A stretch of 40,142 nucleotides of DNA from Truepera sp. (GTDB taxonomy: Bacteria > Deinococcota > Deinococci > Deinococcales > Trueperaceae), in contig JAGXSJ010000152.1 of assembly GCA_018333895.1 (NCBI GenBank), positions 1 to 40,142 on the forward strand, given 5' to 3'. The translations under genes and the position numbers were made by a program. Below, piece by piece: positions 1 to 40,142 of the stretch (positions within the stretch are counted from its first letter, which is position 1; each line of letters begins with the position of its first letter). The notes under the pieces are model-generated. The model did not search any database and had not been told where the DNA came from. It saw only the letters and a list, made by a program, of their open reading frames with translations.

Positions 1-575
1 AGCTCTTTGGTGCCGGTAGCGACCAGCCGGGTGGCTTCGTAGAGGATCTCGCCAGCATCGCGTGAGACCTGCTGCCCACGCAGCTGCGGGATGATGCAGA
101 AGCTGCACTGATGGTTGCAGCCCTCGGCGATCTTGAGGTAGCTGTAGTGCCGCGGCGTGAGCTTGACCCCTCGGGAAGAGCCCTCAGGGCGAGCCCCTGA
201 CAAGGGTATTAAGCGCGTGAAGGGGTTATCGTCAGGCGGGAGCACGGCGCGCACGCTGGCCATCACCCCCGCCACGTCGGCCTGGCCGGTCACAGCGAGG
301 ACGCTCTTGTGCCGGGCCTTAATCACCTCAGGCCGCTCGCCCAGGCAGCCGGTGACGATCACCTTGCCGTTGGCAGCCACGGCCTCGCCGATGGCCTGTA
401 GCGACTCCTCGATAGCCGGCGTGATGAAGCCACAGGTGTTAACCACCACCAGGTCGGCCTCCTCATAACTCGGCACTACGCTATAGCCCTCGCTGCGCAG
501 CTGCGTAAGGATCCGTTCGCTATCGACTAAGGCTTTTGGACAGCCCAGACTAACAAAGCCAATTTTACCGGACAT
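1..575 (-). CDS. rimO: Ribosomal protein S12 methylthiotransferase RimO (3' part outside window)
   Basis: Reading the minus strand from ATG at 575 gives a protein starting [20 protein letters not shown], the RimO N-terminus (UPF0004 domain with its conserved Cys residues, including the Cys of NTCGF and TGCLGE). The radical-SAM cluster motif CNHQCSFC lies near residue 150. RimO adds a methylthio group to an Asp of ribosomal protein S12 using two 4Fe-4S clusters. Only about 191 codons are present; the rest of the radical SAM domain and the TRAM domain lie left of position 1. A GGAG ribosome site sits 6 nt before the start, and the gene begins 14 bp after the upstream sco stop codon, so the two are probably co-transcribed. 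MiaB is the main alternative, but the [12 protein letters not shown] signature favours RimO. Confidence 0.93.
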
Positions 576-589
576 AGGTACTCCGAGCC

Positions 590-1171
590 TTACCAGAGCC
601 GCTGGGCCAGGATGGTCTGCAGGTCCTCTTCAAGGCGCAGCACATTGTCCTGCCGGTAGACTAGGCGCATCTGTGTCTGCCGGTCGAGTAGGAAGATCGC
701 ATCGGTATGGGTGAACTGCCCGCCGGCTAGCTCACGAAAACCCACAAAAAAGGCCCGCGCGGCATGGGCAATATCCTCGGCGGTGCCGCTTAGCCCTACA
801 AAGTCAGGGTGGAACTGCGCAGCGTAGTGCTGCATTACCTCCGGCGTATCGCGGGCCGGATCGACGGTAATCATAACGACCTGCACCTCGGCCGGTTCGC
901 CTAGTTGGCGGTAGCTATGAGCTAGCCGGGCCATGGTCAGCGGGCAGATGTCCGGGCAGCGGGTGAAGCCGAAAAAGACTACCACCAACCGACCTTGCCA
1001 CTGCGCTAGGGTAACACGTTCGTTGCCTGCGGCCAAAGTTACCTCACCGAGCGGCCGCGGAGTCTCTAGCAGGGTGCCGTGGAACGCTGGCGCGGGGGTT
1101 AGCCACACATAGGCGCCATAAGCAGCTGCGCCGAATAGCGCCAGTAGCGCCAAAAAGACAAATCGTTTCAC
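590..1171 (-). CDS. SCO1/SenC family copper chaperone / thioredoxin-like protein
   Basis: The 193-residue product has an N-terminal hydrophobic anchor ([20 protein letters not shown]) and a thioredoxin fold with the SCO copper motif in [13 protein letters not shown] and the distal His in [14 protein letters not shown] proteins deliver copper to the CuA site of cytochrome c oxidase on the outer face of the membrane. I chose GTG at 1171 rather than the longer reading frame to 1258: the extension overlaps the divergent usp gene, and a TATACT -10 box lies 6 nt before the GTG, which fits a leaderless transcript. It is followed by rimO 14 bp downstream. No oxidase genes are in the window. Confidence 0.9.
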
Positions 1172-1177
1172 CTTCCT

Positions 1178-1183
1178 AGTATA
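1178..1183 (-). promoter_or_regulatory. -10 box of sco (leaderless)
   Basis: TATACT on the minus strand, separated from the GTG start at 1171 by 6 nt. No Shine-Dalgarno is possible in that space if transcription starts at or next to the GTG. The divergent usp promoter lies 28 bp away. Confidence 0.6.
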
Positions 1184-1210
1184 CCGGCTGGCGTGCTGAT
1201 CAAAGCCTGC

Positions 1211-1216
1211 TATACT
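1211..1216 (+). promoter_or_regulatory. -10 box of universal stress protein gene
   Basis: TATACT, followed after a short leader by the ribosome site AAGGAGGA (1233-1240) and ATG at 1246. Unlike its divergent neighbour sco, this gene has a classical leader with a strong Shine-Dalgarno. Confidence 0.55.
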
Positions 1217-1245
1217 AGAGCACAACGCCGATAAGGAGGAACGAG

Positions 1246-2070
1246 ATGATCCGCTCACTACTCCTAGCCGTCGATGCCTCGCCCTGGGGCAAAGTTGCCG
1301 CGACTTACGCCACCTACTTGTGCTACAAACTCGATGCCACCCTGGACGCGGTCTATGTGATGGATAGCCGCCTGATTAATATGCCGTACTGGACAGACTA
1401 CGGTGCCATCAGTCTGCCCACCCGCTTCGCTAGTGAGATGGCTGAGCTGCTCAGCACCCAAGGTACGGCGGTGCTCGCCCAGATCCAAGAGAACGCCGAG
1501 AAGGCCGGTATAACCTGCCGCACTGAGTTGCGCACGGGTATTCCTGCCACCCAGATTCTGGCAGCCGCTCAAGATTGCGACCTGATCATCTTGGGCCGCC
1601 GCGGCGAGTCGAGCCACTTGGAAGAGGCCAAAGGGCTCGGGGCGGTAGCCGAGCGGGTACTGCACAGCTCGAAGATGCCGGTGATCTTAACCGACGAACA
1701 CTATACCGAGCTGACCCGCGTGCTACTCGGCTATGACGGCTCGGACCGGGCGCGCGAAGCGATGGTCTACGCTGCCGAGCTGGCCGCCCGGCTCGAGCTG
1801 CCCATGCTGGCTATCAGCGTTCACGACAAGCTCGAGCTAGCCGAGGAGCGGCTCAACACCGTCAAAGCCTACGCTGAGGCTCACCGTCTCAACCTCACCA
1901 CCCTGGCGCTACAGGGCGATCCGGTTGAAGCGATCCTGAATCAGGCGCTGGACGGCGACCTGATCGCCATCGGCGCCTTTGGTGAGGGTCGGGTGCGCGC
2001 TTGGCTGCTCGGCTCCACCACCGAAGCTATCCTGCGCGGTTCGATCCAGCCGGTACTGCTGCACCGTTAG
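1246..2070 (+). CDS. Universal stress protein, tandem UspA domains
   Basis: The 274-residue product contains two UspA folds, about residues 1-140 and 147-274. Each begins with a beta strand and an acidic nucleotide-site residue (LLAVDASPWG, LLGYDGSDRA). The first domain ends in LGRRGESS and the second in GAFGEGRVRAWLLGSTTE, which resembles the ATP-binding G-x2-G-x9-G(S/T) motif. The second domain is therefore the likely nucleotide-binding one; the first is less canonical. The start is fixed by an AGGAGG site 6-7 nt upstream. It is transcribed divergently from sco with only 74 bp between the two starts, so the promoters could be co-regulated. Tandem Usp proteins are cytoplasmic stress or redox-responsive factors; the target here is unknown. 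Confidence 0.92.
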   Translation: MIRSLLLAVDASPWGKVAATYATYLCYKLDATLDAVYVMDSRLINMPYWTDYGAISLPTRFASEMAELLSTQGTAVLAQIQENAEKAGITCRTELRTGIPATQILAAAQDCDLIILGRRGESSHLEEAKGLGAVAERVLHSSKMPVILTDEHYTELTRVLLGYDGSDRAREAMVYAAELAARLELPMLAISVHDKLELAEERLNTVKAYAEAHRLNLTTLALQGDPVEAILNQALDGDLIAIGAFGEGRVRAWLLGSTTEAILRGSIQPVLLHR

Positions 2071-2149
2071 AGGTAAAGGCGCTAGCCAAACCACCGGCTA
2101 CCGAGACATATGCGCCAAGCCTAGCCACACGGGCTAGTGTAACCTAGGA

Positions 2150-2434
2150 CTAGCGCGGGGCCGGCAGCGCCCGACTTCGCCGTGCCGCCCGGCGGTCGGG
2201 TAACTCCAGGACAAACTTCGGTTCCCAGCTCACCACGTCCTGATAGCGCAGTAGCAGCTTCCTCAGCCCTCCCGTCTTGATCCAGACTAGGTCGCGCTCA
2301 TGGAGATCAAGTTTTAGGCAGCGCTGCTGAAGGTCAACGACCACCACACAGTCATAAGCTTTCAGGGCCTTGATTAAGGCGTACAGGCGGGCCTTGGAAG
2401 CGCCTGGCCGGAGTCTGGCTCGACTAGTAACCAT
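2150..2434 (-). CDS. Small basic protein of unknown function
   Basis: The frame encodes 94 residues from the second of two adjacent ATG codons (2434), which has AAGGAGG at 5-nt spacing; the first ATG (2437) is too close to that site. The product is rich in Arg, Lys and Leu (ARLYALIKALKAYDCVVVVD), with an alternating hydrophobic pattern suggesting a compact alpha/beta fold and a basic C-terminus. I recognise no family. A TATACT box on the minus strand at 2513-2518 would give a leader of roughly 75 nt containing a short CCCC/GGGG hairpin. It is transcribed divergently from degV and convergently with usp. Confidence 0.6.
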   Translation of the reverse strand: MVTSRARLRPGASKARLYALIKALKAYDCVVVVDLQQRCLKLDLHERDLVWIKTGGLRKLLLRYQDVVSWEPKFVLELPDRRAARRSRALPAPR

Positions 2435-2512
2435 CATGACCTCCTTTTGAGGCGGAGGGGACGGCGTGCATAGCCAACAAGGGGATGGAGTAGCCCCAAA
2501 CCGGGGAGGCTA

Positions 2513-2518
2513 AGTATA
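2513..2518 (-). promoter_or_regulatory. -10 box for the small gene at 2434
   Basis: TATACT on the minus strand about 79 nt before the ATG. The leader carries an AAGGAGG ribosome site, contrasting with the leaderless divergent degV promoter 38 bp away. Confidence 0.45.
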
Positions 2519-2556
2519 GCGCACCTGGCCAAAGTGTGGTAGGGAGAGTTCTGATG

Positions 2557-2562
2557 TATAAT
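2557..2562 (+). promoter_or_regulatory. -10 box of degV (leaderless)
   Basis: Consensus TATAAT followed by 5 nt and then the ATG at 2568. There is no purine-rich ribosome site in between. Confidence 0.65.
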
Positions 2563-2567
2563 AACTC

Positions 2568-3437
2568 ATGGCTGAGCCTCCCTATTGGGTCGTTACCGAC
2601 GAGGCCTGCGACCTCTGCGACACCATGCCGGTCGAGCCCGTTATGGTGCCGCTCAACCTCTTCTTTGGCAGTCAGGCCTACACCTCGCGCAGCCTTACGC
2701 CGAGCGCCTTCTATCACGAACTGCGCACCAACCCGCACCACCCCACCACCAGCCAGCCTAGCCCGCAGCAGTTTGCTGCCATCTACCAGAGGTTGAGGAG
2801 CCGGCCTATCATCAGCATCCACGTCACTGGCGCGCTGTCGGGGACGGTGGCCTCGGCGCGGCTGGGAAGCGATCTGGTGCCGAAGGCTGAAGTCCACCTG
2901 CTCGATAGCAAGACCGTCTCCATTGGCCAAGCCTTTCAGGTATACGTGGCCTGCCGGGCGGCGCAGCTCGGTCACAGCCTGGACATTGCGCTTGATTGGG
3001 TCGGCAAGACCCGGCGCCAGACGCGCCAGTTCATCACCCTGGGCACGCTCGACTACCTGCGGCGCGGCGGGCGCGTCGGCAAAGTGCAGGCGCTAGTCGG
3101 TTCACTGTTGTCGATCAAGCCAATCCTTGAGATCGATAGAGAGTTGGGCGTGTTCAAGGCCATCAGTCGGGCTCGCGGCTTTGCCCAGGCCTTGCAGGCG
3201 ATGGTCGCGGAGATGCTGCGCAGCGTGCCGGCCGGCACGCCGTTGCGCATTGCTCTCGGCTATGGCGAAGACCCTGCTGATGCCGATGCGCTGCTGGCGC
3301 TGATCCGCAAGCACTACCCCATTCATTGGCTGGGCCGGGCCCAGGCTACGCCGGTCCTGGCGGTACACTCCGGCCCGCAGGTGGCTGGCGTGGCTTTTGC
3401 GCCGCACGGTTGGCCGTGGGAGACAGTATCGGGATGA
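2568..3437 (+). CDS. DegV family fatty-acid-binding protein
   Basis: The 289-residue protein has the DegV hallmarks in order: a start YWVVTDEACDLC, the strand MVPLNLFFG, the SQPSPQQF segment, the SIHVTGALSGTVASA nucleophile-like loop, LLDSKTVSIGQ, and the C-terminal TLDYLRRGGRVGK followed by LLSIKPILEI. DegV/FakB proteins bind a fatty acid between two alpha/beta lobes and can present it to a FakA-type kinase. No FakA is visible here. The start is the ATG 5 nt after a TATAAT box; a longer overlapping reading frame from 2536 is in another phase and was dismissed. The gene is monocistronic and convergent with the VWA gene. Confidence 0.92.
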   Translation: MAEPPYWVVTDEACDLCDTMPVEPVMVPLNLFFGSQAYTSRSLTPSAFYHELRTNPHHPTTSQPSPQQFAAIYQRLRSRPIISIHVTGALSGTVASARLGSDLVPKAEVHLLDSKTVSIGQAFQVYVACRAAQLGHSLDIALDWVGKTRRQTRQFITLGTLDYLRRGGRVGKVQALVGSLLSIKPILEIDRELGVFKAISRARGFAQALQAMVAEMLRSVPAGTPLRIALGYGEDPADADALLALIRKHYPIHWLGRAQATPVLAVHSGPQVAGVAFAPHGWPWETVSG

Positions 3438-3518
3438 GTCACAGCGGTTTTCACAAATACTGAGTTGGCTCAGCGCCGGTATCATCTCTGCCAAGACGCC
3501 CTGGACAACGATTCGCAG

Positions 3519-3538
3519 TCCTGCGAGCACCCGCAGGA
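3519..3538. terminator. Possible hairpin between convergent genes
   Basis: A 7-bp perfect stem (TCCTGCG / CGCAGGA) with a 6-nt loop in the gap between the convergent degV and VWA genes. There is no clear T tract on either side, so termination is only suggested by position. Confidence 0.3.
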
Positions 3539-3560
3539 TCAAACCAGATGATACCTGCTA

Positions 3561-4796
3561 TCAGTTCACCAGCTTGGTCCGCCGCGACTGAAAGTCCATC
3601 AGCACGTAGCGCCCGATGGTGTGCGGGGTGGTGAAGTAAGCTTTGCCACGAGTCATGTGCGAGACGCGCTGCACAAAAGCGATCAGCTCCGGGTCGCGGG
3701 CCAGCATAAAGGTGTTGATCTGGATTCCTTGGCGGCGGCAGTTACCGACCTCGCGCAAGGTCTCACCTAAGACCAGCGGGTCGAGACCGTAGGCGTTCTT
3801 GTAGATTCGCCCGCCCGGCAGGGTGATAGCTGACGGTTTGCCGTCGGTGATCATTACAATCTGCTTCATATCCTTGCTCTGGCGCTTCAAGAGCTTTTGC
3901 GCCAGCCGCAAGCCCTCGGCGGTGTTGGTGTGATAGGGGCCGACTTGGGCGGTGGCCAGCTTTGCCAGCGGGATCTCCTCAGCGGAGTTGTGAAACAGCG
4001 CAAACTGGATGCTGTCGCCCCGGTACTGGGTGCGGATCAGGTGGGCCAGCGCTAGCGCTACCTGCTTGGCCGGGGTGAAGCGGTCCTCGCCGTAGAGGAT
4101 CATCGAGTGGCTGCAATCGAGCAGCACCACGGTCGCCGCTGAGGAGTAGTACTCGGACTGCACCACCATCAGATCGTCGTGCTCGAGCTTTAGCTGGCCA
4201 CCTTCGAAGCCGTGCTTAGCCGCGCTTAAGAGCGTGGCGCTGATGTCGAGGTTGAGGGTGTCGCCAAACTCATAGGGCTTGGGAGCCGCCGAGGTTTCGA
4301 CGCCGGTGGTTTCAAAGCGGGTGTCATGAGCGCCGAAGCTTGCCTTGCCCGCCGCGCCCAACACCTCCTTGAGGGTGCGGTAGCCCAAAAAGTCGATGGC
4401 CTTATCGGTCAGCTCGAACCTGACCTGACCCGGCTCGCCCTGCCCAACACCGCCCTGGCCCGGCTGCTCGGGATCGCCAGCCTCGGGGCGCAGATAGCCT
4501 TCCTGCTCGAGCCGCCGCGCTAGCTCCTTAACCGCCTGGCCAAGCTTGGAGTCGAGCCAGTGCTCGGCCTCCATGGCCTGATTAAGCGTCTCCTGGTCGA
4601 TTAAATCGTTCTGAATCAGAGCCTCGGCGATGGCTTCATAGAGGTCTTGCAGGGTCGGTTGATGGTTAGGGTCGGGGTCCCAGGGGTTGCGGCCAAAGCC
4701 TGACTCGAGCAGGCGTTGCTGGAGCAGTTTCATCAGCTCGGCTGCATCGAGGTCGTCCAGGGTCGGCTCGTACTTGCTGTAGCGGGTGGTAGGCAT
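3561..4796 (-). CDS. VWA-domain protein paired with MoxR-type ATPase
   Basis: The product is 411 residues. About 110 charged N-terminal residues are followed by a Gly/Gln-rich linker ([12 protein letters not shown]), a middle region and a C-terminal von Willebrand factor A domain with the MIDAS motif DCSHS at residues 227-231. A Thr and Asp further on (MITDGKP) complete the metal site. The layout resembles the ChlD/CoxE class, in which the VWA subunit couples an AAA+ ring to a client. Its ATG is 1 bp after the stop of the MoxR-type gene, so translation is almost certainly coupled. Client and pathway are unknown. The Mg-chelatase label often used for such proteins is a fold assignment, not evidence of chlorophyll synthesis. 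Confidence 0.85.
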
Positions 4797-4797
4797 C

Positions 4798-6231
4798 TCA
4801 GTTCCAGCGCCGCCGGGCGGTCGGTGCCAGGTCGGGCTCCGCCGCGCTGTAGCCGCGCTCCTCGCTCCGGGCGATCTGCTTGCGGGCGTAGAGGCCCTCT
4901 AGAATAAACTCCGCCGCCACGCCCAACTCGTCCTGGCCAGAGCTGGAGGCGAGCCGACGGGCCGCCTTGAGCAAGCCCGGCACTACCGCCATCAGCTCGG
5001 GGAGCTGTTCGGTCTTCCGGGTATCGGGAACCTTAAGGGTATGACCCGCTTCAAAGTAGTCGGTGATCGGTTCGGTAGCCAACTCGCCGGAGAGCCGGCT
5101 GAACACCTGCGCCACCGCCCGCCGCACGATGTCGCGGGCGACCGCTTCGCTGCCCTTAAGCTCGCCCTCGTACTCTAGCTCGAGCTTGCCGGTGACCGCC
5201 GAGAGCGCGGCGTAGAGGTCGCTGACGCGGGCGATAGGGACGCTCTCGCCCAGGGTATAGGCGCGCCGTTCGGCGCTGGAGATTACGTTCTCCAAGAGGC
5301 TGATTGGCAGACGCTGGCTCACTCCCGAGTGCTTATCGACCCGCGAATCGTCGCGGGCTACGAAGGCCACCTCCTCGACGATCTCGCTGATAAAGGCCGG
5401 CAGCTTGACCTGCTTGCCCCGCTCTATCCACGCCTCTTGCGCAGTAATCGCCATCCCATCCTCGACTGTCAGCGGGTAGTGGGTGCGGATTTCCGAGCCG
5501 ATCCGGTCCTTTAGGGGGGTGATAATCTTGCCGCGCGCGGTGTAGTCCTCGGGGTTAGCCGAGAAGACCAGCATCACATCGAGCAGCAGGCGCACCGGAT
5601 AACCCTTAATCTGCACGTCGCCCTCTTGCATGATATTAAAGAGCGCCACCTGTACCTTGCCGGAGAGGTCAGGCAGCTCGTTCATGGCGAAGATACCGCG
5701 GTTAGCACGGGGCAGCAGCCCGTAGTGGACCGAGCGCTCATCGCCTAACTTGGTGCCGAGCTTGGCAGCCTTAATCGGGTCGATGTCGCCGATAATGTCG
5801 GCGACAGTCACATCAGGCGTAGCCAGCTTCTCGACATAGCGCGCCTCGCGCGGCAGCCAGGCGATAGGCGTGGCCTCGCCGAGTTCGGCTACGATCTCCT
5901 TCCCTTCAGCGCTGACCGGGTAGAAGGGGTCGTCGTTAAGCTCCATCCCGGCAATGACCGGGATCTCATCGTCCAACAGCTCAGTCAGCTGGCGCATGAT
6001 GCGCGTCTTGGCCTGGCCGCGCAAGCCCAGCAAGATGAAGTTGTGGCGGCTCAAGATAGCGTTGACCACTTGCGGGATCACGCTTGTCTCGTAGCCGACG
6101 ATGCCGGGGAAGATCGGGCGGCCATTCTTGAGGCGGCAGATCAGGTTGTCGCGCAGCTCCTGTTTAACGCTGCGCCCCGCCCGGCTGAGCCAGGGGGTAG
6201 CGCGTAGATCGCCGAGGGTGGTTGCTTTCAT
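4798..6231 (-). CDS. MoxR/ChlI-type AAA+ ATPase
   Basis: The 477-residue product has a Walker A variant GLRGQAKT near residues 69-76, in which Ala replaces the usual Gly before Lys. It also has a Walker B-like segment [11 protein letters not shown], sensor residues in [12 protein letters not shown] and an arginine-rich LKDRIGSEI segment, as in the MoxR/Mg-chelatase I clade. Such ATPases remodel protein complexes together with a VWA partner, here the next gene. I chose ATG at 6231 because GGGAG precedes it at a normal distance; the nine-residue longer version from 6258 lacks a site. It lies downstream of telA in the same direction, so TelA-MoxR-VWA may form one functional unit. Confidence 0.88.
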
Positions 6232-6428
6232 CCAACTCCCTTTCTGTGCAGCAAGCATAGACCCCGCCAGTATGGTAGCACCGGCTCTAACTTAAGGTAT
6301 GTGTGGAGGCGCAACATCCCAGGTTAACTCGCAACGACTCATGGCATATGTAACAGTCATCCAGGCCACAGGGCGGCCACCTAGGGTCGCCCCTACGGCA
6401 TGCTGCTTGAGCGTTTTGAGCTTGACCC
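6232..6428. other. Intergenic spacer between telA and the MoxR-type gene
   Basis: About 197 bp. It holds the ribosome site of the MoxR-type gene and a GC-rich stretch (about 6365-6395, GGGCGGCCACCTAGGGTCGC) that looks like part of a dispersed intergenic repeat. I see no gene and no strong terminator. Confidence 0.4.
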
Positions 6429-7652
6429 CTACAACCGCAGCGAGTCGTCCTCCGGCTTGGGCAGTGACAGGTTTTGGGTGGCCTCCTGCACCTGCACATC
6501 GCGGACCTTATCAAGATAGCTCTTGGCCCGCTCGATCTCGCCGGCGAGGGTTTCAACGGTCCGCTTCATGTTGTCAACAGCCTGCACCCTGAACTCCGAG
6601 ATGGTGTCCATGGCGGCATAGACGTTATTAAAGGCCTTCTGTAGCTGCTCGACGCTGACCGTGGCGCTCGCCGCCTGGGTATGCACCTCGACCGACTGCT
6701 GTTTGAGCAGCTCCGAGGTGGACTCGATCAGGTTGCCGGTGGTGCGGTTTAGCGCGGTAATCTGATCTAAGACCAGCTTCTGGTTAGCCAGCCCCTGCGA
6801 CACCGTAACAGCCGTGCGCAGCGCCGAGATGGTCGTGGTCGAGGCGCGATCTACCCCCTTGATCAGCTCCAGGTTGTTCTTGCGCACCATATCCAGAGCC
6901 AGATAACCCTGGATGCTGACCGCTAACTGAGTCTGCAAGTCCAGCACCTTCTGGCGCAGGTAAAAGAGCATCTCCTCCTTGACCACGCGCGCCTTTTCGG
7001 GCTGCCGCGCCGCAAGCTCCTGAACGCGCGCCTCGAGCGCAGAATCGAGCTTCTGAGCCAGATAGATGTACTGCTGGAGCTTGGTCATGGTCTCCCACAG
7101 ATGCACCTTCTCCTGGGCGATGGCGGCGTTGTCTTTCCGGAGTTCATCCTGGCCGCCATAGAGCGCTTCGACGATCTTGTTGAGGTGCTCCTGAGCCGAT
7201 TGGTACTTCAGGAAGTAGTCGCGCACGCGGTTGCCCACCGGAATAAAGCCGAGCAGCTTGCGCGGCGAGAAGAGGCCGCTCTGCCTGGACGGGTCGAGGT
7301 CCTCGACTACCCGCCGCAGCTCAACGAGCGTCTGCGACACCTTAGATTTGTTATCGAGCGGGCCTTCGAGAGCGTGCATGGGCCGCTCGAGCATGCGGTT
7401 AGAGACCGCTGCTGCCTTGCGGATCTCGTCGCTGCCGAGGTTGTGAATGGCCATCACCTTGGTCTGGAAAGCGTCGCTGGGGGCCGGGGTGTTAATGACG
7501 TTGTGGAGGAACTCCGTAACTTTGTCATCCAGCAGCGCCTGGGTGGCCTCGTCGAGCTGGATCATCTCGGCGGCGCGCTCTTTCTGAATCGGCTTAACCG
7601 CCTGGCTGGCGGTCAGCTCTTCAACTTGGGGGGGCTTGAGTTTGTCGGGCAT
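6429..7652 (-). CDS. TelA/KlaA family toxic anion resistance protein
   Basis: The 407-residue, largely alpha-helical protein has the TelA family sequence throughout: a disordered N-terminus, LLGFIPVGNRVRDYFLKYQSA, the coiled segment ETMTKLQQYIYLAQKLDSAL, and the conserved IKGVDRASTTTISALRTAVT near the middle. TelA proteins are linked to tellurite, antibiotic and cell-envelope stress tolerance; their biochemical role is unsettled. I start at ATG 7652 (AAAGGA 7 nt upstream). The frame runs on to 7748, but that extension is a poly-Gly string read through a GC hairpin repeat. A TATGAT box at 7692-7697 could be the promoter. The downstream MoxR and VWA genes suggest a joint stress function. Confidence 0.9.
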   Translation of the reverse strand: MPDKLKPPQVEELTASQAVKPIQKERAAEMIQLDEATQALLDDKVTEFLHNVINTPAPSDAFQTKVMAIHNLGSDEIRKAAAVSNRMLERPMHALEGPLDNKSKVSQTLVELRRVVEDLDPSRQSGLFSPRKLLGFIPVGNRVRDYFLKYQSAQEHLNKIVEALYGGQDELRKDNAAIAQEKVHLWETMTKLQQYIYLAQKLDSALEARVQELAARQPEKARVVKEEMLFYLRQKVLDLQTQLAVSIQGYLALDMVRKNNLELIKGVDRASTTTISALRTAVTVSQGLANQKLVLDQITALNRTTGNLIESTSELLKQQSVEVHTQAASATVSVEQLQKAFNNVYAAMDTISEFRVQAVDNMKRTVETLAGEIERAKSYLDKVRDVQVQEATQNLSLPKPEDDSLRL

Positions 7653-7691
7653 GGCGCCGTCCTTTCTGGCACTGAACTCTGAAGCGTCTCT

Positions 7692-7697
7692 ATCATA
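7692..7697 (-). promoter_or_regulatory. -10 box of telA
   Basis: TATGAT on the minus strand about 40 nt before the ATG at 7652, between the GC hairpin and the gene. The leader contains an AAAGGA ribosome site. Confidence 0.4.
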
Positions 7698-7737
7698 AGC
7701 GATCCGCCACTCCCACCCTCCCCCACCCCCACCCCGG

Positions 7738-7762
7738 CCCTCCCCCAAAATTTGGGGGAGGG
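7738..7762. terminator. GC-rich perfect palindrome 3' of the M29 peptidase gene
   Basis: A 12-bp inverted repeat (CCCTCCCCCAAA / TTTGGGGGAGGG) around a single A, 25 bp after the peptidase stop codon on the minus strand. A close relative lies at 12985-13010 after mnmD, and both continue into GTGTGGGAGGGGGT. The placement suggests a mobile or dispersed repeat acting as a terminator; there is no U tract. Confidence 0.55.
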
Positions 7763-7786
7763 TGTGGGAGGGGGTGCTAAGCTCCG

Positions 7787-8875
7787 TCAGGTGATAACTT
7801 TCCCGTTCTCTTGAAACAGCTCGCCGTCGAGGTAGATGCGCCCGCCGCGGCGCAGGTCGCAGATCATATCCCAGTGGATGGCTGAGCGGTTGACGCCGCC
7901 CGTCTCGGGGTAGGACTGGCCGAGCGCTAGGTGGACGGTCCCGGCCATCTTTTCGTCAAAGAGGATGCTTCTGGTGGGGATGTTGATATGCGGGTTGGTG
8001 CCGATCCCCAGCTCGCCTAGGTAGCGCGCCCCCTCGTCGCTGTTAAGCTGTGCCTGCAACAGGTCGTTGCCCTTGGCGGCCTGGGCGGCTACTACCCGCC
8101 CCGCCTTAAAGGTTAACTGGATGCCTTCGACTTCGACACCGTTGACGCTGCTCGGCACGTCGAAGGTGATTACCCCTTCGGCGGAATGCTCCAGGGGCCC
8201 GGTGAAGACCTCGCCGGAAGGCATGTTGCGCCGCCCCGCCGAGTTAATCCAGCGGCGCCCCCCGACCATCAGGTGCAAGTCGGTGCCGGGACCGCTGATA
8301 TGCACCTCGCTAGCGCGGCTCAAGCGCTCGATTAGCTGCTCCTGGTTGCGCTCGAGCTCCAGCCACTTAGCCACCGGATCGTCATCGAAGAGGAACATAG
8401 CGCCATAGACGAAGCGCTCGTAAGCGTCAAGGTCCATACCGGCGTCCTGGGCGCCGGCGGCGGTCGGAAACAGCGTGCCGCACCAGCGGGTCTGCTGTAC
8501 GCGATGCTCCTGCACCGGCTGGTGGCGTTTAGCTAGCCGCGTGATGCGCGCCTTATCGACTCCTTGCAGCATCCGAGTGTTAGTGGGCGCACTGATGCGC
8601 AGCCAGGCCTTAAGCTGCCGGATTTCGGTAAGCTCGAAGCTCGGCTCACTCTCGAAATACTCCTCGGAGGCCAGGGTCAAAAGGTCGAGTTGCAGCTCCG
8701 GGTAGCTCAGGCGCAGCACCGGGATTCCGCCCGCCTTAAGGACCTCGCGGGTGACGGCTCGAGCCATCACCAGCGCCGGGCTGTCGAGGTTGATGGCGAC
8801 ATGATCGCCCGGCTCGACCGCTAGGCAGTAGTTAACCAGCAGTTGGGCATACCTCTCGTGGATGGGATGGATCAT
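7787..8875 (-). CDS. M29 family metallo-aminopeptidase
   Basis: The 362-residue protein matches the thermophilic aminopeptidase family (AmpT/AmpS/PepS). The C-terminal half holds the expected metal ligands: Glu in NMPSGEVFTGP, Glu in LGELGIGTNP, His in GTVHLALG, and His and Asp in IHWDMICD. The N-terminal lobe starts IHPIHERYAQLLVNYCLAVEPG. The enzyme removes N-terminal residues in the cytoplasm using two divalent metals. I prefer ATG 8875 over 8881 because TAAACT lies 5 nt upstream, consistent with a leaderless start. It begins 8 nt after the thioesterase stop, so it may also be read through from that gene. Confidence 0.92.
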   Translation of the reverse strand: MIHPIHERYAQLLVNYCLAVEPGDHVAINLDSPALVMARAVTREVLKAGGIPVLRLSYPELQLDLLTLASEEYFESEPSFELTEIRQLKAWLRISAPTNTRMLQGVDKARITRLAKRHQPVQEHRVQQTRWCGTLFPTAAGAQDAGMDLDAYERFVYGAMFLFDDDPVAKWLELERNQEQLIERLSRASEVHISGPGTDLHLMVGGRRWINSAGRRNMPSGEVFTGPLEHSAEGVITFDVPSSVNGVEVEGIQLTFKAGRVVAAQAAKGNDLLQAQLNSDEGARYLGELGIGTNPHINIPTRSILFDEKMAGTVHLALGQSYPETGGVNRSAIHWDMICDLRRGGRIYLDGELFQENGKVIT

Positions 8876-8883
8876 GCCCAAGT

Positions 8884-9330
8884 TTACCGCGCCACATTAA
8901 AGACGTTGCTGCCTAACGCAACCAGCGAGCCCAGGTCATCGAAGACATCGCTGCGCACCACAATCACCCGGCTGCCGGAGTGGACCACCGCGGCGGTGGC
9001 CAGCAAAGCCGAGCCCTTGGCCGGTTTGAGATAATCGACGCGCATGTCGATGGTGGCGATCTTGTCGATGCTGCTGGTATCGCTGACCGAGAGGGCCGCT
9101 GCCGCCCCGGCGGTGGCGTCGATCAAAAAGCTGATGATGCCGCCATGAGCCATCTGCCGGATGGGGTTGCCGATAAACTCGGGGCGCTGCGCCAGGCGGG
9201 TGCTGACGCGGAAGCCGGCCAAGTCGCAGGACTCCAGCTTAAGGCCCAAGAACTTATTGAGCGGGATCATCTCTTCGATGATCTGGCGGAGCAGTTCGAC
9301 ATCGAGTTGCTGGTTTGATGGGCCTGACAT
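8884..9330 (-). CDS. Hotdog-fold thioesterase (PaaI/YbgC-like)
   Basis: The 148-residue protein has the PaaI-type pattern: an N-terminal helix with MIPLNKFLGLKLES, the central motif RQMAHGGIISFLIDATAGAAA carrying the conserved HGG plus acidic Asp, and the strand DMRVDYLKPAKGS. These enzymes hydrolyse acyl-CoA or aryl-CoA thioesters; the substrate cannot be told from sequence. ATG 9330 is chosen because TACAAT lies exactly 5 nt before it, a leaderless arrangement. The reading frame extends to 9384, but those residues read through a repeated GC hairpin. It is transcribed divergently from the beta-helix gene at 9430 and is probably followed by the M29 peptidase in one transcript. Confidence 0.85.
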   Translation of the reverse strand: MSGPSNQQLDVELLRQIIEEMIPLNKFLGLKLESCDLAGFRVSTRLAQRPEFIGNPIRQMAHGGIISFLIDATAGAAAALSVSDTSSIDKIATIDMRVDYLKPAKGSALLATAAVVHSGSRVIVVRSDVFDDLGSLVALGSNVFNVAR

Positions 9331-9335
9331 GCCGC

Positions 9336-9341
9336 ATTGTA
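9336..9341 (-). promoter_or_regulatory. -10 box of thioesterase gene (leaderless)
   Basis: TACAAT on the minus strand, with 5 nt to the ATG at 9330. Its upstream side runs into the dispersed repeat at 9352-9400. Confidence 0.6.
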
Positions 9342-9351
9342 CCTGGTGTAA

Positions 9352-9400
9352 AATCCCCCGGCCTGCGGCCTCCCCCCTTACCAAGCGGGGTTGGGGGGAT
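9352..9400. repeat. Dispersed GC-rich inverted repeat (copy 1)
   Basis: The element begins AATCCCCCGGCCTG and ends GGGGTTGGGGGGATT, so the outer arms AATCCCCC and GGGGGATT pair. Its first 29 bp (9352-9380) recur at 37227-37255 with one visible mismatch. It sits exactly between two divergent leaderless promoters. Confidence 0.6.
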
Positions 9401-9418
9401 TTGCCCAGCCCAAGGCGG

Positions 9419-9424
9419 TATAAT
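9419..9424 (+). promoter_or_regulatory. -10 box of beta-helix gene (leaderless)
   Basis: Consensus TATAAT with 5 nt (CGCTT) to the ATG at 9430. No ribosome site is present. Confidence 0.65.
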
Positions 9425-9429
9425 CGCTT

Positions 9430-10092
9430 ATGCTAAAAACTGCCCAGCTGTTCGCACTGGACCGTGTCTGTGAGCCGTTGCGCGCCCTGCTTGCCCCCGA
9501 TTACCCCTGGGAAGTGTTAGGGCGCCTTGACCATTTTGTCGCTACCGTTAGCAACCAGCGCCTGGGGCGCATCCATCCGACCGCTGTGGTGAACGGGCCG
9601 GTCTATCTGGCTGAGACCGCGGTGATCTATCCCCACGCCTATATCGAAGGCCCGGCCTGGATCGGCGAGGGGGCCGAGGTCGGGCACGGCGCCTTGGTGC
9701 GGGGCGGAGTGGTGCTAGGGCCTGATGCCAAGGTAGGCCACGCCACCGAGGTCAAACGGTCACTGTTTTTGGAGGGGGCCAAGGCTCCGCACTTTAACTA
9801 CGTGGGTGACGCCGTCGTTGGGCGGCAGGTCAACCTGGGCGCCGGGGTGCGGCTGGCTAACCTTCAGGTCTTTAACGGCACCATCCGGATCGAGGGGATC
9901 GAGACCGGCTTGCGCAAGTTCAGCGCTGCCATCGGCGACGAGGTCTCCATCGGCTGTAACGCGGTACTCTCGCCGGGGACCATCATCGGCCCGCGCACGG
10001 TGGTCTATAACGGCGCTATGCTGCGCGGCGTCTATCCCGCTGATACCGTTATTAAGCTCAGGCAGACCCTGGAGTCGGCTCCGCGCCGCTAG
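9430..10092 (+). CDS. Left-handed beta-helix (hexapeptide) transferase-like protein
   Basis: The product is 220 residues. About 45 helical residues are followed by repeated hexapeptide-type turns (IHPTAVVNGPVYLAETAVIY, IGEGAEVGHGALVRGGVVLG, VGDAVVGRQVNLGAGVRLAN) that build a left-handed parallel beta helix, as in the acetyltransferase half of GlmU and relatives. The segment HFNYVGDAVVG resembles GlmU LNYLGDA and suggests an acyl or acetyl transfer site. There is no N-terminal pyrophosphorylase domain, so this is not a complete GlmU. It probably modifies a nucleotide sugar or amino sugar, but the substrate is inference. The rhomboid gene follows after 11 bp. Confidence 0.8.
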   Translation: MLKTAQLFALDRVCEPLRALLAPDYPWEVLGRLDHFVATVSNQRLGRIHPTAVVNGPVYLAETAVIYPHAYIEGPAWIGEGAEVGHGALVRGGVVLGPDAKVGHATEVKRSLFLEGAKAPHFNYVGDAVVGRQVNLGAGVRLANLQVFNGTIRIEGIETGLRKFSAAIGDEVSIGCNAVLSPGTIIGPRTVVYNGAMLRGVYPADTVIKLRQTLESAPRR

Positions 10093-10103
10093 CATTCCTG
10101 ATC

Positions 10104-10742
10104 ATGTTTCCACTACGTGACGCCAACCCCAAGCACGGCCCGGTCTACCTGATGTGGTTGTTGGTGGTGGCTAACGTGGCGGTCTTTGTGTATCAGCTCG
10201 GCTTGAGTGAGCCGCAACTCAGGAGTCTGGTGCTTAGTTACGGCTTTGTGCCACGCGCATTTTTTGGCGACCCGCTAGGCGAAGGCTATCGGCTGCTCTC
10301 GAGCATGTTTTTGCACGGCAACCTGCTGCACCTAGCCAGCAACATGTTCTTCTTGTGGGTCTTTGGCGACAATATCGAGGACCGGATGGGGCATGGCAAG
10401 TTCTTGCTGTTCTACCTGGTGGGTGGGGTGGTGGCGGCGGCTTCTCACGGTCTGCTGATGCCTAATTCGGCTATTCCCATGATCGGCGCCTCGGGTGGGG
10501 TCAGCGCGGTGCTAGGCGCTTATATCGTCGCCTTTCCGCGCCAGCGCATCCTGACCTTCATTCTGCCGCTGTTCTTGTTCTGGCTGCCGGCCTGGTTTTA
10601 TCTCGGCTACTGGGCGCTCATTCAGGTGATCGGCGGCCTCGGGGGCGGGGCGGGTGGCATCGCCTGGTGGGCGCATATCGGTGGTTTTGTGTTCGGGATG
10701 GTGCTGGCGCCCTGGCTACTACATTCAGGAGGTAGGAAGTAG
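10104..10742 (+). CDS. Rhomboid family intramembrane serine protease
   Basis: The 212-residue, multi-pass membrane protein shows the rhomboid signatures: SMFLHGNLLHLASNMFFLWV with the conserved His/Asn helix, the catalytic Ser in GASGGVSAVLGAY, and the catalytic His in the late helix WWAHIGGFVFGM. Rhomboids cleave transmembrane substrates inside the bilayer. The extended loop between helices and the C-terminal His helix are typical of the GlpG-like bacterial group. It lies 11 bp after the beta-helix gene; TAGCAT 8 nt before the ATG could be a weak internal -10. Its last codons (GGRK and stop) are made of the first unit of a 14-bp tandem repeat, so the original C-terminus may have been altered. 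Confidence 0.92.
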   Translation: MFPLRDANPKHGPVYLMWLLVVANVAVFVYQLGLSEPQLRSLVLSYGFVPRAFFGDPLGEGYRLLSSMFLHGNLLHLASNMFFLWVFGDNIEDRMGHGKFLLFYLVGGVVAAASHGLLMPNSAIPMIGASGGVSAVLGAYIVAFPRQRILTFILPLFLFWLPAWFYLGYWALIQVIGGLGGGAGGIAWWAHIGGFVFGMVLAPWLLHSGGRK

Positions 10743-10768
10743 GAGGTAGGAAGTAGGAGGTAGGAAGT
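10727..10768. repeat. Three perfect 14-bp tandem repeats at the rhomboid stop codon
   Basis: AGGAGGTAGGAAGT occurs three times in direct succession (10727, 10741, 10755), followed by further purine-rich sequence and CACTACCCACACC. The first unit supplies the rhomboid stop codon. Reverse-complement-like text (CTTCCTACTTCCTACC) reappears at 34146-34163 inside the signal-peptide codons of the metallophosphoesterase gene. Confidence 0.75.
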
Positions 10769-10807
10769 AGGGGCTTCCCACTACCCACACCCCACTACCT
10801 AACCCCG

Positions 10808-12889
10808 CTAGCGGGTGGTGCCGATGCGTAGCCTGATGGTGCGCAGCCGCGCGGCTACCAACTGGGCGATATCCACCACCTCGGGGGCGCCGTCTTGTTG
10901 GGCGCTCTCGCTGCTGGCGAGCATCACCTTGCAGAAGGGGCAGCCGGTAGCGATCACCGCCGCGCCGGTAGCTTGGGCCTCCTGAAAGCGGTTTTCGGAG
11001 ACCCGTTGGGCGCCCGGCTCCTCCTCTTTCCAGAACTGCGCGCCGCCCGCGCCGCAACAGAACGAGTTCTCGCGGTGGCGTGGCAGCTCGACTATGGTGT
11101 TGCCACCTTGCGTCAGCACATCGCGGGGGGCGTCGTAGATGCCGTTGTGGCGGCCCAAGTAGCAAGGGTCGTGGTAGGTCAGCGGCTGGGTAAGCTCGAG
11201 CGGTGGCAGGCGCCCGGTTAGCATCAGCTCGTCGATCAGTTGGCTGTGGTGCATCACCGTGTAGTGCCCGCCGAGCTGCGGGTAGTCGTTGGCTAGCGCA
11301 TTGAAGCAGTGGGGGCAGGTGGTCAGCACCCGCTTGGGCTTGGCCGGGTCGAGGGTTTGCAGCGCGTCGTTCAAAGTGGCGACATTCTCGCTGGCCAACT
11401 GATAGTAGAGGTACTCGTTGCCGGAGCGCCGCGCCGGGTCGCCGGTACACTTTTCGGCCTTGCCCAGAATGGCGTAGTTGACCCCGGCGTGGTTAAGGAT
11501 CTCGGCCATGGCGCGGGTGGTCTGTTGCGCTTGCGGGTCGTAGCTGCCGGCGCAACCGACAAAGAAGAGCACCTCGAAATTGGGGTTCTCGGCTACGGTG
11601 GGGACTCCTAGCCCGGCGGCCCAGGCGTCGCGCTTATCTTGAGCTAGCCCCCAGGGGTTGCCAGCGCGCTCTAAGCCGCGGAAGGCCGTGCCTAGCTCGG
11701 ACGGGAAGGCCCCTGCCATCAGCACCTGCTGGCGGCGGATGTCGATGATGTCGATCATCTGCTCACACCCCACCGGGCAGATCTCGATGCAGGCGCCGCA
11801 GGTGGTGCAGGCCCAGAGCGACTCCTGGTTGATCACAAAGTCGAGCACCGCTCGCGGGCTCTCGCCGCCGGCGGCTAGCGCTCCAGCCACGCGATTAAGC
11901 TCGTAGCGCTTGTTGATCTCGATAGCGGCTGGGCTGAGCGCCTTGCCGGTCGCTGCCGCCGGGCAGGCGTTGGTGCAGCGGTTACACATGATGCAGGCGT
12001 AAGCGTCAAGCAGCTGCGGCAAGCGGAAGTGCTCGAGCCGCTCGACGCCGTAGCGCTCCACGCTTTCGTCCTCGAAGTTAATCGGCGAGAGCACGCCGCT
12101 TGAGACCTTGCTGCCGTCTTGGTGCCTAGGCTCTAAGGCGAAGTTGGCCGGTGCCATGAACAGATGGAGATGTTTTGAACGCGGAAAGTAAGGCAAAAAG
12201 GCCAGGATCAGCCCCAGCGCTCCCCAAAAGCCGATATGCCAGCCGATGATGCGGTTATCGCCGGGGCCGATCAGCCCGGCCAGCAGCGAGGCCACCGGCT
12301 GCCAGGGGTCGGCTTGCCCCTGGTAGGCCAGCAGGGAGCTATGGCCCAGCAGCCTGAAGCCGACATGCAGGAAAATAAACCCCAGCACGATCAGGCTATC
12401 GCGGCGGAGGCCCATGAGGGCGTCTTCGTGGCTGAGCGTCCGGGGGTTAACAGATAGCAGCCGGGGGTCGCGCAGGAGGAAGCGGCGCACGAAGAAGTAC
12501 CCTACCCCAACGATGACCAGCGCGGTGAACAGGTCGGCGCCTAGGCGGTAGAGCCCACCCAGGACGCTCTGGTGAAAACCGTGCAGCCAGGCTGGCGGCA
12601 GGTAGGCTTCGAGCAGGTCGAAGAGGTTGACCAGGGCGTAGAAGATGAAGCCGTAAAAGACCAGGGCGTGAAAGAAGCTGACCAGCGGCCGGTCGCGAAA
12701 GACCGTGCTCTGGCTAATGGTGCGGGCGATAGCCTCGCCGCAGCGCTCGGTGAGGTGGTTAAAGCTCGGGTAGTAGCCGCGCTCCCCCCGCGACACGGCC
12801 AGGATTACCCGGCGGAAGCCAACCACCGCAAAGTAGAGCGACACCACGGCCAACAGGGCGAAGAGGAGCTTCTCAGGTAAGGTGAGCAA
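10808..12889 (-). CDS. Membrane Fe-S oxidoreductase with two CCG domains (DUF224/EMO-like)
   Basis: The N-terminal third has about five membrane helices of the NarI/DsrM cytochrome b type, including several His (FFHALVFYGF, FLHVGFRLLG). Next come two 4Fe-4S motifs, CIMCNRCTNACP and CTTCGACIEICP. Two heterodisulfide-reductase CCG domains follow (FVGCAGSYDP; HDPCYLGRHN with SFCCGAGGAQFW). This is the architecture of proteins proposed to move electrons from electron-transfer flavoprotein to menaquinone during fatty-acid oxidation. ETF genes are not in the window. Start: TTG 12889 has GGAGG at 6-nt spacing; GTG 12931 is a possible longer start without a site. It is transcribed downstream of mnmD. 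Confidence 0.85.
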   Translation of the reverse strand: MLTLPEKLLFALLAVVSLYFAVVGFRRVILAVSRGERGYYPSFNHLTERCGEAIARTISQSTVFRDRPLVSFFHALVFYGFIFYALVNLFDLLEAYLPPAWLHGFHQSVLGGLYRLGADLFTALVIVGVGYFFVRRFLLRDPRLLSVNPRTLSHEDALMGLRRDSLIVLGFIFLHVGFRLLGHSSLLAYQGQADPWQPVASLLAGLIGPGDNRIIGWHIGFWGALGLILAFLPYFPRSKHLHLFMAPANFALEPRHQDGSKVSSGVLSPINFEDESVERYGVERLEHFRLPQLLDAYACIMCNRCTNACPAAATGKALSPAAIEINKRYELNRVAGALAAGGESPRAVLDFVINQESLWACTTCGACIEICPVGCEQMIDIIDIRRQQVLMAGAFPSELGTAFRGLERAGNPWGLAQDKRDAWAAGLGVPTVAENPNFEVLFFVGCAGSYDPQAQQTTRAMAEILNHAGVNYAILGKAEKCTGDPARRSGNEYLYYQLASENVATLNDALQTLDPAKPKRVLTTCPHCFNALANDYPQLGGHYTVMHHSQLIDELMLTGRLPPLELTQPLTYHDPCYLGRHNGIYDAPRDVLTQGGNTIVELPRHRENSFCCGAGGAQFWKEEEPGAQRVSENRFQEAQATGAAVIATGCPFCKVMLASSESAQQDGAPEVVDIAQLVAARLRTIRLRIGTTR

Positions 12890-12984
12890 CGGCGACCTCC
12901 ACAAGGCAGCTACGGTGATAGCGCTGAGCACAATTCTGACACATCAGCCGATGGCTGAACCGTTAATACCGTTATACTGTATGG

Positions 12985-13010
12985 CCCTCCCCCCATGTTA
13001 TGGGGGAGGG
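12985..13010. terminator. GC-rich palindrome 3' of mnmD
   Basis: Inverted repeat CCCTCCCCCCAT / ATGGGGGAGGG around GTT, 14 bp after the mnmD stop on the minus strand. It is related to the palindrome at 7738-7762 and shares the same flank GTGTGGGAGGGGGT. Confidence 0.5.
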
Positions 13011-13023
13011 TGTGGGAGGGGGT

Positions 13024-13722
13024 TTAAGGGCCGGGAAAGCCCCCCAGAGACTTGCAGGCCACCAGCATCTCGCGCTTGCCGCCGGGCGGACCGGGGCGCT
13101 TGGCGACCGCTAAGCCGAGCGCCGCTAGGCGCCGCCGCACCACCCCGCTAACGCTGTAGGTGCTAAGGCAGCCGCCGGGGGCGAGCGCCGCGCTTAGCTT
13201 ACCGAGGAACGCCTCCGACCACAGCTCAGGGTTAACCGTCGGGCTAAAGGCGTCCTGATAGATGGCGTCCGCCTCCGCCTCGCCCAGCGCCTGTTCAGTG
13301 GCCTCGCCGAGCAGCAGCACCAGCGTAACGGAACGATACTCAAACGCTCCTGCGGGCGCCGCCCAATAGCTCATGAGGGCGTCGTACAGCTCAGGGTGCT
13401 TAAGCGCCGTGCGGTAGCCGAGGGCAGAGGCTATGGACACCGGCAGCAGGGCGCGCTCGAGCCCCCGGTAGTAGAGCGGTGCGTCGTGCGCTAGCGCGAG
13501 ATCGGCGGTTAGCAAGAAGTTGAGGCCGGTCCCAAAGCCGACCTCCAGCACGCGGGTAGCCTGGCCGCGACTGAGCCGCGCCGCTACCCCGCTGCCCGCC
13601 ACAAAGACGTGCTGCGACTCGCTGATCGCCCCCTGGCGCGAATGAAAGGTCTGCGCAAAGGCCTCGCTGTAGAGGGTCTGGCTGCCGTCTTGGGTGATGA
13701 TGGGATAATACTCCGCGGTCAT
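13024..13722 (-). CDS. mnmD: tRNA U34 5-methylaminomethyl-2-thiouridine methyltransferase domain protein (MnmD)
   Basis: The 232-residue protein carries the SAM-binding motif LEVGFGTGLNFLLTA, the MnmC/MnmD signature IYQDAFSPTVNPELWSEAFL, and a late motif LAPGGCLSTYSVSGVVRRRL. It matches the stand-alone methyltransferase half of MnmC, which completes mnm5s2U at the wobble base of some tRNAs. The FAD oxidase half is absent, as in many non-proteobacterial MnmD proteins. The frame continues upstream to a GTG at 13758. I favour ATG 13722 because family members begin near TAEYYPIITQDGSQTLYSE; the GAGG site before it is close (2 nt). It follows the O-antigen-ligase-like gene with a short gap and may share its transcript. 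Confidence 0.87.
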   Translation of the reverse strand: MTAEYYPIITQDGSQTLYSEAFAQTFHSRQGAISESQHVFVAGSGVAARLSRGQATRVLEVGFGTGLNFLLTADLALAHDAPLYYRGLERALLPVSIASALGYRTALKHPELYDALMSYWAAPAGAFEYRSVTLVLLLGEATEQALGEAEADAIYQDAFSPTVNPELWSEAFLGKLSAALAPGGCLSTYSVSGVVRRRLAALGLAVAKRPGPPGGKREMLVACKSLGGFPGP

Positions 13723-13772
13723 GACCTCATGCCCAACTGCGCCGATGAGCCGCCGCACGCCGCCACCCCTTA

Positions 13773-14927
13773 CTACTGCTCGCTACCGCAAGCCTGGCAA
13801 TTGGCAAGACGGGGCGGTTCGCCTGCTATGGAGGCCCAGGCTACCGCTACCCATAAGGGATAGTGCACAGCGGCAGCAAACCAGATGTAGTCGACCAGAT
13901 TAATCAGCACCGCCACGCCGATCAGCCCCAGCACCAGCCAGGCTCGAGCCCGCCACAAATAGCGCCACACCTGGCCCCACAGCACCAAAAACCCTGCCAG
14001 CCCCAACACCCCCGACTCGACCAACAGCCCCAAGAGCAGATTATGGGCGTGGGAGGCGTAGGGGTCGAGGGCGGCAGGCGGCTGATGGACCTGGTAGTAG
14101 CTCTGAAAGCCCCCTACCCCCAGACCGGTCAGCGGATGAGCGGTAATGGCCTGCCAAGCCACCGCCCAAACCTCCAGGCGGGACTGGTTGGTCAGATAGT
14201 CAGGATCGATGAGCGTGGCTAGGCGTAGCTCGGGAAACGATACCGCGGCCAACAGGAATACCCCCACCGCCCCCAATAGGCCTAGGTACCGCGCTCGGGT
14301 CGGAAAGCGCGCTAGCACCAGGAGTGAGGTGACCACCAGCCCCAGCCAAGCGGCGCGGCTACCGGACAGGGTCGCAGCCCCCAGCCCCAGGAGCAGCGCT
14401 ACCGCACCCGGCAGGCCGCCGCCCAGCACAGCCGCCAAGGCGGCGCTTAGCGCGGCGCCGATCCCGTAAAAGTTGGGGTTGGGCGTAAGGCCGCTCACGC
14501 GGCCACCGGCCGGGTCGGCCAAGGCCTGCGCCAGGCCGATTCCCAAGCTCACCAACAGGCCTATCACCACTCCCCAGGCGGCGAGGCCAGCTCCCGCCTG
14601 CCGGAGCATGACCCGGCTTCCAACCATCACCAGGCCGGCCATAACCGCCGTCCCCAGCCACCAGCCCGCCCGTAGCCAGCGATCTAGCGGGGGAGGGTGG
14701 CGCGCCTCCAGAGCAGCCACTGGGAGCCCATGATCGGTTGGGCCCAGCAGCTGCGACGCCGCCCCCAGCAGCGCAAAGAGCGCCAACGGCAGTACAAACC
14801 AGGCGCGTTCGCGGCGCCTTAGCGCAGCTAAACCGATTAGCGCGGCGATGCCGCCAAACCAGACCGGCTGCACCGGCAACAGAATAAACAACCAGGCCGG
14901 CCACCGCACGGCTCTAGCGCGCTCCAA
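13773..14927 (-). CDS. Wzy/WaaL-type O-antigen polymerase or ligase
   Basis: The product has up to 384 residues and about ten hydrophobic helices. The O-antigen ligase domain region is recognisable by TPNPNFYGIGAALSAAL, LSGSRAAWLGL, a large external loop with WAVAWQAITAHPLTGLGVGG, and SHAHNLLLGLLVESGVLGL, which holds the characteristic HxHN. Family members join or polymerise lipid-linked glycans at the outer face of the cytoplasmic membrane. With a Wzm/Wzt exporter nearby, a ligase role is as likely as polymerase. The start is uncertain: TTG 14927 overlaps the preceding gene by 14 bp, while GTG 14909 would leave a 4-bp gap. It forms an operon with the sugar-phosphate transferase gene. Confidence 0.83.
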   Translation of the reverse strand: MERARAVRWPAWLFILLPVQPVWFGGIAALIGLAALRRRERAWFVLPLALFALLGAASQLLGPTDHGLPVAALEARHPPPLDRWLRAGWWLGTAVMAGLVMVGSRVMLRQAGAGLAAWGVVIGLLVSLGIGLAQALADPAGGRVSGLTPNPNFYGIGAALSAALAAVLGGGLPGAVALLLGLGAATLSGSRAAWLGLVVTSLLVLARFPTRARYLGLLGAVGVFLLAAVSFPELRLATLIDPDYLTNQSRLEVWAVAWQAITAHPLTGLGVGGFQSYYQVHQPPAALDPYASHAHNLLLGLLVESGVLGLAGFLVLWGQVWRYLWRARAWLVLGLIGVAVLINLVDYIWFAAAVHYPLWVAVAWASIAGEPPRLANCQACGSEQ

Positions 14928-16170
14928 AGCCGGTCAGGAGAATTCTGATCGTCTTAAACACAATTAAGGTATCCAACCACCAGGAGAGATGCTTTACGTA
15001 GTATAAATCGTAGCTGAGCTTGGTGATAGCCTCATCGGCGCCGGCGGCATAGCCCTGATGCACCTGCGCCCAACCGGTCAGGCCAGGTTTGACCAGGTGC
15101 CGGTACGGGTAGAGGGGGATGCGAACCGCAAACTCGCCAGCAAATTGCGCCTGTTCGGGTCGTGGGCCGATCAGGCTCATCTCTCCCCGCCAGACATTCC
15201 ACAACTGAGGCAGCTCATCGAGGCGGAATCTCCGCAACCGGCGGCCCAAGCGGGTCACGCGGTGATCATCGGCTTGCGCAAAGCGGTTACCCTGCTCTTC
15301 GGCGGCTGTCTGCATGGTGCGAAACTTGACCATCCGAAATGGCTTCCCCCCCTGCCCAACCCGCTCTTGCCAGAACAACAGCGGGCCGGTCGAATCTAAA
15401 CGAATGAGCAGCGCTAGCAGCCCCATTAACGGCAGGGTTAAAGGCAACGTCAGCAAGACCAGGCCGACATCCAGCAAACGCTTCAGATACGGGTACAGCC
15501 CTGGCAGCTGCCAGCCCTCCAACAGCGCTTGGGAGTGATGCTTAAGCGAAACCCTGCCGCTAAGCCGCTCATACACCACTGCCGCGTGGATGACCGGGAC
15601 TCCCCGCAACGACTGCTCGGCCACGAAGCGTGACCACTGTGGGTCGATAGCCGCATGCGGGTCGACTACTACCGCCTGAACCGGCACCAGGCGCGGGCTA
15701 GCCAAAACCACCCCCATCCCCCAGCTTGGTAAAGCGTCCACCAGGCCGCCGGGCACCAGTGCCAGGCGATGCCGCTCGGGCCGTTGCAGCCACAGATATA
15801 AGGCCTGCCAGAGAAAGGCCATCGCGAAAGCCCCCAGCAGATAGGTGCGCGAAAAATACCACCCGGAAACGACCAGCACGGCTGAGGTGAGCAGGAACCA
15901 GGAGAGTAGGGAGGCCAAGAGCGTAGTTAGGGCATCGGTCTTGGCCAGACTGAGCACCCGGCGGGTGTAAATCACCGACCCGAGGTAGCTGATTACTACC
16001 AGGCCGACCATGCCATAGGCGTCGGCGCCGATGATCCAGAATCTATGGTTGTACCAGCCCAGCAGCGACCCGGCAAATATGATCGCCACCGTTCCGGCTC
16101 CATGCCAGAGCCACTCCAGCCCGCTCGAAGAAGGCCGTAATAGTTTGCGGATTGAGAACGGCAGCACCAT
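14914..16170 (-). CDS. Polyprenyl-phosphate sugar-1-phosphate transferase (WbaP/UndPP initiating enzyme)
   Basis: The 418-residue protein has four to five N-terminal membrane helices, a degenerate Rossmann-like middle region and the C-terminal bacterial sugar transferase domain. That domain starts at KRLLDVGLVLLTLPLTLPLM and includes WQERVGQGGKPFRMVKFRTM, LDELPQLWNVWRGEMSLIGP and KPGLTGWAQV. Such enzymes transfer a sugar phosphate from a UDP-sugar to undecaprenyl phosphate, the first step of O-antigen or exopolysaccharide synthesis. The ATG at 16170 is preceded by AAGGTGAGG. A TATGCT box at 16216-16221 on the minus strand may be the promoter. It leads the minus-strand arm of the glycan island. 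Confidence 0.93.
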   Translation of the reverse strand: MVLPFSIRKLLRPSSSGLEWLWHGAGTVAIIFAGSLLGWYNHRFWIIGADAYGMVGLVVISYLGSVIYTRRVLSLAKTDALTTLLASLLSWFLLTSAVLVVSGWYFSRTYLLGAFAMAFLWQALYLWLQRPERHRLALVPGGLVDALPSWGMGVVLASPRLVPVQAVVVDPHAAIDPQWSRFVAEQSLRGVPVIHAAVVYERLSGRVSLKHHSQALLEGWQLPGLYPYLKRLLDVGLVLLTLPLTLPLMGLLALLIRLDSTGPLLFWQERVGQGGKPFRMVKFRTMQTAAEEQGNRFAQADDHRVTRLGRRLRRFRLDELPQLWNVWRGEMSLIGPRPEQAQFAGEFAVRIPLYPYRHLVKPGLTGWAQVHQGYAAGADEAITKLSYDLYYVKHLSWWLDTLIVFKTIRILLTGFGAR

Positions 16171-16215
16171 AACCTCACCTTAGCCCGTTGCGCCCAAGCT
16201 GGGCACCGTGAGGGT

Positions 16216-16221
16216 AGCATA
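16216..16221 (-). promoter_or_regulatory. Possible -10 box of the glycan minus-strand operon
   Basis: TATGCT on the minus strand about 45 nt before the ATG of the sugar-phosphate transferase gene. No convincing -35 is visible. Confidence 0.35.
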
Positions 16222-16284
16222 ACCCGGCCTCCGGTAAGCCTCAACCTCAGAGATGCGCGTTATCAACCTTCGACTTCGCTTCGC

Positions 16285-16625
16285 TCAGGGTGACACCATT
16301 AGTAGGGTGCGCTCGCGCACCGCTGCTCTGAGACCCTTCGCGAAGCCTGTCCTGAGTGAACCTGCGAGTATCCGCAGGTCGAAGGGCTCAGGGTGACACC
16401 ATTAGGGTGCGCTCGCGCACCGCTGCTCTGAGACCCTTCGCGAAGCCTGTCCTGAGTGAACCTGCGAGTATCCGCAGGTCGAAGGGCTCAGGGTGACACC
16501 ATTAGGGTGCGCTCGCGCACCGCTGCTCTGAGACCCTTCGCGAAGCCTGTCCTGAGTGAACCTGCGAGTATCCGCAGGTCGAAGGGCTCAGGGTGCCACC
16601 ATTAGGGTGCGCTCGCGCACCGCTG
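16285..16625. repeat. 100-bp tandem repeat array (three full units)
   Basis: Units 16321-16420 and 16421-16520 are identical, and 16521-16620 differs by one base (A to C at about 16596). A partial unit precedes at about 16285-16320 with a 3-bp insertion, and 5 bp of a further unit follow. Each unit holds nested inverted repeats: CCTGAG/CTCAGG outside, CCTGCG/CGCAGG inside, and a separate GGTGCGCTCGCGCACC palindrome. The array lies between the divergent glycan operons. Confidence 0.95.
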
Positions 16626-16677
16626 AGCGTTTTATCATTCTGAGCGCAGTGACATTCGCAGTGTCATTTACGGCTAC

Positions 16678-16707
16678 TTGCTTACCGTTCGCCAGAGGTG
16701 CTACCCT
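16678..16707 (+). promoter_or_regulatory. Possible promoter of wzm-wzt
   Basis: TTGCTT (16678-16683) and TACCCT (16702-16707), spaced 18 bp, about 40 nt before the wzm ATG and just after the tandem repeats. The match is moderate. Confidence 0.3.
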
Positions 16708-16747
16708 GTCCCCGGCGGGGAGCTACGCGCCAAGAGAGCTGGAAGGT

Positions 16748-17521
16748 ATGCAGATCAGCAAAACAACCAGGCAACAGCTCGACCTGTTGTGGCTGCTAGT
16801 AACCAAAGAGGTCACCTTCAGATACAAGCGCACCTTCCTGGGGTTTTTGTGGACGCTGCTGAATCCGCTCCTCACGGCGCTGGTGTTCTTTGTGGCCTTT
16901 ACCATATTCATGCGGTTTGAAATTGAAGACTTCGCCTTTTTTCTGCTGGCGGCTCTTTTTCCCTGGAGCTGGTTTGCCGGCTCGGTTACTGTTGCCACCG
17001 GGACTCTCACCGGCAATGTCTCGCTGATCCGCAAGGTGGTCTTTCCCAAACATCTGCTAATTTTGTCGGTGGTTATTGCCCAGATGGTCAACTTCGCCTT
17101 CACCCTGCCGGTTCTGCTGGGCCTGGCCTTCTTCTACGACCTTCCTCCCAGCCTTAACTGGCTAATCGGCATCCCCATACTGGCTACCGTGCAGTTTGCC
17201 ATTATCTACGGCCTGGGCCTGATGGTCTCAGTGGCCAATGTTTACTTCCGCGACCTCGAGTACATGGTGACGGTGGTGATTAGCCTGCTGTTCTGGATGA
17301 CCCCCATCATCTACCCGCTGAGTGCAGTGCCCGAGGGGGCGCGGCCCTTCTTGACCCTGAACCCCGTCAGCTATCCCATCCAGGCCTGGCGCGACCTGTT
17401 CATGCACAACACCCTCAACTGGCCCTATATTGGAATTGGCCTGGTTACCGCAGTGGTGGTGCTGCTGCTAGGGCACTGGCTCTTCCGGCGGATGTCCGGC
17501 AGGCTGGACGAGGTGCTCTGA
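16748..17521 (+). CDS. ABC-2 type polysaccharide export permease (Wzm-like)
   Basis: The 257-residue protein has six membrane helices and the Wzm/TagG pattern: an amphipathic N-terminus LLWLLVTKEVTFRYKRTFLG, the WTLLNPLLTALVFFVAFTIF helix, and the FWMTPIIYPLSAVPEG loop near the end. It forms the channel that flips lipid-linked glycan across the membrane, with the Wzt ATPase as partner. ATG 16748 begins at the conserved family start (MQISKTTRQQLDLL). GGAAGG lies only 1-2 nt upstream, so initiation context is weak. The frame extends left to 16556, but only through repeat sequence. The stop overlaps the wzt start by one base (TGATG). Confidence 0.92.
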   Translation: MQISKTTRQQLDLLWLLVTKEVTFRYKRTFLGFLWTLLNPLLTALVFFVAFTIFMRFEIEDFAFFLLAALFPWSWFAGSVTVATGTLTGNVSLIRKVVFPKHLLILSVVIAQMVNFAFTLPVLLGLAFFYDLPPSLNWLIGIPILATVQFAIIYGLGLMVSVANVYFRDLEYMVTVVISLLFWMTPIIYPLSAVPEGARPFLTLNPVSYPIQAWRDLFMHNTLNWPYIGIGLVTAVVVLLLGHWLFRRMSGRLDEVL

Positions 17522-18318
17522 TGGCTCGCCCTGAGCTTGTCGAAGTGCCCTGCCCTGAGCTTGTCGAAGGGGCTAGCCCGGCTACGGTTATTGCGGCAGA
17601 AAACCTGTGGAAGAGTTTTCCGTTACAGCGCGACCGGCCCGGCCTGAAGGAGCTGCTGGTCAACGCCCCCAGGTTTTTCAACGGCCGGACCAAGGGGTTC
17701 TGGGCACTTCGGGGTGTGAGCTTTACGGTCAACAAAGGCGAAAGCCTGGGGATTATCGGCAGGAACGGGGCCGGCAAGAGCACCCTGCTCTCGCTGCTCT
17801 TAGGCGTGGCCCTGCCCACCAAGGGCAGGCTTGAGGTACGCGGTAACAGAACCCCCCTGCTCGAGCTGGGCGCAGGCTTCCACCCCGACCTGACCGGCAT
17901 CGAGAATATCTATATCAATGGGGTGATGCTGGGCCTGACCCGGGCCGAGGTGCGGGCCAGGCTAGACGAGATCATCGCCTTTTCGGAGCTGGCCGAGTTT
18001 GTCCACCTGCCCCTGCGAACCTACTCCAGCGGTATGCAGATGCGGCTGGCCTTTGCGGTGGCCATCCACACCTCGCCGGAGGTATTGCTAGTAGACGAGA
18101 TTCTGGCAGTAGGCGACGAGTCGTTTCAACGCAAGTCGGGCAAGGCCCTGACCGATCTGATCGGCGGCGGGGTGACCACGGTGTTTGTCTCGCACAGCAT
18201 GGAGGCCATCAAAAAGCTCTGCCACCGGGCCATCTGGCTCGAACAGGGCGAAGTCCGGGCCGAAGGGGAAGCTGGACAGGTTGTCGAAGAGTACTTAAAA
18301 GCCCAAGGGCAGGCTTGA
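17521..18318 (+). CDS. ABC transporter ATPase for polysaccharide export (Wzt-like, no C-terminal glycan-binding domain)
   Basis: The 265-residue ATPase has Walker A GRNGAGKSTLL, the family-specific LELGAGFHPDLTGIENIY, the signature YSSGMQMRLAFAVA, Walker B VLLVDEILAVGD and the switch His in VFVSHSM. It ends VVEEYLKAQGQA, without the extra carbohydrate-binding domain of O8/O9-type Wzt. It powers glycan export with Wzm, to which it is translationally coupled. The N-terminus is odd: residues 3-16 (RPELVEVPCPELVEG) are two copies of the dispersed repeat CCTGAGCTTGTCGAAG read in frame, and the normal protein probably begins near AENLWKSF. Two decayed copies of its 3' end lie downstream at 19129 and 20080. 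Confidence 0.93.
   Translation: MARPELVEVPCPELVEGASPATVIAAENLWKSFPLQRDRPGLKELLVNAPRFFNGRTKGFWALRGVSFTVNKGESLGIIGRNGAGKSTLLSLLLGVALPTKGRLEVRGNRTPLLELGAGFHPDLTGIENIYINGVMLGLTRAEVRARLDEIIAFSELAEFVHLPLRTYSSGMQMRLAFAVAIHTSPEVLLVDEILAVGDESFQRKSGKALTDLIGGGVTTVFVSHSMEAIKKLCHRAIWLEQGEVRAEGEAGQVVEEYLKAQGQA
17529..17569. repeat. Two copies of a dispersed 16-bp repeat inside the wzt 5' end
   Basis: CCTGAGCTTGTCGAAG occurs twice, in frame, encoding PELVE. A variant (reverse complement, CCTGAGCTTTGCCGAAGG) is inserted in the MNT gene at 27648-27671, and related CCTGAG.../CGAAGGG segments form the 100-bp array at 16321. Confidence 0.8.
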
Positions 18319-18564
18319 ATAAAAAGGGTAGGCCAATTACGACCCTAAGAAGGCTGTGGGATGAGAGGAAGGTTGCGTGAAGCGGCCGACGACGCGATCC
18401 CGGTAAGCGTGCTAGCGGGAAACTCCGATAGCGAAGTTGCTTCGCGGAGCCTGGGCTGAGGGACGAAGTGTTCGCAACGACAATTGCCCTGTGCCCCTGG
18501 ACTAGCTCAGGCGCTAAAGTCAGGACAAGCGCAAAGGGCCAGCAGCGAGCCCGAAGCAGCATGC
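18319..18564. other. Intergenic region with a stem-loop
   Basis: About 245 bp after wzt. I find no convincing gene. A bulged hairpin lies at 18423-18449 (CTCC...GCGAAG / CTTCGC GGAG around TTG). No T tract follows it, so terminator or small RNA status cannot be decided. The right end carries the promoter of the next TA module. Confidence 0.35.
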
Positions 18565-18570
18565 TACACT
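18565..18570 (+). promoter_or_regulatory. -10 box of the DUF2281/MazF-like module
   Basis: TACACT with 8 nt (AGAGGCCA) to the ATG at 18579. The AGAGG could also act as a very short-leader ribosome site. Confidence 0.45.
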
Positions 18571-18578
18571 AGAGGCCA

Positions 18579-18785
18579 ATGAGCACGAGCACCGCAGTAA
18601 GGATCTATCAGCGAGTGCGCCGCCTGTCCGAGCCGCTCGCCCAAGAGGTTATGGATTTTGTCGAGTATCTCGAGTTCAAACACAACTTGCGCGATCTGAA
18701 CACCGAACACCTGAGAGCTACCCAGGAGCCGGTGATGCAAGCGATCTGGGACAATCCCGAAGACGAGCTTTGGAATGACGCTTAA
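18579..18785 (+). CDS. DUF2281-like antitoxin
   Basis: The 68-residue acidic protein contains the DUF2281 core LSEPLAQEVMDFVEYLEFKH, typical of small antitoxins that precede PIN or MazF-type toxins. The C-terminal tail (QAIWDNPEDELWNDA) is the acidic segment that usually wraps the toxin. Its stop overlaps the start of the MazF-like gene by 11 bp, the usual coupling of an antitoxin-toxin operon. The antitoxin would neutralise the downstream ribonuclease and autoregulate the operon; this is inferred from the family. Confidence 0.75.
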   Translation: MSTSTAVRIYQRVRRLSEPLAQEVMDFVEYLEFKHNLRDLNTEHLRATQEPVMQAIWDNPEDELWNDA

Positions 18786-19080
18786 GCCGGGAGAGATAGT
18801 CGCCATACCGTTCCCTTACACGGATCTGCGTGCAACGAAACAGCGTCCCGTACTAGTCTTAACGCCCGAAGACGCCCGTGGCGACTTCATCTCCTTAGCT
18901 ATCACCTCTGTTCCAACAGCTGAACTAACAGTCAAAATCGAGCAAAGCGAGATGGCAAGCGGCCAACTCCCCAAAACCAGCTGGATTCGGTGCAACAAGG
19001 TCTTTACCCTAAGCACCGCCACCACCAGGAAAACATATGGGTTGGAATCTTGTGGTAAAGTTTCGCAGTGTGATGGCTAG
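18775..19080 (+). CDS. MazF/PemK-like mRNA interferase, C-terminus probably frameshifted
   Basis: The 101-residue product begins LKPGEIVAIPFPYTDLRATKQRPVLVL, the MazF/PemK fold with its conserved RPVLVL strand, and continues to SWIRCNKVFTLSTATTRKTYG. The last 14 residues (LESCGKVSQCDG...) no longer look like the family. In the next frame the text continues VVKFRSVMARAESL, which resembles the closing MazF helix. A single-base deletion near 19035 is therefore plausible, leaving a shortened toxin. If active, MazF-type enzymes cut mRNA at short motifs. It is coupled to the DUF2281-like antitoxin and followed within 50 bp by a remnant of the wzt 3' end. Confidence 0.72.
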   Translation: MTLKPGEIVAIPFPYTDLRATKQRPVLVLTPEDARGDFISLAITSVPTAELTVKIEQSEMASGQLPKTSWIRCNKVFTLSTATTRKTYGLESCGKVSQCDG

Positions 19081-19128
19081 GGCCGAGTCATTGTCTCGTA
19101 ACCCTACGGCTGTCAGGCATTTGGACGA

Positions 19129-19188
19129 TGGGGCGAGATACGGGCAGAAGGCGAAGCGGGGTGGGTGGTGGAGGAGTACCTATTTTAG
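19129..19188 (+). pseudogene. Remnant 1 of the wzt 3' end
   Basis: Read from 19129 the sequence gives WGEIRAEGEAGWVVEEYLF and stop. The intact wzt end reads QGEVRAEGEAGQVVEEYLKAQGQA. About 19 codons are recognisable, in the same orientation, directly after the MazF-like gene. It is either the tail of a former wzt paralogue or a homology tract left by recombination. Confidence 0.8.
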
Positions 19189-19212
19189 GGGTATCTCCCT
19201 TTTTTCTGCCTG

Positions 19213-19241
19213 TTGACGTTTGGGGGGGGGTGGTCTATGCT
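19213..19241 (+). promoter_or_regulatory. Promoter with G9 tract in its spacer, driving a MNT/HEPN operon
   Basis: TTGACG (19213-19218) and TATGCT (19236-19241) are separated by exactly 17 bp, and the spacer contains nine consecutive G (19222-19230). The downstream leader carries AAGGAGG 7 nt before the ATG at 19313. Slippage in the G run would change the spacer length and therefore promoter strength. Confidence 0.7.
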
Positions 19242-19312
19242 CTGTTTCGAGGCGGCCTTCTGGTGAGGCTACCTGAGTAGTTACAAATCGCTTTGCGTAA
19301 GGAGGCGGGGTA

Positions 19313-19660
19313 ATGAGCCGACCAATGGTTGATGATGGCCATGGGGCGCAAAATAGCATTGTGCTTGCCCGGTGCCGGGAGGCATTAAAAAAAAGTGCTC
19401 CCGAGGCGACCGTTATTCTTTATGGTTCCCGGGCGAGGGGGGATGCGAAGCCGGATTCTGATTATGACCTGTTAATTTTGCTGGATGGAAAGGTAAATTG
19501 GCTGCTGGAAGACCGGATACGGCAAAGCCTGTATCCGCTAGAGATGGAAACAGGAGCGGTTTTGACCGTTACCTGTTATAGCAAAGAAGAGTGGTACTCG
19601 CCTACCTATCAAGCCATGCCTTTCGTACGGAACGTAGAGCAAGAGGGCATTGCTTTATGA
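19313..19660 (+). CDS. MNT-domain nucleotidyltransferase (antitoxin-type)
   Basis: The 115-residue protein has the minimal nucleotidyltransferase signature YGSRARGDAKPDSDYDLLILLDG, with GSRARG plus the two catalytic Asp of SDYDLL. Such MNT proteins pair with HEPN proteins; in characterised type VII systems the MNT modifies the HEPN toxin with AMP. ATG 19313 has a clear AAGGAGG site. The stop overlaps the HEPN start (ATGA), so the two are coupled. Codon choice and AT content differ visibly from the GC-rich core genes nearby, suggesting recent acquisition. The promoter contains a G9 run. Confidence 0.87.
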   Translation: MSRPMVDDGHGAQNSIVLARCREALKKSAPEATVILYGSRARGDAKPDSDYDLLILLDGKVNWLLEDRIRQSLYPLEMETGAVLTVTCYSKEEWYSPTYQAMPFVRNVEQEGIAL

Positions 19661-20058
19661 ACGCGGAAATAAGCAAATTGGTTGATCATCGACTGGATCG
19701 GGCTAATGAATCAATTCGCGAAGCCGATCTCCTTTTAGAGGCAGGTTATGCCAATGCCGGTGTCAATCGTCTCTTCTATGCATGTTTTTATGCTGTATCA
19801 GCCCTTTTATTGACAAAGGGGCATTCCTCTCCAAAGCATAGTGGTGTCAGAGCCCTTTTTCATCAAAAAATAGTGAAACCTGGCCTGGTTGAAGTAGCTA
19901 TGGGACATTTATACGATAGGCTGTTTGACAGCCGTCAAAAATCGGATTATGTTGATCTGGTGAAATTTGACTTAGCGGATGTAAAGCCGTGGGTAGCGGA
20001 AGTTAAAGCGTTTGTCGGCAAGATTGAGGGCTTGATCACAGTGGAAAGACAAGCCTAA
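19657..20058 (+). CDS. HEPN-domain protein (toxin-type partner of MNT)
   Basis: The product is 133 residues and helical, with the HEPN core YANAGVNRLFYACFYAVSALLL followed by KHSGVRALFHQKIVKPG, the conserved Arg/His region of this subfamily. HEPN proteins in such pairs are RNases held inactive by the MNT partner. Start ATG 19657 overlaps the MNT stop by 4 bp. A longer reading frame from 19591 was rejected because it would overlap the MNT gene by 70 bp. It is AT-rich compared with core genes. About 20 bp after its stop begins a second remnant of the wzt 3' end. Confidence 0.85.
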   Translation: MNAEISKLVDHRLDRANESIREADLLLEAGYANAGVNRLFYACFYAVSALLLTKGHSSPKHSGVRALFHQKIVKPGLVEVAMGHLYDRLFDSRQKSDYVDLVKFDLADVKPWVAEVKAFVGKIEGLITVERQA

Positions 20059-20079
20059 GCATGAAAGCATGGATCAATC

Positions 20080-20178
20080 TGCGACCGGGCAAGCTGGCTC
20101 GAGCACGGCGAGATCCGCACGGAAGGCGAAGCGGGGTAGGTTGTAGAAGAGTATTTGAAAGCACAGGGGAAGGTTTGA
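20080..20178 (+). pseudogene. Remnant 2 of the wzt 3' end
   Basis: From 20080 the frame reads CDRASWLEHGEIRTEGEAG, stop (TAG), then VVEEYLKAQGKV and the natural TGA. The intact gene reads CHRAIWLEQGEVRAEGEAGQVVEEYLKA; the TAG corresponds to a Gln (CAG) codon. About 32 codons of clear homology lie between the MNT/HEPN operon and the methyltransferase-glycosyltransferase gene. Confidence 0.88.
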
Positions 20179-20188
20179 GGTGGCAGCG

Positions 20189-23101
20189 ATGGAAGATGTG
20201 GTAAGACATGTAAGAAGAACGGGTATGTCCGCACTGGTTTCCAAAAGTATGCTGTTAGAGGCGGACTTGCTTGACAGTGGGGCAGGCCCCTGGGTCGGTC
20301 ACATTCCCTTTGCTTTTTGGATCATAGAACAGCTCCGGCCGCGCATTTTAGTTGAACTTGGCACTTATTACGGCCAGTCCTATTTCAGTTTATGCCAAAG
20401 CGTGCGCGCCAATGGGCTTTCCACCAAATGCTATGCAGTTGATACCTGGCAGGGCGACGAACACGGAGGGTTCTACGGCGAGGAGGTGTTTGCCCATGTC
20501 GAAGCGCGCAACCAGCGCGAGTATCACGCTTTCTCACGGCTCCTGAGGATGCGTTTTGACGATGCGCTTTCGTCCTTCAGCGATGGCACTATTGACCTTT
20601 TGCACATTGATGGCCTGCACACTTATGAGGCGGTGCGGCATGACTTTGAAAGCTGGCTGCCAAAGCTTTCTTCGCGCGGCGTGGTCCTGTTTCACGACAT
20701 TAACGTCCGTGAGCGCGACTTTGGCGTCTGGCGGCTGTGGGAGGAGCTGTCAACGAGTTATCCGCACATCGAGTTTGAGCACTCTCATGGCCTCGGGGTG
20801 TTATTTGTTGGCAAACTTCAACCGCCCGGCATCATAGGGTTGTTAGAGGAATGGTCCGCCCCTGAAGGTAGCTACCTCATAAAGAATCTCTTCGCAAAAT
20901 TTGGACATCTGGTGAGTCTTGAGTATCAGACCAACGATCACAACCAAGGCATAGCCAAGCGCGACAGCCAGCTTGCCCATCTCAACCAGGCAGTAGCCGA
21001 GTACCAAGAGCAGCTCACCACCATTAGCCACACCCTGGCCGAGCGGGAGGAGCAGGTTATCTCGCTCAACCAGGGCATAGCCGAGCGCGACAGCCAGCTG
21101 GCCAGCCTCACCCAGGCAGTAACCGAGCATCAAGAGCAGCTCACCACCATTAGCCACACCCTGGCCGAGCGGGAGGAGCAGATCGTCGCGCTCAATCAAG
21201 GCATAGCGGAAAGGGACGGGCAGCTCAGCCAGTTGCGCGAACAAGAAGCCCAGCTGCAAGAACAAGCCAAGGTGCTGCTGGCTTCAGCGCAGGAAGCGGG
21301 CGCGCTAATCGCCAGCCTTAGTCAGACGATCGACGAGCGGGAGGAGCAGGTTATCTCGCTCAACCAGGGCATAGCCGAGCGGGACAGCCAGCTCGCGACC
21401 ACTAGCCAAACCCTTGCCGAGCGGGACGTGCAAATCGCCACGATTCTTAGTTCGACAACTTGGCGGCTAACCGGACCCCTGCGGGTGGTTGCCGATCAGC
21501 TCAAGCGGATACGGCGTTGGTTACGGTTCTCGGTACGCAAAGTTTTATTCGCTCCAAAACGGTTTGATGCGGAGTGGTATCTAAAGCAGAATCCAGATGT
21601 TGCGATGAGCGGTATGGATCCCTATAAGCACTACATACTTTTTGGAAAAGCAGAGGGTCGCAAGCCAGCACCCGATACGTCACTGTTACACGGCAAGAAA
21701 AGTAGTGTATTTCATTTGTTGAGAATCGCACCGCAAATAATTACCCAAAAAGGTGGCATCTGGCGCACCTGTGCGGCGGTACTGCGTGTATATCGTCGCG
21801 AAGGCTTTGCCGGCATCAAGGTGCGAGCTTTTGGGGGTCCCTCACTGTTACCCGCCAGAGGGCCTCTCCAGAGTCCTATGTGGTTCTTCGACATTGTGAA
21901 TGACACCGCGATTCGTCAGAGTTTTTGGACATTGCAACACGTTATCGCTTTGCACGCGAAGAACCACGGCGAGATAACGCACCTGATAGCATTACCATTT
22001 TTCTCCGCAGGTGGCGCCCAACAGACAGCCACGAATTTTGCGTGTGCTGTTGCGCGTACAGGCGGGAGCGTCCTGATGCTCGCTGTCGATCGGAAACTGC
22101 CTGTCAGCACAGCTGTGACACCTGCCGGGAAAGTGCTCGCCATTGACCTTGAAGAGTACTTTCCTGGCACAGATATGGAGGTTCGCGAAGCCCTTCTCAT
22201 GGCCATGATTAGAATGGTTGCCCCAAGAGTGCTTCACATCATAAATTCGGAGGTGGGCTGGCGCCTTGTAATCAAATTTGGGAACCGCATTAGGCAAGTG
22301 TGCAGAGTGTTCGGTTCCATATTTGCGTTTCAGTACGACTCGAAAACTGGCGCAAAGATCGGCTATGCAGAAACCTTCCTTCGTGACGCACTTCCCTTTT
22401 TGGATGGGTTGCTCACGGATAATAAGCGGTTCGCAATTGATGCCATCGCGGATTACGGATTGGAGGCCGAGAAGGCAAAGTTTCATGTAATATATAACCC
22501 TTGTCGTTTTGACAGCGCAGAGATTGCGTCTGAGCGCCTGAGAACCCTCGCGGCCTCTATTGCGGACGCGCAACGTTTGCAGATCGTTTGGGCAGGACGG
22601 CTGGACGCAGAAAAGCGCCCCGACCTACTTTTCGAAGTGGCGCGTCTGTGTCCTCAGATGGATTTCCATGTGTTTGGCGCAACCATAGTTGACTCGTCTC
22701 TGAGCCTCGGTGCGCCTCCAGCAAACTTGCAGCTTCGCGGGCCATTCTCCTCGCCCCTAGACGTTATTCGCGACTCGAACTACCACGCTTATATGTTCAC
22801 CTCTCGCTGGGAGGGTATGCCCAACACTGTCATCGAGTTCGGGGCCGCCGGATATCCCGTCATTGCTGCAACGGTTGGTGGAATTTCGGAACTGATAGAC
22901 GAGTCCACCGGCTATCCACTTCCTGCCAGAGCAAGTGCTGCTGACTACGCTCGCTCTCTGGAAGCTGTCCGTATGGAGCCCGATATTGCTGCACAACGCG
23001 CAGCGGCGCTTGTGCGGAGAATTGCGGAAATCCACAGTCAGAACTCGTTTTACTGCACGCTCAAAAACGTTCCCAGCTATCTCATTCCCCCAAAAGGCTA
23101 A
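20189..23101 (+). CDS. Methyltransferase - coiled coil - GT4 glycosyltransferase fusion
   Basis: The product is about 970 residues with four parts. (1) Residues 1-230 form a class I SAM methyltransferase (ILVELGTYYGQSYF motif I; DLLHIDGLHTYEAVRHDF; VVLFHDI). (2) About 250-420 form a coiled coil of 42-residue repeats (NQGIAERDSQL, HTLAEREEQ). (3) A linker at about 425-500 has WRLTGPLR and WYLKQNPDVAMSGMDPYKHY. (4) About 590-970 form a GT-B/GT4 transferase with WAGRLDAEKRPDLLFEVA and NTVIEFGAAGYPVIAATVGG. It may both methylate and extend a glycan, with the coiled coil as a ruler or scaffold; this is inference. ATG 20189 (GAGG upstream) is preferred over GTG 20180. It begins immediately after a wzt remnant. 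Confidence 0.88.
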   Translation: MEDVVRHVRRTGMSALVSKSMLLEADLLDSGAGPWVGHIPFAFWIIEQLRPRILVELGTYYGQSYFSLCQSVRANGLSTKCYAVDTWQGDEHGGFYGEEVFAHVEARNQREYHAFSRLLRMRFDDALSSFSDGTIDLLHIDGLHTYEAVRHDFESWLPKLSSRGVVLFHDINVRERDFGVWRLWEELSTSYPHIEFEHSHGLGVLFVGKLQPPGIIGLLEEWSAPEGSYLIKNLFAKFGHLVSLEYQTNDHNQGIAKRDSQLAHLNQAVAEYQEQLTTISHTLAEREEQVISLNQGIAERDSQLASLTQAVTEHQEQLTTISHTLAEREEQIVALNQGIAERDGQLSQLREQEAQLQEQAKVLLASAQEAGALIASLSQTIDEREEQVISLNQGIAERDSQLATTSQTLAERDVQIATILSSTTWRLTGPLRVVADQLKRIRRWLRFSVRKVLFAPKRFDAEWYLKQNPDVAMSGMDPYKHYILFGKAEGRKPAPDTSLLHGKKSSVFHLLRIAPQIITQKGGIWRTCAAVLRVYRREGFAGIKVRAFGGPSLLPARGPLQSPMWFFDIVNDTAIRQSFWTLQHVIALHAKNHGEITHLIALPFFSAGGAQQTATNFACAVARTGGSVLMLAVDRKLPVSTAVTPAGKVLAIDLEEYFPGTDMEVREALLMAMIRMVAPRVLHIINSEVGWRLVIKFGNRIRQVCRVFGSIFAFQYDSKTGAKIGYAETFLRDALPFLDGLLTDNKRFAIDAIADYGLEAEKAKFHVIYNPCRFDSAEIASERLRTLAASIADAQRLQIVWAGRLDAEKRPDLLFEVARLCPQMDFHVFGATIVDSSLSLGAPPANLQLRGPFSSPLDVIRDSNYHAYMFTSRWEGMPNTVIEFGAAGYPVIAATVGGISELIDESTGYPLPARASAADYARSLEAVRMEPDIAAQRAAALVRRIAEIHSQNSFYCTLKNVPSYLIPPKG
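20941..21440 (+). repeat. 126-bp in-frame tandem repeats encoding the coiled coil
   Basis: Starts of the repeated CAACCAGGGCATAGCC segment fall at 20941, 21067 and 21193 (period 126 bp, 42 residues). A further copy at 21361 is offset by 168 bp. Long stretches are nearly identical, so the coiled-coil length is likely to vary by recombination or slippage. Confidence 0.85.
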
Positions 23102-23103
23102 AC

Positions 23104-25128
23104 ATGGCTGCGCCTGTCGTATCCATTATCGTGCCATATTACAATCATGGTCGTCATCTTCACCAGACCATTTCCTCTGCACTCCGGGCTACAAAGGCGG
23201 ATGTTGAAATCATTGTAGTGAACGACGGCAGCAAAGAACCGAAGGCGGGCACATATTTGGACTGGATCAAAAGACTATCGCCAACAGTAAAGGTGCTATC
23301 CAATAAGAACGGCGGCCTTTCCGCGGCCCGAAACGCGGGGTTATCAATCGCGTCCGGAATGTATATTCAGTTTCTAGACAGTGACGACTTGCTTATACCC
23401 GGGAAGATAGACTTGCAGATCGCGCAGCTTCAGAGCCAACCGCGCCTCGACATTTCAATAACGAACTATCTTCTCTGCGACGAGGAAGCGACTCATTTCT
23501 GGCGTGACGGTGACTCGATAACTCCCTTCAGTTGTACGCTGGAGGACTTTCTGTTCCGATGGGAGCGAGGCTTTTCGATTCCGATACACTGCGCCGTGTT
23601 CAGACGCGAGGTGTTCAATAACGCTATGTTCGATACATCAATCACGGGAAAAGAAGATTGGGTTTTCTGGTGTATGCAAGCCCATGCGGGCGCGTTTTTC
23701 GGTTACCTGCCGGTTTACGGTGCCGTCTATCGCCAACATAACAGCGGGATGTCCAAATCCTTTAAATCCATGGGAGACAGCTGGCTCTCGGCGGCGCGCC
23801 TAATTGAGCGGCACATTGGAGGCAAGTTTCCAGATTTTCCGGGAGCGTGCGAGTCGTGGCACGAAAGTTTTTACAGGCCAGCGATCAAGAATCAGCAAGC
23901 CGAGCGTACAGTGCATAAGCCATCCGGCGTCTTTAAGTCTCCAGCGCTTGACCGGGACGCATTTTTCGACCACGACTGGATCGCAGGCGTTCCAAACTTG
24001 CGCCGCGCTCCGCCTCTATCGCCCTCCATATCCATCATAGTTCCGGTATTTAATCACTTTGAATATCTCCATGAGTGTCTGTCATCTTTGGCCGCAGAGT
24101 CCGCGAACAGCGGAGGCGAACTTGTCATTATCGATGATGCATCCACTGACTCCCGAGTTTGGCCGCTGCTCAAGGCTTTTGCAGGTCGCGTTTCAGGAGT
24201 ATGCATCCATCGGAATGAACGTAACCTTGGCATTTCCAATAGTCAGAACATTGCAGCGAACCTCGCCTCCGGGGACTACCTTGCGTTCGTAGACTGTGAT
24301 GACAGTCTGCATGAGGGCGCGCTCGCTCAAGTAACGGCATCGCTCATATCCGAAACCGATTACTTGTTTACAGATAGAGAGGATATCGCCGAGAATGGCG
24401 CACGGATCAGGATTGCCCGCTACGGGGGTTATGACTTCCTCGTTCCAAGCGGATCAATCTCGTCGGATCTCGTCGACGGCATGGTGGCATCCCATTTGAA
24501 AGTGATCCGTCGAAGCGCGTACATAGAGTTGGGCGGATGCGACCCCGAGTTTGAAGGCGTTCAAGATTGGGATCTCGCGTTGCGCTTTGCTGCTGCTGGC
24601 AAGAGGTTCCAGTATCTACCCAAAGCCATTTATAGACATCGCATCCATACAAACTCGGTTACCAGGGGCGATTCGGTACGACAGCTTTGGCTGACCAATC
24701 GAGTTCGGAGAAAGTATCTCTGCCACCAGATTCGTCGCGGGATTTCGACTATGGATGCTTGTCAGAGAGCACTGAGTGCTTGCGAAGCCATAATTCAAGG
24801 CAGAGCGCCTCACGACAACGACGTCCTAGTGATCAATGGTTTTTCGAGCCACCACTATTCGAACACGCTCAGAGGCGCGTGGGCAGAGGGTCGCGTATGC
24901 ATATACGCTCCTGCTGAGAAAGCCTCGTTACAAGAACTAAACCTTGTGCGTGAGTATAATTCATATTTTGATGCGATTATTGCACCCACGGAAGCGATCG
25001 CTGCCTGTCTGTTGGGCTATCTTTGGGATCAGGACATCCTTGTTTTATTGGGCGAACCTCGACCTTTCAGTCTTCCGCAACGGGCGGAGAGGCACCCAGA
25101 GGCACCCAACTCTGTAGAACTAGAGTGA
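23104..25128 (+). CDS. Dual GT2 glycosyltransferase with truncated GT-B-like tail
   Basis: The 674-residue protein contains two GT-A (family 2) domains. The first starts VVSIIVPYYNHGRHLHQTIS with DGSKEP and FLDSDDLL. The second, from about residue 300, starts SISIIVPVFNHFEYLHECLS with IDDASTDS and VDCDDSLHEGA. The tail (VLVINGFSSHHYSNTLRGAWAEG and on) resembles the start of a GT-B fold and then stops, suggesting a lost third domain. It probably adds two sugars to a surface glycan at the cytoplasmic face of the membrane. It starts 2 bp after the previous stop, so it is co-transcribed. It is AT-richer than neighbouring core genes. Confidence 0.88.
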   Translation: MAAPVVSIIVPYYNHGRHLHQTISSALRATKADVEIIVVNDGSKEPKAGTYLDWIKRLSPTVKVLSNKNGGLSAARNAGLSIASGMYIQFLDSDDLLIPGKIDLQIAQLQSQPRLDISITNYLLCDEEATHFWRDGDSITPFSCTLEDFLFRWERGFSIPIHCAVFRREVFNNAMFDTSITGKEDWVFWCMQAHAGAFFGYLPVYGAVYRQHNSGMSKSFKSMGDSWLSAARLIERHIGGKFPDFPGACESWHESFYRPAIKNQQAERTVHKPSGVFKSPALDRDAFFDHDWIAGVPNLRRAPPLSPSISIIVPVFNHFEYLHECLSSLAAESANSGGELVIIDDASTDSRVWPLLKAFAGRVSGVCIHRNERNLGISNSQNIAANLASGDYLAFVDCDDSLHEGALAQVTASLISETDYLFTDREDIAENGARIRIARYGGYDFLVPSGSISSDLVDGMVASHLKVIRRSAYIELGGCDPEFEGVQDWDLALRFAAAGKRFQYLPKAIYRHRIHTNSVTRGDSVRQLWLTNRVRRKYLCHQIRRGISTMDACQRALSACEAIIQGRAPHDNDVLVINGFSSHHYSNTLRGAWAEGRVCIYAPAEKASLQELNLVREYNSYFDAIIAPTEAIAACLLGYLWDQDILVLLGEPRPFSLPQRAERHPEAPNSVELE

Positions 25129-25134
25129 TCGCAA

Positions 25135-25524
25135 ATGGCTATTCTAATCACCGTCGCGGGTGCCTCTCGACGTCATACAGGCTGTGGATCCTGCGCGAGG
25201 CCGGCATACTTGGCCGAGGCCGGCGGTATCGGCACGCAGTTCCTGCTGCACACCTACTTTGTTTATCGCGTGCCGCCGACTGCTGCGCGTTTAGGCGGTT
25301 ATCCGGTCAAATACCTGTTGCTTTACGGCTTTGGGGCGGTGCTGTTGCATACCTTGGTCGATGTGGTTGGTATTGATGCGAGGGTGGCTGCCTTGGGTGT
25401 AATTATTGCATCGATCCCGGTCGGCTTCCTGTTAACGCGCAATTCGCGGTATTTTGGTATGTTAAAGAATGAAAAACAGAAGGAAGAGGCAGTTATCGAT
25501 GATAAATCGACTTTACAGGGTTAA
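25135..25524 (+). pseudogene. GtrA-like membrane protein, 5' truncated
   Basis: The frame holds the second half of a GtrA family protein: TQFLLHTYFVYRVPP (normally NFLLNRYWVFR) followed by two helices, YPVKYLLLYGFGAVLLHTLV and VAALGVIIASIPVGFLLTRN. The first two helices are replaced by an unrelated short N-terminus (ILITVAGASRRHTGCGSC). GtrA proteins move polyprenyl-linked sugars across the membrane. With only two helices the product is unlikely to function. It lies at a junction between two glycosyltransferase blocks. Confidence 0.68.
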
Positions 25525-25753
25525 GGCGGCGGCTGGCTGGCTGAGTGCTGCCGGAAAGGTAGTCCAGCTCCTTCGACGTGAAGGGATATTTGGCTTGCGG
25601 TGCAGATTGGCGCTGGACAAGGAGCTTTTTTCGTGGGCTAATTCAAAGCGGATTGGCCACTACGACATTTTGAATGACGAGGTGCGTGCGAAGATGCGCC
25701 ATACTGTCGAGTCTGACGTGGGATTGACCGTGGGGCTGCGTTTTGCGGGGTAG
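25499..25753 (+). pseudogene. Fragment of a glycosyltransferase linker region
   Basis: The 84-codon frame from ATG 25499 contains VVQLLRREGIFGLRCRLAL and HYDILNDEVRAKMR. It resembles the linker in the large fusion protein upstream (VLRVYRREGFAGIKVRAF, FFDIVNDTAIRQSF). The catalytic domain that should follow is missing: the frame ends in VGLRFAG, and the next gene starts 5 bp later. It is probably the stub of a former long glycosyltransferase. Confidence 0.55.
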
Positions 25754-25757
25754 CAAC

Positions 25758-26672
25758 GTGGAGCCACCCAGGGTTCAGGTCTTGCTGTCAACATATAACG
25801 GCCAGAAGTATTTGCAAGAGCAGATGGATAGCGTGTTGAATCAGGACTATCCTAACTTGGAAGTGCTTGTCCGGGATGATGGCTCAACCGATGGGACTTT
25901 GCAGCTGCTGGAAGGATACGAAAGCTTACCTAACGTTAAGGTACTGCGGGGAGAAAACCTGGGGGTGGTAAAGAGTTTTTTTGCCTTGCTGGAGAGTTCC
26001 TCACCCGGCGCAGAATATATCGCTTTTTGCGATCAGGACGATGTCTGGCTGCCGGGAAAGATTGCTGCTGCTGTCGCTAAACTTGAAGCTTTGGACAACG
26101 ACAAGCCGCTGCTCTATTGCTCACGGGTGGAGTTTGTGGATCGCCACCTCCACAGTTTGGGCTTCTCGAAGGCTCACAAAAAGCCTAGCTTCCGCAATGC
26201 GATAGTGGAGAACATCGCTACCGGCTGTACCATAGTGATCAACCGGGCCACCAGGGAGCTGGTCTTGAGCAGCCTGCCAAGGTGGGCCTTGATGCACGAC
26301 TGGTGGCTGTATCTGGTGGTGACGGCCTTGGGTGAGGTTGTTTACGACAGCCGGTCGTTGGTCAAGTACCGGCAACACGCGGCCAATGCCGTGGGCGGAA
26401 CGCCTCACTTCATCCCTGATTTTCTGCGCCGCCTTAAGCGGTTTCTGGCCCCACAAAACAGCAACTACCGCATTTCCGGCCAGGCGGGGGAGTTTCTCCG
26501 CTGTTTTGGGCCGCGCCTTGAGGGCCACAAGAAAGAGCTCCTGGTGCGCTTCCTGGACTCAAAAAAGGGCGCCATATCCCGTTTGCGGTATGCGCTAAGG
26601 CCCGAGGTGTACCGGCATTCGCTTTTTTATCATACCCTTTTGCGGCTGCTGATCGTTTTGGGCCGGTACTGA
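25758..26672 (+). CDS. GT2 glycosyltransferase (rhamnosyltransferase-like)
   Basis: The 304-residue protein starts VQVLLSTYNGQKYLQEQMDS. It has RDDGSTDGT, the metal-binding segment AFCDQDDVWLPGKI, and a later MHDWWLYLVVTALGEVVYD typical of the RgpB/WcaA-like group often annotated as rhamnosyltransferases. With rfbCAB in the same island, dTDP-rhamnose is a reasonable donor, but this is inferred. GTG 25758 is preferred (GGGG 7 nt upstream, at the conserved family start); a TTG at 25743 is also in frame. It closes the plus-strand glycan arm. Confidence 0.88.
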   Translation: MEPPRVQVLLSTYNGQKYLQEQMDSVLNQDYPNLEVLVRDDGSTDGTLQLLEGYESLPNVKVLRGENLGVVKSFFALLESSSPGAEYIAFCDQDDVWLPGKIAAAVAKLEALDNDKPLLYCSRVEFVDRHLHSLGFSKAHKKPSFRNAIVENIATGCTIVINRATRELVLSSLPRWALMHDWWLYLVVTALGEVVYDSRSLVKYRQHAANAVGGTPHFIPDFLRRLKRFLAPQNSNYRISGQAGEFLRCFGPRLEGHKKELLVRFLDSKKGAISRLRYALRPEVYRHSLFYHTLLRLLIVLGRY

Positions 26673-26980
26673 ACACGCCCCTAGGATGCCGTTTGAAAAG
26701 GGACCCACCCTCCTCACCGGAGCCGGAGTTTGGCAGTTCTAACATCGTATCTTCTCGCTCAGGACATCGTCCTTCCACGCCAACTGGAGTTGGAGGGAGC
26801 AAAATTGGTGCGCAAGCGCACCCTACAGGGGGGTTACTAATTTTGCGTTGCCCCAGGTCTTGAGGGCCAACCCTAGCCACTAGCTCACCGCTGCCGAGTT
26901 GATCAAACATACAGCTACTAATCCTCGAGGGCGTGCAGAAAACGGCTGCCCTGCTGACAGGGGCAAGATACCTGTCGCGC
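26673..26980. other. Intergenic region with palindromes between glycan arm and HEPN gene
   Basis: About 308 bp between convergent genes. It contains the perfect palindrome CCAACTGGAGTTGG (26780-26793) and GGTGCGCAAGCGCACC (26807-26822). The latter is nested between outer arms CAAAATT and AATTTTG and recurs at 32900-32915. No gene is convincing. Confidence 0.5.
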
Positions 26981-27406
26981 TCACCCTTCCCCTCCCGCGC
27001 GGCTCAGCCAACCCTCAGCCGCCTTCAAAATGACCTCGGCCTGGGCCAAAGCAGCCCCGGCCTCGCCCTGGGTATAGACCTCGGCAGGGGTGAGCTCGGC
27101 CAGGGCATCGGGATAGCGGGTGGGGATGTAGAGCTTATCCAGGGCCAAAGCCGCCTCCAGTAAGGAGGCGAAGCGTTCTTTGGCCCCCTCGGGCATCTCC
27201 CGCACCAGCCGCCCCAGCGAGGGCCCCCAGGGGTCGGCGTCCTGGAGCAGCCAGACGGCCTTCAGGGCTTTCTCTCCGGCTTGCTGGGCAAAAAAAGCGG
27301 CCTGGGCGTACTTGCCAGCGGCCACCAAGGCCCGAGCCGCCTCGAGGTCATCCCAGGCCTGACGAAGCCAGCGCCAGGCCTCACGCCGCTGTTTCTCCAC
27401 GCTCAT
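26981..27406 (-). CDS. HEPN-domain protein lacking histidine
   Basis: The 141-residue protein has the HEPN core AGKYAQAAFFAQQAGEKALKAVW and the later YIPTRYPD motif seen in this subfamily. It contains no His at all: the place where relatives usually have GHSL reads WGPSLGRL. The RX4-6H RNase motif is therefore absent, and the protein may be catalytically inactive or act by another route. It overlaps the upstream MNT gene by 26 bp and is coupled to it. It is GC-rich, unlike the MNT/HEPN pair at 19313. Confidence 0.85.
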   Translation of the reverse strand: MSVEKQRREAWRWLRQAWDDLEAARALVAAGKYAQAAFFAQQAGEKALKAVWLLQDADPWGPSLGRLVREMPEGAKERFASLLEAALALDKLYIPTRYPDALAELTPAEVYTQGEAGAALAQAEVILKAAEGWLSRAGGEG

Positions 27407-27716
27407 AAAGGAGCCTGGCCTCCTTCATCACGCCCCGCAAAAAGGGCAGTTCGCGCCGGTCCTGAAACTCCTCGGGGGTAAGAACCACCGGCTCTACCAC
27501 CACCGGCAGATCCCGCAGGGCCCACAGCACCCGACCGATGCGCTCCAAGTGCGGCAGGTCGGTCTCCCAGAGGACGAGGAGGTCCAGATCGGAGCGCCGG
27601 GTGGCCGCTCCCCGGGCGCGGGAGCCGAAGAGGTAGACTTGTCCTGAGCTTTGCCGAAGGGCCCGCCCCACGCCCAGGGTGCTCAAGCGTTCGGTGACGG
27701 TCTCGAGCCAGTCCAC
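27381..27716 (-). CDS. MNT-domain nucleotidyltransferase with in-frame repeat insertion
   Basis: The 111-residue protein has LFGSRARGAATRRSDLDLLVL, the MNT catalytic signature. GTG 27716 is the start: TAAGAT lies 6 nt upstream, fitting a leaderless mRNA, and a nearby ATG is out of frame. Residues about 20-26 (LRQSSGQ) are a translated copy of the dispersed repeat CCTTCGGCAAAGCTCAGG, inserted just before the catalytic strand. The pair partner is the HEPN gene it overlaps. Its first 126 bp, promoter included, are duplicated at 28671-28796. Confidence 0.85.
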   Translation of the reverse strand: MDWLETVTERLSTLGVGRALRQSSGQVYLFGSRARGAATRRSDLDLLVLWETDLPHLERIGRVLWALRDLPVVVEPVVLTPEEFQDRRELPFLRGVMKEARLLYERGETAA

Positions 27717-27722
27717 AGGGAC

Positions 27723-27728
27723 ATCTTA
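27723..27728 (-). promoter_or_regulatory. -10 box of MNT gene (leaderless, GTG start)
   Basis: TAAGAT on the minus strand, 6 nt from the GTG at 27716. The duplicated fragment preserves the same spacing with TAAAAT (28791-28796). Confidence 0.5.
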
Positions 27729-27746
27729 CCCTAACGGCAACCTGCT

Positions 27747-27920
27747 CAGGCTGGGCTCGAGCTTGCCTTCCACCCTCGGCTCGAACCGATCGACAACATC
27801 CCGCCGGCCGAGTTGGAGGTGATGTATGATCAGGCAGGCAAGTCCGGTCGCGGTGGCTGGACTCAGGTAATCTACCCTACGGAAAACCTGGGGCGGTTCG
27901 GCTTTGCCCAAAGGGGGTAG
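27747..27920 (+). pseudogene. C-terminal remnant of an IS3-type transposase
   Basis: In the frame through 27780 the sequence reads FHPRLEPIDNIPPAELEVMY and on to a TAG at 27918. It resembles the C-terminus of IS3-family OrfB (RRLLEPIGNIPPAEFEALYY). The rest of the transposase and both inverted repeats are missing. It lies between two MNT operons facing away from each other, suggesting an insertion sequence once mobilised or disrupted this stretch. Confidence 0.5.
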
Positions 27921-27925
27921 TCCAA

Positions 27926-28345
27926 ATGGATGGCCTAAAAGATGAACGGGAGCGAATTGCAGCCGGGGCTTCTTTGCCTGGGATAAGTGAAGAAGACATG
28001 GTGGTATATAAGGCCACCGCCCGGCAACGGATGGCACAAGATGAAAAAGAGCTGCTAGTAAGGCGGAAAAGGGCTTGGGAAACCGTGCGTTGGGCAGCCA
28101 AATTACTCAAGGAGGAGTTTGGCGCCCATCGGGTGGTGGTCTTTGGGTCCCTTCTTTGTTCAAAATGTTTTAATAAATGGTCCGATGTGGACATCGCTGC
28201 CTGGGGAATTAGCCCCACAGACACCTTCCGGGCCATGGGCGCGGTGATGGATCTGCGCGAGGATATTGAGATCAACCTGGTAGATATCGAGACTTGTCGC
28301 GCTACCCTGCGGGCAATAATCGAGCGTGAAGGGCAAGAGATATGA
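27926..28345 (+). CDS. MntA-like nucleotidyltransferase (antitoxin-type)
   Basis: The 139-residue protein is helical at the N-terminus (residues 1-65), followed by a nucleotidyltransferase domain with VVVFGSLL and WSDVDIAAWG, the GSx10-DxD pattern of MntA-type antitoxins. These AMPylate a HepT toxin in the best studied cases. Here the partner gene overlaps by 4 bp (ATGA) but is truncated, so this antitoxin may be an orphan. It starts 5 bp after the IS3-like remnant. Confidence 0.8.
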   Translation: MDGLKDERERIAAGASLPGISEEDMVVYKATARQRMAQDEKELLVRRKRAWETVRWAAKLLKEEFGAHRVVVFGSLLCSKCFNKWSDVDIAAWGISPTDTFRAMGAVMDLREDIEINLVDIETCRATLRAIIEREGQEI

Positions 28346-28668
28346 TTGAGTGCTATCTGGTAGTAGCTAGTCGTATCCGCCAAGAACTTACCGATCTGGA
28401 GAGGGTTGTAAGCCGGGCCGAGCAGGCCATGGGTTTGGCCCGGAATTCCACGGAGCATGACTTATATCTTGATTCGGTTGCGCTGAACTTGCACGACTTC
28501 TATGGTGGACTGGAACGCATTTTCCGTCACATTGCGACGGGTGTGGACCAGAGCCTGCCAGGCGGACCGGAGTGGCACCGTGCGCACAGAACTGCTACTC
28601 TTCGCTTATTTTTTGGAACAGGTGTAACGGGAAAAATAAAAACAAAGCGACGCACGCAATTATCTTAA
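28342..28668 (+). pseudogene. HepT-like HEPN toxin, C-terminally truncated
   Basis: Residues 1-85 match the HepT-like HEPN family (LYLDSVALNLHDFYGGLERIF, then GVDQSLPGGPEWHRA). Family members continue for about 60 residues to a C-terminal helix with the catalytic R-x4-H-type motif. Here the frame changes to unrelated TLRLFFGTGVTGKIKTKRRT and stops. The break abuts the duplicated MNT fragment that begins at 28671, so the deletion and the duplication look like one rearrangement. The remaining protein should lack RNase activity. Confidence 0.78.
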
Positions 28669-28784
28669 CTGGCCGCTCCCCGGGCGCGGGAGCCGAAGAG
28701 GTAGACTTGTCCTGAGCTTTGCCGAAGGGCCCGCCCCACGCCCAGGGTGCTCAAGCGTTCCGTTATGGTCTTTGGCCAGTCCAC
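28665..28784 (-). pseudogene. Duplicated 5' end of the MNT gene
   Basis: From GTG 28784 the frame encodes 39 residues, VDWPKTITERLSTLGVG and on to YLFGSRARGAAS, then TAA. Bases 28671-28796 align without gaps to 27603-27728. The first 90 positions are identical; nine differences fall in the last 37 bp, around the start codon and promoter. The catalytic Asp residues are lost. The fragment's TAAAAT box overlaps the stop codon of rfbC. Confidence 0.9.
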
Positions 28785-28793
28785 AGGAGCATT

Positions 28794-29372
28794 TTACACT
28801 TGGGCCGAGGGGGCCGCTCCTTCGTAGCGCGGCAGCCGCTCCGCCGGGAGCTCTTTGAGCCTGGGGTAGCTCCGGTCTTTGGCTGACAGCAGAGGGTTGC
28901 CGCTAGGCCAGGCGATAGCGAGGTCGGGATCATCCCAGGCGATGCCGGCTTCAGCCTGGGGATTATAAAAATCGGTACACTTGTAGGCGAACAGGGCGCT
29001 CTCGCTGGTGACGCAAAAACCGTGAGCAAACCCTTCGGGAATATAGAGCTGGCGCTTGTTGTCAGCTGACAGGGTGACCCCCACCCACCGGCCAAAGGTC
29101 GGCGAGCCGCCCCGGATGTCCACCGCCACATCGAACACCTCGCCCTGCAAAACGAAGACCAGCTTCCCTTGGCCATGAGGATGCTGAAAGTGCAGGCCGC
29201 GCAAAGTGCCTTTCCTCGAAAAAGAGAGGTTGTCCTGGACGAATAGGGTGGGCAGGCCGGCAGCGGCGTAGCGCTGTTGGTGCCAGGTTTCCAGGAAGAA
29301 GCCGCGGTCATCGCTAAACACTGAGGGCTCGAGCAAGAGCACCTCCGGCAGCTCGGTCGGTCTTACTTTCAT
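28794..29372 (-). CDS. rfbC: dTDP-4-dehydrorhamnose 3,5-epimerase
   Basis: The 192-residue cupin protein has [13 protein letters not shown], the catalytic His in [11 protein letters not shown], and [10 protein letters not shown]. It epimerises dTDP-4-keto-6-deoxyglucose at C3 and C5, the third step of dTDP-L-rhamnose synthesis. The tail after residue 170 ([19 protein letters not shown]) is the normal end. It overlaps rfbA by 4 bp at its start, so the order rfbB-rfbA-rfbC is one operon. A 29-bp piece of this gene recurs at 33436-33464. No rfbD reductase gene is in the window. Confidence 0.95.
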
Positions 29373-30241
29373 GCCTGGCGGACCAAGTTCAACAGGTACT
29401 GGCCGTAGCCGTTCTTTTTCAAGGGCTCGGCCAGTTGCAGCAGCTGCTCAGTATCGATCAGCCCCAAGCGGTAGGCGATCTCCTCCGGACAGGCGATCCT
29501 TAGCCCCTGCCGCTGTTCGATGGTTTCGATAAAGTTGGCAGCCTGCAGCAGCGCCTCGGGGGTGCCGGTATCCAACCAGGCCACGCCGCGGCCCAGCTTT
29601 TCCACGCGCAGTTGGCCTTGCTGCAGATAGAGCCGGTTGAGGTCGGTGATCTCAAGTTCGCCCCGGGCGGAGGGTTTCAGGCTGGTGGCCAGCTCGACTA
29701 CCTGATGGTCGTAAAAATAGAGGCCGGTGACCGCGTAGTGGGACTTGGGCCGGGCCGGTTTTTCCTCCAGGCTCAACGCCCGGTCGTGCTCGTCAAACTC
29801 CACTACCCCGTAGCGCTCAGGCTCCCTTACCCAATAGGCAAAGACGGTAGCGCCCTCTTGGTGGGCGGCGGCGGCGCGCAACTGGCTCGGTAGGCCGTGG
29901 CCGTAGTAGATGTTGTCGCCTAGGATGAGGGCGCACGAATCGCCGCCGATGAAGTCGCGCCCGATGATAAAGGCCTGCGCTAACCCGTCCGGGCTGGGCT
30001 GCACCGCGTAGCGGATACTGATTCCCCATTGGCGGCCGTCTTGCAGCAGTTCTTGGAACAGGCGCTGGTCCTGCGGGGTGGTGATGACTAGGAGCTCGGT
30101 GATCCCGGCCAGCATCAAGATGCTGAGCGGATAATAGATCAAGGGCTTGTCGTAAACCGGCATCAACTGCTTGCTCACCACCCGGGTCAGCGGATAAAGC
30201 CGGGTGCCCGAGCCGCCGGCCAGGATAATCCCCTTATGCAC
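29369..30241 (-). CDS. rfbA: Glucose-1-phosphate thymidylyltransferase
   Basis: The 290-residue protein starts [20 protein letters not shown], the nucleotide-binding loop of RmlA, with [27 protein letters not shown] and the sugar-site segment [14 protein letters not shown]. It makes dTDP-glucose from dTTP and glucose-1-phosphate, the first step of the rhamnose pathway, and is usually feedback-inhibited by dTDP-rhamnose. It overlaps rfbB by 8 bp and rfbC by 4 bp. Confidence 0.97.
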
Positions 30242-31301
30242 CGCTCACCACCCCCAAGCGCTCTCCCCGGTAGCTGCCGTTGCGCACCCGCTGGCACCAA
30301 GCCCGGTTTTCCAAATACCAGCGGATGGTTTTATGCAGGCCGGTGGCAAACGTCTCTTGCGGCACCCAGCCCAATTCGCGCTGGATCTTACCGGCGTCGA
30401 TGGCGTAGCGCCGGTCGTGGCCGGGGCGGTCTTCAACGAAGGTCAGGAGGGCGGCGTGGGGAAGAACCGGTGAAGTCGGCACTAACTCGTCCAGCAGAGC
30501 GCAAATCGTTTTTACCACCTCCAGATTGGTCTTCTCGCAGTGCCCGCCGATGTTGTACGTTTGGCCGGGGCGGCCGCCTTGAAGCACGCTTCTGATGGCC
30601 CGACAGTGGTCTTCCACGTAAAGCCAGTCCCGTACCTGCTGCCCATCACCATAAACCGGCAGCGGCTCGCCGGCCAAAGCTTTGACGATCATCAGGGGGA
30701 TCAGCTTCTCGGGAAACTGGTACGGGCCGTAGTTGTTGGAGCAGTTGGTGATGAGCACCGGCAGGCCGTAGGTATGGTGCCAGGCGCGCACCAGGTGGTC
30801 CGAGGCCGCTTTGGACGCGGCATAAGGGGAGGTCGGGCGGTAAGGGCTCTCTTCGGTGAAGTAGCCCTCAGGGCCGAGCGAGCCGTAGACCTCGTCGGTG
30901 GAGACCTGGAGGAAGCGGAAATCCCGGCGCCAGTCGGCGTCCAGGTCGTACCAATAAGACCGCGCCGCCTCTAGCAGCGCAAAGGTTCCGACGATGTTGG
31001 TCTCGATAAAGTCGGCCGGCCCATCGATGGAGCGGTCTACATGGGACTCGGCGGCGAAGTGTACTATCGCCTCCGGGCGATGGCTCGATAACAGGCTCTT
31101 AACTAAGGCTCTGTCCCCGATATCGCCGTTAACAAAGAGGTGATTAGGGTGGTCTCGCACGGCAGCCAAAGAGTCCAGGTTGCCGGCATAGGTGAGTCGG
31201 TCTAGGTTGATAAGCTTAAGGCCCGCTTCTTCCGCTAGGCACTGCCTGACAAAGTTGCTGCCGATAAAGCCGGCACCGCCGGTGACCAGCCAAGTCCTCA
31301 T
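30234..31301 (-). CDS. rfbB: dTDP-glucose 4,6-dehydratase
   Basis: The 355-residue short-chain dehydrogenase-like enzyme has the NAD-binding motif [15 protein letters not shown] at residues 6-20, [22 protein letters not shown], the catalytic [13 protein letters not shown] (YxxxK) and [17 protein letters not shown]. It converts dTDP-glucose to the 4-keto-6-deoxy sugar. ATG 31301 has AGGAGGT 4-5 nt upstream. It leads the rfbBAC operon. The gene before it is a HicB-like antitoxin ending only 24 bp upstream in the same direction, so the rhamnose genes may be read from TA promoters. Confidence 0.97.
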
Positions 31302-31325
31302 AGTTACCTCCTGGCGAGCGTCGCT

Positions 31326-31517
31326 TCACGCGACCTCTAACTCCTCTACCTTCCGAATTCCTGGAATCTCCTCGGAACTGAAGGTGAGGAACAAGTCCTT
31401 CAGATGCTCCTTCAGGTCATCTAGGCTCTCGCCTTGAGTCCAATGGTCGGGGTAATCGTTGAGGTAACCAAGGTACCGGCCATCGCTCTCTTTCCAGGAT
31501 GTGAAGCGCGCTTTCAT
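31326..31517 (-). CDS. HicB-like antitoxin
   Basis: The 63-residue protein resembles the HicB/UPF0150 fold: KARFTSWKESDGRYLGYLND followed by HWTQGESLDDLKEHLKDLF. No HicA toxin is recognisable next to it. ATG 31517 has TAAAGT 7 nt upstream, a leaderless pattern, and also overlaps the stop of a small upstream frame (ATGA). It could be an orphan antitoxin or pair with the unknown small frame upstream. It ends 24 bp before rfbB. Confidence 0.72.
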   Translation of the reverse strand: MKARFTSWKESDGRYLGYLNDYPDHWTQGESLDDLKEHLKDLFLTFSSEEIPGIRKVEELEVA

Positions 31518-31711
31518 GTACCGCACTTTACCAGAACCTGGACGGCAAGGGGAGTGGCTGTCTTTGGCGGGTGGGTTGCGAGTGGCTCACCGAGCGCCTC
31601 GCCGGATATTTCATGCAACCTTGCCAACAGCGCCTCTCTAGCCCAATAAAAGGCCTTCACAGAACCTGATGATCGCATCTGCCGCATAAGGTACGTCATT
31701 TCCAAAATCAA
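31514..31711 (-). CDS. Small frame of unknown status between HEPN and HicB genes
   Basis: The frame of up to 65 codons (TTG 31711 or ATG 31699) overlaps both neighbours by 4 bp (HEPN stop and HicB start), as operon genes do. The product has a helical stretch, GSVKAFYWAREALLARLHEI, and then a Pro/Thr/Val-rich tail. It does not match HicA. It could be a real toxin partner or chance. Confidence 0.3.
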   Translation of the reverse strand: MILEMTYLMRQMRSSGSVKAFYWAREALLARLHEISGEALGEPLATHPPKTATPLAVQVLVKCGT

Positions 31712-32130
31712 TTTCCCTCTTCGCTTATGACCTTTTCAATAGTTGCGATTATCCACTTTGTATTTTCTATGGCTTCTGCCGCATCTGCTTGGTCATACAA
31801 CTCCGCAGCCGGTATCCCTTCAATGGAACCGTAAAAGGCAGGCTCCCGGTCAAAGGCCAAAGAATCGCTGATATAAGCGATCCGGTCTAAAACTTCACGG
31901 TCAAAAAGAGCAAACTTCGCCAGCTCCTTCCTGATAACCCGCCCCAGGATATGGGATTTTGGATACTCAATGCCGAAACTTTTAAAGAGCCCTTTGACCG
32001 CAAGTTCCACCGCCTCCTGACACTTCCGCATGACCCGGTGATAATGAGCATGCTGCAGGGACAGGGAGGCTTCATCGAGGATGATCGCCGCGTCTTTAAT
32101 AAAGGCCCTTGCCCGGTCTTTATTGGTCAT
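31708..32130 (-). CDS. HEPN-domain protein (toxin-type)
   Basis: The 140-residue protein has the HEPN core AHYHRVMRKCQEAVELAVKGLF and then SFGIEYPKSHILGRVI, where the conserved His is present. It is the likely RNase partner of the MNT protein encoded just upstream, with which it overlaps by 4 bp (ATGA). Base composition is lower in GC than the flanking rfb and sixA genes. A histidine at the usual place distinguishes it from the His-free HEPN protein at 26981. Confidence 0.82.
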   Translation of the reverse strand: MTNKDRARAFIKDAAIILDEASLSLQHAHYHRVMRKCQEAVELAVKGLFKSFGIEYPKSHILGRVIRKELAKFALFDREVLDRIAYISDSLAFDREPAFYGSIEGIPAAELYDQADAAEAIENTKWIIATIEKVISEEGN

Positions 32131-32636
32131 AGCTCGATAACCTCGTCGGATTTCAGGTCGGGCTTTAACACCCAGTAATGTCCGTGGGCGGTCTCCTTCC
32201 TGACGGAGCCAAGCCTTACCATGGCCTTCCTGACCTTGTTTAGCTCCTGCTTGAGAAAGTCATCGCGATCAAACAGTATCTTCCCTTCCTGTGCTATCTC
32301 AATCAAGAGCGGCGGGTGCCGCATTACTTCATCAACCGTGGAGATCAGAAAGGAGGGTTCAAGGTTGAGCGCAAACCCCTCCAGTCGTTCGTATTCCTCG
32401 CTTTCCCTGATGCTGGCCAACAACGGCATGAGCTCTTTCACCCTTTTGGGGTAGGTCTGGTAGGCTTCTTTCAGCACTACCAAGAAATCTATGTCGCTTC
32501 CTTTTCTCAGCTGTCCCCTGGCCGCCGAACCAAAAAGGCAGACCGAAACCAGTTTATCTTGATACCCGTCTTTCAGAATTTCCGCCACCTGCGCAGAAAA
32601 CTCTGAAACGGCTTCGGCGAGCGTTAGAGTGGCCAT
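32127..32636 (-). CDS. MNT-type nucleotidyltransferase, long form
   Basis: The 169-residue protein has VCLFGSAARGQLRKGSDIDFLVVL, the nucleotidyltransferase signature, followed by a longer C-terminal region (residues 90-169) with LNKVRKAMVRLGSVRKETAH. It is longer than the ~110-residue MNT proteins elsewhere in the window, so it belongs to a different subfamily. ATG 32636 has GGAGG 8 nt upstream. It is coupled to the downstream HEPN gene. Confidence 0.85.
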   Translation of the reverse strand: MATLTLAEAVSEFSAQVAEILKDGYQDKLVSVCLFGSAARGQLRKGSDIDFLVVLKEAYQTYPKRVKELMPLLASIRESEEYERLEGFALNLEPSFLISTVDEVMRHPPLLIEIAQEGKILFDRDDFLKQELNKVRKAMVRLGSVRKETAHGHYWVLKPDLKSDEVIEL

Positions 32637-32657
32637 CTAAATATCCTCCGAACCACC

Positions 32658-32882
32658 TCAATCACCACCGTTCCTCCCCAACTGGTGAAAAAAGAAATCA
32701 AAACCTTCTTCATAGCTGAGTAGCGACCGCGACTGTTCCTTCGTATCCTGCCAGGCGTGCCAGTTGAGGGCGATGCTTGCCGCTTGGGGCCGGTTAGCCA
32801 CGGTTAGCCTCCGACCCTGCAAAAGGTATACCATGCCAAGGTCATCGTCTATCTCCGCCACAACCCGGTAAAGCAGGGGCAT
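32658..32882 (-). CDS. Small hypothetical protein upstream of MNT/HEPN pair
   Basis: The frame has 74 codons from ATG 32882, ending 21 bp before the MNT start in the same direction. The product (VVAEIDDDLGMVYLLQGRRL, FDFFFHQLGRN) has a plausible soluble composition, but I recognise no family. It starts next to a dispersed palindrome at 32900, so its 5' part may be lost. It may be part of the MNT/HEPN operon. Confidence 0.4.
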   Translation of the reverse strand: MPLLYRVVAEIDDDLGMVYLLQGRRLTVANRPQAASIALNWHAWQDTKEQSRSLLSYEEGFDFFFHQLGRNGGD

Positions 32883-32922
32883 TCGGGGCGCGCAGAATCG
32901 GTGCGCAAGCGCACCCTACGGC

Positions 32923-32956
32923 GTTCCCCGGCAGGCAATGGTTAAGCCTTCCCCTC
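32923..32956. repeat. 34-bp direct repeat, copy 1
   Basis: Identical over 34 bp to 33400-33433. It begins GTTCCCCGGCAGGCAATGG and ends GCCTTCCCCTC. The two copies bracket the AbrB/PIN' module; the palindrome GGTGCGCAAGCGCACC (32900-32915) precedes copy 1 only. Confidence 0.9.
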
Positions 32957-33037
32957 TCACTAACAAAGCTATTAAGCCGCCGTTTGTTTGTGCCGGCCAG
33001 ATGTAAAACCGCGGCAACGTGATACCATGGTAAGGAG

Positions 33038-33286
33038 ATGAAGACCACCCTTACTTCAAAGGGCCAACTTACCCTTCCCAAGGTAGTGCGGGAGGCTTTG
33101 GGCCTGAGGGCCGGAGACGAGCTGGTGGTTCGCTTAGAGGAGGGCCGCATTGTGCTTTTGCCCCACCACCGCTACCGGGCTCGAGACCTGCTCGAGCTCA
33201 TCCCCGAAGCCAAAGTGCGCTACCCGGGCCTTGACGAAGAGCAGCAAGCCCTGGTCCGGGCCCTGGCGGAGAAAGAGCCCCAGTGA
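33038..33286 (+). CDS. AbrB/SpoVT-type antitoxin
   Basis: The 82-residue protein begins MKTTLTSKGQLTLPKVVREA, the swapped-hairpin AbrB fold, with GLRAGDELVVRLEEGRIVLL. Such proteins act as DNA-binding antitoxins for PIN-domain RNases. AAGGAG directly abuts the ATG, an unusually short spacing. The stop overlaps the start of a truncated PIN gene (GTGA). It is flanked by 34-bp direct repeats, suggesting a cassette. Confidence 0.87.
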   Translation: MKTTLTSKGQLTLPKVVREALGLRAGDELVVRLEEGRIVLLPHHRYRARDLLELIPEAKVRYPGLDEEQQALVRALAEKEPQ

Positions 33287-33396
33287 GGGCTTATTATCTC
33301 GATGCCAACGTGCTTCTACGCTTGGCGACGCGGGCTCCGGAGGACCTCTTCGACCGGGCCCTGGTCTGGGTAGCATCTATACCAAGTTTGCTGTAG
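33283..33396 (+). pseudogene. PIN-domain toxin, truncated after about 30 residues
   Basis: GTG 33283 overlaps the antitoxin stop. The frame reads VRAYYLDANVLLRLATRAPE and on, the first beta strand and Asp of a VapC-type PIN domain, then stops at 33394 after 37 codons. A complete PIN toxin is about 130 residues. The break lies right before the second 34-bp repeat, so the missing part was probably removed in the event that created the repeat. The antitoxin is left without an active toxin. Confidence 0.82.
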
Positions 33397-33399
33397 ACA

Positions 33400-33433
33400 G
33401 TTCCCCGGCAGGCAATGGTTAAGCCTTCCCCTC
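33400..33433. repeat. 34-bp direct repeat, copy 2
   Basis: Identical to 32923-32956 at a distance of 477 bp. It lies immediately after the truncated PIN frame and 2 bp before a 29-bp fragment of rfbC. Confidence 0.9.
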
Positions 33434-33435
33434 CG

Positions 33436-33464
33436 TCATCCCGGGCGATGCCGGCTTCAGCCTG
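33436..33464 (-). pseudogene. 29-bp fragment of rfbC
   Basis: Bases 33436-33464 match 28930-28958 inside rfbC with one difference and in the same orientation. The encoded peptide QAEAGIARDD corresponds to [10 protein letters not shown] of RfbC. The rest of the 33397-33553 spacer contains no gene that I can identify. Confidence 0.75.
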
Positions 33465-33553
33465 CCGCGTTGGTTGTGGTCTCGCTGCCCAACCATAAGA
33501 TGTTACTCCATCAGGCCCGAGTCCAGGTTCCACAAAACTAGGCTAGGGTGAAG

Positions 33554-33559
33554 TATAGT
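33554..33559 (+). promoter_or_regulatory. -10 box of sixA-like gene (leaderless)
   Basis: TATAGT followed by 6 nt and the ATG at 33566, with no ribosome site. Confidence 0.6.
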
Positions 33560-33565
33560 GCCTAG

Positions 33566-34075
33566 ATGATAACCTTGCTGCTGATCCGCCACGCCCTGGC
33601 CGACGAGCACGGGCCTAACTACCCCGACGACAGCCTGCGGCCGCTGGTTGATAAAGGTCACCAGCAGGCGGCAGCGCTAGCTGAGACCCTCAGCGCCCTG
33701 GCCATTAACCTCGACCGGCTCTTTACTAGCCCGTATCGCCGCGCTCTTGAGACCGCCGAGCCGCTGGCGTCCTGTGTGGCAACCGGCAAGCTCGAGCCGC
33801 TAGAGGCGCTGGCCGATGAGGACTATCCGCAGCTCTTAGCCGAACTTGAGGCGCAACTGGCCGACGGCGCAGAGACCGTGGCCCTGGTCGGACACGAGCC
33901 GTACCTTAGCGAGCTAGCCTCGCTGCTGCTGGTTGGCGACCCGCAAGCGGTGGAGATCGACTTCAAGAAAGCCGCCCTCATGGTGCTAACCGGGCCGCTG
34001 GCGCCCGGCCAGATGAGCTTGGCGATGATGCTGCCGCCCCGCGTGTACCGGCGCCTGGCCAAGCATAAGGGGTAG
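33566..34075 (+). CDS. SixA-type phosphohistidine phosphatase
   Basis: The 169-residue member of the histidine phosphatase superfamily begins LLLIRHALADEHG with the catalytic RHA motif. It also has FTSPYRRALETAEPL (second Arg) and VALVGHEPYLSELASLLL (second His). It is short, as in SixA, which removes phosphate from HPt domains of phosphorelay proteins; other small-molecule phosphatases of the family cannot be excluded. The start is fixed by the adjacent -10 box (leaderless). The metallophosphoesterase gene follows after 5 bp. Confidence 0.9.
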   Translation: MITLLLIRHALADEHGPNYPDDSLRPLVDKGHQQAAALAETLSALAINLDRLFTSPYRRALETAEPLASCVATGKLEPLEALADEDYPQLLAELEAQLADGAETVALVGHEPYLSELASLLLVGDPQAVEIDFKKAALMVLTGPLAPGQMSLAMMLPPRVYRRLAKHKG

Positions 34076-34080
34076 ATCTA

Positions 34081-35316
34081 ATGGCTGGTCAGCGCAAAGT
34101 TGAGAAAAGAGCGGGTAGTGGGTGGTGGGTTATGAGGGTCTGCTTACTTCCTACTTCCTACCCCCCTCTTATTCTGCTTCTTATCCTGCTCCTCGGCCTA
34201 GCCTGGGCGCAGCCTAGCGACCCGGCCCGGGGCGACCTGCGCATCGTGATCTTAGGCGATATCAACGGCAGCTTCGGCGCCACCGAGTACGCGCCGGGGG
34301 TGCATCAGGCCGTGCGCCACACCGCCACCCTCTGGCGGCCCGACCTGGTGCTGCTCCCCGGTGACCTGGTAGCCGGGCAGAGCCACCGGCTGCCCCTCGA
34401 GCGTTTTGCCCAGATGTGGGGCGCCTTCGAGCGCGACATCGCCTCCCCCCTGCGTGCGGCCGGCATCTTCTACGCCCCAACTATCGGCAACCATGACGGC
34501 TCGAGCCTGCGCCGGACTGATGGCACCTTCGCCTTTGCCCGCGAGCGCCAGGCGGCAGCCCGCTACTGGCAGCAGCACCCCCCACCACTGGCGTTTCACG
34601 ACCGTGACGATTTTCCGTTCCACTACACCTTCAGCCTGGGGCCCCTGTTTGTGCTGGTCTGGGACGGCTCGAGCGCTACCCTCCTCCCTGACACCCTGGT
34701 CTGGGCTGAGCAGGCGCTACAGAGCGACGCCGCCCAGCGCGCCGACCTCCGGCTGGTGATGGGCCATTTGCCCCTTTACGGCGTTGCCGAGGGGCGCGAC
34801 CGGCCCGGCGAAATCCTCGCTGAGGGCGAACGGCTGCGCCAGTGGCTGGAGGCCCGGCACGTTGATATCTACCTCAGCGGGCACCACCACGCTTACTATC
34901 CGGCGCGCTTAGGGGACCTGCTACTGATCCACGCCGGAGCGGCAGTTAGCCCGCGCCGCCTGCTGGGCGAGAACACGGCCCGCCCCACCGTGACTGTGCT
35001 GGACATCGACCTAGCGCCCCTAAGCCTCCGCCTCACCACCTTCGATCTTCGGGATTGGCCAGAGATCGCGCTAACCGACCTCCCGCCGTTCTTAGATACT
35101 TCGACCGGGAGGCTGTGGCGGATCGACCGGTCTCCAGCTTCTCCTTGCGTGTCGTTGAGCAACTCCAGCTGTACGCCTATGATGCCTATTTCATTGTCTG
35201 CGCCCGCCAGCAGGGCTGCCCCCTTATCACCCTCGATGGAGGACTGCAAACTGCTGCCCGCGTCGCACAGATCAGCCTTGTGGAGGCAATGCCGTGAAGA
35301 GCTATACCTTTTCTGA
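34081..35316 (+). CDS. Exported metallophosphoesterase with PIN-derived out-of-frame tail
   Basis: A signal peptide ending LLLILLLGLAWAQP is followed by a calcineurin-type metallophosphoesterase with GDINGS, LLPGDLVAG, IGNHDGSS, VMGHLPLYG and LSGHHHAYYP. It should hydrolyse phosphoesters outside the cytoplasmic membrane. From about residue 348 (after TGRLWRID) the sequence turns Ser/Pro/Cys-rich. That stretch is the PIN toxin fragment at 35095-35297 read in the wrong frame, so the natural C-terminus has been replaced. The signal-peptide codons contain CTTCCTACTTCCTACC, related to the repeat at 10727. Start ATG 34081 or 34132 (MRVCLLPTS); the latter gives a more normal signal peptide. Confidence 0.82.
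   Translation: MAGQRKVEKRAGSGWWVMRVCLLPTSYPPLILLLILLLGLAWAQPSDPARGDLRIVILGDINGSFGATEYAPGVHQAVRHTATLWRPDLVLLPGDLVAGQSHRLPLERFAQMWGAFERDIASPLRAAGIFYAPTIGNHDGSSLRRTDGTFAFARERQAAARYWQQHPPPLAFHDRDDFPFHYTFSLGPLFVLVWDGSSATLLPDTLVWAEQALQSDAAQRADLRLVMGHLPLYGVAEGRDRPGEILAEGERLRQWLEARHVDIYLSGHHHAYYPARLGDLLLIHAGAAVSPRRLLGENTARPTVTVLDIDLAPLSLRLTTFDLRDWPEIALTDLPPFLDTSTGRLWRIDRSPASPCVSLSNSSCTPMMPISLSAPASRAAPLSPSMEDCKLLPASHRSALWRQCREELYLF
35095..35297 (+). pseudogene. C-terminal half of a PIN-domain toxin, fused onto the phosphoesterase gene
   Basis: In the frame ending at TGA 35295 the sequence reads VVEQLQLYAYDAYFIVCARQ followed by GCPLITLDGGLQTAAR. This is the second half of a VapC-like PIN domain, with the Asp of YDAY and TLD. 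The first half, with its own Asp and start codon, is missing, and the segment lies inside the phosphoesterase frame (+1 relative). The left boundary is approximate (35090-35130). The GTG of the following Phd gene overlaps its stop by GTGA. Confidence 0.75.
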
Positions 35317-35524
35317 AGCCCGTCAAAACTTCGCCGCGCTTCTTGAGCAGGCCCGTCGAGATGGAGCGGTCCGTATTCAGCGTCGTGATGGACAGAGTTT
35401 TGTCTTGACACCGGAGGCACAAAAAACCTCGCCACTTGCTATTGCTGGTGTCCAACTGAGTCGTCCATTGACACGAAAAGAGCTTCTCGAAAGCATTCAA
35501 GAAAGCCGGCGCGACTACGAGTAA
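35294..35524 (+). CDS. Phd/YefM-like antitoxin
   Basis: The 76-residue protein starts KSYTFSEARQNFAALLEQAR, the Phd/YefM N-terminus, followed by VRIQRRDGQSFVLTPE. Its C-terminus (LLESIQESRRDYE) is the segment that would bind a toxin. The toxin gene before it survives only as a C-terminal fragment, so it looks orphaned. The toxin-first order is less common for PIN modules. Translation starts at GTG 35294, coupled to the toxin stop. Confidence 0.8.
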   Translation: MKSYTFSEARQNFAALLEQARRDGAVRIQRRDGQSFVLTPEAQKTSPLAIAGVQLSRPLTRKELLESIQESRRDYE

Positions 35525-35542
35525 GGGTAGAGGCGATTACAG

Positions 35543-35548
35543 TACAAT
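35543..35548 (+). promoter_or_regulatory. -10 box of lipid kinase gene (leaderless)
   Basis: TACAAT followed by 6 nt (AGCGCG) and the ATG at 35555. No ribosome site is present. Confidence 0.6.
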
Positions 35549-35554
35549 AGCGCG

Positions 35555-36430
35555 ATGCACTATCTGATTGCCAATCCGACAGCCGGTCGCGGTCGAACAC
35601 TGCGCGCTCTGCCACAGGTGCAAGCCTTTTTCGCCGAGCGCAGCCTGCCCCTGACCACCTTGCTGACCGAGGCCCCCGGTCACGCCACCGATTTAGCCCA
35701 GGCGCTCCCCGCTGATGCCACCATCCTGTCGCTCGGCGGCGATGGAACGCTCTGCGAAATCGTCCGGGCTTGCATCGGCAACGGTCGCACTGTCGGCGTT
35801 TTGCCCGGCGGCACTGGTAACGATTTTGCTTTTGCTCTGGGGCTCGAGCGCTACGCTCTGGCGCAGGGGCTCGAGGTGGTCAGCAACGGTCACGTTCGTA
35901 TGGTTGACATCGCGGAAGTCAACGGCCTCCCGTTCGTTAACGCCCTGGGGCTAGGCTTCCCCGCCGAGGTGGCCCAAGCTGCCCAGCAGGCGCCACGCTT
36001 TTTGGTTGGTCCGGGCGTCTATCTCTATGCGATTTTCTCGGTGCTGAGTCGGCTAAAAACGCCCCACGTCGAGGTAGTGGTGGACGGCCAGCTCTACTAC
36101 GCCGGCCCGGCTCTGCTGGTCAGCGTCCAGAACGGCCCCAGCACCGCTGGGGGCTTCTTGTTCGCCCCTCAGGCCAACCTAGACGACGGTCGCCTCGACG
36201 TAGTGATCGCCACTAATCTAAGCCGCTGGGGCACCGTTAAGCTGCTGCCCAAAGTCATGAAAGGGCGCCACCTAGGCCATCCCCAGGTGATGCTGGCCAA
36301 AGCCAAGCAGGTCAGCGTCCGCTGGAGCCAGCCGCGCCCCGGCCACATGGATGGTGAACTACTGCCGCCAGAAAGCACCTTTGAGATCCGCTTGCGAACT
36401 GCTGCGCTCAGGGTGCTGGCGCCAAATTAG
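35555..36430 (+). CDS. Diacylglycerol kinase family lipid kinase (DagK/YegS-like)
   Basis: The 291-residue protein starts YLIANPTAGRGRTLRALPQV. It has ILSLGGDGTLCEIVRA and VGVLPGGTGNDFAFALGL, the GGDGT and GTGND motifs of the family, and a C-terminal lobe with GHMDGELLPP. Members phosphorylate diacylglycerol or related lipids; the exact lipid cannot be told. It is monocistronic from a leaderless promoter and overlaps the convergent PIN gene by 23 bp at the 3' ends. Confidence 0.93.
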   Translation: MHYLIANPTAGRGRTLRALPQVQAFFAERSLPLTTLLTEAPGHATDLAQALPADATILSLGGDGTLCEIVRACIGNGRTVGVLPGGTGNDFAFALGLERYALAQGLEVVSNGHVRMVDIAEVNGLPFVNALGLGFPAEVAQAAQQAPRFLVGPGVYLYAIFSVLSRLKTPHVEVVVDGQLYYAGPALLVSVQNGPSTAGGFLFAPQANLDDGRLDVVIATNLSRWGTVKLLPKVMKGRHLGHPQVMLAKAKQVSVRWSQPRPGHMDGELLPPESTFEIRLRTAALRVLAPN

Positions 36431-36824
36431 TGCTCCGCAGCCTCCAATATGCACTAGGCGGCAAGATCAGCACTCCCAGCAGGCGTTGCCCAAAATAGCG
36501 CCCAAAATGCCGCATGTCGCCGGTAAGCAGATGCGTTGCCCCCTGCCATACGGCTGCTTGAAGGATAGGGAGATCTTTGTCGGGCAGCGCGATGATCTCC
36601 CAGCCCTGCTCCGTTGCTGGGGGTATGCTTGTCGCGATCACCACGGCCTCTAGTAGCTTGTCGAGCGCCTTATCACGCGCGTCAAGGTTTCGCCGCGCCT
36701 CTTCTACTGCATAAGCCGAGCTGACAAGTTTAACGTCAGTGAGCGCCCAGAGCCTTCGCAACCCGGCATCTTCACGATAGGCCGCCGAGAAGAGGACGTT
36801 GGCATCTAAAAATAGTACGTCCAC
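36408..36824 (-). CDS. PIN-domain toxin (VapC-like)
   Basis: The 138-residue protein starts VLFLDANVLFSAAY (first catalytic Asp) with VVSSAYAVEEARRNL (Glu) and LPDKDLPILQAAVWQGATHLLTGD (Asp pair), a complete PIN nuclease. The start is GTG 36824, 9 bp after the antitoxin stop, without a strong ribosome site, as expected for a coupled toxin. This is the only PIN module in the window that looks intact. Its 3' end overlaps the lipid kinase gene. Confidence 0.85.
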   Translation of the reverse strand: MDVLFLDANVLFSAAYREDAGLRRLWALTDVKLVSSAYAVEEARRNLDARDKALDKLLEAVVIATSIPPATEQGWEIIALPDKDLPILQAAVWQGATHLLTGDMRHFGRYFGQRLLGVLILPPSAYWRLRSTNLAPAP

Positions 36825-36833
36825 GCTCTGGCG

Positions 36834-37118
36834 TCAGGGTCTGTGATGCTCAATCGCGTCGGGGTCTAAACCCATACCGCGCACCAGCCGGACCGCTTGT
36901 TGATAATCCGCGTCGTCAAGGGCGTTTGACAAGAGCAACGCCGCCCGGCGCTCCGGCGTATAGACCTCTACCGGCAAAGTCACCGCCGGACGGATCAGCA
37001 CCCCTTCCGGCGTGGCCTCAGCGATAACCACGGAGCCCTCGCCGATGCCGTACCTCCGTCGCAGCTCCGCGGGAATTACCACCGTGCCCCGTTTACCTAC
37101 AGTACTGGTTTTAACCAT
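36834..37118 (-). CDS. AbrB/MazE-type antitoxin
   Basis: The 94-residue protein starts VKTSTVGKRGTVVIPAELRR, the AbrB fold, with YGIGEGSVVIAEATPEGVLI. The C-terminal half (ALDDADYQQAVRLVRGMGLD) probably contacts the PIN toxin. The gene has a promoter (TATACT at 37169-37174) and a 21-bp palindrome at 37139-37159 between promoter and start, a likely autoregulatory operator. GAAGGG lies about 9 nt before the ATG. Confidence 0.87.
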   Translation of the reverse strand: MVKTSTVGKRGTVVIPAELRRRYGIGEGSVVIAEATPEGVLIRPAVTLPVEVYTPERRAALLLSNALDDADYQQAVRLVRGMGLDPDAIEHHRP

Positions 37119-37138
37119 CTGCGCACACCCTTCAGGTT

Positions 37139-37159
37139 AATGCCCGATATTCGGACATT
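37139..37159. promoter_or_regulatory. Palindromic operator of the AbrB/PIN operon
   Basis: AATGCCCGATATTCGGACATT: 9-bp arms match at 8 of 9 positions around a 3-bp centre. It lies just downstream of the TATACT -10 box, where a bound antitoxin would block transcription. Confidence 0.65.
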
Positions 37160-37168
37160 CTGCATTAA

Positions 37169-37174
37169 AGTATA
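37169..37174 (-). promoter_or_regulatory. -10 box of the AbrB/PIN operon
   Basis: TATACT on the minus strand about 50 nt before the ATG at 37118; the operator palindrome begins 9 bp downstream of it. Confidence 0.55.
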
Positions 37175-37226
37175 GCATACGCTGTGAGGGGTGTGTGGGA
37201 AGTGCTGTGTAGGGTGTTGGAGGAAT

Positions 37227-37255
37227 AATCCCCCGGCCTGTGGCCTCCCCCCTTA
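37227..37255. repeat. Dispersed GC-rich repeat (copy 2)
   Basis: These 29 bp repeat 9352-9380 with one mismatch (AATCCCCCGGCCTGTGGCC...). The right-hand arm is different here, so this copy does not form the long hairpin seen in copy 1. Confidence 0.6.
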
Positions 37256-37284
37256 AAGAAGGGAGTTCAAGTGATGCCAAAGAA

Positions 37285-37310
37285 AATAGCCCCGCGCGGG
37301 CGGGGCTATT
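37285..37310 (-). terminator. Intrinsic terminator of slpA
   Basis: Perfect 11-bp stem (AATAGCCCCGC / GCGGGGCTATT) with a 4-nt loop, 15 bp after the slpA stop on the minus strand, followed in that direction by TTTTCTTTGG. Confidence 0.85.
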
Positions 37311-37324
37311 GTGACTAACTTCGG

Positions 37325-40142
37325 TTAGAAGTTAACGCGGTAGCGGATGCGGAAGGTCTGAGCGGCGGTCTCGTTGCCGGTGACGGCGGTGTCAGGGTCG
37401 AAGACAAAGGTGCCGTAGGCGAGCTCGAGATCCCAGTAGTTCCAGACGATCTCGTAGCCGCTGGTGGTAGCCGTCAGGTCGCCACGGTCTTGGTCGGCTG
37501 TGACACTAGTATCGGCATTAAGGGCAAGGTTAGTGTTGGTTCCGCTGTAGCTGCCGTAGCTGACCCGGAGCACGCTGTTCTGGAACAGGAACTCGTTGAG
37601 GGCCAGGCCAACACTGTACTGGAGCTGGGTCGCGGTGTAGTTGTCAAGACCGCTGTAGGTGATGGTGCGGAAGTTGGCGTTACCGAACAAGCTCGGCCTG
37701 AGGAAGACTTCCAGCGCTTGCGTCTCGAGGCCGGTGCCGGCGGTGATCCTGGTGGTGCTGTTCTGGTCGGTGTCGGGGTTGCTGACCTGCTCGAAGCCGA
37801 CATAAGGGGTCAGCTTGACGATCGCCACTTCGAGTGTGTAGTCGGCCTCAGCAAAGATGCGAGTGGTGTCGAAGCCGGCGTTGATCCGCTCGAAGCCGAA
37901 GCGGAGGTTAAGGCCGCTGATCAGCGCGTTTTCTGCCGCGCCGTCGTGCCTGAGGCCGACGCCGAAGCCGGTAGCGTAGTTGGGCGTCGCTCCGTCGATG
38001 CGGCGGCGCAGGTCGCCGACGGCAGCCGGAGTAGTGCCTTGTTGGCGGGTACTGCTCAGGCTATCGACCACATTGCCTGCCACCGTGACCTGGCGGAAGA
38101 AGCCGCTCAGCGAGAAGCCTGCGAACAGGTCGGCGCTGAGGTCTACGCCATAGGCCATGACTGCGGTGTCGACTGCGGCAGCAGCGAGGTTCTGACCTTG
38201 ACGGCTAACCGTGAACATGTCGAAGTAGGCAGTCAGATCGACGATGAACAGTTCCAGTCCAGCCCTGACCCCAAAGCCGGTCTGATCGCGACCGAAGGGG
38301 TAGGTGTCGTCGCGGAAGTTGTCGCGCTCGTTGTCCTCGAGGCCGAACCACTGCACCGGGATGGCCCGGTAGTTGGCCGTAAAGCTCGTCAAGATCGGCA
38401 GGTCGGTAGCATCGACATCTAGCTTGGCAAAGACCACCGAGCTGTCCGCCGGGCCGCCGGTGCTGTTAGCAAACTCGGCGCTAAGGGTAAAGATCGCCAG
38501 GCTGACCGTGCCGTCAACGCCCCACACCATCGGGCCGACATTGTCGACAGCGGTATCGCCATGCTCGCCGGTGTTAAGGCCCAACTGGGCGAACGACCCG
38601 CCGACGGTGACGCCTTCAAGCGGGCTCAGGGTGCCGCGGATGGCGCGGAAGTAGGCGTCGGCTGCGCCGGTGCTGCCTTGCAGGTCGGCGGCGCGGATGT
38701 CAGTCGGTGAGCCGTAGGCGATGGTCAGCGTCGGGTTCAAGAAGGCCAGGAAGTCCGGCGCACCCACGGTGGCGATAAAGCCCGCAGAGCGATCGTCGCG
38801 GTCGGACACGCGGGTGTTGAAGACGTAGGGGGTGAAGCTGGCGCGGATGTCGCGACCGAAGGTGAACTCTAGCGGCGGGCCGCCGATCGGGGTGAAGGTG
38901 CTGGTGAAGCGCCTGATGGCGAAGACGAAGCCTTCGAAGGGGGCGGGATCGAAGCCGCCAGCGGGGTCTCTGTCGTCCGGGTGGAGGACAAAGCCGCGCC
39001 GGAGCTCGAGCTCGATGACGTTGGCAAAGCTGTTCAGGCCACGATCATGACCGACGCCATCGCGCGCCGTGCCAAAGCCAATGTTGAGCGTTATGACGGC
39101 GTCTACGTCGCCTGGATCGTTAGCTGTGAAGTCAGCTCGCCTCTCCTGGTCGGTTCTATCATCGTCCGTCGGACCAGTAGTGAAGGTTGAGGTGGTGCCA
39201 CGCGGCAAGCCTCTGCCGAATACGCGGTCGACGTCGAACGGAGCTATCACGCCGCCCATGCGGACTACGCGGTAGGTCAGGGCAATGTTGCCGCTAATGG
39301 TTAGCAGGTCTTCTTCGATCCGGGTCACGCGGGCGTCGATGTCGTCCACGCGGGCAGCCAGGGCGGCTTGGCCCTCTTCTAGGGCGGCTACGCGGTCGCG
39401 CAGCGCTACCTGGTCGCGGCGGAGCAGGATCACGAACTCGCGGAGGTTGGCGATATCGCTGGTGTTGCGGCGGATAGCGTTCAGGATACCAGGATCGATC
39501 TCAGGGATGGGACGGGCCTGCAGTTCGAGGACGTCCTGGTTGAGGATAGCGACCAGCTCATTCAGGGCGCGGATGCCAGCTTCGGCGCTAGCCAGGCGAG
39601 CATCGAGGTCGCCTACGGCTTGCAGCGCGTTGTTAGCTAGCGCTTCAGCCGCTTCGGCTCGAGCCGTAGCAGTGTCCACGGCTACCCGCAGCGCGTCGAT
39701 CTGGTTCTGCAGGTCGCGGATGGCTGCCGGATCGACCATCTGCGCCACCGCGGCTTCCAGCGCCGCGATGCGCTCAGTGTTGGACATAACGTCCCTGTCG
39801 AGAACCGAGACGGCGTCTTCAACGGCGCCTAGGCGCACATCTTGAGCGGCCACATCGGCGGCTAGTTCTTGCAGCGCGTTGCGCAGGGCGGCCAGGTCGG
39901 CATCGGTGAGGGCCATACGGCCTTCGATGACGTCCAGTAGGCGGCTAACTACCAGGGCGGCCTGGTAACGGGTGAAGCTTTCGTTACCGCGGAAAGTGCC
40001 ATCGGGGAAGCCGATGACGATGCCTAGTTCAGCGATGCGCGCCACAGCGTCGCCGGCCCAGTGGCCTGCCGGAACGTCCGGGAAAGGCATCTGAGCGACT
40101 GCACCGCTGATGGTCAGCGCCGCTAGAACAGTGATGAGGAAT
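37325..40142 (-). CDS. SlpA-like outer-membrane/S-layer protein (5' end outside window)
   Basis: The frame runs open to the window edge: before MPFPDVPAGHW it reads FLITVLAALTISGAVAQ, the end of a signal peptide cleaved at AVA/Q. The true start therefore lies right of 40142. An SLH domain follows (FPDVPAGHWAGDAVARIAEL, GFPDGTFRGNESFTRYQAA), then about 200 residues of coiled coil rich in Ala, Asp and Leu. A long beta-barrel region ends in FRIRYRVNF, with the terminal Phe typical of outer-membrane proteins. In Deinococcota, SlpA links the outer membrane to secondary cell-wall polymer through SLH and acts as a porin-like main envelope protein. More than 935 residues are present. Confidence 0.9.
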   Translation of the reverse strand, partial: FLITVLAALTISGAVAQMPFPDVPAGHWAGDAVARIAELGIVIGFPDGTFRGNESFTRYQAALVVSRLLDVIEGRMALTDADLAALRNALQELAADVAAQDVRLGAVEDAVSVLDRDVMSNTERIAALEAAVAQMVDPAAIRDLQNQIDALRVAVDTATARAEAAEALANNALQAVGDLDARLASAEAGIRALNELVAILNQDVLELQARPIPEIDPGILNAIRRNTSDIANLREFVILLRRDQVALRDRVAALEEGQAALAARVDDIDARVTRIEEDLLTISGNIALTYRVVRMGGVIAPFDVDRVFGRGLPRGTTSTFTTGPTDDDRTDQERRADFTANDPGDVDAVITLNIGFGTARDGVGHDRGLNSFANVIELELRRGFVLHPDDRDPAGGFDPAPFEGFVFAIRRFTSTFTPIGGPPLEFTFGRDIRASFTPYVFNTRVSDRDDRSAGFIATVGAPDFLAFLNPTLTIAYGSPTDIRAADLQGSTGAADAYFRAIRGTLSPLEGVTVGGSFAQLGLNTGEHGDTAVDNVGPMVWGVDGTVSLAIFTLSAEFANSTGGPADSSVVFAKLDVDATDLPILTSFTANYRAIPVQWFGLEDNERDNFRDDTYPFGRDQTGFGVRAGLELFIVDLTAYFDMFTVSRQGQNLAAAAVDTAVMAYGVDLSADLFAGFSLSGFFRQVTVAGNVVDSLSSTRQQGTTPAAVGDLRRRIDGATPNYATGFGVGLRHDGAAENALISGLNLRFGFERINAGFDTTRIFAEADYTLEVAIVKLTPYVGFEQVSNPDTDQNSTTRITAGTGLETQALEVFLRPSLFGNANFRTITYSGLDNYTATQLQYSVGLALNEFLFQNSVLRVSYGSYSGTNTNLALNADTSVTADQDRGDLTATTSGYEIVWNYWDLELAYGTFVFDPDTAVTGNETAAQTFRIRYRVNF

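What the first reader, a model, noticed from the sequence alone, without database searches (positions are those of the whole stretch)
18235..20178. Repeated wzt 3' ends mark two TA insertions or exchanges
After the intact wzt (ending VVEEYLKAQGQA) come a DUF2281/MazF module, a 19-codon remnant of the same 3' end (19129-19188), a MNT/HEPN operon, and a 32-codon remnant with an in-frame TAG for Gln (20080-20178). Each remnant is in the same orientation and sits directly after a TA module. Either a series of wzt paralogues decayed, each replaced by a TA cassette, or the wzt end serves as a homology tract for repeated cassette exchange. I know of no described system in which an exporter ATPase tail serves as the landing site of TA modules.
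Basis: partly seen in the sequence, partly recalled or inferred. Interest (0 to 1): 0.85.

Follow-up and report, generated by a model that had tools for sequence, protein, structure and literature searches.

The report
Sugar-exporter gene tails between toxin-antitoxin modules
In a bacterial surface-sugar gene cluster, leftover ends of several different versions of one exporter gene (wzt) lie between toxin-antitoxin genes, and the same layout recurs in an unrelated bacterium, which suggests that incoming DNA replaced the exporter gene again and again while the toxin-antitoxin pairs stayed behind.

Summary
The wzt 3' end recurs twice (about 19107/19132-19182 and about 20060-20178), well above chance. 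The remnants are not decayed local copies. They differ from the resident wzt mainly at third codon positions, and are as far from it (75-78% identity) as from the wzt ends of another phylum, so they are ends of other, once-functional wzt alleles. An independent contig (L012, a Bipolaricaulota MAG) has the same layout: full wzt, MNT/HEPN, 5'-truncated wzt, DUF4258/DUF2283, wzt tail, HicBA. A second duplication in the window (27602-27732 / 28670-28800) flanks another TA module; it is 100% identical next to the insert and diverges beyond, as a homologous crossover would leave it. Best explanation: incoming wzt-TA DNA recombines homologously in wzt and is rejoined illegitimately on the other side, so the resident wzt is displaced, its 3' tail stays, and the older TA is kept. 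This matches the effector-displacement model for Vibrio cholerae T6SS arrays (PMC5361080), here with an exporter ATPase as anchor and TA modules as cargo. I found no report of that pairing. It is rare: 2 of 2 readable close relatives, 0 of 75 more distant loci.

The parts
17521..18318 (+). Intact wzt (O-antigen/polysaccharide ABC exporter ATPase), the anchor gene
   Evidence: ABC_tran E 1.1e-21; best NCBIfam matches are Wzt/RfbE and TagH export ATPases, below cut-off; preceded by an ABC-2 permease at 16556-17521
18579..18785 (+). DUF2281 antitoxin-like gene of the newest TA module
   Evidence: PF10047 E 1.1e-06, over cut-off; weak VapB match
18775..19080 (+). MazF/PemK-like toxin gene, C-terminal end missing from the profile match
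   Evidence: PF02452 E 7.3e-10, profile 1-90 of 109
19132..19182 (+). wzt remnant 1 (GEIRAEGEAGWVVEEYL), tail of a different wzt allele; decayed homology may start near 19107
   Evidence: matrix score 53.1 vs shuffle maximum 16.9; differences by codon position [3,1,9]
19313..19660 (+). MNT nucleotidyltransferase (MntA-like antitoxin) of the older TA module
   Evidence: PF01909 E 5.6e-12; MntA_antitoxin 1.2e-07, below cut-off
19657..20058 (+). HEPN (HepT-like toxin), full-length domain, stop codon 20056-20058
   Evidence: PF05168 E 1.6e-14, profile 3-115 of 117
20060..20178 (+). wzt remnant 2, with one in-frame TAG; strong homology 20078-20178, weaker back to about 20060
   Evidence: differences by codon position [4,1,13]
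20176..20191 (+). TGAGGTGGCAGCGATG: stop of remnant 2, ribosome-site-like GAGGTGG and ATG of the glycosyltransferase gene; shared with L012 copy 2, absent after the intact wzt genes
   Evidence: read from the sequences
20180..23101 (+). Methyltransferase/glycosyltransferase gene, first of the operon that wzt originally preceded (start probably ATG at 20189)
   Evidence: PF13578 E 3.2e-29, PF13692
27381..27716 (-). MNT gene that served as anchor in the second case; its HEPN partner is 26981-27406
   Evidence: PF01909 and PF05168
27602..27732 (-). Left copy of the 131-nt duplication (5' end of the MNT gene)
27926..28668 (+). Inserted MNT-like/HepT-like module; HepT-like ORF matches only profile 2-36 of 110, so probably truncated
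   Evidence: PF18765 (below cut-off) and PF20797
28670..28800 (-). Right copy of the duplication: truncated MNT 5' end next to rfbC; identical to the left copy for 91 nt, then 13 mismatches in 44 nt
   Evidence: p about 1e-7

Best explanation
The array records successive displacement of wzt. A resident wzt followed by the glycosyltransferase operon was hit by incoming DNA carrying a diverged wzt followed by a TA module. One end joined by homologous recombination in wzt (or upstream), the other by illegitimate joining after or inside the TA module, into the 3' part of the resident wzt. Result: new wzt, new TA, truncated old wzt tail, old operon. Repeating this gave wzt, DUF2281/MazF, tail 1, MNT/HEPN, tail 2, glycosyltransferases. 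Shown: the repeats, their order, the allelic character of the tails, variable junctions, recurrence in another phylum, and a crossover footprint in a second case in the window. Inferred: the illegitimate second join, DNA uptake as the route (relatives are inferred to be Deinococcota, many of which are competent), and retention of old TA modules because losing one frees its toxin.
For: Tails differ from the resident wzt mainly at third codon positions ([3,1,9] and [4,1,13]), so they diverged as functional genes; L012 copy 2 vs its intact wzt [16,15,58], p 1.5e-9. Every remnant is 5'-truncated and starts just behind a TA gene or fragment, in the window and in L012, as this model predicts when the donor carries wzt followed by TA. 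Junctions differ in wzt codon and in TA gene. Second case 27602-28800: 91 nt identical next to the insert, all 13 mismatches in the distal 44 nt, the footprint of a crossover between diverged alleles; the inserted HepT-like gene is cut. The RBS-like motif TGAGGTGGCAGCGATG after tail 2 and L012 copy 2 marks the original wzt/next-gene join. The same model was proposed for V. cholerae T6SS arrays (PMC5361080).
Against: No donor or intermediate was found. Only two arrays can be read. The footprint of a homologous step is seen for the MNT gene, not for wzt itself, where divergence is even over the tail. Remnant 1 has also lost its last 8 codons, which needs a further change. Other HEPN modules of the genome have no flanking repeats, so TA capture does not always leave such scars. 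The functional activity of the TA modules is untested and MazF and one HepT-like gene look damaged, which weakens retention by addiction.
Confidence: 0.62

Rival explanations
1. Tandem wzt paralogues (or whole wzm-wzt-sugar clusters from past serotypes) stood side by side and decayed by deletion; TA modules later settled in the dead sequence without any link to wzt recombination.
For: Tails are allelic and diverged, as paralogues would be; the locus is full of TA modules anyway; L012 copy 2 still holds about two thirds of wzt.
Against: All four remnants keep the 3' end and none keeps a 5' end; each begins just behind a TA gene or fragment; no wzm remnant was seen between them; the second case shows the same geometry around a different gene with a crossover footprint.
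Confidence: 0.2
2. Local duplication: insertion of a TA module copies the adjacent wzt end (long target duplication or template switching), and the copy then decays.
For: Direct repeats flank the inserts; 91 nt of the second case are identical.
Against: Decay of a non-coding copy should hit the three codon positions alike; observed [4,1,13], [3,1,9] and [16,15,58]. The tails are as distant from the local gene as from another phylum. In the second case the mismatches are clustered, not spread.
Confidence: 0.05
3. A site-specific mobile element (integrase or integron-like cassette) uses the wzt 3' end as its attachment site, as islands use tRNA or other gene 3' ends, and leaves a duplicated gene end.
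For: Duplicated 3' ends with the upstream gene intact resemble attL/attR of islands in gene 3' ends (general knowledge); ordered addition of TA modules resembles integron arrays.
Against: Junctions fall at different wzt codons; the only genes recognised in the inserts are TA genes; the duplicated ends differ by 20-25%, too much for an attachment core; the second case uses the 5' end of another gene.
Confidence: 0.06

Closest known systems
Vibrio cholerae T6SS effector displacement and orphan immunity arrays (Kirchberger et al. 2017, PMC5361080)
   Same: Incoming pair replaces the resident gene, the old partner is kept and shifted downstream, several alleles accumulate in order; proposed mechanism is homology-facilitated illegitimate recombination with a conserved anchor.
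   Different: The displaced gene is an exporter ATPase, not a toxin; what is kept is a whole TA module, not an immunity gene, so the reason for keeping it would be addiction rather than protection from kin.
Strings of orphan 3' regions in Rhs and CDI loci
   Same: Serial replacement leaves ordered 3' gene fragments in the same orientation (as summarised in PMC5361080).
   Different: There the 3' ends are the variable toxin parts; here the wzt 3' ends are the conserved part and appear to be dead.
Homology-facilitated illegitimate recombination in transformable bacteria
   Same: One end joins by homology, the other illegitimately (PMC3240628 abstract).
   Different: Known from experiments with single events; here inferred from a natural array, with no donor in hand.
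Integron cassette arrays rich in TA cassettes
   Same: Ordered addition of TA modules with the newest nearest the anchor (general knowledge).
   Different: No integrase was recognised in the inserts, junctions vary, and the repeated tract is a coding end of an exporter gene.

Membership tests
Successive displacement array (V. cholerae T6SS type) | One intact leading gene followed by remnants of other alleles of the same gene, same orientation | tested here: met
   window; L012
Successive displacement array (V. cholerae T6SS type) | Multiple alleles come from different strains, not from duplication | tested here: met
   third-position bias and between-phylum level of divergence
Successive displacement array (V. 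cholerae T6SS type) | Related strains show the simpler intermediate forms | tested here: inconclusive
   no close strain differing at the array is held; C154 and C173 are identical there
Homology-facilitated illegitimate recombination | Homologous crossover on one side | tested here: inconclusive
   footprint seen in the MNT case, not resolvable in wzt
Homology-facilitated illegitimate recombination | Junction without homology on the other side | not testable with these tools
   donor sequence unknown; junctions vary in position
MntA/HepT (MNT/HEPN) toxin-antitoxin, type VII | MNT-fold nucleotidyltransferase next to a HEPN protein in one operon | tested here: met
   PF01909 and PF05168 at 19313-20058, overlapping genes; the curated MntA_antitoxin cut-off is not reached (31.5 of 60 bits)
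MntA/HepT (MNT/HEPN) toxin-antitoxin, type VII | Toxicity of HEPN and neutralisation by MNT | not testable with these tools
   needs an expression test in a laboratory strain
Site-specific island in a gene 3' end, or integron array | Linked integrase and constant attachment boundary | tested here: not met
   only TA genes recognised in the inserts; boundary codon varies

The most novel reading that the evidence does not exclude
wzt and TA modules travel together as a unit: a TA module behind the exporter gene penalises loss of the incoming segment and drives replacement of the resident wzt, so the polysaccharide export locus works as a self-ratcheting exchange site across phyla.
Probability: 0.12. 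Interest if true: 0.8.

Novelty: new variant of a known kind. Interest (0 to 1): 0.5.

Why it matters
Displacement arrays are known for secreted toxins and their immunity genes. If the reading holds, the same history can build up behind an ordinary exporter gene with TA modules as the retained cargo. That would give a simple, readable record of past exchanges at a surface-polysaccharide locus and a testable reason why TA modules pile up in such variable loci.

Tried and rejected
Chance similarity (rejected). Local duplication and decay (rejected for wzt by codon positions). Redundant contigs C154 and C173 as independent evidence (rejected: identical over this stretch). TA modules as a general feature downstream of wzt: 28 small ORFs within 1.5 kb downstream of wzt in 75 loci gave no TA family. 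Repeats around other HEPN modules of this genome: none flanking in the five stretches checked. More arrays: none in the other genomes of the window's phylum (111 searched), 400 Chloroflexota (34; without a positive control, so an empty answer there is weak) or 397 Actinomycetota; 248 Elusimicrobiota and 396 Nitrospirota (59) gave wzt genes, and the five loci read of these showed no readable array; 100 genomes of L012's phylum (24) gave only L012 plus two wzt at 49-54%, whose flanks I did not read. Viral contigs and plasmids gave only distant wzt. Higher synonymous conservation of the tail than of the gene body is suggestive only. No paper pairing wzt with TA displacement was found.

Full report
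Observation. The wzt gene at 17521-18318 is intact. Its 3' end recurs at 20078-20178 (101 nt, 79%, E 1.7e-20) and, shorter, at 19132-19182. A 51-column matrix scores 53.1 at the shorter remnant, which was not used to build it, against a maximum of 16.9 in 200 shuffles. Between the copies lie a DUF2281/MazF module and an MNT/HEPN module. Weaker homology takes remnant 2 back to about 20060, directly behind the HEPN stop codon.

What the remnants are. If they were copies of the neighbouring wzt that decayed in place, changes would fall evenly on codon positions. They do not: [3,1,9] for remnant 1 and [4,1,13] for remnant 2. The remnants are 75-78% identical to the resident wzt and 73-84% identical to the wzt ends of an unrelated contig. 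They are best read as ends of other wzt alleles that diverged while functional.

An independent case. The closest wzt in the genome collection (73%) lies on L012, filed under Acetothermia/Bipolaricaulota. There an intact wzt (306-1037) is followed by MNT/HEPN (1222-1939), a wzt copy lacking its first ~100 codons (2104-2603) fused at its left end to a short antitoxin-like ORF (my reading of 13 codons, not tested), a DUF4258/DUF2283 pair (2753-3224; the DUF4258 match is below cut-off), a wzt tail (3262-3399) and HicB/HicA (3556-4028). Copy 2 differs from the intact gene by [16,15,58] over the codon positions, p 1.5e-9. Remnant 2 of the window and L012 copy 2 share TGAGGTGGCAGCGATG after the tail, which neither intact wzt has. 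This looks like the original join of wzt to the next gene, with its ribosome site.

A second case in the window. At 27602-27732 and 28670-28800 the 5' end of a minus-strand MNT gene is duplicated around another MNT/HepT-like module. The copies are identical for the 91 nt next to the insert; all 13 mismatches lie in the distal 44 of 135 nt (p about 1e-7). A homologous crossover between diverged alleles leaves this footprint. The HepT-like gene matches only the first third of its family profile, so the join appears to have cut it.

Strain comparison. Contig C173 is a variant, 92-94% identical to the window over about 1-14 kb. It carries an extra MNT/HEPN module where the window has 9354-9409, next to short dispersed repeats. 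TA content near this locus thus differs between closely related sequences. Over the wzt array the three contigs are identical, so this says nothing about the array itself.

Mechanism. The simplest account is successive displacement: incoming wzt-TA DNA joins homologously on one side and illegitimately on the other, truncating the resident wzt and pushing the older TA module and tail downstream. The newest module is the one next to the intact wzt. This is the model proposed for V. cholerae T6SS arrays (PMC5361080). The footprint of the homologous step is seen only in the MNT case; the illegitimate step is inferred from the varying join positions; uptake by transformation and retention by addiction are inferred from general knowledge.

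Limits. Only two wzt arrays can be read; a third close wzt (71%), in Nitrospirota, runs off its contig 5 nt after its stop. Among more distant wzt loci none shows a repeated tail, and small ORFs just downstream of wzt in 75 of them match no TA family.

Noticed in passing
31708-32636: A further MNT/HEPN pair on the minus strand (PF01909, PF05168); with the others, the 15 kb from wzt onward hold at least five TA-like modules.
   Followed up: partly
32923-32956 and 33400-33433: An exact 34-nt direct repeat flanks a MazE-like antitoxin gene (33038-33286) without an obvious toxin partner; directly behind the right copy lies a 29-nt fragment (33436-33464) 97% identical to part of rfbC at 28930-28958.
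   Followed up: partly
9354-9409: Contig C173 of the same assembly carries an extra MNT/HEPN module here, flanked by partial copies of a CCCCCTTACCAAG-type repeat stub.
   Followed up: partly
16303-16625: Three tandem 100-nt repeats upstream of the wzm-like permease gene; the redundant contigs C154 and C173 differ from the window in this array.
   Followed up: no
2545-3560: A stretch of about 1 kb with a DegV-family gene (2568-3437) is present in the window and absent from the C173 variant.
   Followed up: no
L147 (G1230:C14): The third close wzt (71%, Nitrospirota) lies at the very end of its contig, 5 nt before the break, as would happen if repeated tails broke the assembly.
   Followed up: no
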